Shown here: positions 1 through 64,000 of the stretch, piece by piece
How positions within the stretch are numbered: position 1 is the stretch's first letter
How the letters are laid out: each line of letters opens with the position of its first letter
Source: Prorocentrum cordatum
Lineage: Eukaryota; Sar; Dinophyceae; Prorocentrales; Prorocentraceae
NCBI GenBank assembly: GCA_963575745.1
Contig: CAUYUJ010003027.1
Coordinates: forward strand, 1 to 64,000
Direction of reading: 5' to 3'
DNA length: 64,000 nucleotides
Program-made: the position numbers and the translations under genes
Notes under the pieces: model-generated
Databases searched by the model: none
The model's input: only the letters and a program-made list of their open reading frames with translations
Told to the model about the DNA's origin: nothing

Positions 1-335
1 AGAAGAGGAGGAGGAGGAGGAGGAGGAGGAGGAGCAGGAGCAGGGGGAGGAGGAGGGGGAGGAGACTCCCCGCGGCGCGCGTGAGGCTGGGGCGCGGGGG
101 AGAAGCGCGCGCCGCCCTCTGCCCGAGGGCCCCGCTCCCCTCCGCTGACCCCGTGTCCTCCGCATTCCTTTGGCGTTCTCGTGCGCGGAGGAGGAGGGGG
201 AGGAGGAGGAGGAGGAGGAGGACGAGGAGGGGGAGGAGGAGGAGGAGGAGGAGGAGGAGGAGGAGGAGGCGGAGGAGGATGTGGAGGAGGAGGAGGAGGA
301 GGAAGAGGAGGGGGAGGGAGAGGAGGCCGCTGGAT
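1..335. repeat. (GGA)n purine trinucleotide array
   Basis: Two blocks of GGA/GAG repeats (about 1-62 and 186-330), separated by roughly 120 bp of GC-rich unique sequence. Long open frames here (poly-Glu, poly-Gly, poly-Arg) follow from the stop-free triplet period and are not evidence of genes. Confidence 0.9.
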
Positions 336-1150
336 CTTCAGGACCACCCCCAGTGGTGGGAGCTAGTTCTTCCCGACCATCCTGTGGAAGTGGGTGCTCG
401 TTTTGAAGAGACAGCGCCCCGCGACTCCTCCTCTGGTCTCCTCTCCTCCTCCCCTTCCTCCCTCCTCCCCCTCCCCTCCCCTGCCCTCCGCATGCGTCTG
501 CGTCGGCACACCCCAATGGTGGAAACTAGTTATATGTTCGGCGACCTTGTTGGCGGACTGAGGCCCCACCAGGAGGAGACTGACCAACGCCTTCGGCGAA
601 GAATGTGTCGATCTAGACTGCAAGCCTCTTAGGAATGTGCTCGAATTTCCTCAGTTGCGCAGGGTAGCCCACAGAGTGTTACTCATTGGAACAATCCCGC
701 CCGCCCAACAGAAGAGGGAAACAACCTCCACCGCGACGACGCCGACGACCACAACCAGACGACAATGACGACTACAACCACGACTACTATCACGACAACA
801 ATCACGATTGCAACCACAACAACCGATTATGTGTGCAACCCTCGTGGCAAATCCTCTCGCGTGTAAGGTACCCCACTATGAATTGATCCCTCGGAAAGAG
901 AACCCTCCAACATAATACAGCCCGCCCAACAATAGAGGCACAAGAATAACCGCCGCGACGACGACGACGGCTACGATAACGACCCCGAGGGAAGTCAACA
1001 GGAGGACGAAGACCAGTGTAAACCCAAGATTCATACGATGTTGGAGCAGGAGGACGGGGGAGGAGGAAATCGAAACACATACTGAAGCATTGGGCGGAAG
1101 TGCCCACTTTCTTTTTCAAGCTCAATTGGTGCCGATGTTCGCCCTACGTT
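336..1150. other. No gene seen; degenerate ACN/CGA-rich stretch
   Basis: No ORF with protein-like composition. About 715-830 and 945-985 are enriched in degenerate ACC/ACA/CGA triplets that look like a decayed microsatellite. Nothing else is supported. Confidence 0.5.
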
Positions 1151-1153
1151 GCC

Positions 1154-1443
1154 GTCGGTGTTTCCGCCGTACCTGCTGCAGAAGTATCCACTTCACGATT
1201 CCTGAGGCCGACATGTCCGCCCCACTTGTTCGCACCGATTGGAACCATTCCCGCCACAATTCTAATTCTAAGTGAATCAACCAAGACACGGCGGTTCCGT
1301 CGGTGTTTCCGCCGTACCTGCTGCAGAAGTATCCACTTCACGATTCCTGAGGCCGACATGTCCGCCCCACTTGTTCGCACCGATTGGAACCATTCCCGCC
1401 ACAATTCTAATTCTAAGTGAATCAACCAAGACACGGCGGTTCC
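1154..1443. repeat. Tandem duplication, two copies of a 145-bp unit
   Basis: The segment beginning GTCGGTGTTTCCGCCG at 1154 repeats at 1299 and is near-identical throughout, ending in CACGGCGGTTCCG in both copies. It is a recent direct duplication in non-coding sequence. Confidence 0.9.
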
Positions 1444-1703
1444 GAAGTCGGGGACGGCCGTGGGCAGCCAAAGCATCGAGGATCGAAGATCGAGGGCTTC
1501 ACTGATCGAGGGTTGTCTCGTCGCCACAGCTGGATCCGCGTCGGGAAACGGGCCAGGATGGAGCCCGACAAGGCCCGGGCACCTCCAGGCAGATGGCCAC
1601 GGACACCAGCACCCAAAACAGCAGCAGCACGACGTGCGCCCGCGCGGTCTCGGGCAGGTGCTGCAGCACGGCGACGTCCATCGAAACCTGAGAACCGTCT
1701 ACA

Positions 1704-2184
1704 CCATCCCAAATCCCCGCTGGCACTGCCTTGGCCCCACTGACCGACTTGCCCCCCTGAGTGGAAATAGCGTCAGCTTGTGATTATCAAAGACACGGAG
1801 AGCGCGCGATTAACAAATTGTCCCCATGTTCGGGCACATCGTAGGAGGGGGGGGGGGCGCGCCCACCAAATTGAAACACGCGGCGGCGGGGCCGATGATT
1901 AGCGCCGATACCCGGCCGCCGGCGAGAGGGCGACAGGCGCGAGGCAAGCGGCGCCGACTCAGCAAGGGGGACAGCAGCGCCTCGGCTATAGCAGGGCGCT
2001 TGCCAAAATGGCTACAGACAGAAACAGGAGGCGGGGGGAAGAGGCGCCTCAGCTGGCGGGCGGTGCCGACATCGCTGCGCACAAGAGGGGCAAGAGGAGG
2101 GGATGAGCGGCAGAGGCAGGCGGAAAGGGCTCCTCCTTTTCCTTCTCCACCAATCACCCCCCCTTCACTACAATATGTCCTGCA

Positions 2185-2219
<35 letters not shown>

Positions 2220-2984
2220 AACTGTGGCTCATCAGCATTGAGCCTGAGAGGAAAAGAGCTTCGCCTCAGATGTACACGATCCCTAAAACAACTTATGTAC
2301 GAAACGTAATCGTTTAGAGGTTGCCTTGCCTCGCAAGGGGGGTACACGATGCACTCGGCGGAGCCCGCGACGAACCCCTGGGGCGAGAAAATTTGAAAAA
2401 ATTGCCCCCCGCGGGGTCTATTCATCAGCCACAGGGGGCAGGGGGATCATTTTATAATCACAAGTTTCGAATTTCCTCGATGTCTCCTTCGATCGACGTT
2501 TCCTTCGATCGATGCTTCCTCAATAATCACCGGCTTCGAGCTTCCTCGATAACATCATCTGATGTTTCCTTCGAGCTCCGCGGGGCTTCTCCCACTGGCC
2601 CTCTGAGGATGGCATCGGCGCTAGGCACCCCCTGGCGGGGCCTCTGGCGCCCCTCCCTGGCGCGCTCCGCGCGCCAGGGAGGGGGGAACGATGCTGAAGA
2701 CCAGCATCGCGAGGACCACACCTCAAGTAGGAGATCAAAATGCAGAATTGATCTACCCCGAAATTGATGTTTTTCGTCGAGTCGCCGAAGGAATGCGTAG
2801 CATTCCACGAACGTTCGACTTGTTCCTTCCTAGATGCGAAGAAAATCAATGTCGGGATAAATCAATTCTGTATTTGATCCCTTACTTGAATACCGAAGAG
2901 GTACCAATATCATGCGTCCCCATAATAGGGGGCAAGCCGGTCAGTGGGGCCAAAGCCATGCCAGTGGGGTTGGGGATTGGCCAA
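1704..2984. repeat. Inverted pair of a dispersed ~54-bp segment
   Basis: The stretch at 1704-1757 matches the reverse complement of 2932-2984 at roughly 80% by eye; both include TTGGCCCCACTGACCG. A second repeated phrase (GCTGAAGACCAGCA then CCGCGAGGAC-like) occurs at 2693 and 2991. A (GAC)n tract of about 35 bp lies at 2187-2220. Short hydrophobic frames exist on the minus strand (about 1590-1670 and 2970-3040), but no full gene is supported. Confidence 0.55.
2650..2684. repeat. Perfect 16-bp hairpin
   Basis: CCCCTCCCTGGCGCGC (2650-2665) is followed by a TCC loop and its exact reverse complement (2669-2684). It could form a very stable cruciform or RNA hairpin. No U-run follows and no transcription unit is visible, so no terminator is claimed. 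Confidence 0.85.
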
Positions 2985-3607
2985 ACGCTGCTGAAGACCA
3001 GCACCGCGAGGACTATGCCGAAGAAATACCAGTTCGCACGCTCTGGCACGCTGAAAGCCTCGGCCAAACTGGAAGCCGTTCTTGCATGTTTCGCGGTAGC
3101 GGCCGTTACTGACCCTGTCCGCCCCCCCCCCGCCCAGGAGCTGTCTTGGGCTACTCGTAGACATTCCCAGACGGCGCTGGCGCGAAACGTGACGTTACGG
3201 GACCTTTCCCCCCCCAGCCAGGGTCGGGCCGGGCCAAAGGGGGGGATAGCAAAGGGGGGGGGTTGAGAATCAGCTCGCGTAGCTGATTTTCCCGGCGCCT
3301 CCTGGCGCCAGGAGGCGGCCATGTATCGAGGAATGGGCCCGGCGGCGGGGCCGAAACCAGCTGCATGCAGCAGATGTCGTAACCACCCCTTTCCCTATCC
3401 CCCCCCTTCGTTCGGTCCGACAGGGGCGCCCGCTGTCGCCTGGGAAAAAAACCTCACGCGCTCTCTCCGCGGCCTCACAGCCCTCGCGGCTGCCATACTA
3501 GGGCCGCTCGGGCCGCCCTCCGCCCCCGGTGCACCAGTGCCAGAGGCGGGGGCCGAGGCCCTCCCGAGTTACCCGGCCCCCCCACGCGCTGGTTGGTTCA
3601 CATATTG

Positions 3608-3766
3608 TTAAGTCGGGCGTGTCCCCCTACAGGGGGATTTTCGACGAAAAACAAAGAATACTCAAAAAATACTCCAAAACGGTAAAAAATGCTCAAAAAA
3701 ATAGTTCCCAGAATAATTTTTTACTATTTTGAATATTCCCCCTGTAGAGGGACAGGCCAGACTTAA
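3608..3766. mobile_element. Small AT-rich fold-back element (MITE-like)
   Basis: Ends are imperfect inverted repeats of about 30 bp: 3608-3637 (TTAAGTCGGGCGTGTCCCCC...) against 3737-3766, with about 25 of 30 positions pairing. The roughly 100-bp interior is A/T-rich, unlike the GC-rich flanks. No target duplication is obvious. Confidence 0.6.
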
Positions 3767-3894
3767 GCACCTTGTCCACCCCCCGAGGCCTCGACCCACT
3801 CCCCCCGGAACGGCTTCTCATCCCGCACCCTTTCCTCGACGGCCCCGAGGGCGGACCCCAGAAGCCTCCCGCACACCCCCATCCTCCTCCCCTC

Positions 3895-4352
3895 ACACCT
3901 CCCACCGTCCTCCTCCTCCTCCTCCTCCTCCTCCACCTCCTCCTCCACCTCCTCCTCCTCCTCCTCCTCTCCTCCTCCTCCTCCTCCTCCTTTCCTCTCC
4001 TCCTCCTCCTCCTCCTCCTCCTCCTCCTCCTCCTCCTCCTCCTCCTCCTCCTCCTCCTTTTCCTCATCCTCCTCCTCCTCCTCCCTCCTCCTCCTCCCCT
4101 CCTCCTCCTCCTCCTCCTCCTCCTCCCATCCTCCTCCTCACTCCTCTCTCCTCCTCCTCCTCCTCCTCCTCCTCCTCCTCCTCCTCCTCTCCTCCTCCTC
4201 CTCCTCCTCCTCCTCCTCCTCCTCCTCCTCCTCCTCCTCCTCCTCCTCCTCCTCCTCCCCACCTCCTCCTCCTCCTCCTCCTCCTCCTCCTCCTCCTCCT
4301 CCTCCTCCTCCTCCTCCTCCTCCTCCTCCTCCTCCTCCTCCTCCTCCTCCCC
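3895..4352. repeat. Long (CCT)n pyrimidine microsatellite
   Basis: About 450 bp of CTC/CCT triplets with few interruptions (T or A substitutions near 3935-4140). The strand is almost purely pyrimidine. Long poly-Leu, poly-Pro, poly-Ser, poly-Glu and poly-Arg frames cross it because the period is 3 and stop-free; none is credible as a protein. Confidence 0.95.
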
Positions 4353-4448
4353 CGGGACCGGCTTCTCATCCCGCACCGTTTCCATGACGGCCCCGAGGGC
4401 GCGGACCCCAAGAGCCTCCCGCCGTGATGCTTTGATGCCTCAGGGGTG

Positions 4449-4664
4449 AGGGGCAACGATAGGGGGGGGACTGGCATAGGGGGGGGGGATGCATCGACCT
4501 GGAATCGGCGTTGCATCGCCGATAGATCGGCGGCGATAGGCCTCCGATAGTGAATCCGCACCTTGCTGGGCAGGTTGGGGCTATCGGGCCCCTATCGGCA
4601 ATCAGTGGGCGATAGGGGGTCGATGCATCCCCCCATATGCCGATCCCCCCCTATCGTTGCCCCT
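4449..4664. mobile_element. Fold-back element with ~48-bp arms
   Basis: The left arm 4449-4498 (AGGGGCAACGATAGG... GCATCGAC) is nearly the reverse complement of the right arm 4619-4664. Differences are small and lie mainly in G-run length. The interior carries further CGATAGG/CCTATCG inverted motifs, so the whole 216 bp could fold on itself. There is no ORF. Confidence 0.7.
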
Positions 4665-4777
4665 GAAAGGGGGCCTGGGCCCGCCGCCCCCCCCCTCCGG
4701 GTAACGCCCGCTCTCGCCCAGGGAACCCAACAAAAATTATGCTAACGGAGTTCCCCACATAAAGATATTAACGGTTT

Positions 4778-4910
4778 CCTCCTCGCTCAGGCGGGGCCTC
4801 CCTGGAGGGGGTGGGAAGGGCACGAAAGCATGCAAATAGTATTGGTTTCCGATACCCTCCTCGCTCAGGCGGGGCCTCCCTGGAGGGGTGGGAGGGGCAC
4901 GAAACGGGAG
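4778..4910. repeat. Direct repeat, 78 bp apart
   Basis: A phrase of about 50 bp starting CCTCCTCGCTCAGGCGGGGC occurs at 4778 and 4856 with few differences (run lengths of G). It lies in non-coding GC-rich DNA. Confidence 0.8.
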
Positions 4911-5189
4911 GCGGGAGGGAGAAGGAGAGGATGTTCTGGGAAAACAAAAACCCCACTCAGGATGTGGGGAAAAAAGAGCGCCCTCTCCTGTCAGCCCACC
5001 GCTCACCGCCCGCCGCGGGCAGGTGGGGCTCCCACCGGCGTGCGCCCGAGATGGCGGCCCACATCTCGGCCCGGTGCGCTGGCGACAGCAGCTGCGCCGG
5101 CGCGCCCTCCACGCCCACGATGCCGGCCAGCCGGGCTCCGGCCAGGCCGGAGAACTGCCAGGGGCGGCGGCAAAGCGGCCGGCACCGTG

Positions 5190-5410
5190 GCGGCGGCAGG
5201 GCGGGGGGGGAGAGGGGAGCGAGAGGGGGAGGGGGGGGGACAGGGGGAGAAAGGGGAGAACAATGGGAAAAGGGCGGGGAGGAGGGGGGAGGAGGGGGGA
5301 GGAGGGGGGGGGGGCAGGGAAGGGAGCCCGACGGGAGGGAAGGCGGGGGGAGCGGAGGGGAGGGGAGCGCGAGGAGGAGGGGGAGGGGGTCCCAAGAGCA
5401 GGGGGGGGGG
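5190..5410. repeat. G-rich purine tract
   Basis: Degenerate GGGGGAGGA/GGGAGG blocks with runs of up to nine G. It is potentially G-quadruplex forming on the plus strand. Frames through it are proline- or glycine-rich artefacts. Confidence 0.75.
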
Positions 5411-5419
5411 AGTCGGGCC

Positions 5420-8050
5420 ATGCCCGCGGCAGGGCGCGAGCACTTCCGCTCGGGGGCCTGCCGGGATGGCCCTGGCACCGGGGGGGGGCCTCGTGGGGGC
5501 CTCCCGCAGTGCCACTGGTCCGTCTGGGGAAATCTTGGGGGAAGAAACCCAAGGCCCCAGGACGAGCTCGCGGAGAAACACCGCGGCAGGCGTTTGGCCG
5601 TTGTCACCTTCCACGGGCCCTCGCTGGGCCCCGGGACCGTCCAAAAAACAACTCGGGAGGGGAAAAAACAATAACAAAAACAAAAAAAACAAAAAACGGG
5701 CCACTCGGGAAGGGTCGGGACTTCCTGGGACCGCGCATTCAAAAAAGTAGGATATCGCAGGTCTGGGATGGCAATATGAAAGCCTCTTGGAAGCTGCTAC
5801 GGGCTGCTTGGGGTAATACGTGAAGGATCTCGGAGCTTCTCCTGAGACGCCCTCTGTGGCTTCGAAGAGCGATTTGGAGGCCAGCCAAAAACAGGGGCTA
5901 GCATTCACACTAGAACCAAACAAAATGATAAAGCCACTCATCTTCAGCAAACAAATAGAGTCGCAGCGGCGGCAATCATAAACACTCTCGGAGACATCTT
6001 GGGGTCGGCCGTCTAGGAGCCGTTATTCGGCTCAGTGGGTGCCGTTTGACTGCCGTTGAGGCCATCGTGGGACAGAAAGAAGCACTGGATCTGAGACTTG
6101 TCCCTCAAACGTGACCAGGTACGACTGCGAAGCGCTGCTTCTTCATGCGTGCGCGAATGCGAACGCACTTGCACAAAGCAATATGGAAACGCATGCAAAG
6201 CCGCCGTAAGCCTAAGTATATTTGAAGGTATCGGGGCCTCCTGGGGACCCTCCAGAGCCCTCTGGAGACTCACTTGGAGATGTTTCCGAAAGCATTGGGA
6301 CCATCATGGGGCATTCTGCGGATCCCTCGGGACGCCTTGCGGCCCTCTTCAGGCATTCATGGCAGTCCTGAAAGCCTCCTCGGGGCTCTTGGGGCCCTCT
6401 TGGCTGTCTCTTAGCCATCTCTGGAAAGACACCTTCAGAGACAAAACGCACTTTATCGTTTGGCGACCCTCTCGGCTGCTTCTTGGGGACAGCTTCCGTA
6501 GATCCACCAGCCCTTTGAGCGTAGATGGTTTACAAAGAATAATGTTCCAACCCTCTTCTTCCCCTTCGGGGGAGGGGGTACCTCTCCCTACCCCCTCCCT
6601 TCGATCTGGAGAGTGACGCCGCGACGCATTAGACCGTTCAAGATTACACAAGGTGGCCCCAAGGGGGCTCCAGATACCTCAAAAAGCTGTTCTAAATGGC
6701 ACGAGGTAGTCCAATACCATACAAACTATCATCCAACATGCTTCTGTGAGGCCAAAAGTCTGGAAAAGACGGCTTCAAGTGGGCGCAGATCCTCCCAACG
6801 ATACCCCGCAAAGCCAAATCTCTAACTGAAACCAGAGGTGTTCACATATTTCTGAATTCTCGCTTCGTCTCGTCCAATGGGCCTCTGAGGCCTCAAAATG
6901 GCTGCAAGGTCGCCAAAGAGGGCCACACAGAGAACTCGAAAAGGCTCGAATGCGAAACCGAAGGCCCCCAAGAGCGCCGCAAGGGGGCGCTAACAGAGGA
7001 GCCCTCCCCTTTTGATGGATGGCCTCCAGAATAAAGAGAGCCCCAAGATGAGTTCCAAGAGCGTCTCGAGACCTCCCGAAGGGCCCAACAGGAGCTCCAG
7101 GAAAACTCCACGAGGCCGCCAAGAGGCTCCACGAGGTCTCTCAAGTTCACAATCACGGGCCTTTTCTCTTCACTAAATGCTAATATACGCCCCTCCTCCC
7201 GACAACTCCCAAGAGCATCGCTTCTGGATTGGCTAGTGGGGGTACCACGAAACGTCAACAAGTTGTTCTCGTTGGAAATGCGCTATGAATTTAAGCGGGG
7301 CCCTCTTTAGCCAGTCGTCGGACCTATTTGGGCTGTGGTCAGCGCTGGGAAAAAATCAGACTACAACAAATACACAATACTTGTACTGTTAAAAATCAGG
7401 CCTTGAATGCCTATCTGTGGGGTCTTGTGACTCTGGGTCGTCCCAGTGTGTATCTGAATGCCCCCTGGGATTCTTTTTCGCCATTTGGGTCTTCTGCAGG
7501 GCCTTCTGGACCATCTTGGGCCCTTTTTGCGCCCTCTCCACGCATGTTGGAGCCCTTTTGGGAGCCTTCCTAAGACATCTTGAAGGCCGTGCAATTGCAT
7601 CTTGAAGCCCTAAACATTTCGTTCGTCCTCGGACTCTACCGGGTGCCTCATACGTCTTCCTTGGGCCCTCATGGGCCTTCTTATACCATTGGGGCACTCT
7701 GCAAAACTAGCGGCTCTTTGGGGCATTTAGAACTCTTCGACCTCCAGGATATTGGCCCGCAGTAGTGGACCCCATCCGAGGCCTGCAAGAAAGCTTGGGG
7801 CGTCTTGAAGCCCAACGCCTCGGGCCACATCTCGTACCTCCTGAACATGTTCCGACAGCACTCTGGGACTTCTCGAGAGCGTCTTGGGGCGCGTGCTGAA
7901 AAAACAGGGGGAGCATCCCGCCTGCGGCACGCGGATGCCCTGGCTGGGACCAGGTCCAGACCCCCAGAGGCAAGAAGGAAGACGACCCCATCTGATCTCA
8001 CGCGAACGAACAGAACGACATGTTCCACAGGATGCGTCTGCCAAAACGAG
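5420..8050. other. No gene supported
   Basis: This stretch has no ORF with recognisable domains. The sequence is mixed, with degenerate phrases such as CTGGGGACCCTCCAGAG-like words recurring at 6230-6400 and 7480-7600. A short A-rich tract (AACAAAAACAAAAAA-like) lies at 5660-5700. I see no RNA gene. Confidence 0.45.
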
Positions 8051-8056
8051 AACCCA

Positions 8057-9075
8057 GACGTCGTGTTTTTTTCACGACGTCGACCCCCAGAGATCTGAAC
8101 CCTTGCCCAGCGTGTTTTGACCGTCCCGAGGCCTGGTAAGGGCCCCCAGAGGCCGAAAACGACGAAAAGCCTCCCGTCGTGATTTTTTCATCACGCGAGG
8201 GGATCTGGGAGCTGCATGTTCCGCGCAATGCGTTTGCATCCGAAAACGTGTATGCGCACATTTACTTCTGCTGGTTTCACTCGACTGGAACCGCGCCTCT
8301 GCGCCCTCCACGGCAGGCGCCGTCCCCAGCAGGCCGCCACCGAAAGGCCGCCGGGGCGCGCCGAAGGCGGGCCTGGCCGGGCGACGGAAATCGGCGCAGG
8401 GCCAGCGCTTGCCCCCTGGGAGGGCAACGGAAGTGGCACGCGTGCCCAAATCTCCGACGAGAGGAGTTCTTCAATCCGGGCGTTTCCCCTTGATTTCGGC
8501 CTCCGGTCGGCTACACGTAAGAGTGACCCTGGGTAAGAGTGACCTTGGGTGCGCGGCTTTTTGGGGCCGTGGGGGGGCCAAACACAAGCGCGCAAGACGA
8601 CACTGCTGCCTCGCGTTCGGCGATATGGGGACCCCAATGGGCCCGCACCAAAGGTCACTCCGGCGAAGGGTCACTCTTACGTGTAGTCGATCCGGGGCCC
8701 GCTATGGGGCCCCGGGACCATCATATGTGGATCTGGGGCGCAAAATTATCCCCCCCGGGAAGGGTCGGGAGCTCTGGGGCCGCGGATCAAGATAGGTCGT
8801 ATCGGAGGATGCCTGGGCGTGGTCGCATGCTGGTTGGGGCAAGACTGCACCGTAATCCCAGACGTTACCCGACACGCAAAGACACACTCACGCCACGCCA
8901 GTGCAGACGCTGCCTCCAGCACTCCTCCGCGACGGAGTGGCGGAAAGAAGCGGGTCCTGCGCGAGATGGCACAACGACCTTCCCAGACCCCATCGCGCTG
9001 TGAAAAAGACGACGGGAGGTTTTTCGCTATTTTCGGCCTCCAGGGGTCCCTTACTAGGCCTCGGGACCATCAAAA
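8057..9075. repeat. Dispersed repeat with T-loop hairpin, inverted copies
   Basis: GACGTCGTG (8057-8065), a loop of seven T, then CACGACGTC (8073-8081) form a perfect 9-bp hairpin. A related hairpin, CGTGAT/ATCACG, lies at 8178-8195. The stretch 8122-8190 (ACCGTCCCGAGGCCTGGTAAG...) recurs as its reverse complement at 9002-9071. A weaker copy of the GGGCCCCGGGACCGTCC part is at 5615-5645. This is a dispersed non-coding family of unknown type. Confidence 0.65.
8511..8686. mobile_element. MITE-like element with 20-bp perfect inverted ends
   Basis: CTACACGTAAGAGTGACCCT (8511-8530) is the exact reverse complement of 8667-8686. A second AGAGTGACCTTGGGTGC-like word just inside pairs imperfectly with 8645-8661. 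The total length is 176 bp and there is no ORF. No clear target-site duplication is visible. Confidence 0.75.
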
Positions 9076-9699
9076 AACGATTCAGGATGGAAAAACAGTC
9101 CCAGGGAAGGGGTCCAGGCTCACGTTGGTCAGATCGTACGTAAGGACCACATACCAGAAGTAATTTCGAGCATCCCGCACAGTATCGAAACTGTGTCGAA
9201 CGAGTATCGCCCCCCAGGGCCCGCCATGTGAAAACCAACCAGTTTCGGTGCTTTCTTGGTGCTCGAAATTCTCTGGCGATCAAGGCTAAAAGATGTTGGA
9301 ACATCGTAAGTCCAGACCTCTGGGGGTCCACTCTGTGGACGAATCACGACGTCGGGGCTCTGGGTTGCGCAGCGGCTTACGCAGGCCGCCAGAACGGAAC
9401 GCTACTCTGGAGACGAGGGCGCTCACGCGCGACGCCTGTTGCATCGCTCAACTGTCGCAGCGAGGGGCGAAGGTGCCATCCCGTCAGGGCTGCGATCAGC
9501 CTCCACTCCCGCCGAGCCCGCCCGCGTGCGCGGATCCCCCGGACGCGGAGGACGGACGGGAGAAACGCGAGGCCAAGAACGCCCCCGGACCCTCGATGCC
9601 TCGATTTCTGACAACGCGGGGTCCCCCGAAGACCCGAGCCTGTCCCCAAGACGAAACTTTCACCCCGCGCCAGTCTTCGACAGTCCCGGGGCCCAGCCG

Positions 9700-9900
9700 T
9701 GTCCTTCCACGACGCGCGCGCGCGCACGCTCCTGCGCACGAGCTCGTGCTCCTGCGCACGCCTCTCGTGCGCATCTCTGGGCCGAGCACGCCTCCCGTGC
9801 GCACGAGCACGAGCTCGTGATCGCGCGCACGCCGCTCATGAGCATGTCTGGGCCTGCACGACGCGCGCCGCTCGTGCGCACCCTGCTCGGGGCGCGCCGC
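9700..9900. repeat. Alternating purine-pyrimidine GCGCAC tract with palindromes
   Basis: The region is rich in CGCGCGCA, GTGCGCAC and GAGCTCGTG words. It includes perfect palindromes GCACGAGCTCGTGC (9736-9749) and CACGAGCTCGTG (9808-9819). The composition favours Z-DNA or cruciforms. It shows no coding evidence. Confidence 0.6.
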
Positions 9901-10114
9901 CGGGGCCGCCCTTCTGGCCGGCCGCCGGCCTGGGGGCGATGGGCACGCCGAGGGGCCACGCGCATGGCAGGCGGCCCAGCAGCAGGGCCGCGGGCAGCCA
10001 GTGGGGTTTCATCATCCGCCCTGCTGCCGGGCCTGGCCCGCGCAGAGCGGGGCGGTCGCGGGCAGTCTACATGGAGGGGGGAGTGCGCTACCGGCTCCTC
10101 GAGACGGACGGCCA

Positions 10115-10795
<681 letters not shown>

Positions 10796-10964
10796 GATTG
10801 GACAAGACCGATTGGATTGTTCTAGCCCAGGACCACGCCGAGTGGAGGAGAAGTGCGGAGGAATACATTGAGTGGCGTTCCGGGGAATCAGCTTCGCGTG
10901 CAGTAGTGTAGTCATTGTGTAGACAGCTGGAGAGTCACTCTCGTTTAGCGTTGCCCGCCGCCGC

Positions 10965-11132
10965 CTCCTCCTCCTCCTTCTCCTCCTCCTCCTCATCATC
11001 ATCATCATCATCATCATCATCACCACCACCACCACCATCATCATCATCATCTTCATCATCATCATCATCAGCATCATCATCATCATCCTCTTCCTCATCA
11101 TCCTCCTCCTCCGCCTCCTCCTCCTCCTACAG
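10965..11132. repeat. Second (CCT)n/(ATC)n microsatellite
   Basis: Same composition as the larger array 170 bp upstream: CCTCCT, then ATCATC, CCACCA, then CCTCCGCCT. The intervening 10796-10964 stretch is unique sequence with no gene. Confidence 0.9.
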
Positions 11133-11402
11133 AGGACAATAGTGACGATGCCGGCGACATCGTCAGCAGCGATGGGAATTTACGGCAAGTGCGGCAGACA
11201 AACGTGGACGGTGACGACGATGAGGAAGAAAGCGATGTCCCCGTCCTCACCCGTCCACTCCCATGTCATCTTTATCACGCTCGCCGAAGGCCTTGCCGCG
11301 CAGCCAACTCCCACTGAACGGATCCGATACTCCACACTGGGAGGGGAGTAGCGCGAGGAGCGGACGTCTTTCTTGGCTGACGTTCGGGATGAGTCCGCAC
11401 GG

Positions 11403-11685
11403 ACCCATGCCCCTGAAACCTTCGAAACCTGAAACCCTAGAACTCCTGGAACCCTAGAAACCCTGAAATCCTAGAAACTCTGACATCCTAGAAACCCTGC
11501 AGCCCCAGAAGCCCCAGAAACAATCAAACCCTGCAAACCTTGAAACCCTAAAAAAAAATCTGAAGCCCTAGAAACCCATGGAACCTTAGAAACCCTGAAA
11601 CCTAAGAAAACCCAAGACCCTAGAAACCCTAAAACACATCACCCTAGAGAAATTCAGAAACCCTAGAAATCTGAATCCCTAGGGG
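11403..11685. repeat. Degenerate telomere-like AAACCCTAGA repeats
   Basis: About 280 bp dominated by variants of AAACCCTAGA and AACCCTGAAA, close to the CCCTAAA type of telomere repeat but with a period near 10 and many substitutions. It could be a decayed interstitial telomeric tract or an unrelated minisatellite. Confidence 0.6.
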
Positions 11686-12135
11686 TGTCGGGTCTCGCGT
11701 CTCCTCGGGTCTCGGGTCTCCTCGGGTCTCGGCTCTCCTCGGGTCTCGCGTCTCCTCGGATCTCGGAGTCTCCTCGGGTCTCGGGTCTCCTCGGGTCTCG
11801 GGTTTCCTCGGGTCTCGGCTCTCCTCGGGTCTCGCGTCTCCTCGGATCTCGGAGTCTCCTCGGGTCTCGGGTCTCCTCGGGTCTCGGGTCTCCTCGGATC
11901 CCGGGTCTCCTCGGGTTTCGCGTCTTCTCGGGTCTCGGAGTCTTCTTGGACCTCGCGTCGCCTCTGGTTTCGGATCTCCGCGGGTCTCGGGTCTCCTCGG
12001 GTTTCGGGTCTCCTCGGGTCTCGGTTTTCCTCGGGTCTCGGCTCTGCTCGGGTCTTGGTTTCGGGCCTCCTCGGGCCTCGGGCCTCCTCGGGCCTCGGGT
12101 TTCCTCTGGTCTCGGGTTGCTCTGTCTCGGGTCTA
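11686..12135. repeat. 16-bp minisatellite (CTCGGGTCTCGGGTCT-like)
   Basis: Roughly 28 units built from GGGTCTC and CTCGGGTCT words. A 16-bp period without stops makes open frames with a 16-residue period; on the minus strand one reads as repeated RPEETRDPRRPETRG. It is more likely a minisatellite than a gene. Confidence 0.85.
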
Positions 12136-12249
12136 CGCTGCGGGAACGCGTCTGGGGACACGTGGACTGCCCCAGCGGCCCGTGCTGGACTGCCCCAGAA
12201 GATGGGAGCCGGCGGTAAGCCGTCAACCAGGTTACCACGGGGACCCTCG

Positions 12250-12650
12250 TAGAGCTCTTTGGACGGCTAGCGCTGCTTTCTTGAGCATCAGCTTAGAAAC
12301 TCGGAAATGGATGTTTGTCGGTTTTCCTCTGACGTCGGTTCCGCCAAATGATTAAAAAGTCATTCTGCTGCTACGGACATGATAATTTGACGGGCAGCCG
12401 CGGCATACCCACTACGGTGCGAAAGATACTGGTTTTGAAAACGAACGGTCAAATCTCTCAATGTTCGCCCAACGGACCCGAAGTTCCCACATTGTCCCGA
12501 CGGCCGACGGTTGCTCCAAATGTTCGAGAGCTGTGCTGCAGCTACGGCCCTGAGAATTGCACCATCGAACGCGCCATGATCGACTGCAGGCGACGAAAAT
12601 CTGGACTCTCCAAACAAATTCTCAAATCTCTCACAATCTTCAAAGATGGG
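12250..12650 (+). mobile_element. Module R copy, start of the mosaic
   Basis: Follows the first H hairpin (from about 12213). It has the conserved R body: a GGTTCCGCCAAATG-like word, GCAGCCGCGGCATACCCACTA, then AATCTCTCA and a short C-rich end. It has no ORF. R bodies of this general type recur roughly two dozen times downstream. Confidence 0.6.
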
Positions 12651-12699
12651 AGCCGGCGGTAAACCGTCAACCTTGGCTATCACCCGGAACTCGTAGAGC

Positions 12700-13065
12700 T
12701 TCCTTGCCATACACATCAAGGGGACGCGGGCGCGGCAATCTCGCATTCCGCGCGCGCGAGGGTGCGGCTTCATGGAGGAGAACGTGGAGGAGAAGAAGGA
12801 GTAAGGAGGAGCAGGAGGCTGAGGAAGAGAAGGAGGAGGAGAAGCAGGAGGAGGAGGAGGGGGAAGAGGAAGAGGAGAATGACGAGCAAGAGGGGAAGGG
12901 TGGAGGGAGAGAAGGGGGACGATGATGATGAGGAGGACGAAGATGAATAAGGAGAAAGAGAAGCAGGAGGAGGAGAAAGAGGAGGTGAAGCAGATGGAGG
13001 AGGAAGGAAGAGGAGGAGGAGAAGGACGGAGAGGAGGCGGAGCAGGAGGAAGAGGAGGGAGTAGC
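12700..13065. repeat. GC-rich lead-in plus degenerate GAG/GGA tract
   Basis: A lead-in (CGGCAATCTCGCATTCCGCG, then GAGGGTGCGGCTTCATGGAGGA) passes into about 290 bp of degenerate GAG/AAG triplets. The same lead-in with a purine tract recurs at 13665-13845 and 22455-22535; a longer purine tract is at 34205-34515. This is a dispersed unit with an embedded microsatellite. Glu/Lys/Arg frames are not genes. Confidence 0.7.
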
Positions 13066-13480
13066 AGAGTACGAATAGTTTTTTGGTTCCAGCTCTGGTA
13101 GCAGACCGATCTCAGACATCTAGATATTTGGAACTAGCGCCCCTGATGATGTTCGTCAAATTGCTGTGCCGAACAGCTCTAAACTCATCTGCAGCTCGAG
13201 AAAAAATTGTAGAGTACGAACAGCTCTTGGGTTCTAACTCTGGTAGATACTTGAAACTAGCGCTTCTGAGGATTTCCTTTCGCTCGCTGTGCCAAACAGC
13301 TCTGTAGCTCATCTGCAGCTCGAGTTACATTAAGAAAGACATCATCATATCTAAAAGAAATAGCAGAGCACGAATAGTTTTCGGGACTCAGCTCTAGTAG
13401 CAGACCGAGTTCAGCCATCTAGATACTTGAGACTAGCGCCCCTCAAAAAAATCGAGATGTTTCAGGCCACCTCGCCCCTC
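13066..13480 (+). repeat. Module S-type satellite units
   Basis: About two and a half units carrying the S-family words AGAGTACGAATAG, GGTAGCAGACCGA, CATCTAGATA, GCTCTGTAGCTCATCTGCAGCTCGAGTTA in the usual order. The subfamily here also appears at 32815-33115, 33525-33720 and 34530-35500, and in reverse at 42845-43190. Confidence 0.7.
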
Positions 13481-13594
13481 AGCGCGCCGTAATTACTCTC
13501 TGGCTTCGCCGCTTCGCTCTCAGGGAAGATCCACGAGTCAAACCGACTCCAGGTTGCCACAGTGTCCGCCCGGGCCGGATCGGCCGACTGGGAG

Positions 13595-13628
13595 CCGGCG
13601 GTAAACCGTCAACCTTGGTTACCGCCGG
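13595..13628 (+). repeat. Module H hairpin, A/T type (empty target site)
   Basis: CCGGCGGTAA (13595-13604) pairs over 10 bp with TTACCGCCGG (13619-13628). The loop is ACCGTCAACCTTGG, within which retroelements insert elsewhere in the window. Other uninterrupted plus-strand copies, some degenerate, start near 12213, 12653, 14470, 20694, 22397, 27879, 33732, 36420, 36673, 46438, 46777, 47939, 48261, 62854 and 63967 (the last is cut by the window end). CTCGTAGAGCT usually follows directly. The function is unknown. Confidence 0.85.
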
Positions 13629-13894
13629 GAACTCGTAGAGCTTCCTTGCGATATACATGAACGAGATGCAGGCACGGCAATCTCGCATTCCGCGTGCGCG
13701 AGGGCGCGGTTTCATGAGGACGCGGAGGAGAAGAAGGAGCGAGGTGGACAAGGAAAAGGAGAAGGATAACGAGGAGTGGTAGGAGGAGGAGGAGGAGGAG
13801 GAGGAAGAAAAAGGGGAAGGAGGTGGAGGAGGAGGAGCAGCCTATGAATTTAGTACAGGGAATATTTGACTGGCGCCGGCGGTGAACCGTCAAC

Positions 13895-14800
13895 CTGGTC
13901 ACCGCTGGGAACCTCGTAGAGCTCCTTGCACGCGTAAGAGTGCTCAGAATCGAAGGAGAACTTCGGAGAAGATTTTCTTAAAATCTTTATTTTTGCATTT
14001 TTCGATGCCCATATGCGGTCGGTTCCCGGAAGCGAACCGATAGTAAAACTTCCTCGGCAGAGCTGAGCTGCTCTCAGAACAAAGCTTTATACAAATGCTC
14101 CGCGTAAAAATCTGCTCTCTCAAAATGAATTGTTGAACTCGCACCGGCGGTGAACCGTCAACCCGGTCACTACCGGGTACCTCGTAGAGCTCCTTGCACA
14201 CGTAAGAGTGCTCAGAATCGAAAGAGAGAGCTTCTGGAAGAATTTCTCGAAAAAGTGAAAAATTTCGACATGGAGTTGGTTCCCCAAAGTGTTTTGATAG
14301 TGGAATTGCGCCTACGGAGCTCATATTAAGACGCAGAGGCCCTCATAGTCGTCTACAGGTGTGAAAAATCTAGTTCCTCAAAATGAATTGTCAAATATCT
14401 TTCAAAGCTTAGCAAAACCGACCAAAAGTTGTCACACTGTCCCTTCTGGTCGGGTCGACCAACTGGGAGCCGGCGGTAAACCGTCAACCAGGCTACCGCC
14501 GGGGGCCTCGTAGAGCTCTTTTCTCGCCCGGCGCTGCTCGGAACACATGGAAGGAGCTTCATCAAGCATGAGCTGAAAAACTCGAATAAACAAGCTTCTT
14601 TGTGTTTCATCCAAAATCGGTTCCTTCAAGTGTTTTGATACTAATACTGCAGCTACGGCCCTGAGAATTTCACTGGCAGACGCAGCATGAGCCCACTACA
14701 GGTGCAAAAATACCGATTCTTCGAACGAATGTTCAAATATCTCATAATTTTCGCCCAACCGGTCCAAAGGTCACACATTGCCCGTCGGGACCGGGTCGGC
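13895..14800 (+). mobile_element. Three successive module R copies with H hairpins
   Basis: R bodies of about 250-320 bp follow H hairpins at about 13877, 14146 and 14470. Each runs from CTCGTAGAGCTC through GAATCGAAGG, GGTTCC, TTTTGATAGT and CAAAATGAATTGTCAAATAT to CCGGGTCGACCAACTGG. No ORF is preserved among copies, so these look like non-autonomous elements. Confidence 0.65.
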
Positions 14801-14818
14801 CACTTTGTAGCGTCCAAA

Positions 14819-15079
14819 ACCCGGAGAGCATAGAGGCATCCTGGCGAGATCTGGGAAGCTCTCCTGAAGCGCTTCTCAAGCGCTGCCAGGCACGCTTCCA
14901 CGCGTGCCTGCATACGTGCAGGCACTCGTGGACGCGTGCCGGAACGGCTTCCGGACCCGCTGCCGGGACAAACAACCTTCTGCGACGATTCTGGAGCGGC
15001 GAAGATGGGCTGCTGGCAGGCACCACCACCGTCCGGCTTCCAATCTAAAAACCTATAGCTTTCAGAAAGCTCTCCGGGT
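14819..15079. mobile_element. Module M element with 11-bp inverted ends
   Basis: ACCCGGAGAGC (14819-14829) is the exact inverse of GCTCTCCGGGT (15069-15079), giving a 261-bp element. The middle holds GCGTGCCTGCATACGTGCAGGCACTCGTGG-type dyad symmetry (about 14893-14938). There is no ORF. Other copies are at 17787-18060, 41791-42070 and from 42074 (right end lost), with fragments near 20377-20460 (reverse) and 46290-46430. Confidence 0.75.
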
Positions 15080-15420
15080 AACTAGCTGCATCCCGCGCCG
15101 GAATTCCTCTAGCTCATCGACGCCGAAGAGCTCTACCAGATATTACTCTTAAGCTTCCAGCAACTAGCTACGGGAAGCTCTACGAGTACCTCGTAGAGCT
15201 CCTCGGCATCGATGAGCTAGAGAAATTCCGGCGTGGAGATAGTTCCCACCCAGCCCAGGCGGACAATGTGGGAACTGTGGGTCGGTTGGGCAAAGATGTT
15301 GCGAGATTTCAACATTCGTTTTGATAACCGGTAAGTTTCGCATCTGTAGTGGGTTATGTCGCGCCTGCTAGTGAAATTCTCAGGTCCATAGCTGCAATAT
15401 TATGGCGCTGGCGGAGAACC
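15080..15420. repeat. Short end modules and a partial R/H unit
   Basis: Contains CGCGCCGGAATTCCTCTAGC end pieces in both orientations around GAGCTCTACGAGG/CCTCGTAGAGCTC, then an R remnant leading into the H hairpin (GGCGCTGGCGGAGAACCGTC) that hosts the next retroelement. No gene. Confidence 0.55.
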
Positions 15421-15432
15421 GTCAACCTGGTC

Positions 15433-16645
15433 TTTTGCGGTATTTTGCGGACGGTCGATTCGAGCCTCCACGGAGGCAGACCGAAACACAAAGCAACTCA
15501 GAACAGAGCCTGAGAGCAAAACGCTGAGCGTACTAACAGCGAAGCTGTACAGCAATGCCCAATGGCGTATATCACACTCAGAAACAACTAAAATGGAGTA
15601 AAAGAAGTAAAATCAATGCGAGACCATGCAGTAACCACATACAGCGATTACCGTCTCAGCACCACTGAGAAAAGAAGCAGTGAGAGACCATACAGTAACC
15701 ACTGGTGTATACAGCGATTACCGTCTCAAAACCACTGAGACAAACACAAAACTAACAACTAAAATGACGAGTACACTTCAATGCAATGCGAGACCATGCA
15801 GTAACCACATATAGCGATTACCGTCTCAGCACCACTGGAAGACCATGCACGTGAAACACAACGAATTTGCGGTCGACTGTGCACAGAGTCAGGCAAGACA
15901 CCCACCACTCTTTGAGCGGGAGTGGGCAAATGCAAAACTCTTATTCCGAACAAAGTGAATATCACGCGGAGCTCTTATACCAACATGCGCGCAAGTCCGA
16001 CACACACACAGCATGGCAAGAGTCAACGCAAACACAAAGTCCGAAATATGTCGTAACAACCCGCGGTAAGACAAGAGTCGTATGCTCACGTCAAATATGT
16101 GATAATTGAATGTCTGATAACGCACTCAAGAAGTAACTCTCGGATAATTGAATGTCTGATAACGCATTCAGTATCTTGAATCACCTGCATAACTGAATGT
16201 CTGATAACGCACTCAAGTATCTTGAATTCTGATCGATACGATTCAAAGAATGAAAACAGGCACGCCGATACAATGCAGAGAACCTCAATCTGAAGATACT
16301 CCAATGTCACAGAACTGTCAAAGTACCTCAATGTCAAAGAATACACACGTGTGCAAGAACAATAATGGAGAAAGCGCAAGCAGGCAGCACAAACAAGTAC
16401 AAAGCGACGACAGCGGCCTATGCGTTGAAGTCAGTCCCACTTCTGATGCCAAACAGAGCTGGCCTCCAGCACCTATCGTCTGTAGGCCCAAGGAGAGACG
16501 GTCGTCGCAGCCGACGAAGTACCCGAATTTATTGCACGGCCCGCCCGCGCGCACACGGCCGCCCAGGGGGCAGCCTGAGGAGACAGGCTTGAGGAAGCCC
16601 CCCACGGGCCAGGCCACCGCTGAGATCCCCGAGGAGGGACAGCAG
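15433..16645 (-). mobile_element. Non-autonomous non-LTR element, copy 1 of family C
   Basis: Inserted in an H hairpin with a 10-bp duplication, CAACCTGGTC, at 15423-15432 and 16646-16655. The oligo-T end is on the left, so the sense strand is minus. Near that 3' end is a two-stem structure: outer CGGTC/GACCG (15452-15456, 15479-15483), inner GCCTC/GAGGC with a CACG loop. The body carries three small GAGAC...GTCTC stem-loop repeats (15620-15830). No conserved ORF is evident. Roughly 15600-16540 is near-identical to the second copy at 18560-19510. Confidence 0.75.
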
Positions 16646-16659
16646 CAACCTGGTCACCG

Positions 16660-17770
16660 CCGGGAACCTCGTAGAGCTCCTTGCACGCGTAAGAGTGCTC
16701 AGAATCGAAGCATACAGCTTCACCGAGCATTTCTAGAAAAACGTCAATGAGCATTTTCCGTGTTAACCTGATGTCGGTTCCAAATTTGTCGATACTACAA
16801 CTATATCTAGAGGGCTCATTCTCTCTCAAAATGAAGTTTCAACACTAATGCAGGGAATACAAATCTAACATCTTTGAATGAGTTGTTAAATACATTTCAA
16901 ATCTTAGCAAAACCGAGCCCAAGTTACCACATTGTCCTTTCTGGTCGGGTCGACCAACTAGCTCCACCCCGCGCTGAAATTCCTCTAGTTCATCGATAAT
17001 TCAGAGCTCTATGAGGTACTATCAAAACATTTGAAGGAATCGACTTTGAAGGAAAACTCGAAAGATGTGTTTGTTCGAGTTTGTCCAGGGTATGCTTGAG
17101 GAAGCTTGCTCCGTGCGTTCTGAACGACGCCGCGCGAGAGAAAGAGCTTCACGAGGATTCCGGCGGTAACAATGTTCGCCCAACCAGCCCAAAGTTCCCA
17201 CATTGTCCGTCGGGGCCGGGTCGGCGGCCAACTAGCTGCACGTTGCGCCGGAATTCCTATAGCTCATTGATGCCAACGAGCTCTGCGAGGTACTAGCTCC
17301 ACCCCGCGACGGAATTCCTACCTCATCGATGCCGAAGAGCTCTACGAGGTATGGCGCCGGCGGTGAACCATCAACCTAGGTCACCACCGGGAACCCCGTA
17401 GAGCTCCTTGGAGCCTGTTTTTTTTTAGACTCTGGCAAGTTTACTTGCATGGACGGGGGGGGGGCTGAGCCTGAAGCAAGCCGCAAACGACTTGCACGTT
17501 CGGGGGGGCGCGGAAATCACGCAAGTCGAAAGGCACTTGCACGCTAGCATTCGCTTGAAGAGGGGTGAGGGGGGAGGGGGGGGGGCGAACGCCATGCGAG
17601 TAAACTTGCCTGAACCCAACGAACAAAAAGGTTTTTGCGCGCGTAAGAGAGGTCGGTTCCCGGAAATGAACCGATAATATAACTCCCTAGGGATAGCTGA
17701 GCTCCTATCAGAACAAAGCTTACATGCGTATGCTTAGCGTAAAAATCTGGTTCCTCAAAATGAACTGTCA
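16660..17770 (+). mobile_element. Module R copies and solo end modules
   Basis: An R body (16660-16965) ends in GGTCGACCAACTAGCTCCACCC. It is followed by short end modules (CGCTGAAATTCCTCTAG...GAGCTCTATGAGG) at about 16965-17015, 17230-17285 and 17300-17350, an H hairpin near 17354, a G-rich stretch (17450-17600) and another R fragment. No gene. Confidence 0.55.
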
Positions 17771-17786
17771 CTTGGTAGCGTCCAAA

Positions 17787-18060
17787 GCCCGAAGAGCATA
17801 GAGGCAACTCTGGAAAGCTTTCCTCGCGAGCTCTGGGGGGCTCTCCTGAAGCGCTTCTCAAGCGCTGCCAAGCACGCTTCCACGCGTGCCTGCACGCGTG
17901 CAGTCACGCGTGGACGCGTGCCGGAAGCGCTCCCGGACGGGCTGCCGGGACCGGCGAGTTGCTGCGGGGATTCTGGACCGGCGAAGATGGGGCGCTGGCA
18001 GGCACCACCACCGTCCGCCTTCTAATCTAAAACCCTACAGCTCTCAGAGAGCTCTCCGGG
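17787..18060. mobile_element. Module M element, second copy
   Basis: Left end GCCCGAAGAGC (17787-17797) and right end GCTCTCCGGG (18051-18060) form the M-family inverted ends with slight mismatch. The centre is the CACGCGTGCCTGCACGCGTG palindrome region (about 17880-17920). No ORF. Confidence 0.7.
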
Positions 18061-18363
18061 AACAAATATCTTTTGCTTAGCGTAAAGATCTGGTTCCTCA
18101 AAATGAATTGTCAAATATCTTTCAAATCTTAGCACAACCGACCCAAAATTGTCACACTGTCTGCCCGGGCTGGGTGGGCCAAGTAGCTGCACCCCGCGCC
18201 GGAATTCCCCTACGCGTCATAACCCACTACGGGTGCGAAAAATCTGGTTTCTCAAAATGAATTGTCAAATATCTTAAATATGAGCAAAGCCGACCCAAAT
18301 TTACCACATTGTCCTTTCTGGCCGGGTCGACCAACTGGCGCCGGCGGTGAGCCGTCAACCTGG

Positions 18364-19513
18364 TCTTTTTTGCGTCTTCTGCGAAGGCCGGTTCGAGCTC
18401 CCATGGGAGCAGGCCTAAACACAAAGAACCTAAACAGCGAGGCTGTACAGGAAGACAGCGAAGCTGCAAGGATTAAAGCAGAGGTGCATCAAACAGCGAA
18501 GCTGTACAGATATGCACAAGACTGCTAATACACGAGAAGACTACTAAGAATAGAAAGAGGGAAGCAAAGCAGTGCGAGACCATGCAGTAACCACATATAG
18601 CGATTACCGTCTCAGCACCACTGAAATTAAAAGCAGTGAGAGACCATACAGTAACCACTGGTGTATACAGCGATTACCGTCTCAACACCACTGAGACAAA
18701 CACAAAACTAACAACTAAAATGACGAGTACACTTCAAAGTAATGCGAGACCATGCAGTAACCACATATAGCGATTACCGTCTCAGCACTACTGAAAGACC
18801 ATGCACGTGAAACACAACGAATTTGCGGTCGACTGTGCACAGAGTCAGGCAAGACACCCACCACTCTTTGACCGGGAGAGGGCAAATGCAAAACTCTTAT
18901 TCCGAACAAAGTGAAGATCACGCGGAGCTCTTATACAAACATGCGCGCATGTCCGACACACACACACAACATGGCAAGAGTCAACCCAAACACAAAGTCC
19001 GAAATATGTCGTAACAACCCGCGGTAAGACAAGAGTCGTATGCTCACGTCAAATATGTGATAACTGAATGTCTGATAACGCACTCAAGAAGTAACTCTCG
19101 GATAACTGAATGTCTGATAACGCACTCAGTATCTTGAATCACCTGCATAACTGAATGTCTGATGACAACGCACTCAAGTATCTTGAATTCTGATCGATAC
19201 GATCCAAAGAAAGAATGAAAACAGGCACGCCGATACAATGCAGAGATCCTCAATCTCAAGATACTCCAATGTCACAGAGCTGTCAAAGTACCTCAATGTC
19301 AAAGAATACACACGTGTGCAAGAACAATAATGGAGAAAGCGCAAGCAGGCAGTACAAACAAGTACAAAGCGACGACAGCGGCCTATGCGTTGAAGTCAGT
19401 CCCACTTCTGATGCCAAACAGAGCTGGCCTCAAGCACCTATCGTCTGTAGGCCCAAGGAGAGAAGGTCGTCGCAGCCGACGAAGTACCCGAATTTATTGC
19501 ACGGCCCGCCCGG
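18364..19513 (-). mobile_element. Non-autonomous non-LTR element, copy 2 of family C
   Basis: Lies in an H hairpin whose left arm is at about 18342-18355, with oligo-T at the left. The 3' structure is outer AGGCC/GGCCT and inner GCTCC/GGAGC (18397-18410 is a 14-bp palindrome). Most of the body matches the copy at 15.4-16.6 kb closely, including three GAGAC...GTCTC units (18566-18795). The 5' end breaks at GCACGGCCCGCCCGG and joins the CCTCGTAGAGCTC of an R element, so the target's right arm is missing here. Confidence 0.7.
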
Positions 19514-19515
19514 AA

Positions 19516-19870
19516 CCTCGTAGAGCTCCTTACACGCGTAAGAGTGCTCAGAATCGAAGCAGAGAGCTTCTCGGGGCATTTCTAGAAAAACGTCAAATTG
19601 GCACTTTTCCGTCTTAACCTGATGTTGGTTGCTCCAAATGTTTCGATAGTAGAACTCTCTCTAGAAAGCTGAGCTGCTCTCAGAACAAAGTTTAAACACT
19701 AATGCTGAGAGTAGAAGTCTGGTTTCTCAAAATGAATTGTCAAACAACTTTGAAATCTTAGCAAATACGACTCCAAGTGACCACATATTCTTTTCTGGTC
19801 GGGTCGACCAACTAGCTCCACCCCGCGCCGGAATTCCTCTAGCTCATCGACAACCAAGAGCTCTACGAGG
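19516..19870 (+). mobile_element. Module R element with 13-bp perfect inverted ends
   Basis: CCTCGTAGAGCTC (19516-19528) is the exact inverse of GAGCTCTACGAGG (19858-19870), and A/T extends it by 1 bp. The 355-bp body is non-coding. The right portion contains CACCCCGCGCCGGAATTCCT. This copy defines both R ends. Confidence 0.75.
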
Positions 19871-20690
19871 TACTAGCTGCACCCCGCGCCGGACTTCCTA
19901 GCTCATCGATAACGAAGAGCTCTACGAGGTATATCGTTCAAATCTTAGCAAAACCGACCCAAAGTCGTCACATCTTCTGTTCTGGTCGGGTCGACCAACT
20001 AGCTCCACCCCGTGCCGGAATTCCTCTAGCTCATCGATAACGACGAGCTCTACGAGGTATATCTCTTCCCAAATACTGCAGACTTTGTAGCCCTGGTGGC
20101 TGACCAATCTCAGACGTCTCGATACTATAGGCGACGGTCTGATGATTCCCGATTGAGCGGTGTCATTTCCAGCTCCCTAGCTTGCCTATACATTGAATAC
20201 AGAAATCAGTAGCCGTCTCACATATATTCTGCAAGATGCAGCTCTGGTAGCAGACCGATCTCAGGCGTCTAGGCTGTAGACTGATTGATAATTCGCAGCA
20301 TTCCCTGTCGATTGGCGTGCATCTCAGCTCTGCAGGTGGTCGAGAGCTCGAATGTAATCATGGAGAGCTCTCTGAGAGCTATCGGGTTTGAGATTAGAAG
20401 CCGGACGGTGGTGGTGCCTGCCAGCAGCCCATCTTTGCCGCTCCAGAATCGTCGCAGAAAGTTGTACCTCGTAGAGCTCTTCGTTATCGATGAGCTAGAG
20501 GAATTCTGGCGCGGGGTGGAGCTAGTTGGTCGAGCCGACCAGAAAAGAAAATGTGACGACTTTGGGTCGGTTTTGCTAATATTTGGAAGATATGTGACAA
20601 CTCATTTTGAGAAACCAGATTTTTCGCACCTGTAAAAGGCTATGAGGGTCTCTACGTCTTAGTATAATCTCTGTTGTCGCACCTTTACTG
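19871..20690. repeat. Solo R end modules, M fragment and reverse R copy
   Basis: Repeated end modules (ACTAGCTCCACCCCG...GAGCTCTACGAGG) lie at 19873-19930 and about 20000-20060, then S-type words. A reversed M fragment is at 20377-20460, and a reverse-oriented R copy starts with ACCTCGTAGAGCTC near 20466. No gene. Confidence 0.55.
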
Positions 20691-20729
20691 GGCGCCGGCG
20701 GTAAACCGTCAACCTTGGTTACCGCCGAG

Positions 20730-22048
20730 AGACTCGTAGAGCTTCCTTGCCATATATCATCTCCAAAGAATTAGCAAAGAACGAATAGTTATCCAGCCCG
20801 AGCGCTGATAGCAGACTGATCTCAGGCGTCTAGATACATGTCACTAGCGCCCCTGATAATTCCCATCCCACTGCTGTGCTGAACAGCTCTGTAGCTCATC
20901 TGCAGCACGAGTAAAACCAAGAAAAACAATACCATTTCCGAAAAAGTAGCAGAGTACGAATACGTGTTCAGCCCTAGCGCTAATAGCAGACTGAGCTCAG
21001 ATGTCTAGATACTTTCAAATAGCGCGCATGCTGATTATCTTCCAATTGCTGTGTCTAAGAGCTCTGAAGATCATCTGCACCTCGCGTTCAGTCAAGCAAC
21101 CAATTCCATCACCAGAAGAATAGCAGAGTATGACTAGTTGTTCGGCGTCTGCGCTCATAACAGACCCAAGCCAAGCGTCTAGATACTTCAGACTAGCGCG
21201 CCTGATGATATTCTTCTGATTTCTGTGCCGTAGAGCTCTCAAGCTCATCTGCAGCTCGAGTTGAGTGAGGAAATTCACCATAATTTCGGGGGAAAAAAAG
21301 CGGTCGAATACAAATAGTTTTGCGGACCTAGCTCGGGTAGCAGACTGAGTTCAGAACTCTAGATGCTTCAGCCGAATGCGCCTGCTGATTTTGAATCGAA
21401 TACGTGTGCGTATCAGCCCTGTAGCTATGCTACAGCTCGAGTTAAGTACAGAAAACCGACAGCGCCTGTCAAGATGACTCGAAGAATACGAACAGTTTCG
21501 CGGACCTAGCTCGAGTAGCAGACCGAGTGCAGACCTCTAGATGCTTCAGACGAAGGCGACTGATGACTCAGAATCGCTTACATGTGCGCACCAGCTCTGC
21601 AGCTATCCTACAGCTCGAGTTAAGTACAGACAACCGACAGCACCTGTCAACAGAAGTCGAAGAATACGAACAGCTTCGCGAACCTAGCTCGAATAGCAGA
21701 CGCAGTTCAGACCTCTAGATGCTGCAGACGAACGCGCCTGATGATTCTGAATCGATTGCGTGTGCGTACCAGCTCCGTAGCTTCCATACAGCTCGAGTTA
21801 AGTACAGAAAACCAACAGCACCTATCAAGATGACTCGAAACAGCCGATCCCGCCGCAACGCTTTTTGGCAGTAACAGGAACCCGATCGAGCTGAGATTGA
21901 GACGGCGAGCGGGAATAAGACCGAATATCACGGAAAAAATACTAGAGCTCAAACGACTTGCTGAAAATCGAGAACATAATTGTCAACCGAGCAAAAGTCA
22001 GAAAAAAAGTCAGTCGAGATATTTCTTGCCAACTAGCTCTCCAGCGCG
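20730..22048 (+). repeat. Module S element: 177-bp satellite array
   Basis: Begins after an H hairpin with ACTCGTAGAGCTTCC and holds about six satellite units. The anchor word CTCGAGTTAAG (or close variants) recurs near 20907, 21084, 21256, 21438, 21616 and 21793, spacing 172-182 bp. The array ends in the common tail (CCGATCCCGCCG...CTTTTTGGCAGTAA...ACCCGATCGAGCTGAGAT...GGCGAGCGGGAATAAG) and GCCAACTAGCTCTCCAGCGC. Non-coding. Confidence 0.8.
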
Positions 22049-22540
22049 CCGGAACTCGCGCCGACGGTGAACCGTCAACCTGGTCACCGCCGGGAACCTC
22101 GTAGAGCTCCTGGCGCGCGTAAGCTCAGAATCGAAGCAGAGAACTTCGCAGAAGATTTTCGTGAAATCTTCAATATTGCATTTTTCATGTGGACAAGAAG
22201 TTGGTTGCTCAAAGTGTTTTGATAGTAAAATTGCGCCTACGGAGCTCATATTAAGACGCAGAGGCCCTCATAGTCGTTCACAGGTGCGAAAAATCTGGTT
22301 TCTCAAAGTGAATTGTCAAATCTCTTTCAAATCTTACCAAAACCGACCCAAAGTCGTCACATATTCTTTTCTGGTCGGGTCGACCAACTGGGAGCCGGCG
22401 GTAAACCGTCAACCTTGATTACCGCCGGGAACTCGTAGAGCGCCCTCGTGCAATGCGGGCGCGGCAATCTCGCATTGCGCGCGCGAGGGCGCGGTCTCAT
22501 GGAGGAGGACGTGGAGCAGAACGAGGAGCGAGGGGAAAGC
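22049..22540 (+). mobile_element. Module H, R copy, H and purine-repeat lead-in
   Basis: An H hairpin (about 22051) and an R body (22095-22385) are followed by a second H (about 22397) and a short GC-rich lead-in with a GAG stretch. No ORF. Confidence 0.6.
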
Positions 22541-22554
22541 ACCTCTGAAAGAAA

Positions 22555-24980
22555 TAATACACCTACCAGACCGAGTTCAGGCGTCTGGACACTTCATCAC
22601 CATCTCTAACAAATTAACAGAGTACGAATAGTTGTTCGGCCCCAGCGTTGATAGTAGACTGATTTCAGGCCTCTAGATACTTTGAACTAGCGCCTGATTA
22701 TGCGTTTCCCATTTCTGTGCTGAACAGTTCTGCAGTTCATCTGCAGCTCAAGTTAAGCCAAGAAAACCATCATCACCTCCCAAAACAATTGCAGAGCACG
22801 AATAGTTTTGCAGCCCCAGCGCTGATAGCACACCGAGATCAAGCATCTAGATACTGCAAACTATCGCGTCTGATGATTTGCTCCCCATCGTTGTGCCGAA
22901 CAGCTCTGTAGCCCATCTGCAACTAGAGTTAAGTCAAGAAAAGCATCAACATCTCGAGAAAAGTAGCAGAGTACGAATAGTTGTTCAGCCCCAGCGCTCA
23001 TAGCGGACCGAGATCAGGCGTCTAGACACTTTAAACTCGCGCGCCGTATGATTCCCTTCCAATTTCTCTGCTGAACAGCTCTGTAGCTCATCTGCAGTTC
23101 GAGTTAAGTCAAGGAAACCATCACCATCTCCCCAAAAAATCGCAGAGTACGCATAGTGTTTGAGCTCCAGCGCTGATAGCAGACGGAGTTCAGGCGTCTA
23201 GAGACGTCAGACTATCGCGCCTGATGATTTCCTTCCGATCGATGTGCCAGAGAGCTCTGCGGCTCATCTAAATCTCGAGTTAAGTGGAGAAACTCATCAT
23301 TATCTCCAAAAAAAAGTACGAATAGCTTCGCGGACCTAGCTCGAGTAGCAGACCGATTTCAGACCTCTAGATGCTTGAGACGAACGCGCCTGATTATTAT
23401 GGATCGATTAGGTGTGCATGCCAGCTCTGTAGCGCTCCTGAAGCTCGAGTTAAGTTAAGAAAACCGACAGCACTTGTCAAGCTGACACAAAAGAGCCGAT
23501 CCCGCCGGAGTGCTTTTTGGCAGTAACAGCTACCCGATCGAGCTGAGATTGAGACGGCGAGCGGGAATAAGATCGAATATGAGAAGAAAAAACTAGAGCG
23601 CTACCGACCTATTGGATTTCGAGAAAGATGATTAAAACATTCAAAAATTCTCAAAACTTCCGTCGAGATTTCTTTGCCACCTTGGTTACCGCCGGGAGAC
23701 TCGTAGAGCTTCCTTGCTATATATTATCTCCACAGAATTAGCAGAGAACGAATAGTTTGTTCAGCCCGAGCGCTGATAGCAGACTGATTTTAGGCGTCTA
23801 GATAGCGCCCCTGATGATTCCCTTCCAATTGATGTGCTGTACAGCTGTAGTTTATCTGCAGCACGCGGAAACCAAAAGAAATCAATACCATCTCCAAAAT
23901 TAGCAGAGTACGAATAATTGTTCAGCCCGAGCGCTGATTGCAGACTCAGATCAGCCGTTCAGATACTTTGAAATAGCGCGCCTGATAATTCTCTTCTGAT
24001 TGCTGTGCCTAAGAGCTCTGGAGCCCATCTGCAGCTCGAGTTAATTCAAGAAAGCAGAGTATGACTAGTTATTCGGCTTCTCCGTTCCTAACAGACACAA
24101 TTCAAGCGTCTAGATACTTCACAGTAGCGCGCCTGATGTTTTCTTTCTGATTGATGTGCAGAAATGCTCTCAAGCTCATATGCAGCTCGAGTTGAGTGTA
24201 GAAACGCATCATCAGCTCGAAAAATAACGGTAGCTTACGAATAGTGTCGCGAATCTAGCTCGAGTAGCAGACCGATTTCAGACCTCTAGATGCTTCAGAC
24301 GAACGCGCCTCATGATTCTGAATCGATTAAGCGTGCGCACTAAGACTGTAGCTCTCCTTCATCTCGAGGTAAGTACAGAAAACAAACAGCGCATGTCAAA
24401 AGAATCGGTAGAATACGAATAGATTTGCGGACCTAGCTCGCTTACCAGACCGAGTTCAGACCTCTAGATGCTTCAGACGAACGCGCCTGAGGATTCTGGA
24501 TCGATTACGTGTGCGCACCAGCTCTGTAGCTCTCCTAAAACTCGAGTTAAGTACAGAAAACCGACAGCGCATGTCAAAAGAATCGATAGAATACGAACAG
24601 CTTCGCGGACCTAGCTCGAGTAGCAGACCGATTTCAGACCTCTAGATGCTACAGACGAGCGCGCCTGATGATTCTGAATCGATTGCGTGTGCGTACCAGC
24701 TCTGTAGCTCTTCTACAGCTCGAGTTAAGTTAAGAAAACCGACAGCACTTGTCAAGATGACACAAAAGAGCCGATCCCGCCGGAGTACTTTTTGGCAGTA
24801 ATAGCTACCCGATCGAGCTGATATTCAAACGCCGAGCGGGAATAAGATCGAATATCACGGGAAAAATACTAGAGCTCAAACGAACAGTTTAATTTCGAGA
24901 ACATAATCTTCAACCGACCAAAAGTCAGCAAAAGGTCCGTCGAGATTTTCTCTTGCCAACTAGCTCTCGAGCGCCATGGA
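22555..24980 (+). repeat. Two S satellite arrays, end to end
   Basis: The first array (22555-23680) and the second (about 23690-24960) each consist of 175-180 bp units and end in the S tail (near 23480-23680 and 24755-24960). The second begins with a partial H right arm, ACTCGTAGAGCTTCC, and the TATATTATCTCC head. Units diverge from each other by eye at about 20-30%. No gene. Confidence 0.75.
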
Positions 24981-25012
24981 ACTGGCGCCGGCGGCGAACC
25001 GTCAACCTGGTC

Positions 25013-25239
25013 TTTGCGGTCTTTGCGGTCGACTGCGCGGGCCGTCAGGCCCAGTCGCTGGCAAGGAAACGGGTGACATACAGGTGAGCCAAACCGCCCA
25101 CCACACGCATGCGGCAGGGAGCGAAGCTCACTTTCGAACAAGTGGCCATCAAGCGAAGCTCTTATTCGACACACGTGCATGCATGAACACACAAGCATGA
25201 AGAAAGCAACGCAATCACAAGTCACAAAAACCTCGGGAA
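25013..25239 (-). mobile_element. 5'-truncated non-LTR element fragment
   Basis: Only the 3' end of an element remains, inserted at an H hairpin after CAACCTGGTC. The terminal structure is well preserved: outer CGACT/AGTCG (25030-25034, 25053-25057), inner GGGCC/GGCCC (25039-25043, 25048-25052), loop GTCA. The right junction merges into GCCGGGAGCCTCGTAG of the target. No ORF. Confidence 0.7.
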
Positions 25240-25575
25240 CGCCGGGAGCCTCGTAGAGCTCCATGCACGCGTAAAAGTGCTCAGAATCGAAGCGTAGAAC
25301 TCCACAGAAGATTTTCTTGAAAAATGCATTTTTGTATTTGTTAATGACAATATCAGGTCGGTTCCGGGAAGTGAACCGATAGTAAAACTCCCTCGCGAAA
25401 GCTGAGTTGCTTTCAGAACAAAGCTCATATGCAAATGCTCTGCGTAAAAATCTGCTTTCTCAAAATGAATGGTTAAATATCCTTCAAATCTTAGCAAAAC
25501 CAACCCAAAGTTACCACATTGTCCGCCCGGGCGGGGCGGGCCAACTGGGCGCCGGCAGTAAGCCGTCAACCTTGG

Positions 25576-26373
25576 TTTTTTGCGGACTTTGCGGTCGACT
25601 GTGCAGGCTTTCCAGCCTAGTCGGAAGTAAAGACGCGGACGTATAGGGAGCAGGCGAAGCCTCACCGATCCTGACGATCAGGAAGACGACAGCCTAAGCT
25701 CTCCGAAATACGCTTGTACAACCCGCGGTATGACAAGAGTCTTATGCTCAACGTCAAATGTGAAGTGATGAATTAAGGAGATCAAATACTATCGAACCTC
25801 TTTGAGGCCACAGTACGTCTCAATCAACAGGCACGTCGGAACGATCAAGAAAGTGAAGGAAGCACCCAGCAAAACAAATCAATTGGAGACCACTCAAGGC
25901 GATCAAACGTGTCAAATGAAACTGATGAGGCGGAACTAAAATAAAACCCTACAACAGTGAGAACACTGAAGAGGCAAGACTAAGACTGCGACAAGAGAGC
26001 CAGGAGACCTGGCCAGGGACTGAACATGCACACACTGAATTGTTAGAGCTCAATGAGAGATAAAGTGAGGAAAAGAAGAACAAATGAGATACAAGCATTA
26101 CAGCCATGGCTGCACTGAATAAAGATGCACTGAATAGCCACACGAGGCAGTCCCAATAACAAACAAAAAGACCACGCGAGGCGATCTCAATCATTAATGC
26201 ATGCAACAAGTGGCCATCAAGCGAAGCTCTTATTCGACACGCGTGCATGCATGAACACACAAGCATGAAGAAAGCAACGCAATTACAAGTCACAAAAGTT
26301 CAAACTCGTCTCACTGAACAAGCACGTGACACAATACAAGCCAGCAACACAGAGAGGCGGCGGCAGGCAGCTG
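25576..26373 (-). mobile_element. 5'-truncated element of the 43-kb family
   Basis: Inserted after ACCTTGG of an H loop. The 3' structure is CGACT/AGTCG (25596-25600, 25619-25623) enclosing AGGCT/AGCCT with a TTCC loop. The sequence follows the 3' untranslated part of the ORF-bearing element at 43.2-45.4 kb, including GAACAAGCACGTGACACAAT and GGCGGCGGCAGGCAG, then stops. It is a truncated copy without coding sequence. Confidence 0.7.
25596..25623 (-). other. 3'-terminal two-stem structure of family A elements
   Basis: CGACT and AGTCG form the outer stem, AGGCT and AGCCT the inner stem, TTCC the apical loop, with a 4-nt bulge GTGC on one side. The identical structure recurs at 31974-32001, 43266-43293 and 50090-50117, about 20 bp from the oligo-T. 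It is a candidate recognition element for the reverse transcriptase; that role is inferred from position and pairing. Confidence 0.6.
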
Positions 26374-26389
26374 GGAAACTCGTAGAGCT

Positions 26390-27865
26390 CCCTTGCCATA
26401 TATTATCTCCCAAGAATTAGCACAGAACGAATAGTTTTTCAGCCCGAGCGCTGATAGCAGACTAATCTCAGGCGTCTAGATACATTTCACTAGCGCTCCT
26501 GATGATTCCCTCCCCATTGCTGTGCTGAACAGCTCTGTAGCTCATCTGCCGCAGGAGTAATAGCAAGAAAAACAATACCATTTCCAAGAAAGTAGCAGAG
26601 TACGGATAGGCGTTCAGCCCTAACGCTAACAGCAGACTGAGCTCAGGTGTCTAGATACTTTCAAAAAGCGCGCATGCGGATTATCTTCCCATTGCTGTGC
26701 CTAAGAGCTCTGAAGATCATCTGCACCTCGAGTTCAGTCAAGAAAACCCATTCCATCACCAGAGGAATAGCAGAATAGGACTAGTTGTTCGGCGTCTGCG
26801 CTCATAACAGACCCAAGCCAAGCGTCTAGATACTTCAAACTAGCGCGCCTGATGATTTCCTTCCGATCTCTGTGCCGAAGAGCTCTCAAGCTCATCTTCA
26901 GCTCGAGTTAAGTGAAGAAATTCACCATCATTTCGAAAAATCGGTCGAAAACGAATGGTTGTGCGGACCTAGCTCGAGTAGCAGACTGAGTTCAGACCTC
27001 TAGATGCTTCAGCCGAACGCGCCTGATGATTCTGAATCGATTACGTGTGCGCACCAGGTCTGTAGCTATCCTACAGCTCGAGTTAAGTACAGAAAACCGA
27101 CAGCGCCTGTCAAGATGACTCGAAGAATACGAACAGTTTTGCGAACCGAGCTCGAGTAGCAGACCGAGTTCAGACCTCTGGATGCTTCAGACGTACGCGA
27201 CTGATGATTCTGAATCGTCTACGTGTGCGTACCAGCTCTGTAGCTATCCTACAGCTCGAGTTAAGTACAGAAAAACCGACAGCACCTATCAAGAAAACTC
27301 GAAGAATACGAATAGCTTCGCGGACCTAGCTCGAGTAGCAGACCGAGTCCAGACCTCTGGATGCTTCAGACGAACGCGAATGATGATTCTGAACCGATTG
27401 CATGTGCGTACCAGCTCTGTAGCTATCCTACAGCTCGAGTTAAGTATAGAAAACCGATAGCACCTGCCCAGAGAACTCGAAAAATACGAATAGCTTCGCG
27501 AACCCAGCTCGAGTAGCAGACCGAGTTCAGACGTCTAGATGCTTCAGACAAACGCGCCTGATGATTCTGAATCGATTACGTGTGCATACCAGCTCTATAG
27601 CTTCCCTACAGCTCGAGTTGAGTACAGAAAACCGACAGCATCTGTCAAGATCACTCGAAACAGCCGATCCCGCCGGAGTGCTTTTTGGCAGTAATAGGGA
27701 TCGAGCTGAGATTCAGACGGCGAGCGGGAATAAGATCGAATATCACTGGAAAAATACTAGAGCTCAAACGAACTGTTTAATTTCGAGAACATAATTTTCA
27801 ACCGAGCAAAAGTCAGCAAAAAGTCCGTCGAGATTTTTCTTGCCAACTAGCTCACCAGCGCGCCG
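26390..27865 (+). repeat. S satellite array
   Basis: Starts with AACTCGTAGAGCTCCC and the head TATATTATCTCCC. It contains about eight units of about 177 bp (anchor CTCGAGTT near 26730, 26905, 27078, 27257, 27437, 27617 and others) and ends in the S tail (27655-27850). Some units are closely similar, suggesting recent local amplification. Confidence 0.75.
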
Positions 27866-27929
27866 GAATTACTGGGCGCCGGCGGTAAACCGTCAACCTT
27901 GGTTACCGCAGGGAGACTCGTAGAGCCTC

Positions 27930-29965
27930 CTTGCCATATCATCTTCAAAGAATTAGCAGAGAACGAATAGTTTTTCAGCCCGAGCGCTGAAAGCAGACTG
28001 ATTGCAGGCGTCTAGATATATTTCACTAGCGCCCCAGATGATTGCTTTCCAATTGCTGTGCTGAACAGCTGTAGCTCATCTGCAGCACGAGTAAAACCAA
28101 GAAAACCAATACCATCTCCAAGAAACTAGCAGAGTACGAATAGTTGTTCAGCCCGAGCGCTGATAGCAGACTGAGTTCAGGTGCCTGCATACTTTCAAAT
28201 AGCGCGCCTGATTCCTATCTCCCGATTGCTGTGCCTGAGAGCTCTAAAGCTCATCTGCAACTAGTCAAGAAAAACAATTCCATCACCAGGAAAACAGCCG
28301 AGTATGAACAGTTGTTCGGCTTCTGCGCTCGTAACAGACCCAAGCCAAGCGTCTAGATACTTCAGACTAGCGCGCCTGATGATCTCCTTCCGATTATTGT
28401 GGCAAAGAGCTCTCAAGCTCATCTCAAGCTCGAGTTAAGTGAAGAAACTCACCATCATCCCGAACAAAATCTGTAGAATACGAATAGCTTCGCAGACCTA
28501 GCTCAAGTAGCAGACCGAGTTCAGACCTTCAGATGCTACAGACGAACGCGCCTGATGATTCCGGATCGATTACGCGGGCGTCTCAGCTCTATAGCCCCCC
28601 TACAGCTCGAGTTAAATACAGAAAGCCAACAGCACCTGTCAAGATGACTCGAAGAATACGAACAGCTTCGTGGACCTAGCTCGAGTAGCAGACCGAGTTG
28701 AGACCTCTAGATGCGACAGACGAACACGCCAGATAATTCTGAATCGATTACGTGTGCGCACCAGCTCTGTAGCTTTCCTACAGCACGAGTTAAGTAGAGA
28801 CAAATCACAGCAGCTATCAACTAAATCGGTCGAATACGAATAACTTTGCGGACCTAGCTCGAGTGGCAGACCGAGCTCAGGGCTCTAGATGCTTCAGGCG
28901 AACGCGCCTGATGATTCTGAATCGACTACGTCTGCGCACCAGCTCTCTAGCTCTCCTAGAGCTCGACTTAAGTACCTCGTAGAGCTCTTCGGCATCGATG
29001 AGCTAGAGGAATTCCGGCGCGGGGTGGAGCTAGATGGCCCACCCCGCCCAGGCGGACAATGTGGTAACTTGGGGTCGGTTTCGCTGAGATTTCAAAAATA
29101 TTTGACAATTCGTTTTGAGAAAGTAGCTTTTCACTCCCAGCATTAGTATTTTAACTTCGTTCTCAGAGAGAATCAGCTCTCTAGAGAAAGCTTTACTATC
29201 AAAAAACTAGCGGGAACCGAGACCAGGTTAACACCGAAAAATTCAAATTTGACGTTTTTCTAGAAATACTCCGAGAAGCTGTTTTCTCGGATTCTGGGCA
29301 CTTTCATGCATGCAAAGAGCTCTACGAGGTTCCCGGCGGTGACCAGGTTGACGGTTCACCGCCGGCGCCAATACAGAAAACCGACAGCATCTGTCATGAA
29401 AATTGCTAGAATACCAATAGCTTCGCGGACCTAGCTCGAGTGGCAGACCGAGCTCAGGGCTCTAGATGCTTCAGACGAGCGCGCCTGATGATTCTGAATC
29501 AATTATGTGTGCGTACCAGCTCTGTAGCTCTCCTAGAGCTCGAGTTAAGTACAGAAAACCGGCAGCATCTGTCAAGAAAATTGCTAGAATACAAATAGTT
29601 TCGCGGACCTAGCTCGAGTTGCAGACCAAGCTCAGACCTCTGGATGCTACATGCGAACGGGCCAGATGATTCTGAATCGGTTTCTGTGCGTACCAGCTCT
29701 GTAGCTTCCCTACAGCTCGAGTTCAGTACAGAAACCGAGAGCACCTGTCAGGATGACTCGAAACAGCCGATCCCGCCGCCATGCTTTTTGGCATTAATAA
29801 GTACCCGATCGAGCTGAGATTGAGACGGTGAGCGGGAATAAGATCGAATATCATGGGAAAAATACTAACGCTCAAACGAATTGTTGAATTTCGAGAACAT
29901 AACTATCAACCGAGCAAAAGCCATAAAAAAGTCCGTCGAGACTTTTCTCGACAACTAGCTCTTCA
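27930..29965 (+). repeat. S satellite array interrupted by an R+H insertion
   Basis: Units of about 177 bp from 27930 to 28973 and from 29373 to about 29745, then the S tail to 29965. The break at 28974-29372 is a separate reverse-oriented R element with its hairpin. The flanking satellite resumes with TACAGAAAACCGACAG, as expected of an uninterrupted unit. Confidence 0.75.
28974..29372 (-). mobile_element. R element plus H hairpin inserted in a satellite unit
   Basis: ACCTCGTAGAGCTC (28974-28987) and GAGCTCTACGAGGT (29317-29330) are perfect 14-bp inverted ends. The H hairpin follows in reverse (to about 29370). Satellite reads AAGTA before and TACAGAAAACC after, where intact units read AAGTACAGAAAACC. 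This implies insertion of the R+H unit with a TA duplication, and that H travels as one end of R. Confidence 0.65.
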
Positions 29966-30024
29966 GCGCGCCGGAACTGGGAGCCGGCGGTAAACCGTCA
30001 ACCAGGTTTTTTGCGTCTTTGCTG

Positions 30025-30053
30025 GGACCGTCTTGGCCACTGAGGCCAGGTCC
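30025..30053 (-). other. 3'-terminal two-stem structure of family B elements
   Basis: Outer stem GGACC/GGTCC, inner stem TGGCC/GGCCA, apical loop ACTGA, one-sided 4-nt bulge GTCT. It has the architecture of family A at the same distance from the oligo-T but no shared sequence. A copy at 32564-32592 has one outer mismatch (GGCCC). Confidence 0.6.
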
Positions 30054-30322
30054 AACAAGTCTCAGGCGAATCAAAGCCTGTGGGAGCACAACACATAAAC
30101 GCTCCGCCGCAGATAACTCAGTATCTGTCACAGACAACCCTACAACAGTGAGAACACTGAAGAGGCGAAACCAATACTACTGACTGAGGGGGTGCCAGGC
30201 GGACCTGGCAACGTCATGATCACGCAAACCAACAGCATGGATAGAATGGATGAAGGTGGAGAAGGGGCAAAAACAGCGGGGGAGAGGAAGGGGCAAACAG
30301 AACAGAAGCATGTGCATTCAGT

Positions 30323-30655
30323 TCAAATAGCTCCATCAAGCTCTCCGCTGGACATCAATTCAAATAATTCCATAAAGTTGCCATAAAGGTATTTCGCCTC
30401 TTTCACAAGAGCAGACGGCCGGGTCGCACTGTCCATAACCTGCTGAAGGTCCTGTAAGACGGCTCCGATTGAATCGTGATCCCTGAAGGTTTGGAACGCA
30501 TCCCAAATCCAACAGTCCCGTTCGTCCTCATCGCAAGCTCGAAATTCAGAGAGGAAATCGGACACATGCACCGTTGACAGGACGTCGTCCGTAGCAGTCG
30601 TCCGTACAAATCTGCATTTTCTGATACGTAGATTCAGCGCCTTCTCCAGGTACAC
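30323..30655 (-). CDS. Acidic small ORF of the family B element (hypothetical)
   Basis: A 110-codon open frame that begins with GTG, so its true start is unknown. The sequence is protein-like: mixed hydrophobic and acidic helices (VLQDLQQVMD, LVKEAKYLYGNFMELFELM) with no repeat artefact. It overlaps the end of the upstream Cys/TQT-rich ORF in another frame, so the two may be one protein split by a frameshift, or consecutive ORFs. No family is recognised. It lies inside a retroelement without RT, so a role as an accessory or ORF1-like protein is only inferred. Confidence 0.4.
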   Translation of the reverse strand: MYLEKALNLRIRKCRFVRTTATDDVLSTVHVSDFLSEFRACDEDERDCWIWDAFQTFRDHDSIGAVLQDLQQVMDSATRPSALVKEAKYLYGNFMELFELMSSGELDGAI

Positions 30656-31320
30656 GCGAGTGCTCCCGTTACTATCGCTATAAGCCAGGGAAATGCATGA
30701 ACAAAAACCTCCTCAGCCACCTCCTCCTGCTCCATCTTAGCAACTGCTTCACTATGAACATTATCCTCCTCCTCGTCCTTGCAGCCAGGGTTCGATGCCA
30801 CAGCATCAGCTGAACTCCAAACCGCGGTACTCCCAACTGCAGAACTCCCAGCTGTTGAACTCCCAACTGCATCAACAACTGCATCAGCGGAACTCCGAAC
30901 TGTGGAACTTCCTACTGCACTCCGAACAGTGGAACTCCCGACTGCACTGGAACTCCCAACTGCAGAAGCATCACCCTGATCAGCGCGCACTCGATGACAC
31001 TCCTCCTTCTCCTCCTCACCAACAAAGAGAACACAAAGATCAGTCTGAGTCCCACACGCAATGTGAACACAGGGATCTGTCTGAGTCCCACAATCGGAAC
31101 ACTGCGAACACAAAGAGTTGCCAGCCAATTCAACAGCACCCATATCAGTCTGTGTTCCACAAGTGTCCTCATACCACTCCTCTTCCTCAGAATCGTCCGA
31201 GCAGAAATTCCGATAATATCTGGGCGCGCAAATGCCCGCGCGAACAAGGCACGACGGATCTGGCTCCCGAGCCGTGGACCACAAACGATACCTGACACGT
31301 TTCGCCCGCAGGCGGCGCAA
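30634..31320 (-). CDS. Acidic ORF with three CGTQTD motifs (hypothetical)
   Basis: A 228-codon frame read from a non-ATG codon; the frame stays open further upstream, so the start is undetermined. The N-terminus is basic (RRLRAKRVRYRLW), followed by an acidic patch (DDSEEEEWYED). Three copies of CGTQTD come within about 50 residues, then an Ala/Val/Ser repeat region (AVGSSTVRSS-like) and an acidic segment before a hydrophobic C-terminus. TQT is the core of dynein light chain LC8-binding motifs, and tandem spacing is typical of LC8 clients; binding here is inference. A related element at 43.2-45.4 kb encodes GVQTVD and GCQTD. No enzymatic domain is seen. Confidence 0.45.
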   Translation of the reverse strand: MRRLRAKRVRYRLWSTAREPDPSCLVRAGICAPRYYRNFCSDDSEEEEWYEDTCGTQTDMGAVELAGNSLCSQCSDCGTQTDPCVHIACGTQTDLCVLFVGEEEKEECHRVRADQGDASAVGSSSAVGSSTVRSAVGSSTVRSSADAVVDAVGSSTAGSSAVGSTAVWSSADAVASNPGCKDEEEDNVHSEAVAKMEQEEVAEEVFVHAFPWLIAIVTGALACTWRRR

Positions 31321-31892
31321 CTTCGATTGAGAAACTTTGACATCATGCCCATGCAGCTGGTCTCGCTCATGCAGGCGAGACTCACCTCAGTACGAAGGGC
31401 GAACACGGCAATATAGATCACTAACACACACTTCGACCGTAGACAAACGAGCAGACAAACAAGCGAGAAACTCGGAAGTAAACAACGCCGTATCTGTCCA
31501 ATCTGAAGCAACAAAATCCGCGCCTGACAATTCAGATGAAACAAACTCCATATATAAAACGTGGACTCGCTCAACAAGAAGAAGGCAAATCACAAGCAAT
31601 AACTAGATGGAGAGTTGAGATAACCAAGGAAAATGCTGTTCCAACGATACTCCGACAATCTCAACAATAATATGCACTCCGACGACAATGGGCGTGGACA
31701 GGCCTTCGACAATCAATGGGAGTGTACGGTACTCAGGCAAAACAGACACTGAAGCACCGTGTACGGTAAAGAGAACCAAACACCAGGCACGGCACAATGC
31801 CGCTCGAGGAGGCCTCCGACGGGCCAGGTCGCCGCTGAGAGCCCGAGGAGGGACAGCAGCAACCTGGTCACCGCCGGGGACCTCGTAGAGCT

Positions 31893-31915
31893 CTTGAGCC
31901 GAAATGGCTTGAGCC
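31893..31915 (-). other. Tandem spliced-leader relic
   Basis: The reverse complement reads GGCTCAAG followed immediately by CCATTTCGGCTCAAG. The dinoflagellate leader ends CCATTTTGGCTCAAG, so this is a second leader copy with one mismatch, 15 nt from the first. Tandem leader relics are known in dinoflagellate retroposed genes. It is the clearest taxonomic marker in the window. To its right are three decamers of AGCCCCGTAG-type (31918-31950). Confidence 0.8.
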
Positions 31916-31957
31916 GGGAGCCCCGTAGAGCCCCGTAGAGCCCCGTAGAGCCAGGTT

Positions 31958-32230
31958 TTGCGGACTTTGCGGTCGACTGTGCAGGCTTTCCAGCCTAGTC
32001 GGAAGTAAGGACGCGGACGTATAGGGAGCAGGCGAAGCCTCACCGATCCTGACGATCAGGAAGACGACAGCCTGAGCTCTCCGAAATACGCTTGTACAAC
32101 CCGCGGCATGACAAGAGTCTTATGCTCAACGTCAAATGTGAAGTGATGAATTAAGGAGATCAAATACTATCGAACCTCTTTGAGGCCACAGTACGTCTCA
32201 ATCAACAGGCACGTCGGAACGATCAATCAA
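31958..32230 (-). mobile_element. 5'-truncated family A element
   Basis: CCAGGTT occurs at 31951-31957 and again at 32231-32237, giving a 7-bp duplication. The 3' structure CGACT/AGTCG with AGGCT/AGCCT is at 31974-32001. The body matches 25600-25850 and 43270-43610 and ends at ACGTCGGAACGATCAATCA. No ORF. Confidence 0.7.
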
Positions 32231-32254
32231 CCAGGTTACCACCGGGAGCCTCGT

Positions 32255-32515
32255 AGAGCTCTTTCCTCGCGCGGCGCTGCTCGGAACATGGAAGGAGCTT
32301 CATCAAGCTCTAGCTGGAAAGCTCGAGAAAAAAAACACAAAAAAAATGATTCTTATCGAAAGTCGGTTCCGCAAGTGTTTTGATAGCAATACTGCGGCTA
32401 CGAACCTGCAACTTTTACTGGCAGACGGGGCATAACCCACTACAGATGCGAAAAATATCGGTTCTTGAAACGAATGCCCAACTATCTCACAATGTTTGCC
32501 CAAACGGCCAAACTG
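32255..32515 (+). mobile_element. Module R copy
   Basis: CCTCGTAGAGCTC, then AACATGGAAGGAGCTTCATC, GGTTCCGCAAGTGTTTTGATA and CATAACCCACTACAG words in R order, ending at the H hairpin near 32519 that hosts the next retroelement. Non-coding. Confidence 0.6.
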
Positions 32516-32531
32516 GGCGCCGGCGGTAAAC

Positions 32532-32812
32532 CGTCAACCTTGTTTTTTTTCGCGTCTTTGCTGGGACCGTCTTGGCCACTGAGGCCAGGCCCAACGAAGT
32601 CTCAGGCGAATCAGAGCCTCTTATTCGTCACGCAAGCAGTCAGCTCTTAATTCACATCAGCGAAGCTGTTGGAATAAAAAGAATCAGAAGCATGCAATGA
32701 CACAATCAATCGCAAAGCACACAGAAGAACATACAAAGATCAAACAATACAGAGAAGCTGTGAGAATTATAGGAAGAAAACGAGTGACAAGAAATAAAGC
32801 AGTGCGAGATAA
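32532..32812 (-). mobile_element. 5'-truncated family B element
   Basis: Oligo-T follows the H-loop words GTCAACCTTG. The two-stem structure of family B is at 32564-32592. The element runs to about GCAGTGCGAGATA, where S-type sequence begins abruptly; the target's right arm and any duplication are missing. Confidence 0.6.
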
Positions 32813-32814
32813 TA

Positions 32815-33118
32815 TTTCAGTCGTAGCTGCGCTTGCCCGTCGAATTCGAACGTCTCGATGTTGTTGGCGAATGTACCTGATGGCCTACTGTTTCAAGAAG
32901 TGCTTCTCATTCTCAGCCAGTCTTCAGCTCACATGAAGTAAAGAAAACGATCATGATCTCTTTCAACAAGCAGAATGTTTTTCCAGCTTTGCTAGCAGAC
33001 CGAGTTCGGGCATCTAGGTACTTGAGACTAGCGCTCCTGATGGTGCTCTTCCGATTGCTGCGATTAAGAAAGGCATCATCATCTCAGAAAAAATCAGCAG
33101 AGTATGATTAGTTTTTGT
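32815..33118 (+). repeat. S-type satellite fragment
   Basis: One to two degraded units (GTAGCTGCGCTTGCC, GCTAGCAGACCGAGTTCGGG, CATCTAGGTACTTGAGACTAGCGC). It has no head or tail. No gene. Confidence 0.5.
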
Positions 33119-33120
33119 AT

Positions 33121-33516
33121 ACCTCGTAGAGCTCTTCGTTATCGATGAGCTAGAGGAATTCCGGCGCGGGGTGGAGCTAGTTGGTCGACCCGGCCAGGAA
33201 AGAAGATGCGATGACTTCGGGTCGGTTCTGCTAAGATCTGAAAGGTATTTGACCACTCATCTTAAGAAAGCAGATTTTTCGCACCTGAAGACGCCTACGA
33301 GAGCCTCTGCGTCTTAATATGAGCTCTGCAGGCACACTTCTACTATCAAAACACTTGGCGGAACCAACTTCACGTCGACATGAAAAAATATGAATTTTGA
33401 TTTGTTCGAGAAATCCTTCCAGAAGCTCTCTCTTTCGATTCTGAACAATCTCACGCGTGCAAGGAGCTCTACGAGGTTCCCGGCGGTGACCAGGTTGACG
33501 GTTCACCGCCGGCGCC
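33121..33516 (-). mobile_element. Reverse-oriented R element with terminal hairpin
   Basis: ACCTCGTAGAGCTC (33121-33134) and GAGCTCTACGAGGT (33464-33477) are perfect 14-bp inverted ends of a 357-bp R element. An H hairpin follows in reverse (33480-33515). It has the same composition and length as the copy at 28974-29372, supporting R+H as one mobile unit. Confidence 0.7.
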
Positions 33517-33519
33517 AGT

Positions 33520-35510
33520 TCAAGCTCTAGTTATTAGCAGACCGAGTTCGGGCATCTGGGTACTTGAGACGAGCGCTCCTAATGGTTTCCTTTCGATTGC
33601 TGTGACACGCAGCTCTGTAGCGCATCTGCTGATCGAGTCAGGTGCGAAAATTTTTTCGGACCCAGCTCTGGCAGCAGACCGAGGTCGCGCATCCAGGCGC
33701 TTGAGACTAGCGCATCTAAGAACTGGGAGCCTGCGGTGACCCGCCAACCTTGATTACCGCGAGGAACTCGTAGAGTTTCCCGGCGACACGCATGAGTGGG
33801 GCGCTGGCGCGGCCATCTCGCGCGCGAGGGCGCGGTTTCATACTGGCGCCGGCGGTGAACTGTCAAACTGGTCACCGCCGGGAATCTCGCAGAGCTCCTT
33901 GCACGCGTAAGAGTACTGAGATTGCAAGCAGACAGCTTCTCGGAGCATTTCGAGGAAAACGTAGAATTTCCATTTTTTCGGTGTCAACGTGATGTCGGTT
34001 CCTCTTAATTGTTCGATAGTAAAACTTGCTCTGGAGAGCTGAGCTGAACAAATTTCATATTCGAATGCTCGGCGTAAAAAATCTGCTCTCAAAATGAATG
34101 GTCAAATATCTTTCAAATACCAGCAAAACTGGCCCAAAGTTGTCAGTTGTCTCTTCTGGTCGGGTGGTCCAACTAGCTCCACCCCGCGCCGGTCGAAGAG
34201 CTCTACGAGGTAAGGGAGATCGTGGAGGAGAAGAAGGAGCGACGAAAAGAAGGAGCGGAAGGAGCAAGTGCAGGACGACGAGCAGGGAAAAGGTGGAGAG
34301 GGAGAAGAGAGACGACGATGATAATGAGGAGGTGGAGGTCGAGGAGGAGGGGGGAAGAGAGTGAGAAAGAGAAGAAGGACCAGACGATGGAGGAAGAGCA
34401 GTGGGAGGAGGAGGAACAGGAGGGGGCGCAGGAGGAGGAATAAGAAGAAGATGGAGAAAGAGGAGGCGGAGACGAGGAGGCGAAGAAGAGGAGGAGCAGC
34501 AGAACAAGGAGGGGTACGAAATCTTGCAGAGCGCTCAATTGTAGCTCTGGCTGCACGCCAATCTCAGAGGCCTCGATGCTTCAGGCGACGGTCCGATGAT
34601 TTCCTTTTGAGCGGCGTGCTTGCAAGCTCTCTAGCGTGCCTATAAATAACCAGAAACCCAACACCGTTTATCATATTTCTGTAATGAAGATTTATGTGGC
34701 TCCAGCTCCGGTAGCAGACCGATCGTAGGCGTGTAGACTGTAGACTGATTTATGCTTCACAGCACGCCCTGTCGATTGACGTGCATCTCAGCCCTGTAAG
34801 TGTTCTAGAGCTCGAATTGAATTCAGAATACGCAGATCATATCATGTCTGGTAAAATATTCACAGTGCGGAAAATTGTCCCAGTCGCAGCGCTTGCAGGC
34901 CGAGTTCAGACGTCTCGGTATTGTTGGCAAATGTACCTGGTGACCTTCTGCTTCGAGAAGTGCTTCTTAGCTTATTCGCCAGCCTACAGTTCGGATGAAG
35001 AGTGAGATTAAAAAATATATATTCAAACAGTAGCAGAGTACAAATGGTTTTATCGGTTCCAGCTCTGGTACACCGATCTCACATATCTAGATACTTGCAA
35101 CAAGCGCTCCTCATGATGGTTGTTTGATTGCCGTGCCGAAGAGCTCCAGGCTCGTCTGCAGCTCGAGTTCCCTGAAAAAAAAAGCATTACGATCTCTGAA
35201 AAAATAAGCAGAGTCAGAGAAGTTGCTTGGTTCCAACGATGGTAGCAGACGGAGTCCGGGCATCTAGATACTTGAGACCAGCGCCCGCGCCTGTGTCTGT
35301 ACCAGACAGCTGTGTAGCTAAACTCCAGCTCGAGTTACATCAAGACAGGCATCATCATCTCAGGAAAATCAGCAGAGTACAAATAGTTTCCGGACCCAGC
35401 TCTGGCAGCAGAACGAGTTCAAGCATCCACACACTTCACAGATGCGCTTCTGGTGGTTCCTCTTCGACTGCTGTGCCAAACAGCTTAAACTGAGTCATGC
35501 TTCGCAGGAC
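33520..35510. repeat. S-type fragments, R fragments and a purine tract
   Basis: S-type words at 33525-33720, H-like hairpins at about 33732 and 33848, an R body 33880-34190, a degenerate GAG/AAG tract 34205-34515, then S-type units of the 13-kb subfamily to 35500. No conserved ORF. Glu/Lys-rich frames in the purine tract are artefacts. Confidence 0.55.
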
Positions 35511-37140
35511 TGGGCGCCGGCGGTAAAAACTGCGCCCAAAGAGCTCATATTGAGACGCAGAGGCCCTCACATTCGTCTACAGATGCGAGAAATCTGGTTT
35601 CTTAAAATGAATGATTAGAAATCTTTCAAATCTTAGGAAAATCGACCCGAAGTCGTCAGATTGTCCGCCCGGGCCGGGTCGAGCAACTGGCGCCGGCGGC
35701 GAACCGTCAACCTGGTCACTGCCGGGATCCTCGTAAAGCTCCTTGCACGCGTAAGATTGCTCAGAATCGAAAGAAGGAGCTTCTGGAAGCATTTCTGGAG
35801 GGAAAAAAAAAAAAAAAAAAAATGTGGACGTGAAGTTGGTGCCGCCAACTGTTTTGATAGTAAAAGTGCGCCTACAGAGCTCATACTAAGAGACAGCTCA
35901 TAGTCGTCTACAGGTGCGGAATCTGCTGGCTTATAATGAATTCTGAAATATCTTTCAAATCTTGGCAAAAACGACTCAAAATCCCCACATATTCTTTTCT
36001 GGCCGGGTCGACCAACTAGCTCCACCCTGCGCCGGAATTCCTCTAGCTCATCGATGACGAAGGTACTAGCTCCACCCCGCGCCGGAATTCCTCTAGCTCA
36101 TCGATCTCGAGGAGCTCTAGGAGAGATTAGCTCCACCCGCGCCGGAATTCCTCCAGCTCGCCGCTCAAGAAAAGCTCTACGAGGTGTTAGTCTTAAGTTT
36201 CCAGCAATAACTTGCCAAGGGAAGCTCTACGAGTTACTAGCCGCACCCCGCGACGGAATTGCTCCAGCTCATCGTTGCCGAAGAGCTCTACGAGGTATAG
36301 AAAAACCGACCCCAAGTCGTTGCATTGTCTCCTAAGGTCGGGTCGGCCAACTAGCTCCACCCTGCGCCCGAAATCCTCTGAGCTCATCTTGGCGAAGAGC
36401 TCTACGAGGTATGGGAACCGGCGGTAAACCGTCAACCTGGTTACCGCCGGGGACCTCGTAGAGCTCTTTTCTTGCACGGCGCCCCTCGGAACACACTCTG
36501 GAGCAAGACCCGAAACCCGACAAATCACGTTTTTCTGTTCTTATCCAACGTCGGTTGCTCCAAGTGTTTCGGTAGTAATACTGTATCTATAGGCCTGACA
36601 ATTTCACAGGCGCACGCGTCATAACTCACTAAAGGTGCGAAAAATCTGCTTTCTCGAAATGAACTTGGAACCGGCGGTAAACCGTCAGCCAGGCTACCGC
36701 CGGGAACCTCGTAGAGCTCTTTTCTGATCGTCGGAACACATGGAGAAAGCTTCTCGAGCGAGAAACAAAAAACTCGAAACATCATTTTTTTTGTTATTAT
36801 CCAACGTCGGTTCCCCCAAGTGTTTTGATAGTAATACTGCACCTACGGACCTGAGAATTTGACTGGCAAACGCGGTATAACCCACTACAGATGCGAACAA
36901 TCTGGCTTCTCAAAATGAATTGTCAAATATCTTTCAAATCTTAGCAAAACCCACCCAAAGTCACAGCTTTGTCCTTTCTGGTCGGGTCGACCAACTAGCT
37001 CCACCCCGCCGGAATTCCTCTAGCTCATCGAAAACGAAGAGCACTACGAGGTATTGTCAAATATCACTGAAATCTTAACAAAACCGACCCCAAGTCACCA
37101 CTTTGTCTCTTATGGTCGGGTCGGCCAACTGGCACAGGCG
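35511..37140 (+). mobile_element. Run of R copies, H hairpins and solo end modules
   Basis: R bodies at about 35530-35690, 35730-36015, 36445-36660 and 36700-37010. Short end modules (CGCGCCGGAATTCCTCTAGCTC...GAGCTCTACGAGG, in S and R variants) at 36010-36300 and 36350-36410. H hairpins near 35695, 36420 and 36673. An 18-A tract lies at 35803-35820. No gene. Confidence 0.6.
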
Positions 37141-37158
37141 GTGAACCGTCAACCTGGT

Positions 37159-38973
37159 ATTTTTGCGTCTTTTGCGAAGGCCGGTTCGAGCTCCCATGGG
37201 AGCAGGCCTAAACACAAAGAACCTAAACAGCGAAGCTGTACAGGAAGACAGCGAAGCTGCAAAGATTAAAGCAGAGGTGCATCAAACAGCGAAGCTGTAC
37301 AGATATGCACAAGACTGCCAATACACTAGAGTACAAAACGACAAAGATGATCAAAGAAGCTGTACAAGGCAGCAAGAAGCAGTGAGAGACCATACAGTAA
37401 CCACTGGTTTATACAGCGATTACCGTCTCAACACCACTGAGAAAGAACACGAAACTAAGAGAACTGAGATAGCGAGTGTGCTTTGACACCATGCCTAAGT
37501 GAGAACCTGGACGTGTGAAACCATGTCTAAGTGAAACCTGGTGTCGACCAGATCAAAGGCCTACTTTGAGGCACCACGTGACAACTCACGGAAAGTCACG
37601 TTCAAAGGTCAATGAGCACTCAAATCAAGGAAGCAACGAATGACCTAAGGGATCAGGCGAAGCTCTTATTCAACACACGCGCATGCACGACAACACACAC
37701 AGGCATGAAGAAAGGCAACGCAATGTCAAAAACATACGTGCGGGATCAATCACATGTGCATCATCTGTGCCGTTTCCGATGCTTCTTGCCGCTCCGCGTC
37801 AATGCACTCCTGGAAGTAGAACTCTGAGGACCCCCTTGTTGCAAATCATCCTCCTCGGAACTTTCAATTCCCATTTGCAGCCTGTATGCATGAAGAGCCT
37901 CAGTCCTACGCTGAAACTCCTGTCTCGGGAGTCGGTGTAGCTCACGCCAAAGGGAACTGACATCGACACCAGCAAGGGCCCAGTCCCTGGCAGCTTGACA
38001 CTCGTCCTCCGTCACTGCTGAACTCACAACTGCATCAGATACTCTCCCAGTCGTGGAACTCCCAGGGTGTGAACCCATAGAATCTTTATGATGAGAATAA
38101 TGCAACTGCTCATTCCGCAACTCCTCATTCTGCAACTCCTCACCCTGCAACTCCTCATCATGCAACTCCTCTTTCAGAACACCTGGATCAACCGAATCTT
38201 TATGATGAGAATAATGCAACTGCTCATTCCGCAACTCCTCATTCTGCAACTCCTCACCCTGCAACTCCTCATCATGCAACCCCTCTTTCAGAACACCTGG
38301 ATCAACAGAATTTTATGATGAGAATAATGCTACTGCTCATTCAGCACCCCCTCACTCTGCAAATCCTCATTCTGCAACTCCTCGTCCTGCAGCTCCTCAT
38401 TCTGAACACCAGGAAGAAAAGAAACAGAACCCAGCACACCATCTGGAGACTGCAGCGCATCTGGAGAATAAGCAACAGAAAAAAACGAGAAAGCTTTCCC
38501 ACGATCAGTTGGCCCATCGGGTTTAGCGACTCCGTCGAATGACTCAGTCGTCACACCCAGAGCCTCTAGCACACGGATCTCTGGAGATTGCACCACGGCT
38601 AGAGACTGCACCGCCTCTGGGGACTGCATCCCCACTGGAACGCACTGCAGAGCATGGATGTCAAAGAGGGCTTGTCGAAACATGGCGAGTCTCAGCCTTC
38701 TCGCTCTCCGCCGCCACGACGAGGATGGGAAAGGAGAAACGGGATAGGACATGGCATACAAAGTAGATGTCGACGAGGTACAAAATTGCGTTGTCATGGC
38801 ACCACACAGCAAGGGGTACTCACACAACAAATCTGACTCCACCCACTGCAGAGACAAGAGGTGCTCAAGCCACCATCGCACGGCCCGCCCGCGCGCACAC
38901 GGCCGCCCAGGGGGCAGCCTGAGGAGACAGGCTTGAGCCAGGAACCTTGGGACACGCCTTGAGCCGGGAACCT
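37159..38973 (-). mobile_element. Non-autonomous non-LTR element with coiled-coil ORF
   Basis: A 10-bp duplication TCAACCTGGT flanks it (37149-37158 and 38974-38983) inside an H loop. The 3' structure is AGGCC/GGCCT (37178-37182, 37205-37209) around GCTCC/GGAGC, as in family C. One GAGAC...GTCTC unit is at 37385-37430. The 5' end holds two GGCTCAAG leader-like words (38932-38939 and 38958-38965, minus) and shares the CACGGCCCGCCCGCGCGCAC segment with the 16.5-kb element. It encodes a frameshifted ORF at 37761-38797. Confidence 0.75.
37761..38797 (-). pseudogene. Coiled-coil ORF with 114-bp repeats, one frameshift
   Basis: An open frame from ATG at 38797 runs to a stop at 38330. A second frame, shifted by one, continues from about 38313 to 37761. 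Both encode heptad-like EELQ/NEELRNEQL repeats. At DNA level three 114-bp repeats begin at 38088, 38202 and 38315; the last spacing is 113, so a 1-bp deletion (ATCTTTATG to ATTTTATG) accounts for the frameshift. Restored, it would be roughly 345 residues: a Pro/Ser and QSPE region, the acidic Gln/Glu coil, and a basic tail (GKKHRKRHR). No RT or endonuclease. Likely an ORF1-like protein of a dependent element. Confidence 0.6.
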
Positions 38974-38984
38974 TCAACCTGGTC

Positions 38985-39858
38985 ACCGCCGGAAAAACAA
39001 AAAAAAAAAAAAAAAAAAAATGTCGACACAAAGTTCGTTCCGCCAAGTGTTTTGACTGTGAAAATGCGCCTGCAGAGCTCATATTAAGAAGCAGAGGCCC
39101 TTACAGGCGTCTACAGGTGCGAAAAATCTGCTTTCTCCAAATGAATTGTCAAATATCTTTCAAATCTTGGCAAAACCGACCCAAAGTCACCACATCTTCT
39201 TTTCTGGCCGTGTCGACCAACTAGCTCCACCCCGCGCCGGAATTCCTCTAGCTCATCGATAACGAAGAGCTCTACGAGGTACTAGCTCCACCCCGCGCCG
39301 GAATCGCGCCGGCGGTGAACCGTCAACCTGGTCACCGCCGGGAACCTCGTAGAGCTCTATGCACGTAAGAGTGCTTGGACTTAAAGCGGACACCATATTG
39401 GAGCATTTCTAGAAAACGTCGACTTGTAATTTTTGGTTGTCAATTTCACGTCGGTTCCTCCGAATACCTCGTAGAGCTCTTCGTCATCGATGAGCTAGAG
39501 GAATTCCGGCGCGGGGTGCAGCTAGTTGGCGCACCCGGCCGGAACGGACAAATTGGTGATTCCTGGTCGGTTTTGCGAAAATTTGAAAGATATTTAACCA
39601 TTTATTTTGAGAAAGTAGATTTTTGCGCGTTGGATTGGCATATAAACTTCTCTCTGACAGCAGCTCAGCTCTCTCGATGCATTTTCTTACGAGTTGACTT
39701 CCAGGAACTGAGCGGATATGAATATCGAAAAAATCGAAAATACAGATTTTCGTAAAATCTCTATTTCATAACACTACTTCGATTCTCAGCAATCTCACCA
39801 GTGTGAAGAGCTCTACGAGGTTCCCGGCGGTGACCAGGTTGACGGTTTACCGCCGGCG
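38985..39858. mobile_element. R copies in both orientations with H hairpins
   Basis: The right arm of H and an A21 run (38995-39020) precede an R body (39020-39290). Then come an H at 39309 and an R fragment interrupted near 39463 by a reverse R copy beginning TACCTCGTAGAGCTCTTCG and closing with GAGCTCTACGAGG and a reverse H (39823-39858). This is nested insertion of the same family; no gene. Confidence 0.6.
39309..39341 (+). repeat. Module H hairpin, G/C type
   Basis: CCGGCGGTGA (39309-39318) pairs with TCACCGCCGG (39332-39341) across the loop ACCGTCAACCTGG. Compared with the A/T type, one pair has changed from A:T to G:C on both arms, so pairing is retained. Similar copies start near 13877, 14146, 17354, 22051, 33848, 35695 and 42338. 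Reverse-oriented copies are at about 29333-29370, 33480-33515 and 39823-39858. It is typically followed by CCTCGTAGAGCTCCTTGCACGCG of module R. Confidence 0.85.
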
Positions 39859-39911
39859 CGAGTTTTTCGATAGTAAAAATGGGCGCCGGCGGTAAACCGT
39901 CAACCTTTCTT

Positions 39912-40411
39912 TTTTTTGCGGCTTTGCGAGGCTCCTACTGGCCCTAGGGCCACGAGCAAGCATGAGGTCAGGTGTCATCAGGAAGCGAAAGCTCTTATTC
40001 GAACCTAAAGTCAAGACAACCCAGAGCAGCGGAGCTGCGATGAATCATCAATCACAAATATGAGCGAACGAGCAAACGCACACAGAAATGAATCAAAGTG
40101 CAGTCAAGTAAACATGCAAGAGAAAAGAGAAGTCCCAGCGAAGCTGAGTATATCATAGTATGAGGAAGAACAATGAAATAAGAAAAACTGCAACTATCAA
40201 GTCTGTGATAACCATAGAACTGCCTGTGGGAGCGCAGTCACGATGCACTCCAAAGCACTGAGTTCTGTATCAGTAACAGTTGTGGTCGGAGAAATAAGCC
40301 AAGCCCTCTCAAAAACTGACTTCCATATCAGCTGAGCGGGGTCCCGTCGATCCCAATACCGAGGTTTGAGGCCTATGTCTATCCAGCAACCGCACCCACA
40401 TCCCTCAGACG
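39912..40411 (-). mobile_element. 5'-truncated LINE with RNase H remnant
   Basis: AACCTTTCTT is duplicated at 39902-39911 and 40412-40421. The 3' structure is GCTC/GAGC outer (39931-39934, 39954-39957) and TGGCC/GGCCA inner with a CTAG loop. The minus strand at about 40215-40405 encodes the last part of a LINE-A-like ORF2, including VGAVAGWIDIG and TVTDTELSALE, so the piece ends within the RNase H domain. 500 bp in all; clearly a truncated insertion. Confidence 0.75.
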
Positions 40412-40432
40412 AACCTTTCTTACCGCCGGGGG

Positions 40433-41595
40433 ACTCGTAGAGCTTCCTGACAATATATAATGTCGAAAAAAAAAATTGCAGAGAACGTATTGTTTTTCAG
40501 CCCAAGCGATTTGAGACCTCTCGATGCAACAGCCGAACGCCCCCGATGCTTCTGGATTGTCTTCTGTACGAGCTCTAGCTCTCCTACAGCCCGAGTTACG
40601 TGCGTAAATCGACCGCACCTCCCAAGATGACTCGAACAATAAGAATAGTTGGCAAACCTAGCTCGAGTATCAGACCGAGTTGAGACCTCTGAATGCGACA
40701 GACTGACGCGTCTGATGTCTCCGAATCGGTTTCTGTGATTACCAGCCCTGCAGTACAGCCTCAGTTAAGTGCAGAAAACCGACAGCACCTCTCAGGATGA
40801 CTCGAACAATACGAATAGTTTCGTGGACCTAGTTCGGGCAGCAGACCGAGTTCTGAGCTCTGGATTCGACAGGCGGACGCCCCTCATGTCTTGAAATCGA
40901 TTCTGTGACTATCAGCACTGCAGCCCCCATACAGCCCGAGTTAAGTACAGAAAACGGACAGCACCTCTCAAGATGACTCGAACAATACAATAGTTTCGCG
41001 ATTCTAGATCGGGCAGCAGACAGAGTTCAGAGCTCTGGATTCAACAGACACGCGACTGATGATTCTGAATCGGTTTCTCGAAGTATCAGCTCTGTAGCTG
41101 TCATATAGCTCGAGTTAAGTACAGAAAACCGAGAGCGCCTGTCAAGATAACTCGAAAAATACAAACCGGTTTGCGGACCTAGCTCAGCTAGCAGACCGAA
41201 TTCAGACCTCTGGATGAAACAGACGAGCGCGCTTCATCATCATGAATCGAAAAGGTGTGATTACCAGCTCTGTAGCTGTCCTCTATCTCGAGTTAAGTAC
41301 AAAATACCGACAACGCGTATGAAGATGACTCGAAACGGCCGATCCCGCCAGTGTGCTTTTTGGCAGTAAAAGGTACCCGATCGAGCTGAGATCAAGATGG
41401 CAAGCGGAAATAAGATCTAATATCACGGAAAAAATACCAGAGCTCAAACGAATTGAGAAATTTCGAGAACAAAGTGTTCAACCGACCAAAAGTCACCAAA
41501 AGGTCCGTCGAGATTTTCTTGCCAACTAGCTCTCCAGCGCGCCGGAATTACTCTTAAGCTTCCAGCAATAACTTGCACAGAGAAGCTCTACGAGT
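40433..41595 (+). mobile_element. Module S element with 14-bp perfect inverted ends
   Basis: ACTCGTAGAGCTTC (40433-40446) is the exact inverse of GAAGCTCTACGAGT (41582-41595). Inside are the head (GACAATATATAATGTCG), about five satellite units (anchors near 40595, 40755, 40938, 41115, 41290), the tail (41330-41530) and CTTAAGCTTCCAGCAATAACTT. This 1,163-bp copy shows that the satellite array is carried inside a bounded element. Confidence 0.75.
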
Positions 41596-41599
41596 TACT

Positions 41600-42345
41600 G
41601 GCTCTAGAGAGCTGAGCTGCTCTAAGAACTCACATTGTCTCTTCTGGTCGGGTGGTCCAACTAGCTCCACCCCGCGCCGGAATTCCTCTAGGAAATCGAC
41701 GCCGAAGAGCTCTACGAGGCATTCCTCTCGCTCATCGGTGCCGACGAGCTCAACGAGCTACTGGGTAGCGTCGACTTCGTAGCGTCCAAAACCCGAAGAG
41801 CGAAGAGACCCTTTGGGGACGGGAAATCTTTCCTGGAGACCTCTGGGAAGCTCCCCTGCAGCGCTGCCGAAGCGCTGGCACAAACGCTTCCATGCGTGCC
41901 TGCACGCGTGCAGGCACGCGTGGAAGCTTTCCGGAAGCTCTCCCAGACCAGTTGCCGGCTCAAACAAGCCGCTGCGAGGATCGTGGAGCGACGGAAAGGA
42001 GCTCCTGGCGGGCACCACCACCGTCCGGCTTCTAATCTTAAACCTTTAGCTCTCAGCGAGCTCCCCGGGGAAAACCCGGAGAGCAAAGAGAACACACACC
42101 GGAAAGCTTTCCTGGCGAGCCCTTGGACGTTCTCGTGAAGCACAGTTCTGCGGCTCTGGGGAGCTCCCCTGCAGCGCTTCCCAAGGGCTGCCAGGAGCGT
42201 TTCTATGCGTACCTGCACGCGGGCAGGCACGCATGGACGCTTGCGGGATGCTCTCCCGGACCCGCTGCCGGCTCGGGCGAGTTGCTGCGAGGATCGTGGA
42301 GCGGAGGTGGGCTGCTGGCGGGCACCACCACCGTCCGGCGGTGAA
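41600..42345. mobile_element. Two tandem module M elements
   Basis: After short R end pieces, the first M runs from ACCCGAAGAGC (41791-41801) to GCTCCCCGGGG (42060-42070), followed 3 bp later by a second starting ACCCGGAGAGC (42074). The first contains a 42-bp palindrome, 41886-41927, with one mismatched pair, centred on CGCG. The second loses its right end where an H hairpin (about 42337) joins at CCGGC. Non-coding. Confidence 0.7.
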
Positions 42346-43235
42346 CCGCCAGAAAGGTCACCGCCGGGAGCCTCATAGAGCTCCGTTCACGCGGGTGAGT
42401 GCTAGGAGTCGAAGGAGAGAGCTTATCGAGGCATTCTTCAAAAAATTGAACATCAACTGTTTGCTCTCGACATAGAGTTGTTTGTTCCAAGTGTTTGAAT
42501 AATAAAACTGCGCCCACAGAGCTCATATTAAGACGCAGAGGCCACCACATTCGTCTACAGGTGCCAAAAAACCTGGTTTCTCAAAATGAATGGTTAAATA
42601 TCTTTCAAATCTTAGCAAAACCGACCGGAAGTCGTCAGATTGTCCGCCCGGGCCGGGTCGCGCAACTAGCTCCACTCCGCCGGAATTCCTCTAGCTCATC
42701 GATCTCGAAAAGCTCTACGAGGTATCTTAAACCTCTAGCTCTCAGAGAGCTCCCCGGGAATCTTCTTTTCTGGTCGGGTCGACCAACTAGCTTCGCCCCA
42801 CGCCAGAATTATTCTAGCTCATCGATGCCGAAGAGCTCTACGAGGTTAGAGATGATGATGTCTATCTTTTTGCGCTGCAAAGCTGTTCGGCACAGCTATT
42901 GCACCGAAATCGCCAGGAGCGCTAGTTACAAGTATCTAGATGTCTGGGATCGGTTTGCCCCCAGAGCTGAGACCAACAAACTATTCTTTTATCTACTGCA
43001 TTCGAGCTGTAGACTGGCCGAGAAGCTGAGAAGCACTTCTTGCAGGAGGTTGTCAAGTACATTCGCCACTGATATCGAGACGTCTGAATTCGGCCAGCAA
43101 GCGCAACTACGATTGCACGATTCTTTCGCACTTTCAATATTTTGCCAGCAATGATGTGCGTTCCCTGAATCCAAGTCGATCTCAAGCCAGCTACGGAGCT
43201 GAGCTGCACGCCAACTGGGCGCCGGTGGTAAACCA
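42346..43235. repeat. R copy, solo ends and reversed S-type units
   Basis: R body 42360-42665, two end modules (42665-42725 and 42785-42845), then S-type satellite in reverse orientation (42845-43190; for example GCGCTAGTTACAAGTATCTAGATG) and the H hairpin (about 43221) that hosts the next retroelement. No gene. Confidence 0.55.
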
Positions 43236-43735
43236 TCAACCTTTCTTTTTTGCGGACTTTGCGGTCGACTGTGCAGGCTTTCCAGCCTAGTCGGAAGCAA
43301 GGAAGCGGACGTATCGGGAGCAGGCGAAGCCTCACCGATCCTGACGATCAGGAAGACGACAGCCTAAACTCTTATGAGTGTGTGAAGTGAAGCACGCACG
43401 CACGACACGAACAAGCATGGCATGAGCGAGCAGCGAACACCTAATCACATCAACTCAAATCCGAAATACGCTTGTACAACCCGCGGTATGACAAGAGGCT
43501 TATGCTCAAGGTCAAATGTGAAGTGATGAATTAATGAGATCAAATACTATCGAACCTCTTTGAGGCAACAGTACGTCTCAATCAACAGGCACGTCGGAAC
43601 GATCAAGAAAATGAATGAAACCTGTCTCTGAATCCGTCTCACTGAACAAGCACGTGACACAATACAAGCAAGCAACAAAGACAGGCGGCGGCAGGCAGAA
43701 AGCCGAAACTTGCATACAAGTGCGCACGGATAGCT

Positions 43736-45166
43736 TCATCCCAACTTGTCGAAACTCCCCGGGCGTCCAAAGGGTATTATTCGGTAATCGCTGCACTTGG
43801 AAACCTCAAGAAACTTGGCCAACTCGGCGCGGTTCATTTGTCCTGTCAGGAACCGGTGCACCTCGAAGAATACTAGAAGATCCTCCAGCGTCGCTTGCAC
43901 ATTCTGGCGCATCTCATACAGTTTCTGAGCATAATCTTTTTGGGCCTTCTTAGTAGGGAACCCACGTTCTGTCACCAGCTTATCAAACAAATCCATTCCG
44001 TTCTTTAAATACTGGATCGCATTCAACTCGTTGATGCTGGCAACAGCGTCAATCCACGCTTTGACATCGGCAATGGTGGCCTGAGAGCACGTCGATGTCC
44101 CCTTGACCTTGTCACGATTTCTCCCTCGAGTCCTCTGGCGCGACTCCGTCACAGAAGAAGGCTCCGCACTCGGAGAAGACTCCGCACTCGAGGGCGCCTC
44201 CAGCTCCTCCCCCGCCGCCACAGTCAGAGAAGAAGATGATACCACTGCCTTCACATCAGAAGAAGATGAGACCACTGCCTTCACATCAGAAGAAGAAGAT
44301 GAACGAACTGCATACGTGTCAGAAGAAGATGAGACCACTGCCTGTACATCCTTCCCACCTGATCGCGCCAGTCCCTGAAGTCTCTGGACGAAGGCCTCAA
44401 GTTGATTGTGTCTGGCCTCCAAGCTGGAAATTGCATCACCCTGCTTCTGTACCTGGGTCTGAACCTTATCGATTTCACTACCCTGAACTACTATGGCGTC
44501 CTGGATCCTCTCAGTATTGTCATCCATCTTATGCATCGTCTGAAGTAGTAAGCACTTCATGTCATCCTGCCTTCGCTGTTCGACACCGAGAGTTGCATAC
44601 CAGTGGTCACGAGAGGGACACCCCTGGGACGCTCCTGACAAGGCGCGGCTATCAGAATCAGACTGCACGTTCGGAGAAGACTCCGCACTCGAGGGTGCCT
44701 CCAGCTCCTCCTCCGCCGCCACAGCCACTTTCCCAAGAAGAACTCCTGAATCTCCTCCCTCCATCCCAACGACACTATCTGTCTGACAGCCGACTTCACA
44801 ATGAAAGTCCGCAACATCAACCGTCTGCACTCCAACATCAACCAGCGATTCAGAAGCCTGCATTCCAATATCTACATCAACCAGCGATTCAAAAGCCTGC
44901 ATACGGCAAGAAAGATTCTCCGAAACAGTCTTAATGTCAGCCTCCTCCTCCTCCTCCAAACTGCGTTTAACAACAGGTGGATCGCGCGACAAAAGATAAT
45001 CAAGAACCAAATCGGCAGTCGCCCGCTCCAGCCCTGGTGGTGGGAGACACGTAGGTGGCACCAAACCATCCAGAGGCAAACGAATAGGCAAATGCACACA
45101 GTATCCGTTTTGAACAGCCAGCGCCCGACGCATAATGCGAGCACTTGCACTCCGTACGTGTGGCAT
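43736..45166 (-). CDS. ORF1-like coiled-coil protein without RT partner
   Basis: 476 codons from the first in-frame ATG (45166); the frame is open upstream but lacks ATG. In order: a basic N-terminus, an acidic EEEEEAD patch, QT motifs (GVQTVD, GCQTD) near residues 115-130, a coiled coil (MHKMDDNTERIQDAI ... VQTQVQKQGDAISSLE) around residues 200-255, Ser/Val repeats (DVKAVVSSSS, encoded by a short direct DNA repeat near 44230-44350), a basic RTRGRNRDK stretch, and a helical C-terminus. The coil closely matches LINE-A ORF1, so the two share ancestry. The ORF is intact and suggests recent activity. RNA binding and LC8 binding are inferences. Confidence 0.7.
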   Translation of the reverse strand: MPHVRSASARIMRRALAVQNGYCVHLPIRLPLDGLVPPTCLPPPGLERATADLVLDYLLSRDPPVVKRSLEEEEEADIKTVSENLSCRMQAFESLVDVDIGMQASESLVDVGVQTVDVADFHCEVGCQTDSVVGMEGGDSGVLLGKVAVAAEEELEAPSSAESSPNVQSDSDSRALSGASQGCPSRDHWYATLGVEQRRQDDMKCLLLQTMHKMDDNTERIQDAIVVQGSEIDKVQTQVQKQGDAISSLEARHNQLEAFVQRLQGLARSGGKDVQAVVSSSSDTYAVRSSSSSDVKAVVSSSSDVKAVVSSSSLTVAAGEELEAPSSAESSPSAEPSSVTESRQRTRGRNRDKVKGTSTCSQATIADVKAWIDAVASINELNAIQYLKNGMDLFDKLVTERGFPTKKAQKDYAQKLYEMRQNVQATLEDLLVFFEVHRFLTGQMNRAELAKFLEVSKCSDYRIIPFGRPGSFDKLG

Positions 45167-45325
45167 AACTAAAGATTGCAAATCAATTGAAGACCACTCA
45201 AGGCGATCAGACTTGTCAAATGAATGGCAGTGCAATATCACTCTAGGCGACAAAAGTGTGACTCCCTGACGCGCACTCGATCCCACTGGAGGTTACCCAG
45301 GCAGAGGGGATCAAATGTCAAGCGC

Positions 45326-45348
45326 CTTGAGCCGAGATTTCTTGAGCC
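45326..45348 (-). other. Tandem spliced-leader relic at element 5' end
   Basis: The reverse complement has GGCTCAAG twice with exactly 15 nt between starts (second part AAATCTCGGCTCAAG). Spacing equals that of tandem dinoflagellate leader relics; the second copy has drifted at its 5' side. Confidence 0.7.
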
Positions 45349-45404
45349 GGGGGACTCGTAGAGGGGGACTCGTAGAGCTTTCTTCAACCTTTCTTACCGC
45401 CGGG

Positions 45405-46270
45405 GGACTCGTAGAGCTTCCTGACAATTTACAATGTCGAAAAAATTGCAGAGAACGAATACTTTTTCAGCCCAAGCGATTTCAGACCTCCCGATGCTTC
45501 TGCATTCTCTTCTGTACAAGCTCTATTGCTCTCCTACAGCCCGAGCTACGTGCGTTAATCGACAGCACCTCTCAAGATTAATCGAACAAAACGAATAGTT
45601 TGGCAAACCCAGACCAAGTTCAGACCTCTGAATGCGAGAGGCAGACGCGTCTGATGTTTTCGAATCGATTTCTCGTATTCCCAGCCCTGCAGCCCCCCTA
45701 CAGCCCGAGTTAACTGCAGAAAGCCGTCAGCATCTTACAGGATGACTCGGACAATAGGAAAAGTTTCGCGGACCTAGTTCCGGCAGCAGAGCATTCTGCG
45801 CCTGATGTCTCCAAATCGAATGCTGTCACCACCAGCACTGTAGCCCCCCCCCCCCTACACCCCGACTTTCGTGCAGAAAACCGAGAACACCATAACTCGA
45901 AGAATACGAGTAGTTTTGCAATTCTAAATCGGGCAGCAGACCGAGTTCAGAGCTCTGAATTCAACAGAGAAACGCGACTAATCATTCTAAATCGATGTCT
46001 GTACGTATCAGCTGCGTAGCTGTCCTATAAGTACAGGGAAACCGAGAGCGTCTATTAAGACGACTCGAATAATACGAACGACTTTAAAATCGTTTCGAGT
46101 CATCTTGATATGTGCTGTCGGTATATTGGACTTAACCCGAGATATAGGACAGGTACAAAGCTGGTAAGCACATCTTATCCATTCAGAATGATCAGGCGCG
46201 TTCGCCTGTTGCATCCAGAGGTCTGAACTCGGTCTGCTAGCCGAGCTAGGTCCGCAAACCTCTTCTCTAG
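45405..46270. repeat. S satellite array with an internal inversion
   Basis: Head GACAATTTACAATGTCG then units to about 46085. There the array flips: 46090-46260 is satellite in reverse complement (ATCATTCTGAATGG-like and GGTCTGAACTCGGTCTGCTAGCCGAGC words). The junction TTTAAAATCG lies at about 46083-46092. A C9 run lies at 45847-45855. No gene. Confidence 0.65.
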
Positions 46271-46815
46271 CCAGCTACGGAGCTGAACTGCACGCTAACT
46301 TGGTAGCGTCCAAAACCCAGAGAGCGAAGACACCTCCCGGGACAGGAAATCTTTCCTGGTGAGCTCCTGCGCGCCCCGGTTTCAAAACTCGGTAGCGTCC
46401 AAAACCCGGAGAGCAAAGAGAGCACACACCCTAACGGCCGGCGGTAAACCGTAACCAGATTACCGCCAGGCACCTCGTAGAGTTTTTTTCTTGCACAGCG
46501 CTCCTCAAAACACATCAAGAGAGCTTCTGAAGCGAGAGGCGAGAAACTCGAAAAAAACACGATTTTTCGGTTTCCATCCAAAATCGGTTCCTGCAAGTCT
46601 TTCGATAGTGATACTGCAGCCACGGACTTGACAATTTTTCTGGCAGACGCGTCATAACCCACTATACGTGAGAAAAATATGGTTTCTCAAAATAAATGAT
46701 TAAATATATTTAAGATCTTAGCAAAACCGACCCAAAGTCACCACTTTCTCTCTTAAGGCCGCGTCGGCCAATGGGCGCCGGCGGTAAACCGTCAACCTTC
46801 GTTACCGCCGGGAAT
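46271..46815 (+). mobile_element. M fragments, H hairpin and an R copy
   Basis: Two left ends of module M (GTAGCGTCCAAAACCC at 46293 and 46391) without right ends, a degenerate H (46438), R body 46480-46770 and another H (46777). No ORF. Confidence 0.55.
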
Positions 46816-47925
46816 TCGTAGAGCTTCCTGACAACATATAATGTCAAAAAAATTACACCAAAAAAATAGTCTTTCAGCCCAACCAATTTCAGACCTCTCG
46901 GATGCAACAGCCGAACGCCCCAGATGCTTCTGGATTGTCGTCTCTACGAGCTCTGTAGCTCTTCTACAGCCCGAGTTATGTGCGTAAATCGACAGCACCT
47001 ATCAAGATGACTCGAACAATACGAATAGTTTGGCAAATCTGGCTCGAGTATCAGACCGAGTTCAAACCTCTGCATGGGACAGGCAGACGCGTCTGATGTC
47101 CCTGCATCGAATCATGTGATTACCAGCCCTGAAGCCTAGAGCCCGAGTTATGCAAAAAACCGATAGCACCTCTGACGATGACTCAAACAAAACGAATAAT
47201 TTCGCGGATCTATTTCTGGCAGCAGACACAGTTCGGAGCTCTCGATTCGAAAGGCGGACGCGCCTCATATCTCCGAACCGATTCCAGTGATTACCAGCTA
47301 TGCAGCCCCCTACAGCCCGAGTTAAGTGGAGAGAGCCGACAGCATCTCTCAAGATGACTCGAACAATACGAATAGTTTCGCGATTCTAGATCGGAGAGCA
47401 GATCGAGTTCAGAGCTCTCGATTCAGCAGACAACGGCCACTATGATTCTGAATCAGATTCTGTACGTACCAGCTATGTAGCTGTCCTGTAGCTCGAGTTA
47501 AGTACAGAAAACAGAGAACGTCTGTCAAGATGACTCGAATAATACGAATAGATTTGCGGACTTTGCTCGGCTAGCAGACCGAGTTCAGACGTCTGGGTTC
47601 AACAGGCGAACGCGCCTGATCATTCTGCATCGATTAGCTGTGCTCACCAGCTCTGTAGCTGTCCTGAAGCTCGAGTTATCTTGATAAAATGGACAGCGCG
47701 TATTAAGATGACTCGAAACGGCCGATCCCCCCTGCCTGCTTTTTAGCAGTAAAAGGTACCCGATCGAGCTGAGATCAAGATGGCGAGCGGGAACAAGATC
47801 GAATATCATGGGAAAAAATACCAGAGCTCTAACATGTTCGAATTTTGAGAACAAAATTTTCAACTGACCAAAAGTCATCAAAAGGTCCGTCGAGATTTTT
47901 CTTGCCAACTAGCTCTCCAGCGCCC
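46815..47925 (+). repeat. S satellite array
   Basis: Starts with TTCGTAGAGCTTCCTGACAACATATAATGTC and contains about five to six units. It ends with the S tail (47705-47915: CCGATCCCCCCTGC...CTTTTTAGCAGTAAAAGG...). Non-coding. Confidence 0.75.
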
Positions 47926-47937
47926 CAGAACTGGAAC

Positions 47938-48300
47938 CGGCGGTAAACCGTCAACCAGAATACCGCCGGGGTCCTCGTAGAGCTCTTTTCTCGCACGGCG
48001 CTCCTCGGTACATATGTAGAAAAACAAGATCCCGAAAACTTGAAAAACACGTTTATATTATCAAAAAACGGTTGTGCCAAGTGTTTTAATAGCAATACTG
48101 CCCCTACGAGCATGAGAATTTGATTGGCGAACGCGAAATACCCCACTACAGATGCAAAAAAATACCGGTTATCAAAATGAATGTTCAAAGCTCTCAAAAA
48201 GTGTGTCCAACCGACCCAAAGTTCGCACATTGTCCGTCGGGGCCGTCGGCCAACTGGGCGCCGGCGGTAAACCGTCAACCTTTGTTACCGCCACAGGCGG
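47938..48300 (+). mobile_element. H hairpin and module R copy
   Basis: H at 47939, R body with GGTTGTGCCAAGTGTTTTAATA and GGCGAACGCGAAATACCCCA, then a second H near 48261 whose right arm is broken by satellite sequence (ACCGCCACAGGCGG). No gene. Confidence 0.6.
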
Positions 48301-48895
48301 ACGCGCCTCTGTCTCTGAATCGATTCCTTGATTACCAGCCCTGCAGCCCCCTACAGCCCCAGTTAAGTGCAGAAAATCGACAGCACTTCTAAAGATGACT
48401 CGAACAATACAATTTCTTCGCGGACCTAGTTCGGGCAGCAGACAGAGTTCGGAGCTCTCGATTCGGAGACGAACACGCCTGATGTCTTGGAATCGATTCC
48501 AGCGATTACCAGCCATGCAACCCCCCTACAGCAGGAGTTACGTGCAGAGAACCGACAGCACCTCTTAAGATAACGAACAATACGAATACTTTCGTGATTC
48601 TAGATCGGGCAGCAGACCGAGATCAGAGCACTGGATTGAACAAACAAACACTAATGATTCTGAATCAGATTCTGTACGTATCAGCTTTGCAGCTGCCCTT
48701 CAGCTCGAGTTAAGTACAGAAAACCGAGAGCGTCTGTCAAGATAACTCGAATAATACGAATAGTTTTACGCACCTAGCTCGAGTAGCAGACCGAGTTCAG
48801 ACCTCTCGATTCAACAGGCGAACGCACTTGATCATTCTGCATCGATTAGCTGTGCTCACCAGCTCTGTAGTTGTCCTGAAGCTCGAGACTGGGCG
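48300..48895 (+). repeat. S satellite array fragment
   Basis: Three to four units with anchors GCCCCAGTTAAGTG, GCAGGAGTTACGTG and GCTCGAGTTAAGTAC. It begins inside an H right arm and ends abruptly at the next H hairpin with no tail. Confidence 0.7.
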
Positions 48896-48921
48896 CCGGC
48901 GGTAAACCGTCAACCTTGGTT

Positions 48922-49075
48922 TTTTGCGTATTGCGTGCCGCCACAGCAGGGTCGGGTCACCGCCCAGGCGATAGCCACACAGGGAGGCCTAGTATCCTGC
49001 CAAATGCAGGCATTCCTCCACTCCCAAAAGGAGTTGTCGGGCAGACTCTAACTCAGCTGCAGATGCAAAGGATGG
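48922..49075 (-). mobile_element. 154-bp internally deleted LINE-B copy
   Basis: Exact 9-bp duplication ACCTTGGTT at 48913-48921 and 49076-49084. The left 130 bp equal the LINE-B 3' end (GCGTATTGCGTGCCGCCACA ... CTCAGCTGCAG). It then jumps to GATGCAAAGGATGG, which in LINE-B lies at about 62317-62330, within ORF1. The junction shares GCAG with both partners. The deletion removes about 5.2 kb and fuses ORF1 (SFASA) in frame to the ORF2 C-terminus (AELESARQ). Confidence 0.8.
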
Positions 49076-49084
49076 ACCTTGGTT

Positions 49085-50040
49085 ACCGCCGGGGGACTCG
49101 TAGAGCTTCCTGACAGTATATAGTGTGGAAAAAACTCCAAAGAACGACTCGTTTTTCAGCCCAAGCGATTTCAAACCTCTCAAGATGACTCTAACCAAAA
49201 AAACAAACAGTTTTCGCAACCCAGTTCGAGTATCGAATAGAGTTCAGACCTCTGAATGCGACGGGCGGGCGCGTCTGCTGTCTGCGAACCCACTCATGTG
49301 ATTCCCAGCCCTGCAGCCCCCCTATAGCCCGAGGTAAGTGCAGAAAACCGACAGTATCGACTCGAATGATACAATAGCTTTGCGGGCCTAGTTCGAGCAG
49401 CAGACCGAGTTCCGAGCTCTGGAATCGACCAACAGACGCGCCTGATGCGTGCAAATCGATATCTGTGACCCGCAGCACTGTAGCTCTCCCCCAGCACGAG
49501 TTGAGTGCAGAGAATTGAGAGCACTTCTCAAGATGATTCGAACAATACGAATAGTTTCGCGAACCTAGCTCGGGCAGCAGGCCGAGTTCAGAGCTCTCGG
49601 TTCAATAGACGAACGCGACTGATGATTCCCCATCGATGTCTGTGACAATGAGCCCTGTAGCTGCCTCATAGTTCGAGTTGAGTAGAGAAAACCGACAGCA
49701 CCTGTCAAGATGACTCTAATAATACGAATAGGTTTGCGACCCTAGCTCGGCTAGCAGACCGAGTTCAGACCTCTGGATTCAACAGGCGAACGCGCCTGAT
49801 AATTCTGAATGCGATAGGTGTGCTTACCAGCTCTGTAGCTGCCCTACAGCTCGAGTTAAGTACAAAATACCGACAACGCGTATCAAGATGACTCGAAACG
49901 GCCGATCCCGCCAGTGTGCTTTTTGGCAGTAAAAGGTACCCGATCGAGCTGAGATCAAGATGGCGAGCGGGAATAAGATCGAATATCACGGGAAAAAATA
50001 CTAGAGCTCGAACGAATTGTTGAATTTCGAGAACAAAACT
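49085..50040 (+). repeat. S satellite array with tail cut by H/LINE-A
   Basis: Head GACAGTATATAGTGTGG after H right arm and ACTCGTAGAGCTTCC. About five units follow, then the S tail (49890-50038), which ends at GAGAACAAAACT where the H hairpin of the LINE-A site begins. No gene. Confidence 0.75.
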
Positions 50041-50264
50041 GGGCGCCGGCGGTAAACCGTCAACCTTGGTTTTTTGCGGACTTTGCGGTCGACTGTGCAG
50101 GCTTTCCAGCCTAGTCGGAAGCAAGGAGCGGGCGCATCGGGAGTAGGCGGAAGCCTCACCGATCCAAACGATCAGAGGCGAAAGCCAACTCTTATTAGGA
50201 GGATGAGAGGTCAAGCACACACACACGACAAACGAGGGCATGGCGTGAGTGAGCACAATCAATA

Positions 50265-53200
50265 TCACATCATATCCTGTCCGAAATACGCTTGTACAAC
50301 CCGCGGCAAGATCATAATCGTATGCTCAACGGCCGAGACCTCGGCATCAGTCACTGTTGAAGTTGGATCAATCGAGAACGCCGCACTGTACACCTCCGTC
50401 CAAATGATCTCATGGCTGAGTGGCTGCCTTGAGAGTCTCGATACCCTTCCAACATCTATCCAGCACCCGACTCCCACGCCGTCGCAAGAGACACCGCCAT
50501 CGAATCCAGCTCTGATGGCACAAACGCGAAACACCTGTTGTAACTGAGGGGCGTGAAGCCCTATCCTATCTCGAATCACTGGTGGCCCGAAGCGGGCCGT
50601 ATGAGTGAGTACATCTGCACGTGTGTTCCATTCCCTATATGTGTGGTCAATAATTTCCCTCCCGTGGCAGGCGGGCCTAATTCCATATCTTTGACACATG
50701 TTGTCGAGTTGGTTTATCATTCTGTTGATCCTATCTTGATACGTACGATTAAGCACCCTCCAGACACCCTGCAGCCAAGACACCACCAGGAGACTGTCCC
50801 CAGAGATATACACAGGGATCCCAAATGAGTCGAGGTCGTACTCAACCTCCTTCATATTTTGTAACGCAATACGTTTGGCCAGTTTGTCGTTGAAAGCCGC
50901 AGTGCCCTCTTGGGCCCCATAGGTGTGTAGGTCGTTTTGTGTGATAGTAAGTACCTCCTGCGGGGCCCCACCTGTTGTACCGTACCCTTTTCTTTTCTGA
51001 AAGTAACTCAGCATCGTCCGTGTACACATGTGCTCGCAGAACTGAACATACGCAGCATCTGTCGGCACAAAGGACTCCCACCATTTGAGTCCGTAGAATT
51101 CGCAGAAAGAAAATAGCCAGCATCTCTGGCCGACAGCTCGACCTGAACTCACATGTCTCCTTTTTAGCTGCGAGGCCTCTTGGAAGTGAAACATACCTCG
51201 CAAGCACTCAGACGCATCCGTCCTGAGTCTGTCCCACAATGGGCCATACGCAACCGTAGTCATGTGATGATCTCTCCACGTACGTTGCGTCGAAGATATA
51301 TCCTCATGAGAAGCAGCACACATCATAGAAATGAAATCTGCAGCATCCTTCGCGGAGTTCCACACCATACGAAGAAATCTCTGCACCAAACTCGCAAATC
51401 CATAAGATCGGAATTGCTCTCTGGCCTCGTGGTACCGTCGTCGGTTCCAGTCCGCCATAGTCTCCTCCTCTCTCCTCGGCCGTCGAAACATACGGCACAA
51501 ACACCATCCCTCGAAGGCATTGAGCATGTGTAGCGAGGAAGCATCCGCAGTACATGTCTCTAGACAATACAACGCCATACTCTGCACCTTGTCTTGATAA
51601 CGGCAAAACTTATCACGAACAGCAACCGCTCTGTTACGAAAGAAATTCGATTGTCTAATGAGACAAGCTCGAGCCTCCTTGATGCGATATTCAACATCAG
51701 GATGAGCAGGCACTAGGTATGTGGAGAAAATCTCATGACCCAATACTTTCATACTACCAACACGTCGAAGTCTAAAGCCCTGATATCTCGAGCACGCAGG
51801 TATACACAAGTCCTCGCTGGTAAGTATATGTCCGTCAACGTCCACTTTAGCATTCTCCCCACATGTCATGTACAACAGGCTGCTATCCTTCCATCTCATC
51901 CCCCAGTCATGTAGTGGTAGTGTTAGATCGTGCATCATCTGAGCCAACATAGTTGAGGAGGCAGAGACAAGGTAGCAGTTGTCCGCCCACACAAAGTGGT
52001 TCACCGTTGTCCGTCGCTCATACTCACCACAGACGCCCTCCAGCACATACCCCACACCTCTACTGTCCCAATCCCGAAATATAGGTCCCCACATGGCACA
52101 TATGATAAGATTAAATAGAAGAGGCCCCTCAGGGCCGCCCGTCCGTATGCATACGTCCCAGTTGATGTCGTGAATGGCCATACCCTCGACAACTAACGAC
52201 CCCGTAGTGCAAACCAGCGGTGATAGCAAAGCATACTGGAGATAGGCAGGAATATTGGCATGGCACATAGCACGTTTGGCGTTTAGAAGGCTGCAGTGGT
52301 CGAACGCTTGTTTGATATCGGCGTTAGCGATATGGACCGTCTGATCTTTTCCCCAGATGTCCCCGTGTTGAGCCAGAGCCTTGAGGGCCCCCACAATTTC
52401 CACCGTCTTACGTCCCTCCTGGAAGCCGTAGATGCCCAGGGGTCCCATGAGGCCAGCCCGAGACACAAATTGTTCGACCAAGATCACCACGCAAGCAGAG
52501 TACCAACGGCTGAGACTGTTTTGCAGACAGAGGTACCGCGCATCTGTCAGCGATGTCAAGCTCGGCAGCTTGGGCATGAAGGCAATCAAAATCTGCCTCC
52601 AATCCTGCGGATACTGCCGTGCCAAGCGAAATATCTCATCAAACATCCGAGCAACGCCGCGCAAAGTCGCCCACGGCAATGCCTTGAGGATTTCACAAGG
52701 CAGCCTGTCGGGGCCGGTGGCACGCTTGGACTTGAGACGTGACCGTGCCTGGCATACCACCGCTATTGTCAGTCCCTCAGTGCAGTACCCGTCACATAGG
52801 TTCTGTTGTGCATCCCTCCTCAACTCCTCCAACATCGACATATCCCGTCCTCTGACCTCCTCCGAAGTATACTTCTGTCTGGTATGTGCTCTGATCTCCT
52901 CCACCCACTCCTCCCTGTCCTCAGATATCCGTCCCTGCACAATGAGGTGCTTGATACCATGACGCTCTTTGCGCCTGGAGGCAGGAGAGGTCCACGCGGC
53001 CAACGCCGCACGATACTCCCTCCGCAGTCCGTTGGCACGTCTGCGCAAGCTGGGCACATCCACTGACGCTGGCAGAGGCTTCCGTCGCAAAATCTCCTGG
53101 CAGGCCGTGAGTCCTGCAGGCCTAATTGGCGGTAGTCCCCGTCCCGTGGTGGCAGTCGTGAATTTGATATCCTCCTGCTCAGTACAGGCCCGAATAGTGG

Positions 53201-54128
53201 TCGACACAAGGTCCCCTGGAGAACAAATAGTATTGGCATCTCCCAAGACCCGATCGATTTCCTTTCGCGCCATATTGAGGTCCCCCCAATTCACCGTCTT
53301 ATAACCAACCAAACTCTTTTCACGAGCTGCCGTCGGGATACTACGTTTGACCAGCTCAGCGCCTGTGTCACTAAAAGTCCCCTGAAGCAGGCCATGGTCG
53401 CTGAGACGACTACGATTTGTCTTCCCCCCATTACTCATGATCGTTTCAACCTTCATCTCATCGATCACCCACGTCCTGGGAACAAAAATGTAATCAAGAA
53501 CCTTCTTACACGTCCCCCACCGAGATACTCCGTAGCTCTCCCATGTGTGTAGTCGTCGTGGCAAGAACGAATTGGCAGCCTTCATCCCCAGGCGCCCTAG
53601 AAAGCAAAGAACACGCTCGCGCAACTGTTGTCGTACGTCCCTCCTCACCCGCTGTGCACCACCCTCCTCACAAGTCCTCCTCTCCTCCTTGGTAGCACTT
53701 CCCACCGCCTCATAGACAGTCCCAGTGCGTGAGCACTGCAGCTGAGTTGATGGGGATAGCTCAACGTTGGCATCGAGCAGCACAGAGACAGTCGCCCCCT
53801 TCCAGCGGCTGCGCAGAGTGAGAATAACTGATTCGAGCGCGTCCAACACCACGCACTGCACATCTACGGCGTTCTCGACGCCGGGGTCGGGAAGATACGC
53901 AGAGGCAACTATCACAGGGGCACTTCCACTACCAAAGACCACCACACAGAACCGTTCATATTGACATATTGATTCACGCACACACGTACTCCACTCTTTG
54001 TTAAATAATAACCCACACTTACCGTCACAACTCACACGATATGATAGACCACACCGTCTGATATATGCATCGAATTTGCCTCCAAAAAGATTCTGGCATT
54101 CCTGGACACCCCAGATGCAATCTCGCAT
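50265..54128 (-). CDS. LINE-A ORF2: endonuclease, reverse transcriptase, RNase H
   Basis: 1,287 codons from the first ATG, but homology (GSWNLNRAGSANFKG) runs in frame upstream to the ORF1 stop at 54237, so this ATG is probably not the true start. AP-type endonuclease: GVQE (residues 7-10), SAYLP, LLDAN (D119, N121), DYIF (D212), SDH (243-245). Reverse transcriptase: TGPDRLPCEILK (471-482), YGFQEGRK, motif A NADIKQAFD (D604), motif B TGGPEGPLLFN, motif C FVWADN (D716, N717 in place of the second Asp). C-terminal RNase H-like residues come in permuted order: GDS D1111, TRAD D1172, FDGG D1210, DAE E1263. No zinc knuckle is recognised. The frame is intact. Confidence 0.85.
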   Translation of the reverse strand: MRDCIWGVQECQNLFGGKFDAYIRRCGLSYRVSCDGKCGLLFNKEWSTCVRESICQYERFCVVVFGSGSAPVIVASAYLPDPGVENAVDVQCVVLDALESVILTLRSRWKGATVSVLLDANVELSPSTQLQCSRTGTVYEAVGSATKEERRTCEEGGAQRVRRDVRQQLRERVLCFLGRLGMKAANSFLPRRLHTWESYGVSRWGTCKKVLDYIFVPRTWVIDEMKVETIMSNGGKTNRSRLSDHGLLQGTFSDTGAELVKRSIPTAAREKSLVGYKTVNWGDLNMARKEIDRVLGDANTICSPGDLVSTTIRACTEQEDIKFTTATTGRGLPPIRPAGLTACQEILRRKPLPASVDVPSLRRRANGLRREYRAALAAWTSPASRRKERHGIKHLIVQGRISEDREEWVEEIRAHTRQKYTSEEVRGRDMSMLEELRRDAQQNLCDGYCTEGLTIAVVCQARSRLKSKRATGPDRLPCEILKALPWATLRGVARMFDEIFRLARQYPQDWRQILIAFMPKLPSLTSLTDARYLCLQNSLSRWYSACVVILVEQFVSRAGLMGPLGIYGFQEGRKTVEIVGALKALAQHGDIWGKDQTVHIANADIKQAFDHCSLLNAKRAMCHANIPAYLQYALLSPLVCTTGSLVVEGMAIHDINWDVCIRTGGPEGPLLFNLIICAMWGPIFRDWDSRGVGYVLEGVCGEYERRTTVNHFVWADNCYLVSASSTMLAQMMHDLTLPLHDWGMRWKDSSLLYMTCGENAKVDVDGHILTSEDLCIPACSRYQGFRLRRVGSMKVLGHEIFSTYLVPAHPDVEYRIKEARACLIRQSNFFRNRAVAVRDKFCRYQDKVQSMALYCLETCTADASSLHMLNAFEGWCLCRMFRRPRREEETMADWNRRRYHEAREQFRSYGFASLVQRFLRMVWNSAKDAADFISMMCAASHEDISSTQRTWRDHHMTTVAYGPLWDRLRTDASECLRGMFHFQEASQLKRRHVSSGRAVGQRCWLFSFCEFYGLKWWESFVPTDAAYVQFCEHMCTRTMLSYFQKRKGYGTTGGAPQEVLTITQNDLHTYGAQEGTAAFNDKLAKRIALQNMKEVEYDLDSFGIPVYISGDSLLVVSWLQGVWRVLNRTYQDRINRMINQLDNMCQRYGIRPACHGREIIDHTYREWNTRADVLTHTARFGPPVIRDRIGLHAPQLQQVFRVCAIRAGFDGGVSCDGVGVGCWIDVGRVSRLSRQPLSHEIIWTEVYSAAFSIDPTSTVTDAEVSAVEHTIMILPRVVQAYFGQDMM

Positions 54129-54229
54129 TGAAAGGCACCTCAGAATCTCATTCCCCTTGAAATTGGCCGACCCCGCCCGATTGAGGTTCCAGCTACCCAG
54201 TCGGATCCCCTTGAACGGTGTTCGGCGTC

Positions 54230-54245
54230 GTCGTCGTCACACCCT
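54230..54245 (-). promoter_or_regulatory. In-frame ORF1/ORF2 stop, candidate readthrough site
   Basis: On the minus strand the ORF1 end reads GTG-TGA-CGA-CGA and translation beyond the TGA is open into the endonuclease. LINE-B has GTG-TGA-CGA-CGT at its own junction (61228-61239). A 10-base identity at the only interruption of both polyproteins suggests functional conservation. UGA followed by C is a leaky context in several eukaryotes; readthrough itself is inferred. Confidence 0.55.
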
Positions 54246-55691
54246 CCTGTTGACTTCCGTCTCGATATCAGCCTTCGTCTTAGTAAATGCAGGTATGAGT
54301 TGATGCAACCTGTCGACAGTCTCACTCGATACCTCCCATGTCGCCCGCGTCGTGGTAAACTCGGCCAGAAGCATCGGCCTCGGAGAGGCCGTCGTGGGCA
54401 CTGTCCATATAGTCGATTTGGGCGGTCCCATTTCCCCACGCACAGCAATAACCTCGATACCAATCTGTGTACACATGCTCCGAATAGTGCCGCAGAATCT
54501 CCCCACCGCCTTCACGTGGTCCCTCTTCCACTCTGGGCATTCGACACTGACTTTGATCGACTCAGGGTTGATAACCTGCTTCATATTCTCAATGAGGCAC
54601 TGTGGTGCAGCGATCTGGATTCCTGGAGGAGGCGCGGGGCGTTTAGCAGGGGGTACCGTCACAAGGTCGATGCACCGTTTGACCCTCCAAATAATATCCC
54701 TGTCGGTCCCTGGCTTGAATTTGATTTTGGCCGATCCGAACATGTAACGGCCAGCGTTAATGCGCTCAGTACCGTCAACACACACGTGCACACGATCATC
54801 CTCCGAAAGACAATGATTTGTAATGTTATCTATGAGCACCTTCACATCCTCCCACATGAGCATTTCCTGAGACCTCCTATCCCTGTCACTCCAGTTGGTG
54901 ACCCATCCCTTGAGTTCAACATACGTTGGAGAGAAGTAGGTGGTTCCAGGAGCCTGGTATCTTCCCGTCCTGGTATTGTCGGGCCTCGTCGAAGCGTCAC
55001 TGGCAACTGAACCCGCACGAACCTGTCCCTGGAGCCCCTGGACGATCGTCTCGAGTCGATTATGTTTAGTCTCAAGCCCTTGAACGCTCGTCTCCAAATT
55101 AGAAATCGTTACACCCTGCTTCTGGACCTGGGCCTGAACGTCGTCGATTTTGGTCCCCTGAACTCCTATGGCATCCTGGATCCTTTCAGTGTTATCATCC
55201 ATCTTGTGCATCATCTGCAATAGTAAACTCTGCATACCATCCTTCCCCTCCAAGGCGGCCTTCCTTTCAGCAAGAACCTCCTCACGACTACGCTTCACAG
55301 GGGGGGCTCCGCCATCCACCGTCATGTTATCTGCATGCTCGGGCATTGTGTCGATACACTGAGGTCCGTATCCCCACGAGTGCAACCACTGTCGTGTCAC
55401 CGTCCGTTCACTGAGAGGTACAGCAGACTCACTATCTGGAGTAGAATCGGCAGTATTCAATCTTCCGTCCAATGGGTAGTCACCTGGGGTCTTCTCAATA
55501 TCCTGAAGTTGTCTTTTACGAGAAGCTCGCTCGACAGCAGTATCTGGCTTTTGACCGTAATCCTGTGAGTACTGCAAATATGGCACTGTCGGTGATATAT
55601 CCTCCAGCTGAAACCTTCTCGCGAGAACCGAAAAGTCGTATCCGTCCGTCGTCACGCACGTACAACAAAAGATAACAAGCGCAGCAAACAA
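54237..55691 (-). CDS. LINE-A ORF1: coiled-coil RNA-binding-like protein
   Basis: 484 codons counted from a TTG. The frame is open further upstream through the leader relic with no ATG, and the first ATG is at 55346 (residue 116), so the start is uncertain. Features: a short hydrophobic stretch near the counted N-terminus, a KRSREEVLAERK basic-acidic segment, a long coiled coil (about residues 146-228, with MHKMDDNTERIQDAI and VQAQVQKQG), then a region (YVELKGW ... KIKFKPGTDRDIIWRVKR) that aligns by eye with LINE-B ORF1 (YLTLSGW ... RLRIFFVHGTSKETVWKVRE) and may be RRM-like. It ends EVNRRV, TGA, then continues in the same frame into ORF2. Confidence 0.7.
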   Translation of the reverse strand: MFAALVIFCCTCVTTDGYDFSVLARRFQLEDISPTVPYLQYSQDYGQKPDTAVERASRKRQLQDIEKTPGDYPLDGRLNTADSTPDSESAVPLSERTVTRQWLHSWGYGPQCIDTMPEHADNMTVDGGAPPVKRSREEVLAERKAALEGKDGMQSLLLQMMHKMDDNTERIQDAIGVQGTKIDDVQAQVQKQGVTISNLETSVQGLETKHNRLETIVQGLQGQVRAGSVASDASTRPDNTRTGRYQAPGTTYFSPTYVELKGWVTNWSDRDRRSQEMLMWEDVKVLIDNITNHCLSEDDRVHVCVDGTERINAGRYMFGSAKIKFKPGTDRDIIWRVKRCIDLVTVPPAKRPAPPPGIQIAAPQCLIENMKQVINPESIKVSVECPEWKRDHVKAVGRFCGTIRSMCTQIGIEVIAVRGEMGPPKSTIWTVPTTASPRPMLLAEFTTTRATWEVSSETVDRLHQLIPAFTKTKADIETEVNRRV

Positions 55692-55805
55692 AGAAAGCAG
55701 CCTAGCTGACCTCGAAGATGCCGTACCCGTCGATGGCAGCGATGGCTGCCGCGCCGTCTCCCCGCGACGCCGACACCCCCTGAGCCCCAGTGGGATCCTG
55801 GAGCC

Positions 55806-55828
55806 CTGGAGCCGAGATGTCTTGAGCC
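55806..55828 (-). other. Spliced-leader-like relic at LINE-A 5' end
   Basis: The reverse complement is GGCTCAAG followed by ACATCTCGGCTCCAG: the two leader ends are 15 nt apart, as in the other tandem relics, with drift in the second. More GGCTCCAG/GGGCTCAG words follow downstream (about 55790-55805), perhaps older relics. Confidence 0.6.
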
Positions 55829-55833
55829 GGGGG

Positions 55834-56816
55834 ACTCGTAGAGCTTCCTAGCTCGACTTCAGTTGAGACAACCGAGAGCACCTATCAACATTCCGACTCA
55901 TAGTGAATATTTTTTGACCTCTGAATGCGACAGGCGGACGCGTCTGATGTCTGCGAATCGACCCCTCATCTACAGCCCGAGTTAAATGCGGAAAACCGAC
56001 AGCACCTCTCAGGATGACTCGAATAATACAATAATTATGCGGACCTAGTTCGGGCAGCAGATCGAGTTCCGAGCTCTGGATTCGACAGGCGGACACGCCT
56101 GATCGCTTCAAATCGATTCCTGTGACAACAAGCACTGTAGCCCCCCTCAGCGCGAGTTAAGTGAAGAAGACCGATAGCACTTCTCAAGATGACTCGACCA
56201 ATACGAATAATTTTGTGATTCTAGATCGGGCAGCAAATCGAGTTCAGAGCTCTGGATTCGACAGACAAACGCAACTGATGATTCTGAATCAGTTCCTGTA
56301 AATATCACTCTGTAGCTGTCCTACAGCTCGAGTTAAGTACAGAACACCGAGAGCGCCTGTCAAGATGACTCGAATAATACGAATAGGTTTGCGCGCCTAG
56401 CTCGGCTAACAGACCGAGTTCAGGCCTCTGGATTCGACAGGCGAACGCGCCTTTTCATTCTACATCGATTAGCTGTGCCTACCAGCTCTGTAGCTGTTCT
56501 ACAGCTCGAGTTATGTTCGGAAAACCGTCAGCGTGCATCAAGATGACTCGAAACGCCCGATCCCGCCACAGTGCTTTTCGATAGTAATATTCACCCGATC
56601 GAGCTGAGATCAAGATGGCGAGCGGGAATAAGATCGAATATCACGGGAAAAAATACTAGAGCCCTAACGAATTGTCAAATTTCGAGAACAAGATTTTCAA
56701 CCGATCAAAAGTTGTCACAAGTTCAGTTGAGATTCTTCGAGCCAACTAGCTCTCCAGCGCGCCGGAATTACTCTTAGCTTCCAGCAAAATAACTTGCTAA
56801 GGGAAGCTCTACGAGT
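55834..56816 (+). mobile_element. Module S element with 15-bp perfect inverted ends
   Basis: ACTCGTAGAGCTTCC (55834-55848) is the exact inverse of GGAAGCTCTACGAGT (56802-56816). The 983-bp interior has about four satellite units and the S tail (56540-56760). LINE-A's 5' end abuts its left end. Non-coding. Confidence 0.75.
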
Positions 56817-56917
56817 TATTTTCAACCGACCAAAAGTTGTGAAAAGTTCAGTTCTTTTTTTTTCGAGCCAACTAGCTCTCCAGCGCTCCGGAATTACTTG
56901 GCGCCGGCGATAAATCG
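56817..56917 (+). repeat. Partial S tail and H left arm
   Basis: A second partial S end (TTTTCAACCGACCAAAAGTTGTG ... CCAACTAGCTCTCCAGCGC) followed by a mutated H left arm (GCGCCGGCGATAAATCG), the LINE-B target. Confidence 0.6.
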
Positions 56918-56996
56918 TCAACCTTGATTTTTTGCGTATTGCGTGCCGCCACAGCAGGGTCGGGTCACCGCCCAGGCGATAGCCACACAAGGAGGC

Positions 56997-58862
56997 CTAG
57001 TATCCTGCCAAATGCAGGCATTCCTCCACTCCCAAAAGGAGTTGTCGGGCAGACTCTAACTCAGCTGCAGTGATAGTGCTCGAGGGGGGAAGGAGGAAAG
57101 AGGAAGAGGCCACGTTGGGCTCCCACACGCCACTCGGAAGAGTGACAGGATATTCAGCAACAGAAGAGGAGCACAAATGAAAATCAATCTGCCAGCCACA
57201 GCCTACACCCAGATAGGATCTTCCACCATCGAAGCTTCCCCGAATGGCGTCGATCAGAATAGCGTTAGCTTTAACATGGGATAGTAAATCATGCCTAAAA
57301 CGTGTTCTACAAATGCCCTGCCTAGCTCTGTGTGTTAACTCATCCGCAGCAGTGTTGTCCTCTCTGTATACCCACTTGAAGATATGTCTCCCAAGACAGG
57401 CCGCCTGCACACCACATCTCTTAGCTAGAATGTCTAACTTATTCTGAATGCCGCCCACAATCTTGTCATAATGCACATTGGCAGTAAAATACAAGCCTTG
57501 GATCCACCGCACAACGCATTGAGAGTCTCCCTTCAGTTCAATGACAATCCTTCCCACCTGGAACTCCCACTCCGTGTAATCCTCCAATATCTTAGCATAC
57601 CGTTTGGACAACACCTCCTCCTTCTTCCTGCTGAGCTCCTCCGAAAGTACCTCCTCCTCCCTCTCTTCCATAGGCTTCCAAGGAATAGGATCTTTAAGAA
57701 CCAGGAAATCAGAAACACCAGGAACCTGTAGAAGCGTAAAAACTTCACGAGCAAACTTGACCCAGGCCTCCTCTGTCCATTCCAGAACATGGTACCAGTA
57801 CTTCCCTCCCACGAGCTCAAAAGGTGTTCTCCACGGGCGCATGCCGATAGGAGCTCCGCCAGTCCTCACACGAGTCCCAGCACGTCCAGCCTGGCTTCCT
57901 AAAGATAATATCAGATCATCCCGCCTGGATTCCCACTCCCCTCCTCCGTGCAACATGGACAGTCGTGCCTGCAGGTAGCCGTTGACAGCAGTGCCCGTGT
58001 CCACCACCGTGGGCTGATTGTAATAGCGGGTTGGGTCCTCGAACCTGTCTCTGAGTCTCGCCGTGTTCTGAGAAAGTTGGGTCCTCTGACGTTTGGCCTC
58101 ATTCATGCACATCGTTTTTCTTTTCCGTCGGTTCGTGGGCTCGGAGGGCGTCGTATCATCAGCAGGAGCACCAGGAGCATACGAGGGAGGCGGCACCAAT
58201 TGTGAGCCACCCACCACAGAAATCTCCTCCACGCCTCCTCCGTCCCTGCCAAAACAAGACAATGCAATATCCTTCGCCCATTTCCACTGCCGATATAGGA
58301 AGACCTGTGCGAGTGGAGGTCTGCCAGCTTCATAAAAAGCTTGCCTCCCTCTTTTGTACATGCGCGACATGAATACAGCCCACCCCTCCTCCTCCCTCTT
58401 CGCTCTCCACGTCATCCTGCTCAACATCTTCCCCTCCTCCTTGTGTATAAATGCAATCGTAGAACTGTCAACTGTGGCTCCTTCCAAGCCGAAAAGAAAC
58501 TTAGATCTCACTCTAGACTCATATCGTGCAAATTTATTCTTCCAAGCAATCCTCCTGGAGGTGTAAAACGCTCGATCATTCCAGAAAGCACGAATAGCTT
58601 TTGCCATACGGTATCGCACATCATCATGATCCTTGAACTTCCTCGCAATCTTAGTCCCCAGCACAATAATTTCATCCACCTGCGGAATGGTGATATTCTC
58701 GGGGAGAGAGACATTGGGCCCCCTGGACATACCTGGCGGGAACAACGTCACCATGAGAGGCTCCGTCACACCGGTGGTAGTACCCACGTCCATGAACTCA
58801 AGACTGCTCTGCTTCCAACGAAAGCCGTGGTCGTGGAGAGCCCACGTCAACTGTAAAATCAT
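56997..58862 (-). pseudogene. LINE-B ORF2, C-terminal part (RT thumb to RNase H)
   Basis: 621 codons counted from the ATG at 58862. The frame stays open a little upstream (DRPTLAK), joining the end of the RT in the adjacent frame, so a single 1-nt insertion or 2-nt deletion near 58880 separates the two halves. Features: ALHDHGFRWKQ after RT motif C, a connector with KRRKRKTMC-like basic residues, a conserved WYHVLEWTEEAW region, then the RNase H-like segment: GDS D446, TAAD D507, SFDGG D545, TAAEL E601, ending 20 residues later at the stop. The residue order is the same unusual one as in LINE-A. All residues needed for RNase H appear present. Confidence 0.8.
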
Positions 58863-58881
58863 TTTAGCCAGTGTGGGGCGA

Positions 58882-61191
58882 TCAGGAGCCGTGAAGCACG
58901 TTGTCCGCCCATATGAAGTGACTCACAACAATACCTCCTGCTTCACCCGAGTGTACAACACCGACAGCATCTCTCGCCCAAGCAGACGTAATGTCACCAA
59001 ACATGACCAGGGATTGAGCAGTCCACAGGTCAGGTCCTTCCTTGGAACCTGTCTTCACACACGTTGTCCAAGGGAGCGTATCAGTGCAGACACCCTCAAA
59101 ATTGAAGACCGCCCCATTACCAACAGAGTTCTCAATAAGACCATACCGAAGCTCCACATCAACACACAAACGCTCAAGTGTAGAAGAAGCAACTTGGACA
59201 GTGAGAGAGTCAAATGCAGTGGCAACATCCAGGGAAGCAAAAACAATATTCTCCTCCTTCCCCCACAGTCTGGCATGTCTGCACATCGCCTTCAATCCCG
59301 ACGTTACCTCATGTGTCTTACGACCTTGCTGGAAACCATACAAACACAGAGACGGAGCAACAACAGAAGCAATAGACACCAAATGCGAATTGAGTAGAAT
59401 ACACAAGCAGCCCATGTACCATGTGTTAACGACAGAACTCACAGCAAGAGTACGACTGTCATCAAACCTCTTATTCTTGCCGTTCTTCAACATAATGGAT
59501 GCACGGATGAACTTCCAAGACTCAGGTGCCTCTGCCATTCGCCAGAAGCGTCGCTGGAAGCAGTCAAGCACCACACGGAGTGCTTCCCAGGACAAAGAAC
59601 GTAACATGCGTGCACTGATACCGTCAGCACCTACCGCCTTGCCTTCACGAAGCCTGGAACGAGCACGACAGAGAACATGCATGGTAATAGGAGAAGAAGT
59701 GTGAGTGCTGCGCGCACGTGCCTCATCAGCTTGAACCCGAAGCTGCTCCAGAGTCGCCAAATTCATAGCAAGACGTTCCGACTTAGAGTACTTAGCCCTG
59801 ACCACCCTCGTCATATCCTCCTTCCACTTACTGCGGTCTTCACACCATTCCCCGTCGATCATCATAGAGTGAGTAACAGTCTTAGTCTTGACCCCATCCC
59901 GATAACGATAAAGAAGTAGACGTTTCATGAACTGCCTTCGAACACGATTCCAACGACGACGACTATCCTTGAACGTAGCCTCATCGATCTGACCAGATTT
60001 CAAGAGTTTGTGAACTCTGTAGTGGGCCTCTTTCACCTGAGCTTCCTCCTGGGTCAACTTCGGGACGAGTGAAGCCGATTTAAAGCCATAACAGCGTTTG
60101 TCGGCAACAGCCCCCTCCTTCAATCGTGATTCCAGGTCAGCTAGAGAAATGGATCTCCACCTAGTATGCCAGATCACCCTTCCCTCAGACTCCTCCGTGC
60201 AGTACTGATTTTTGCGTTTTTTGTTTTGGCCGCTACCCCCACCAGACTTCCACCCAGCAACCTGTGTAACGGCCATATCAAACTCTCTGCACTGTTTCAC
60301 CTCCTTACCCTCCAGCACAAACCACGAGGCGAACGATCGACTGCCAGTGGCCTTCGTCCTACCAGAGGACTTCCCCCGCAGCAAACATGGGAGATCAAAA
60401 CATATCATCTTGTGGTCACTCCATTCAGTGTCCCGAGAGCCAGGAGGGTGCGCATACATAACGTGCAACTTAGAACACATAACATGAGTCTCCCAAGTCA
60501 CAGGACACGCAACATAGTCGATGACGTGTTTTGTCCTAGCACCTCCACCACACCAGGTAAACTCACGGTCAATGAATGTGTTGATCAGCTTCAGACGTAG
60601 CTGGGCCATACAAACACACCAGGCACGCGCACATGCACCCTGCAACACATTCCTCTGCCTCTCTTCCCTCACAATACGCTCGTTCACACCACCACCAGAG
60701 ATACGAAGTCGATCGATCTCAACATGAGGCTGCACTTCAACATTGGCGTCGGCACAAACAACAACATCATGAATACTGTACTTTTGACGCATGCGCACCA
60801 CAGCACTCGATAATTCAAGAAGAACGTTCTGGTACAGCTGGAACGTGGCCTGGTACCCCTCAGACGTTGTCCCAAAGAACCCTTGCTGAGGAAGATACAC
60901 GCTAGCATAGATGAATGCGCCCACTTCTGGCCCACGGAAGGCACAGACCGCAAATCTTCTACCAGCAGCGTGTCCCAAGAAACAGGAGTTGAGAGTAGAC
61001 GAGAATAGTACACCTGCTTGGCCCTCAATCGAGCCACTGTCAAGCTTCACTTCAGCCGAGCTGCGATAGTGAAAACCAGCCTCATTCAACGTATCACGTC
61101 TGAGAAACTGGCACTCCTGGAGCCCGACAAGTTGCACTCCCAGCTCACGCAAGTAAGGAAGAGCAGATAGGGAAGTAGCATCACTCATCAT
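58882..61191 (-). pseudogene. LINE-B ORF2, N-terminal part (endonuclease and RT palm)
   Basis: 769 codons from ATG; in-frame homology begins upstream (CWNIR) and is open to the ORF1 stop. AP-type endonuclease: GLQECQ, ASVYLP, CADANVE, HVIDYV, WSDHKM. Reverse transcriptase: ADGISARMLRSL, motif with YGFQQGRKTHE, motif A SLDVATAFDSL, motif B KTGSKEGPDLW, motif C HFIWADN (D763, N764). Five codons later the frame hits a stop created by the frameshift. Apart from that indel the domain order matches LINE-A, at clearly diverged sequence. Confidence 0.8.
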
Positions 61192-61225
61192 TCTGATGTT
61201 CCAACAGGCCGCCCTCAGCGGGCGG

Positions 61226-61242
61226 GTACGTCGTCACACGGA
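61226..61242 (-). promoter_or_regulatory. In-frame ORF1/ORF2 stop of LINE-B
   Basis: Minus strand: GTG-TGA-CGA-CGT, then open codons into CWNIR of the endonuclease. It has the same ten-base context as LINE-A although the ORFs around it are strongly diverged. Confidence 0.55.
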
Positions 61243-62550
61243 ATCTCCATTCAGCAGCGTCTGCCAGGGCCCAGGAAGGATCTTGTCATCGAACTCAATC
61301 ACCGATTCAGGCCTCAGAGTCCAACCATGCCTGGGATCCCAGGTTCCCAAACAGATCTGCCCACCGGTTTCAGGATAGCCCCAAGCCCAAGACATCACAG
61401 GAGACCCATACTGAATTTTGACACGATTGTTTTTCTTCAGCGGGTTCCTCACACGAAAGTATGTAGCTGTAAGTTTACTGCCAGCACTCACCTGTCCCTC
61501 ACGCCAAGGCTCACACTGCACACGAATGCCGATGTACGACTGAGTAGCTGCAAGAAGAGAATCATCTTTCCAAAGGGGACCCGTGCGCGAAGAGATAACT
61601 TTCCAGAACTCCTCCCTGACCTTCCAGACAGTCTCCTTACTCGTGCCATGAACGAAGAAAATACGCAGCCTAAAGACACCGAACGGCTTGCCCTGGTACT
61701 CTCTCTTAATGGCCTCACGACCAAAGATCTTCGCATTAACCTCAAACTGCGAGCCAACTTCATCTAAGAGCATCTGGATAACTCTGGTGGCCCTGGCCTC
61801 TGACATGATGTTGCTCGTACGCGCCTGGACATCACGAGGGTCACCCGAAGTCCAGCCCGAGAGCGTCAAGTATCCAGGGACAAACGGGGTTGTGCTCCTG
61901 GGGCCTGCATTGCCTCCAAGACTCACCCGAGTAGATACAGAGGCAGCCTCACTGGCCGCACCATCATTTCCTACCGTCGCTAACTGCTTCTGAACCTGAG
62001 CATTCACCGCCTCCTGCTGCTGCTTCTGTTGCTTCACCTCCTCCCTAAGTTGTTCAAGGTCCGACTTCAAGGGTGCAACCTCCTGCTGGATCTCCTTCCT
62101 CACCTCCTCCTTATGTTCCGTCAGAGTACATTTGAGCATATCTGCCAAGTTCTGAAACTCATTACGCAGTAGACCAATAGTGACAGGTTCTTTGTCATCC
62201 GAAGCGCCCTTACCACCTATCCCAGCACGAGCCATCTTGGAGGACCTGGAAGCATCCCCCACCTCGTTTCTTTCACTGATCTGCTTCATAGAGACATCGG
62301 CACAGGCAGCGGCAGCAGATGCAAAGGATGGAGCATGATGCATCACAAGTTGTGGTGGATGGCCAGCAGAAGATGGGTCTGTCGACATCGTATCTGCGAT
62401 ACGTCCTGCTTTCGAAGCTTCCAACGCCGAGAATAGAGCACGTTCGTCCTGTGTCGTATGCTCAGGGATATCGTCCCAGCCCTCAAAGTCCCAGTCGTCT
62501 TCTGAAATAACAGCCGTGATTACAACACAACAAACACAAAGTGGCCCCAA
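61234..62550 (-). CDS. LINE-B ORF1: coiled-coil RNA-binding-like protein
   Basis: 438 codons counted from a TTG; the first ATG is at 62388 (residue 55), and an in-frame stop lies upstream near 62580 with no ATG between. Features: a Cys/Val hydrophobic start, an acidic EDDWDFEGWDD patch, SFASAAAACADVS, a long coiled coil (about residues 130-200: LKCTLTEHKEEVRKEIQQEV ... AQVQKQLATV), then the region shared with LINE-A ORF1 (YLTLSGW; HGTSKETVWKVRE) and a Trp-rich C-terminus (SWAWGYPETGG). It ends NGDSV, TGA, continuing in frame to ORF2. Probably the nucleic-acid-binding protein of the retrotransposition complex. Confidence 0.7.
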   Translation of the reverse strand: MGPLCVCCVVITAVISEDDWDFEGWDDIPEHTTQDERALFSALEASKAGRIADTMSTDPSSAGHPPQLVMHHAPSFASAAAACADVSMKQISERNEVGDASRSSKMARAGIGGKGASDDKEPVTIGLLRNEFQNLADMLKCTLTEHKEEVRKEIQQEVAPLKSDLEQLREEVKQQKQQQEAVNAQVQKQLATVGNDGAASEAASVSTRVSLGGNAGPRSTTPFVPGYLTLSGWTSGDPRDVQARTSNIMSEARATRVIQMLLDEVGSQFEVNAKIFGREAIKREYQGKPFGVFRLRIFFVHGTSKETVWKVREEFWKVISSRTGPLWKDDSLLAATQSYIGIRVQCEPWREGQVSAGSKLTATYFRVRNPLKKNNRVKIQYGSPVMSWAWGYPETGGQICLGTWDPRHGWTLRPESVIEFDDKILPGPWQTLLNGDSV

Positions 62551-62780
62551 GAGAAAAACTGGAATACAGTGTGCCAGCTAGCCACGGGATATCTGTAATA
62601 GGCCTGCCAACAATACACCAAGCAGAGAAGATGCCAGCCGCAAGCAGAGAAGATGCCAGCCGCCAGGCGCCAGCAGCCGCCGCAATCGCGAGGGTGCCGA
62701 GGCCCGAGTGGAGAGAGATGGACGGGCGCGGCCGAGGGCGGGTGGGGCGCGGCAGGGGGGGGCCACCAAGAGCTTCCTAG

Positions 62781-62788
62781 CTTGAGCT
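62781..62788 (-). other. Spliced-leader end at the exact 5' terminus of LINE-B
   Basis: AGCTCAAG (reverse complement) immediately adjoins the target duplication. It differs by one base from the leader 3' end GGCTCAAG. A second GGCTCAAG, at 62794-62801, overlaps the duplication and flank, so that one may be fortuitous or part of the target. Confidence 0.5.
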
Positions 62789-62801
62789 TCAACCTTGAGC
62801 C

Positions 62802-63945
62802 AGGGGAGCTCTACGAGGTACTTGCTAGGGGAAGCTCTACGAGTTACTGGGCGCCGGCGGTAAACCGTCAACCTTGGTTACCGCCGGGGAACTCGTAGAG
62901 CTTTCAAGCTCGACTTAAGTTCAGAAAACCGACAGCACCTACCAACATTCTGACTCATAGTGAATATTTTTTGACCTCTGCGACAAGCGGACGCGTCTGA
63001 TGTCTGCGAATCGACTCCTGTCATTACCAGCCCCGCAGCCCCCCTACAGCCCGAGGTGAGTGCAGAAAACCGACAGCATCTCTCTGGATACAATACAATA
63101 GTTTCGCGAACCTAGTTCGGGCAGCAGACCGAGTTCGGAGCAAACGCAACTGACGATTCTGAATCAGTTTCTGTAAATATCAGCTCTGTAGCTGTCTTAC
63201 AGCTCGAGTTAAGTACAAGCAGATCGAGTTCCGAGCTCTGGATTCGACAGGCGGACCCGCTGTGACCACCAGCACTCTAGCCCCCTGCAGCCCGAGTCAA
63301 GTGAGAAAGCCCAGCACTTCTGAAGATGACATACGAATAGTTTCGCGATTCTAGATCAGGCAGCAGACCGAGGTCAGAGCTCTGTATTCGACAGATAAAC
63401 GCAACTGATCATTCTGAATCATTTTATGTGAATATCAGCTCTGTAGCTGTCCTACAGGTCGAGTTAAGTGCTGAAATCCGAGAGCTCCTGTTAAGATGAC
63501 TCGAATAATACGAACAGGTTTGCGGACCTAGCTCGGCTAGCAGACTGAGTTTAGACCTGTAGAATCAACAGATGAACGCGCTCAATAATTCTACATTAAT
63601 GAGCTGTGGTTACCAGCTCTGTAGCTGTCCTAAAGCTCGAGTTATGTCCAGAAAACTCTCAGCGCGTATGAAGATGACTCGAAACGGCCAATCCCGCCAG
63701 AGTGTTTTTCGATAGTAATATTCACCCGATCGAGCTGAGATCTAGATGGCGAGCGGGAATGATATCGAATATCACGGGAAAAATACTAGAGCTCTAACGA
63801 ATAGTCAAATTTCGAGAACAAAATTTTCAATCGACCAAAAGTGAGAAAAAGTTCCGTCGACATTTTTCGTGCCAACTAGCTCTCCAGCGCGCCGGAATTA
63901 CTCTCCAGCAATAACTTGCGAAGGGAAGCTCAACGAGTTACTCTG
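62802..63945 (+). mobile_element. H hairpin and module S element
   Basis: R/S end pieces (62805-62845) and H (about 62854) are followed by ACTCGTAGAGCTTTC (62891), about five satellite units, the S tail (63670-63890) and GGAAGCTCAACGAGT (63924-63938) as a mutated right end. No gene. Confidence 0.7.
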
Positions 63946-63959
63946 AAGCTTCCAGTAAC

Positions 63960-64000
63960 TGGGCGCCGGCGGTAAACCGTCAACCTTTCTTACCGCCGGG
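63960..64000 (+). repeat. H hairpin truncated by the window end
   Basis: GCGCCGGCGGTAAACCGTCAACCTTTCTTACCGCCGGG variant (quoted here only as its arms CCGGCGGTAA and TTACCGCCGG), an empty site with the TTTCTT loop as at 43236 and 39902. Confidence 0.8.

Follow-up and report, generated by a model that had tools for sequence, protein, structure and literature searches.

A predicted circularly permuted RNase HI domain at the C-terminus of ORF2 in LINEs of a likely dinoflagellate host

The window, the whole stretch of 64,000 nucleotides that was analysed, carried two LINE-like elements on its minus strand, LINE-A and LINE-B. A third element was represented by a remnant, and several short stretches of the window matched the 3′ coding end. 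The features were as follows:

54237..55847, minus strand: LINE-A ORF1, a stop-to-stop open frame, coiled-coil-like and without a clear family
50265..54236, minus strand: LINE-A ORF2, an open frame of 1323 aa from stop to stop
53385..54230, minus strand: LINE-A AP-endonuclease-like part, with WN, QE, DAN, and SDH motifs in order
51978..51998, minus strand: LINE-A reverse transcriptase (RT) motif C, HFVWADN
50586..50822, minus strand: LINE-A predicted permuted RNase H, chain-first half (β4-αB-β5-αE; D1147 and D1208), placed by hhalign with the six-row alignment and by NF041175
50517..50585, minus strand: LINE-A linker joining the halves
50268..50516, minus strand: LINE-A predicted permuted RNase H, chain-last half (β1-β2-β3-αA; D1246 and E1299) and end of ORF2, placed by alignment, profile tests, and the LINE-B model
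61234..62577, minus strand: LINE-B ORF1, an open frame
58882..61233, minus strand: LINE-B ORF2, first piece, with the endonuclease-like (EN-like) part and the RT up to motif C
56997..58922, minus strand: LINE-B ORF2, second piece in another frame, with the remaining RT, the post-RT region, and the RNase H-like C-terminus
57315..57554, minus strand: LINE-B predicted permuted RNase H, chain-first half (D466 and D527), placed by NF041175 and the model
57000..57248, minus strand: LINE-B predicted permuted RNase H, chain-last half (D565 and E621) and end of ORF2, placed by the model
40218..40412, minus strand: third-element remnant, only the last half of the RNase H-like domain, 43% identical to LINE-A

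ORF2 of LINE-A consisted of an EN-like part, an RT, a post-RT region, and an RNase H-like C-terminus. The identity between LINE-A ORF2 and LINE-B ORF2 was 27–33% across these four parts. The motifs WN, QE, DAN, and SDH, which we take to be typical of the AP-endonuclease part, occurred in order in both elements, and the EN-like parts were 27% identical; a Pfam scan of LINE-A and LINE-B gave no endonuclease match. The Pfam family RVT_1 matched LINE-A with an E of 1.9e-6, just below the cut-off, and LINE-B with an E of 0.0049. Two related proteins, P0002 (E 5e-8) and P0003 (E 3e-8), were above the family cut-off. ORF2 thus has a reverse transcriptase, as expected of a LINE (non-LTR retrotransposon). 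The two pieces of LINE-B ORF2 were in different frames and overlapped at 58882–58922, so LINE-B is a broken copy. The first-pass annotation had described the motifs of LINE-B correctly and had missed the first piece of its ORF2 (61233–58882), which encodes most of the RT as well as the EN-like part.

Related proteins were searched with three queries. The RT region of LINE-A retrieved P0001 (1184 aa), P0002 (1286 aa), and P0003 (1306 aa); the C-terminal region of LINE-B gave zero matches in the protein search; and the six-row alignment retrieved eleven proteins, P0001–P0011. The counts of motif order were made on the six elements with a complete C-terminus: LINE-A, LINE-B, and P0001–P0004. P0005, the product of the P0004 locus minus the GDS half, was excluded from these counts, as were P0006–P0008, which were partial and without a C-terminus, and P0009–P0011, ordinary RT proteins that have ADD but neither a GDS nor an FDGG motif. 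P0004 was trimmed at its 3′ end for comparisons. The third element in the window was identical to P0002 in 69 of 70 residues, and P0004 and P0005 carry the name Prorocentrum cordatum. The identity to P0002 and the name on P0004 suggest a dinoflagellate host without proving it. For P0006 and P0008 the source gives Pyramimonas sp. as the label, which reflects either a real host or contamination.

Two further observations concerned the RT and the start of ORF2. RT motif C was WADN rather than xxDD in all eight distinct proteins covering it (LINE-A, LINE-B, P0001–P0004, P0006, and P0007); in P0009–P0011 it was ADD. In LINE-A and LINE-B, ORF1 and ORF2 lay in one frame with a single UGA between them, set in a context, GTGTGACGACG, that the two elements share. 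ORF2 had its first Met downstream of the WN motif in the EN-like part. The single frame across the UGA and the late Met suggest that ORF2 may be expressed by UGA readthrough.

The catalytic motifs of the C-terminal domain were located in both elements. In LINE-A ORF2, the order was GDS (D1147), NTRAD (D1208), FDGG (D1246), and TVTDAE (E1299), with minus-strand codons at 50798–50796, 50615–50613, 50501–50499, and 50342–50340, respectively. LINE-B had the same order, with D466 (57527–57525), D527 (57344–57342), D565 (57230–57228), and E621 (57062–57060), also on the minus strand and numbered in the second ORF2 piece. These motifs and their order were present as first annotated; the residue numbers given then were smaller by 36 (LINE-A) and 20 (LINE-B). 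Over the RNase H-like stretch, LINE-A and LINE-B were 34% identical.

The order GDS, NxxAD, FDGG, TxTxxE was found in all six elements, whose identity to the reference LINE-A or LINE-B was 29–51%. The GDS and AD Asp were 61 residues apart in every one of the six. The spacing of the AD and FDGG Asp was 36–40 residues and that of the FDGG Asp and the Glu 51–59, and the Glu lay 20–28 residues from the end of the compared segment, the record of P0004 continuing further. The six-row alignment had 30 invariant columns in the domain. Among them were five acidic columns, which comprised the four carboxylates expected at the catalytic positions and the Glu of Y/F-R-E. The RNase HI carboxylates D, E, D, and D were thus present in their motif contexts and invariant in 6/6 elements, in the permuted order D-D-D-E. 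Neither the motif order nor the order in the structural model followed the ordinary chain, β1-β2-β3-αA-β4-αB-β5-αE, and the domain was therefore filed as a permuted relative of RNase HI, not as an ordinary member.

The GDS half was compared with RNase HI profiles. Against the second half of archaeal-type RNase HI, for which a profile was built from 15 sequences, hhalign with the six-row alignment gave a probability of 97.3% and a P of 2.1e-11. NCBIfam NF041175 matched four of the six members, with a best E of 3.1e-6, a match that falls far short of that model's curated whole-protein cut-off. This best match was to LINE-B, at profile positions 69–135 of 143; LINE-A alone gave an E of 0.011. Pfam RVT_3 gave a half-match to LINE-B (E 0.089). 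Across the members, RVT_3 matched 2/6 in native order (best E 5.8e-4) and 3/6 with the halves swapped (best E 3.7e-4). In a PDB profile search, the top four chains were RNases H (E 0.0066–0.062); the next hits, at 0.22, were unrelated haemagglutinins. Wherever coordinates were given, matches from Pfam and NCBIfam were confined to the GDS half. A sequence profile of the RNase HI second half (β4-αE) was thus recovered, and by profile comparison the GDS half is homologous to the second half of archaeal-type RNase HI.

The FDGG half gave much lower scores. Alone, it scored 16.5 against the archaeal-type profile at profile positions 4–23, a value reached by 6 of 300 column shuffles, and 14.9 against the combined profile, reached by 18 of 300. 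When only the first half of RNase HI was used, the local score was reached by 2/300 column shuffles and the global score by 2/300. The global alignment paired FDGG with β1 and the Glu with the Glu of αA. A total of 144 windows along ORF2 were also scored against the RNase HI first half. The eight best local windows overlapped, scored 15.4–16.0 against a median of 8.9, and ran through the FDGG or αA stretch; in global mode, the FDGG window ranked 39th and an adjoining in-register window 8th.

The effect of swapping the halves was then scored. A tight-trimmed swap raised the hhalign score from 67.1 to 71.9, and the match then included αA. A swap keeping the helix before GDS scored 66.8, which was equalled by 222 of 300 shuffled halves (256 of 300 with the combined profile). 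A scan of all rotations gave no peak at the swap, and HMMER matches were not longer after it, with LINE-B changing from 27.1 to 26.1 bits. The half-by-half and swap scores indicate that sequence establishes the second half and favours the first; the FDGG half matches the RNase HI first half weakly.

The region upstream of GDS was searched for a conventional first half. Residues 965–1146 (182 residues in the six-row alignment) held no invariant Asp or Glu. Seven columns were acidic in at least five of the six rows, and column 1002 was acidic in 6/6 as a mixture of Asp and Glu; none of these columns lay within a recognisable RNase H motif. A plain HMM of the first half gave a single match, of −4.5 bits in P0004; it recovered neither an upstream half nor the FDGG half, and this run was without power. 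Since residues 965–1146 lacked an invariant Asp or Glu, a conventional catalytic first half was not apparent there, and with the best local first-half windows at FDGG and αA, a conventional half upstream of GDS was rejected. The first-pass annotation had stated that no DGG or AE motif precedes GDS, and back to residue 965 of the alignment this was borne out. An invariant K-R-x-A stretch before β4 (residues 1121–1124) could be a trace of αA of a first copy.

The structure was predicted by AlphaFold2 from six sequences, with the LINE-B copy modelled. The best of five models had a pLDDT of 83.8 and a pTM of 0.84; across the five, pLDDT ranged from 83.8 to 39.5, and an earlier input of two sequences gave 34.8. 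The element order in the model was β4-αB-β5-αE-linker-β1-β2-β3-αA. The GDS half ran from a strand at 11–17 to a helix at 76–86, and the FDGG half had strands at 107–121, 124–137, and 150–163 and a helix at 169–190. The carboxylates were D18 right after β4, D79 in αE, D117 in β1, and E173 in αA. RNase HI was absent among the 50 PDB entries listed by Foldseek and likewise among those listed by VIA-align 2, and a viral library gave no match at E 0.001. A circular permutation with β4 to αE first and β1-β3 and αA after it had been proposed from the motifs, with structure prediction as part of the suggested check. The model placed the elements in that order and the carboxylates on the expected elements, and together with the shared order in 6/6 elements it supported the proposal. 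The C-terminal domain of ORF2 is thus very likely a circularly permuted RNase HI, with the fold and the packing of the two halves predicted by the model.

Other explanations were weighed against the same evidence. The elements may formerly have had two tandem RNase H domains, of which the second half of the first and the first half of the second survive and, sharing no active site, act as scaffolds or as surfaces for binding. Permutations usually arise by tandem duplication, and the linker between the halves is variable in sequence, both as this explanation would have it; but scaffolds do not need the four catalytic carboxylates that are invariant in 6/6 elements, and the single-chain model is compact (pTM 0.84), which makes this explanation improbable. 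Equally improbable is that RNase HI accounts for the GDS half only, with FDGG...E belonging to a small domain of other origin whose motifs look like those of RNase H by chance. The restriction of the Pfam and NCBIfam matches to the GDS half and the weak statistics of the FDGG half speak for it. A lone second half would miss two carboxylates, whereas both are present and invariant, in FDGG and TxTxxE, and lie on the predicted β1 and αA; residues 965–1146, upstream of GDS, offer no invariant acidic residue in their place.

The halves might instead complement each other between two ORF2 proteins by domain swapping. A linker of this span, with the AD and FDGG Asp 36–40 residues apart, could reach a neighbouring protein, but by pTM the single chain was already modelled with confidence, and swapping is very unlikely. 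The order as an accident of a single rearranged or misassembled copy, for which the frame change of the broken LINE-B might speak, has next to no probability: LINE-A is one uninterrupted frame, and the order recurs in four elements from other records, so that chance or one-copy rearrangement was refuted, the latter as the first-pass annotation had argued from the two copies.

Under the preferred reading, a circularly permuted RNase HI, the chain would have been opened between αA and β4 and closed between αE and β1 by a new linker. The permuted domain would fold into the ordinary RNase H sheet, with the β1-β2-β3-αA half ending the protein. The simplest origin would be a duplication in tandem, after which copy one lost its first half and copy two its second half. 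The RNase H would be tethered to the reverse transcriptase via β4 rather than β1, and with the tether entering at β4 the domain would sit unlike a conventional RNase H. Degradation of the element RNA in the hybrid is the role generally ascribed to the conventional RNase H domains of LINEs. The permuted domain would likely have the same role, degrading the element RNA in the RNA:cDNA hybrid at the target site during target-primed reverse transcription; digestion of the RNA would free the cDNA for second-strand synthesis. The permuted RNase HI appears to be lineage-wide in these likely dinoflagellate LINEs and is probably active.

There is about an even chance that a dinoflagellate-type LINE lineage combines a natural, permuted, catalytically complete RNase HI attached via β4, the first such enzyme, with a WADN site and UGA readthrough. 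With these three features, the target-primed machinery would differ in three respects from that of known LINEs. Both protein folding and two-metal catalysis have RNase H as a model enzyme, and the permuted domain would be a new build of this well-known enzyme. If the reading is true, evolution can re-open the RNase H fold between αA and β4 with the active site kept, and can change the attachment of RNase H to the LINE polymerase. The permutation would also explain why no more than half of the RNase H domain in these elements was recovered by profile searches.

In the available parts of the literature on permutation together with RNase H or LINEs, in which subscription journals are thinly covered, no natural RNase HI permutant was found. 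In the accessible text of PMC8775202 and PMC9033089, the sole occurrence of "permuted" is in the title of a cited work about Penelope-like elements. What is called "circularly permuted" in the available part of PMC5408684 is a scaffold, and the permutants in the portion of PMC3578095 at hand are other proteins. The available sections of a dinoflagellate genomics review (PMC11453091) do not mention RNase H. The cpRAS GTPases are, from the accessible part of PMC2430557, a natural circular permutation with the motifs kept, in another fold. SymbioLINE-Dnmt elements are dinoflagellate LINEs with two ORFs, as here; in the available text of PMC5890265, these Symbiodinium LINEs have a methyltransferase in ORF1, and the mention of RNase H concerns DIRS elements. 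The ORF1 frames of the window, in contrast, gave no Pfam methyltransferase match.

The closest sequence likeness was to archaeal-type RNase HI (NF041175 of Thermoproteota and NF041306 of Halobacteria), with which the GDS...NxxAD half is shared by profile and which has the same four carboxylates. Structures of this type include Sulfolobus tokodaii ST0753 (PDB 2ehg and 3aly) and 3u3g. Compared with these enzymes, the chain order of the domain in the window is rotated, the first half following the second with a new linker between them. Smyshlyaev et al. (2013) reportedly described an archaea-like RNase H in plant L1 elements. Penelope-like elements are retroelements that are also termed permuted; the permutation, said to have been reported by Craig et al. 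(2021), concerns the order of whole domains, whereas here it lies within one domain. The conventional RNase H domains of LINEs likewise follow the RT in ORF2. Their chain order is the ordinary one, and β1 connects them to the RT, whereas the domain predicted here is joined by β4 and ends with αA.

LINE-A and LINE-B are both located on the minus strand. In each, ORF1 and ORF2 were in the same frame and separated by one UGA alone:
54237-54239, minus strand, UGA between ORF1 and ORF2 of LINE-A
61234-61236, minus strand, UGA between ORF1 and ORF2 of LINE-B
The UGA context common to both elements was GTGTGACGACG. The WN motif of the endonuclease-like part precedes the first Met of ORF2 in both. The shared frame, the single UGA and the position of this Met suggest that the UGA is read through in LINE-A and LINE-B.

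Two motifs of the reverse transcriptase (RT), B and C, differed from their usual form. Motif C was found at two sites:
51978-51998, minus strand, RT motif C of LINE-A
58900-58920, minus strand, RT motif C of LINE-B
All eight distinct proteins covering the site had WADN in place of (F/Y)xDD, with Asn replacing one of the usual two Asp. A comparable GDN is present in negative-strand RNA virus polymerases. Motif B was G-x-x-E-G-P, versus the usual Q-G.

The 27-base sequence CAAGGTTGACGGTTTACCGCCGGCGCC lies 3' of the ORF2 stop in both LINEs. With up to 3 mismatches, 28 copies were found in the window, where none was expected:
12649 to 63988, 25 of 28 on minus strand, span of the CAAGGTTGACGGTTTACCGCCGGCGCC sites
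Since many of these sites follow sequence resembling an element start and not coding remnants, short derivatives of the LINEs may be common. Two remnants retained the last ORF2 codons only, with AAGCTCTACGAGTCCCCCGGC 13-16 bases upstream; AAGCTCTACGAGTCCCCCGGC also lies immediately 5' of LINE-A ORF1:
40412-40218, minus strand, remnant
49072-48992, minus strand, remnant
40425-40445 and 49088-49108, minus strand, AAGCTCTACGAGTCCCCCGGC before the remnants
55826-55846, minus strand, AAGCTCTACGAGTCCCCCGGC before LINE-A ORF1
Both remnants carry the 5' leader fused to the 3' end, like copies that were spliced or lost an internal part.

K-R-x-A occupied LINE-A ORF2 residues 1121-1124, about 25 residues upstream of GDS, the first catalytic motif of the proposed circularly permuted RNase H, and was invariant at the same place in five relatives. 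It sits at the position that helix aA, predicted to come last in the chain here, would take in a conventional RNase H.
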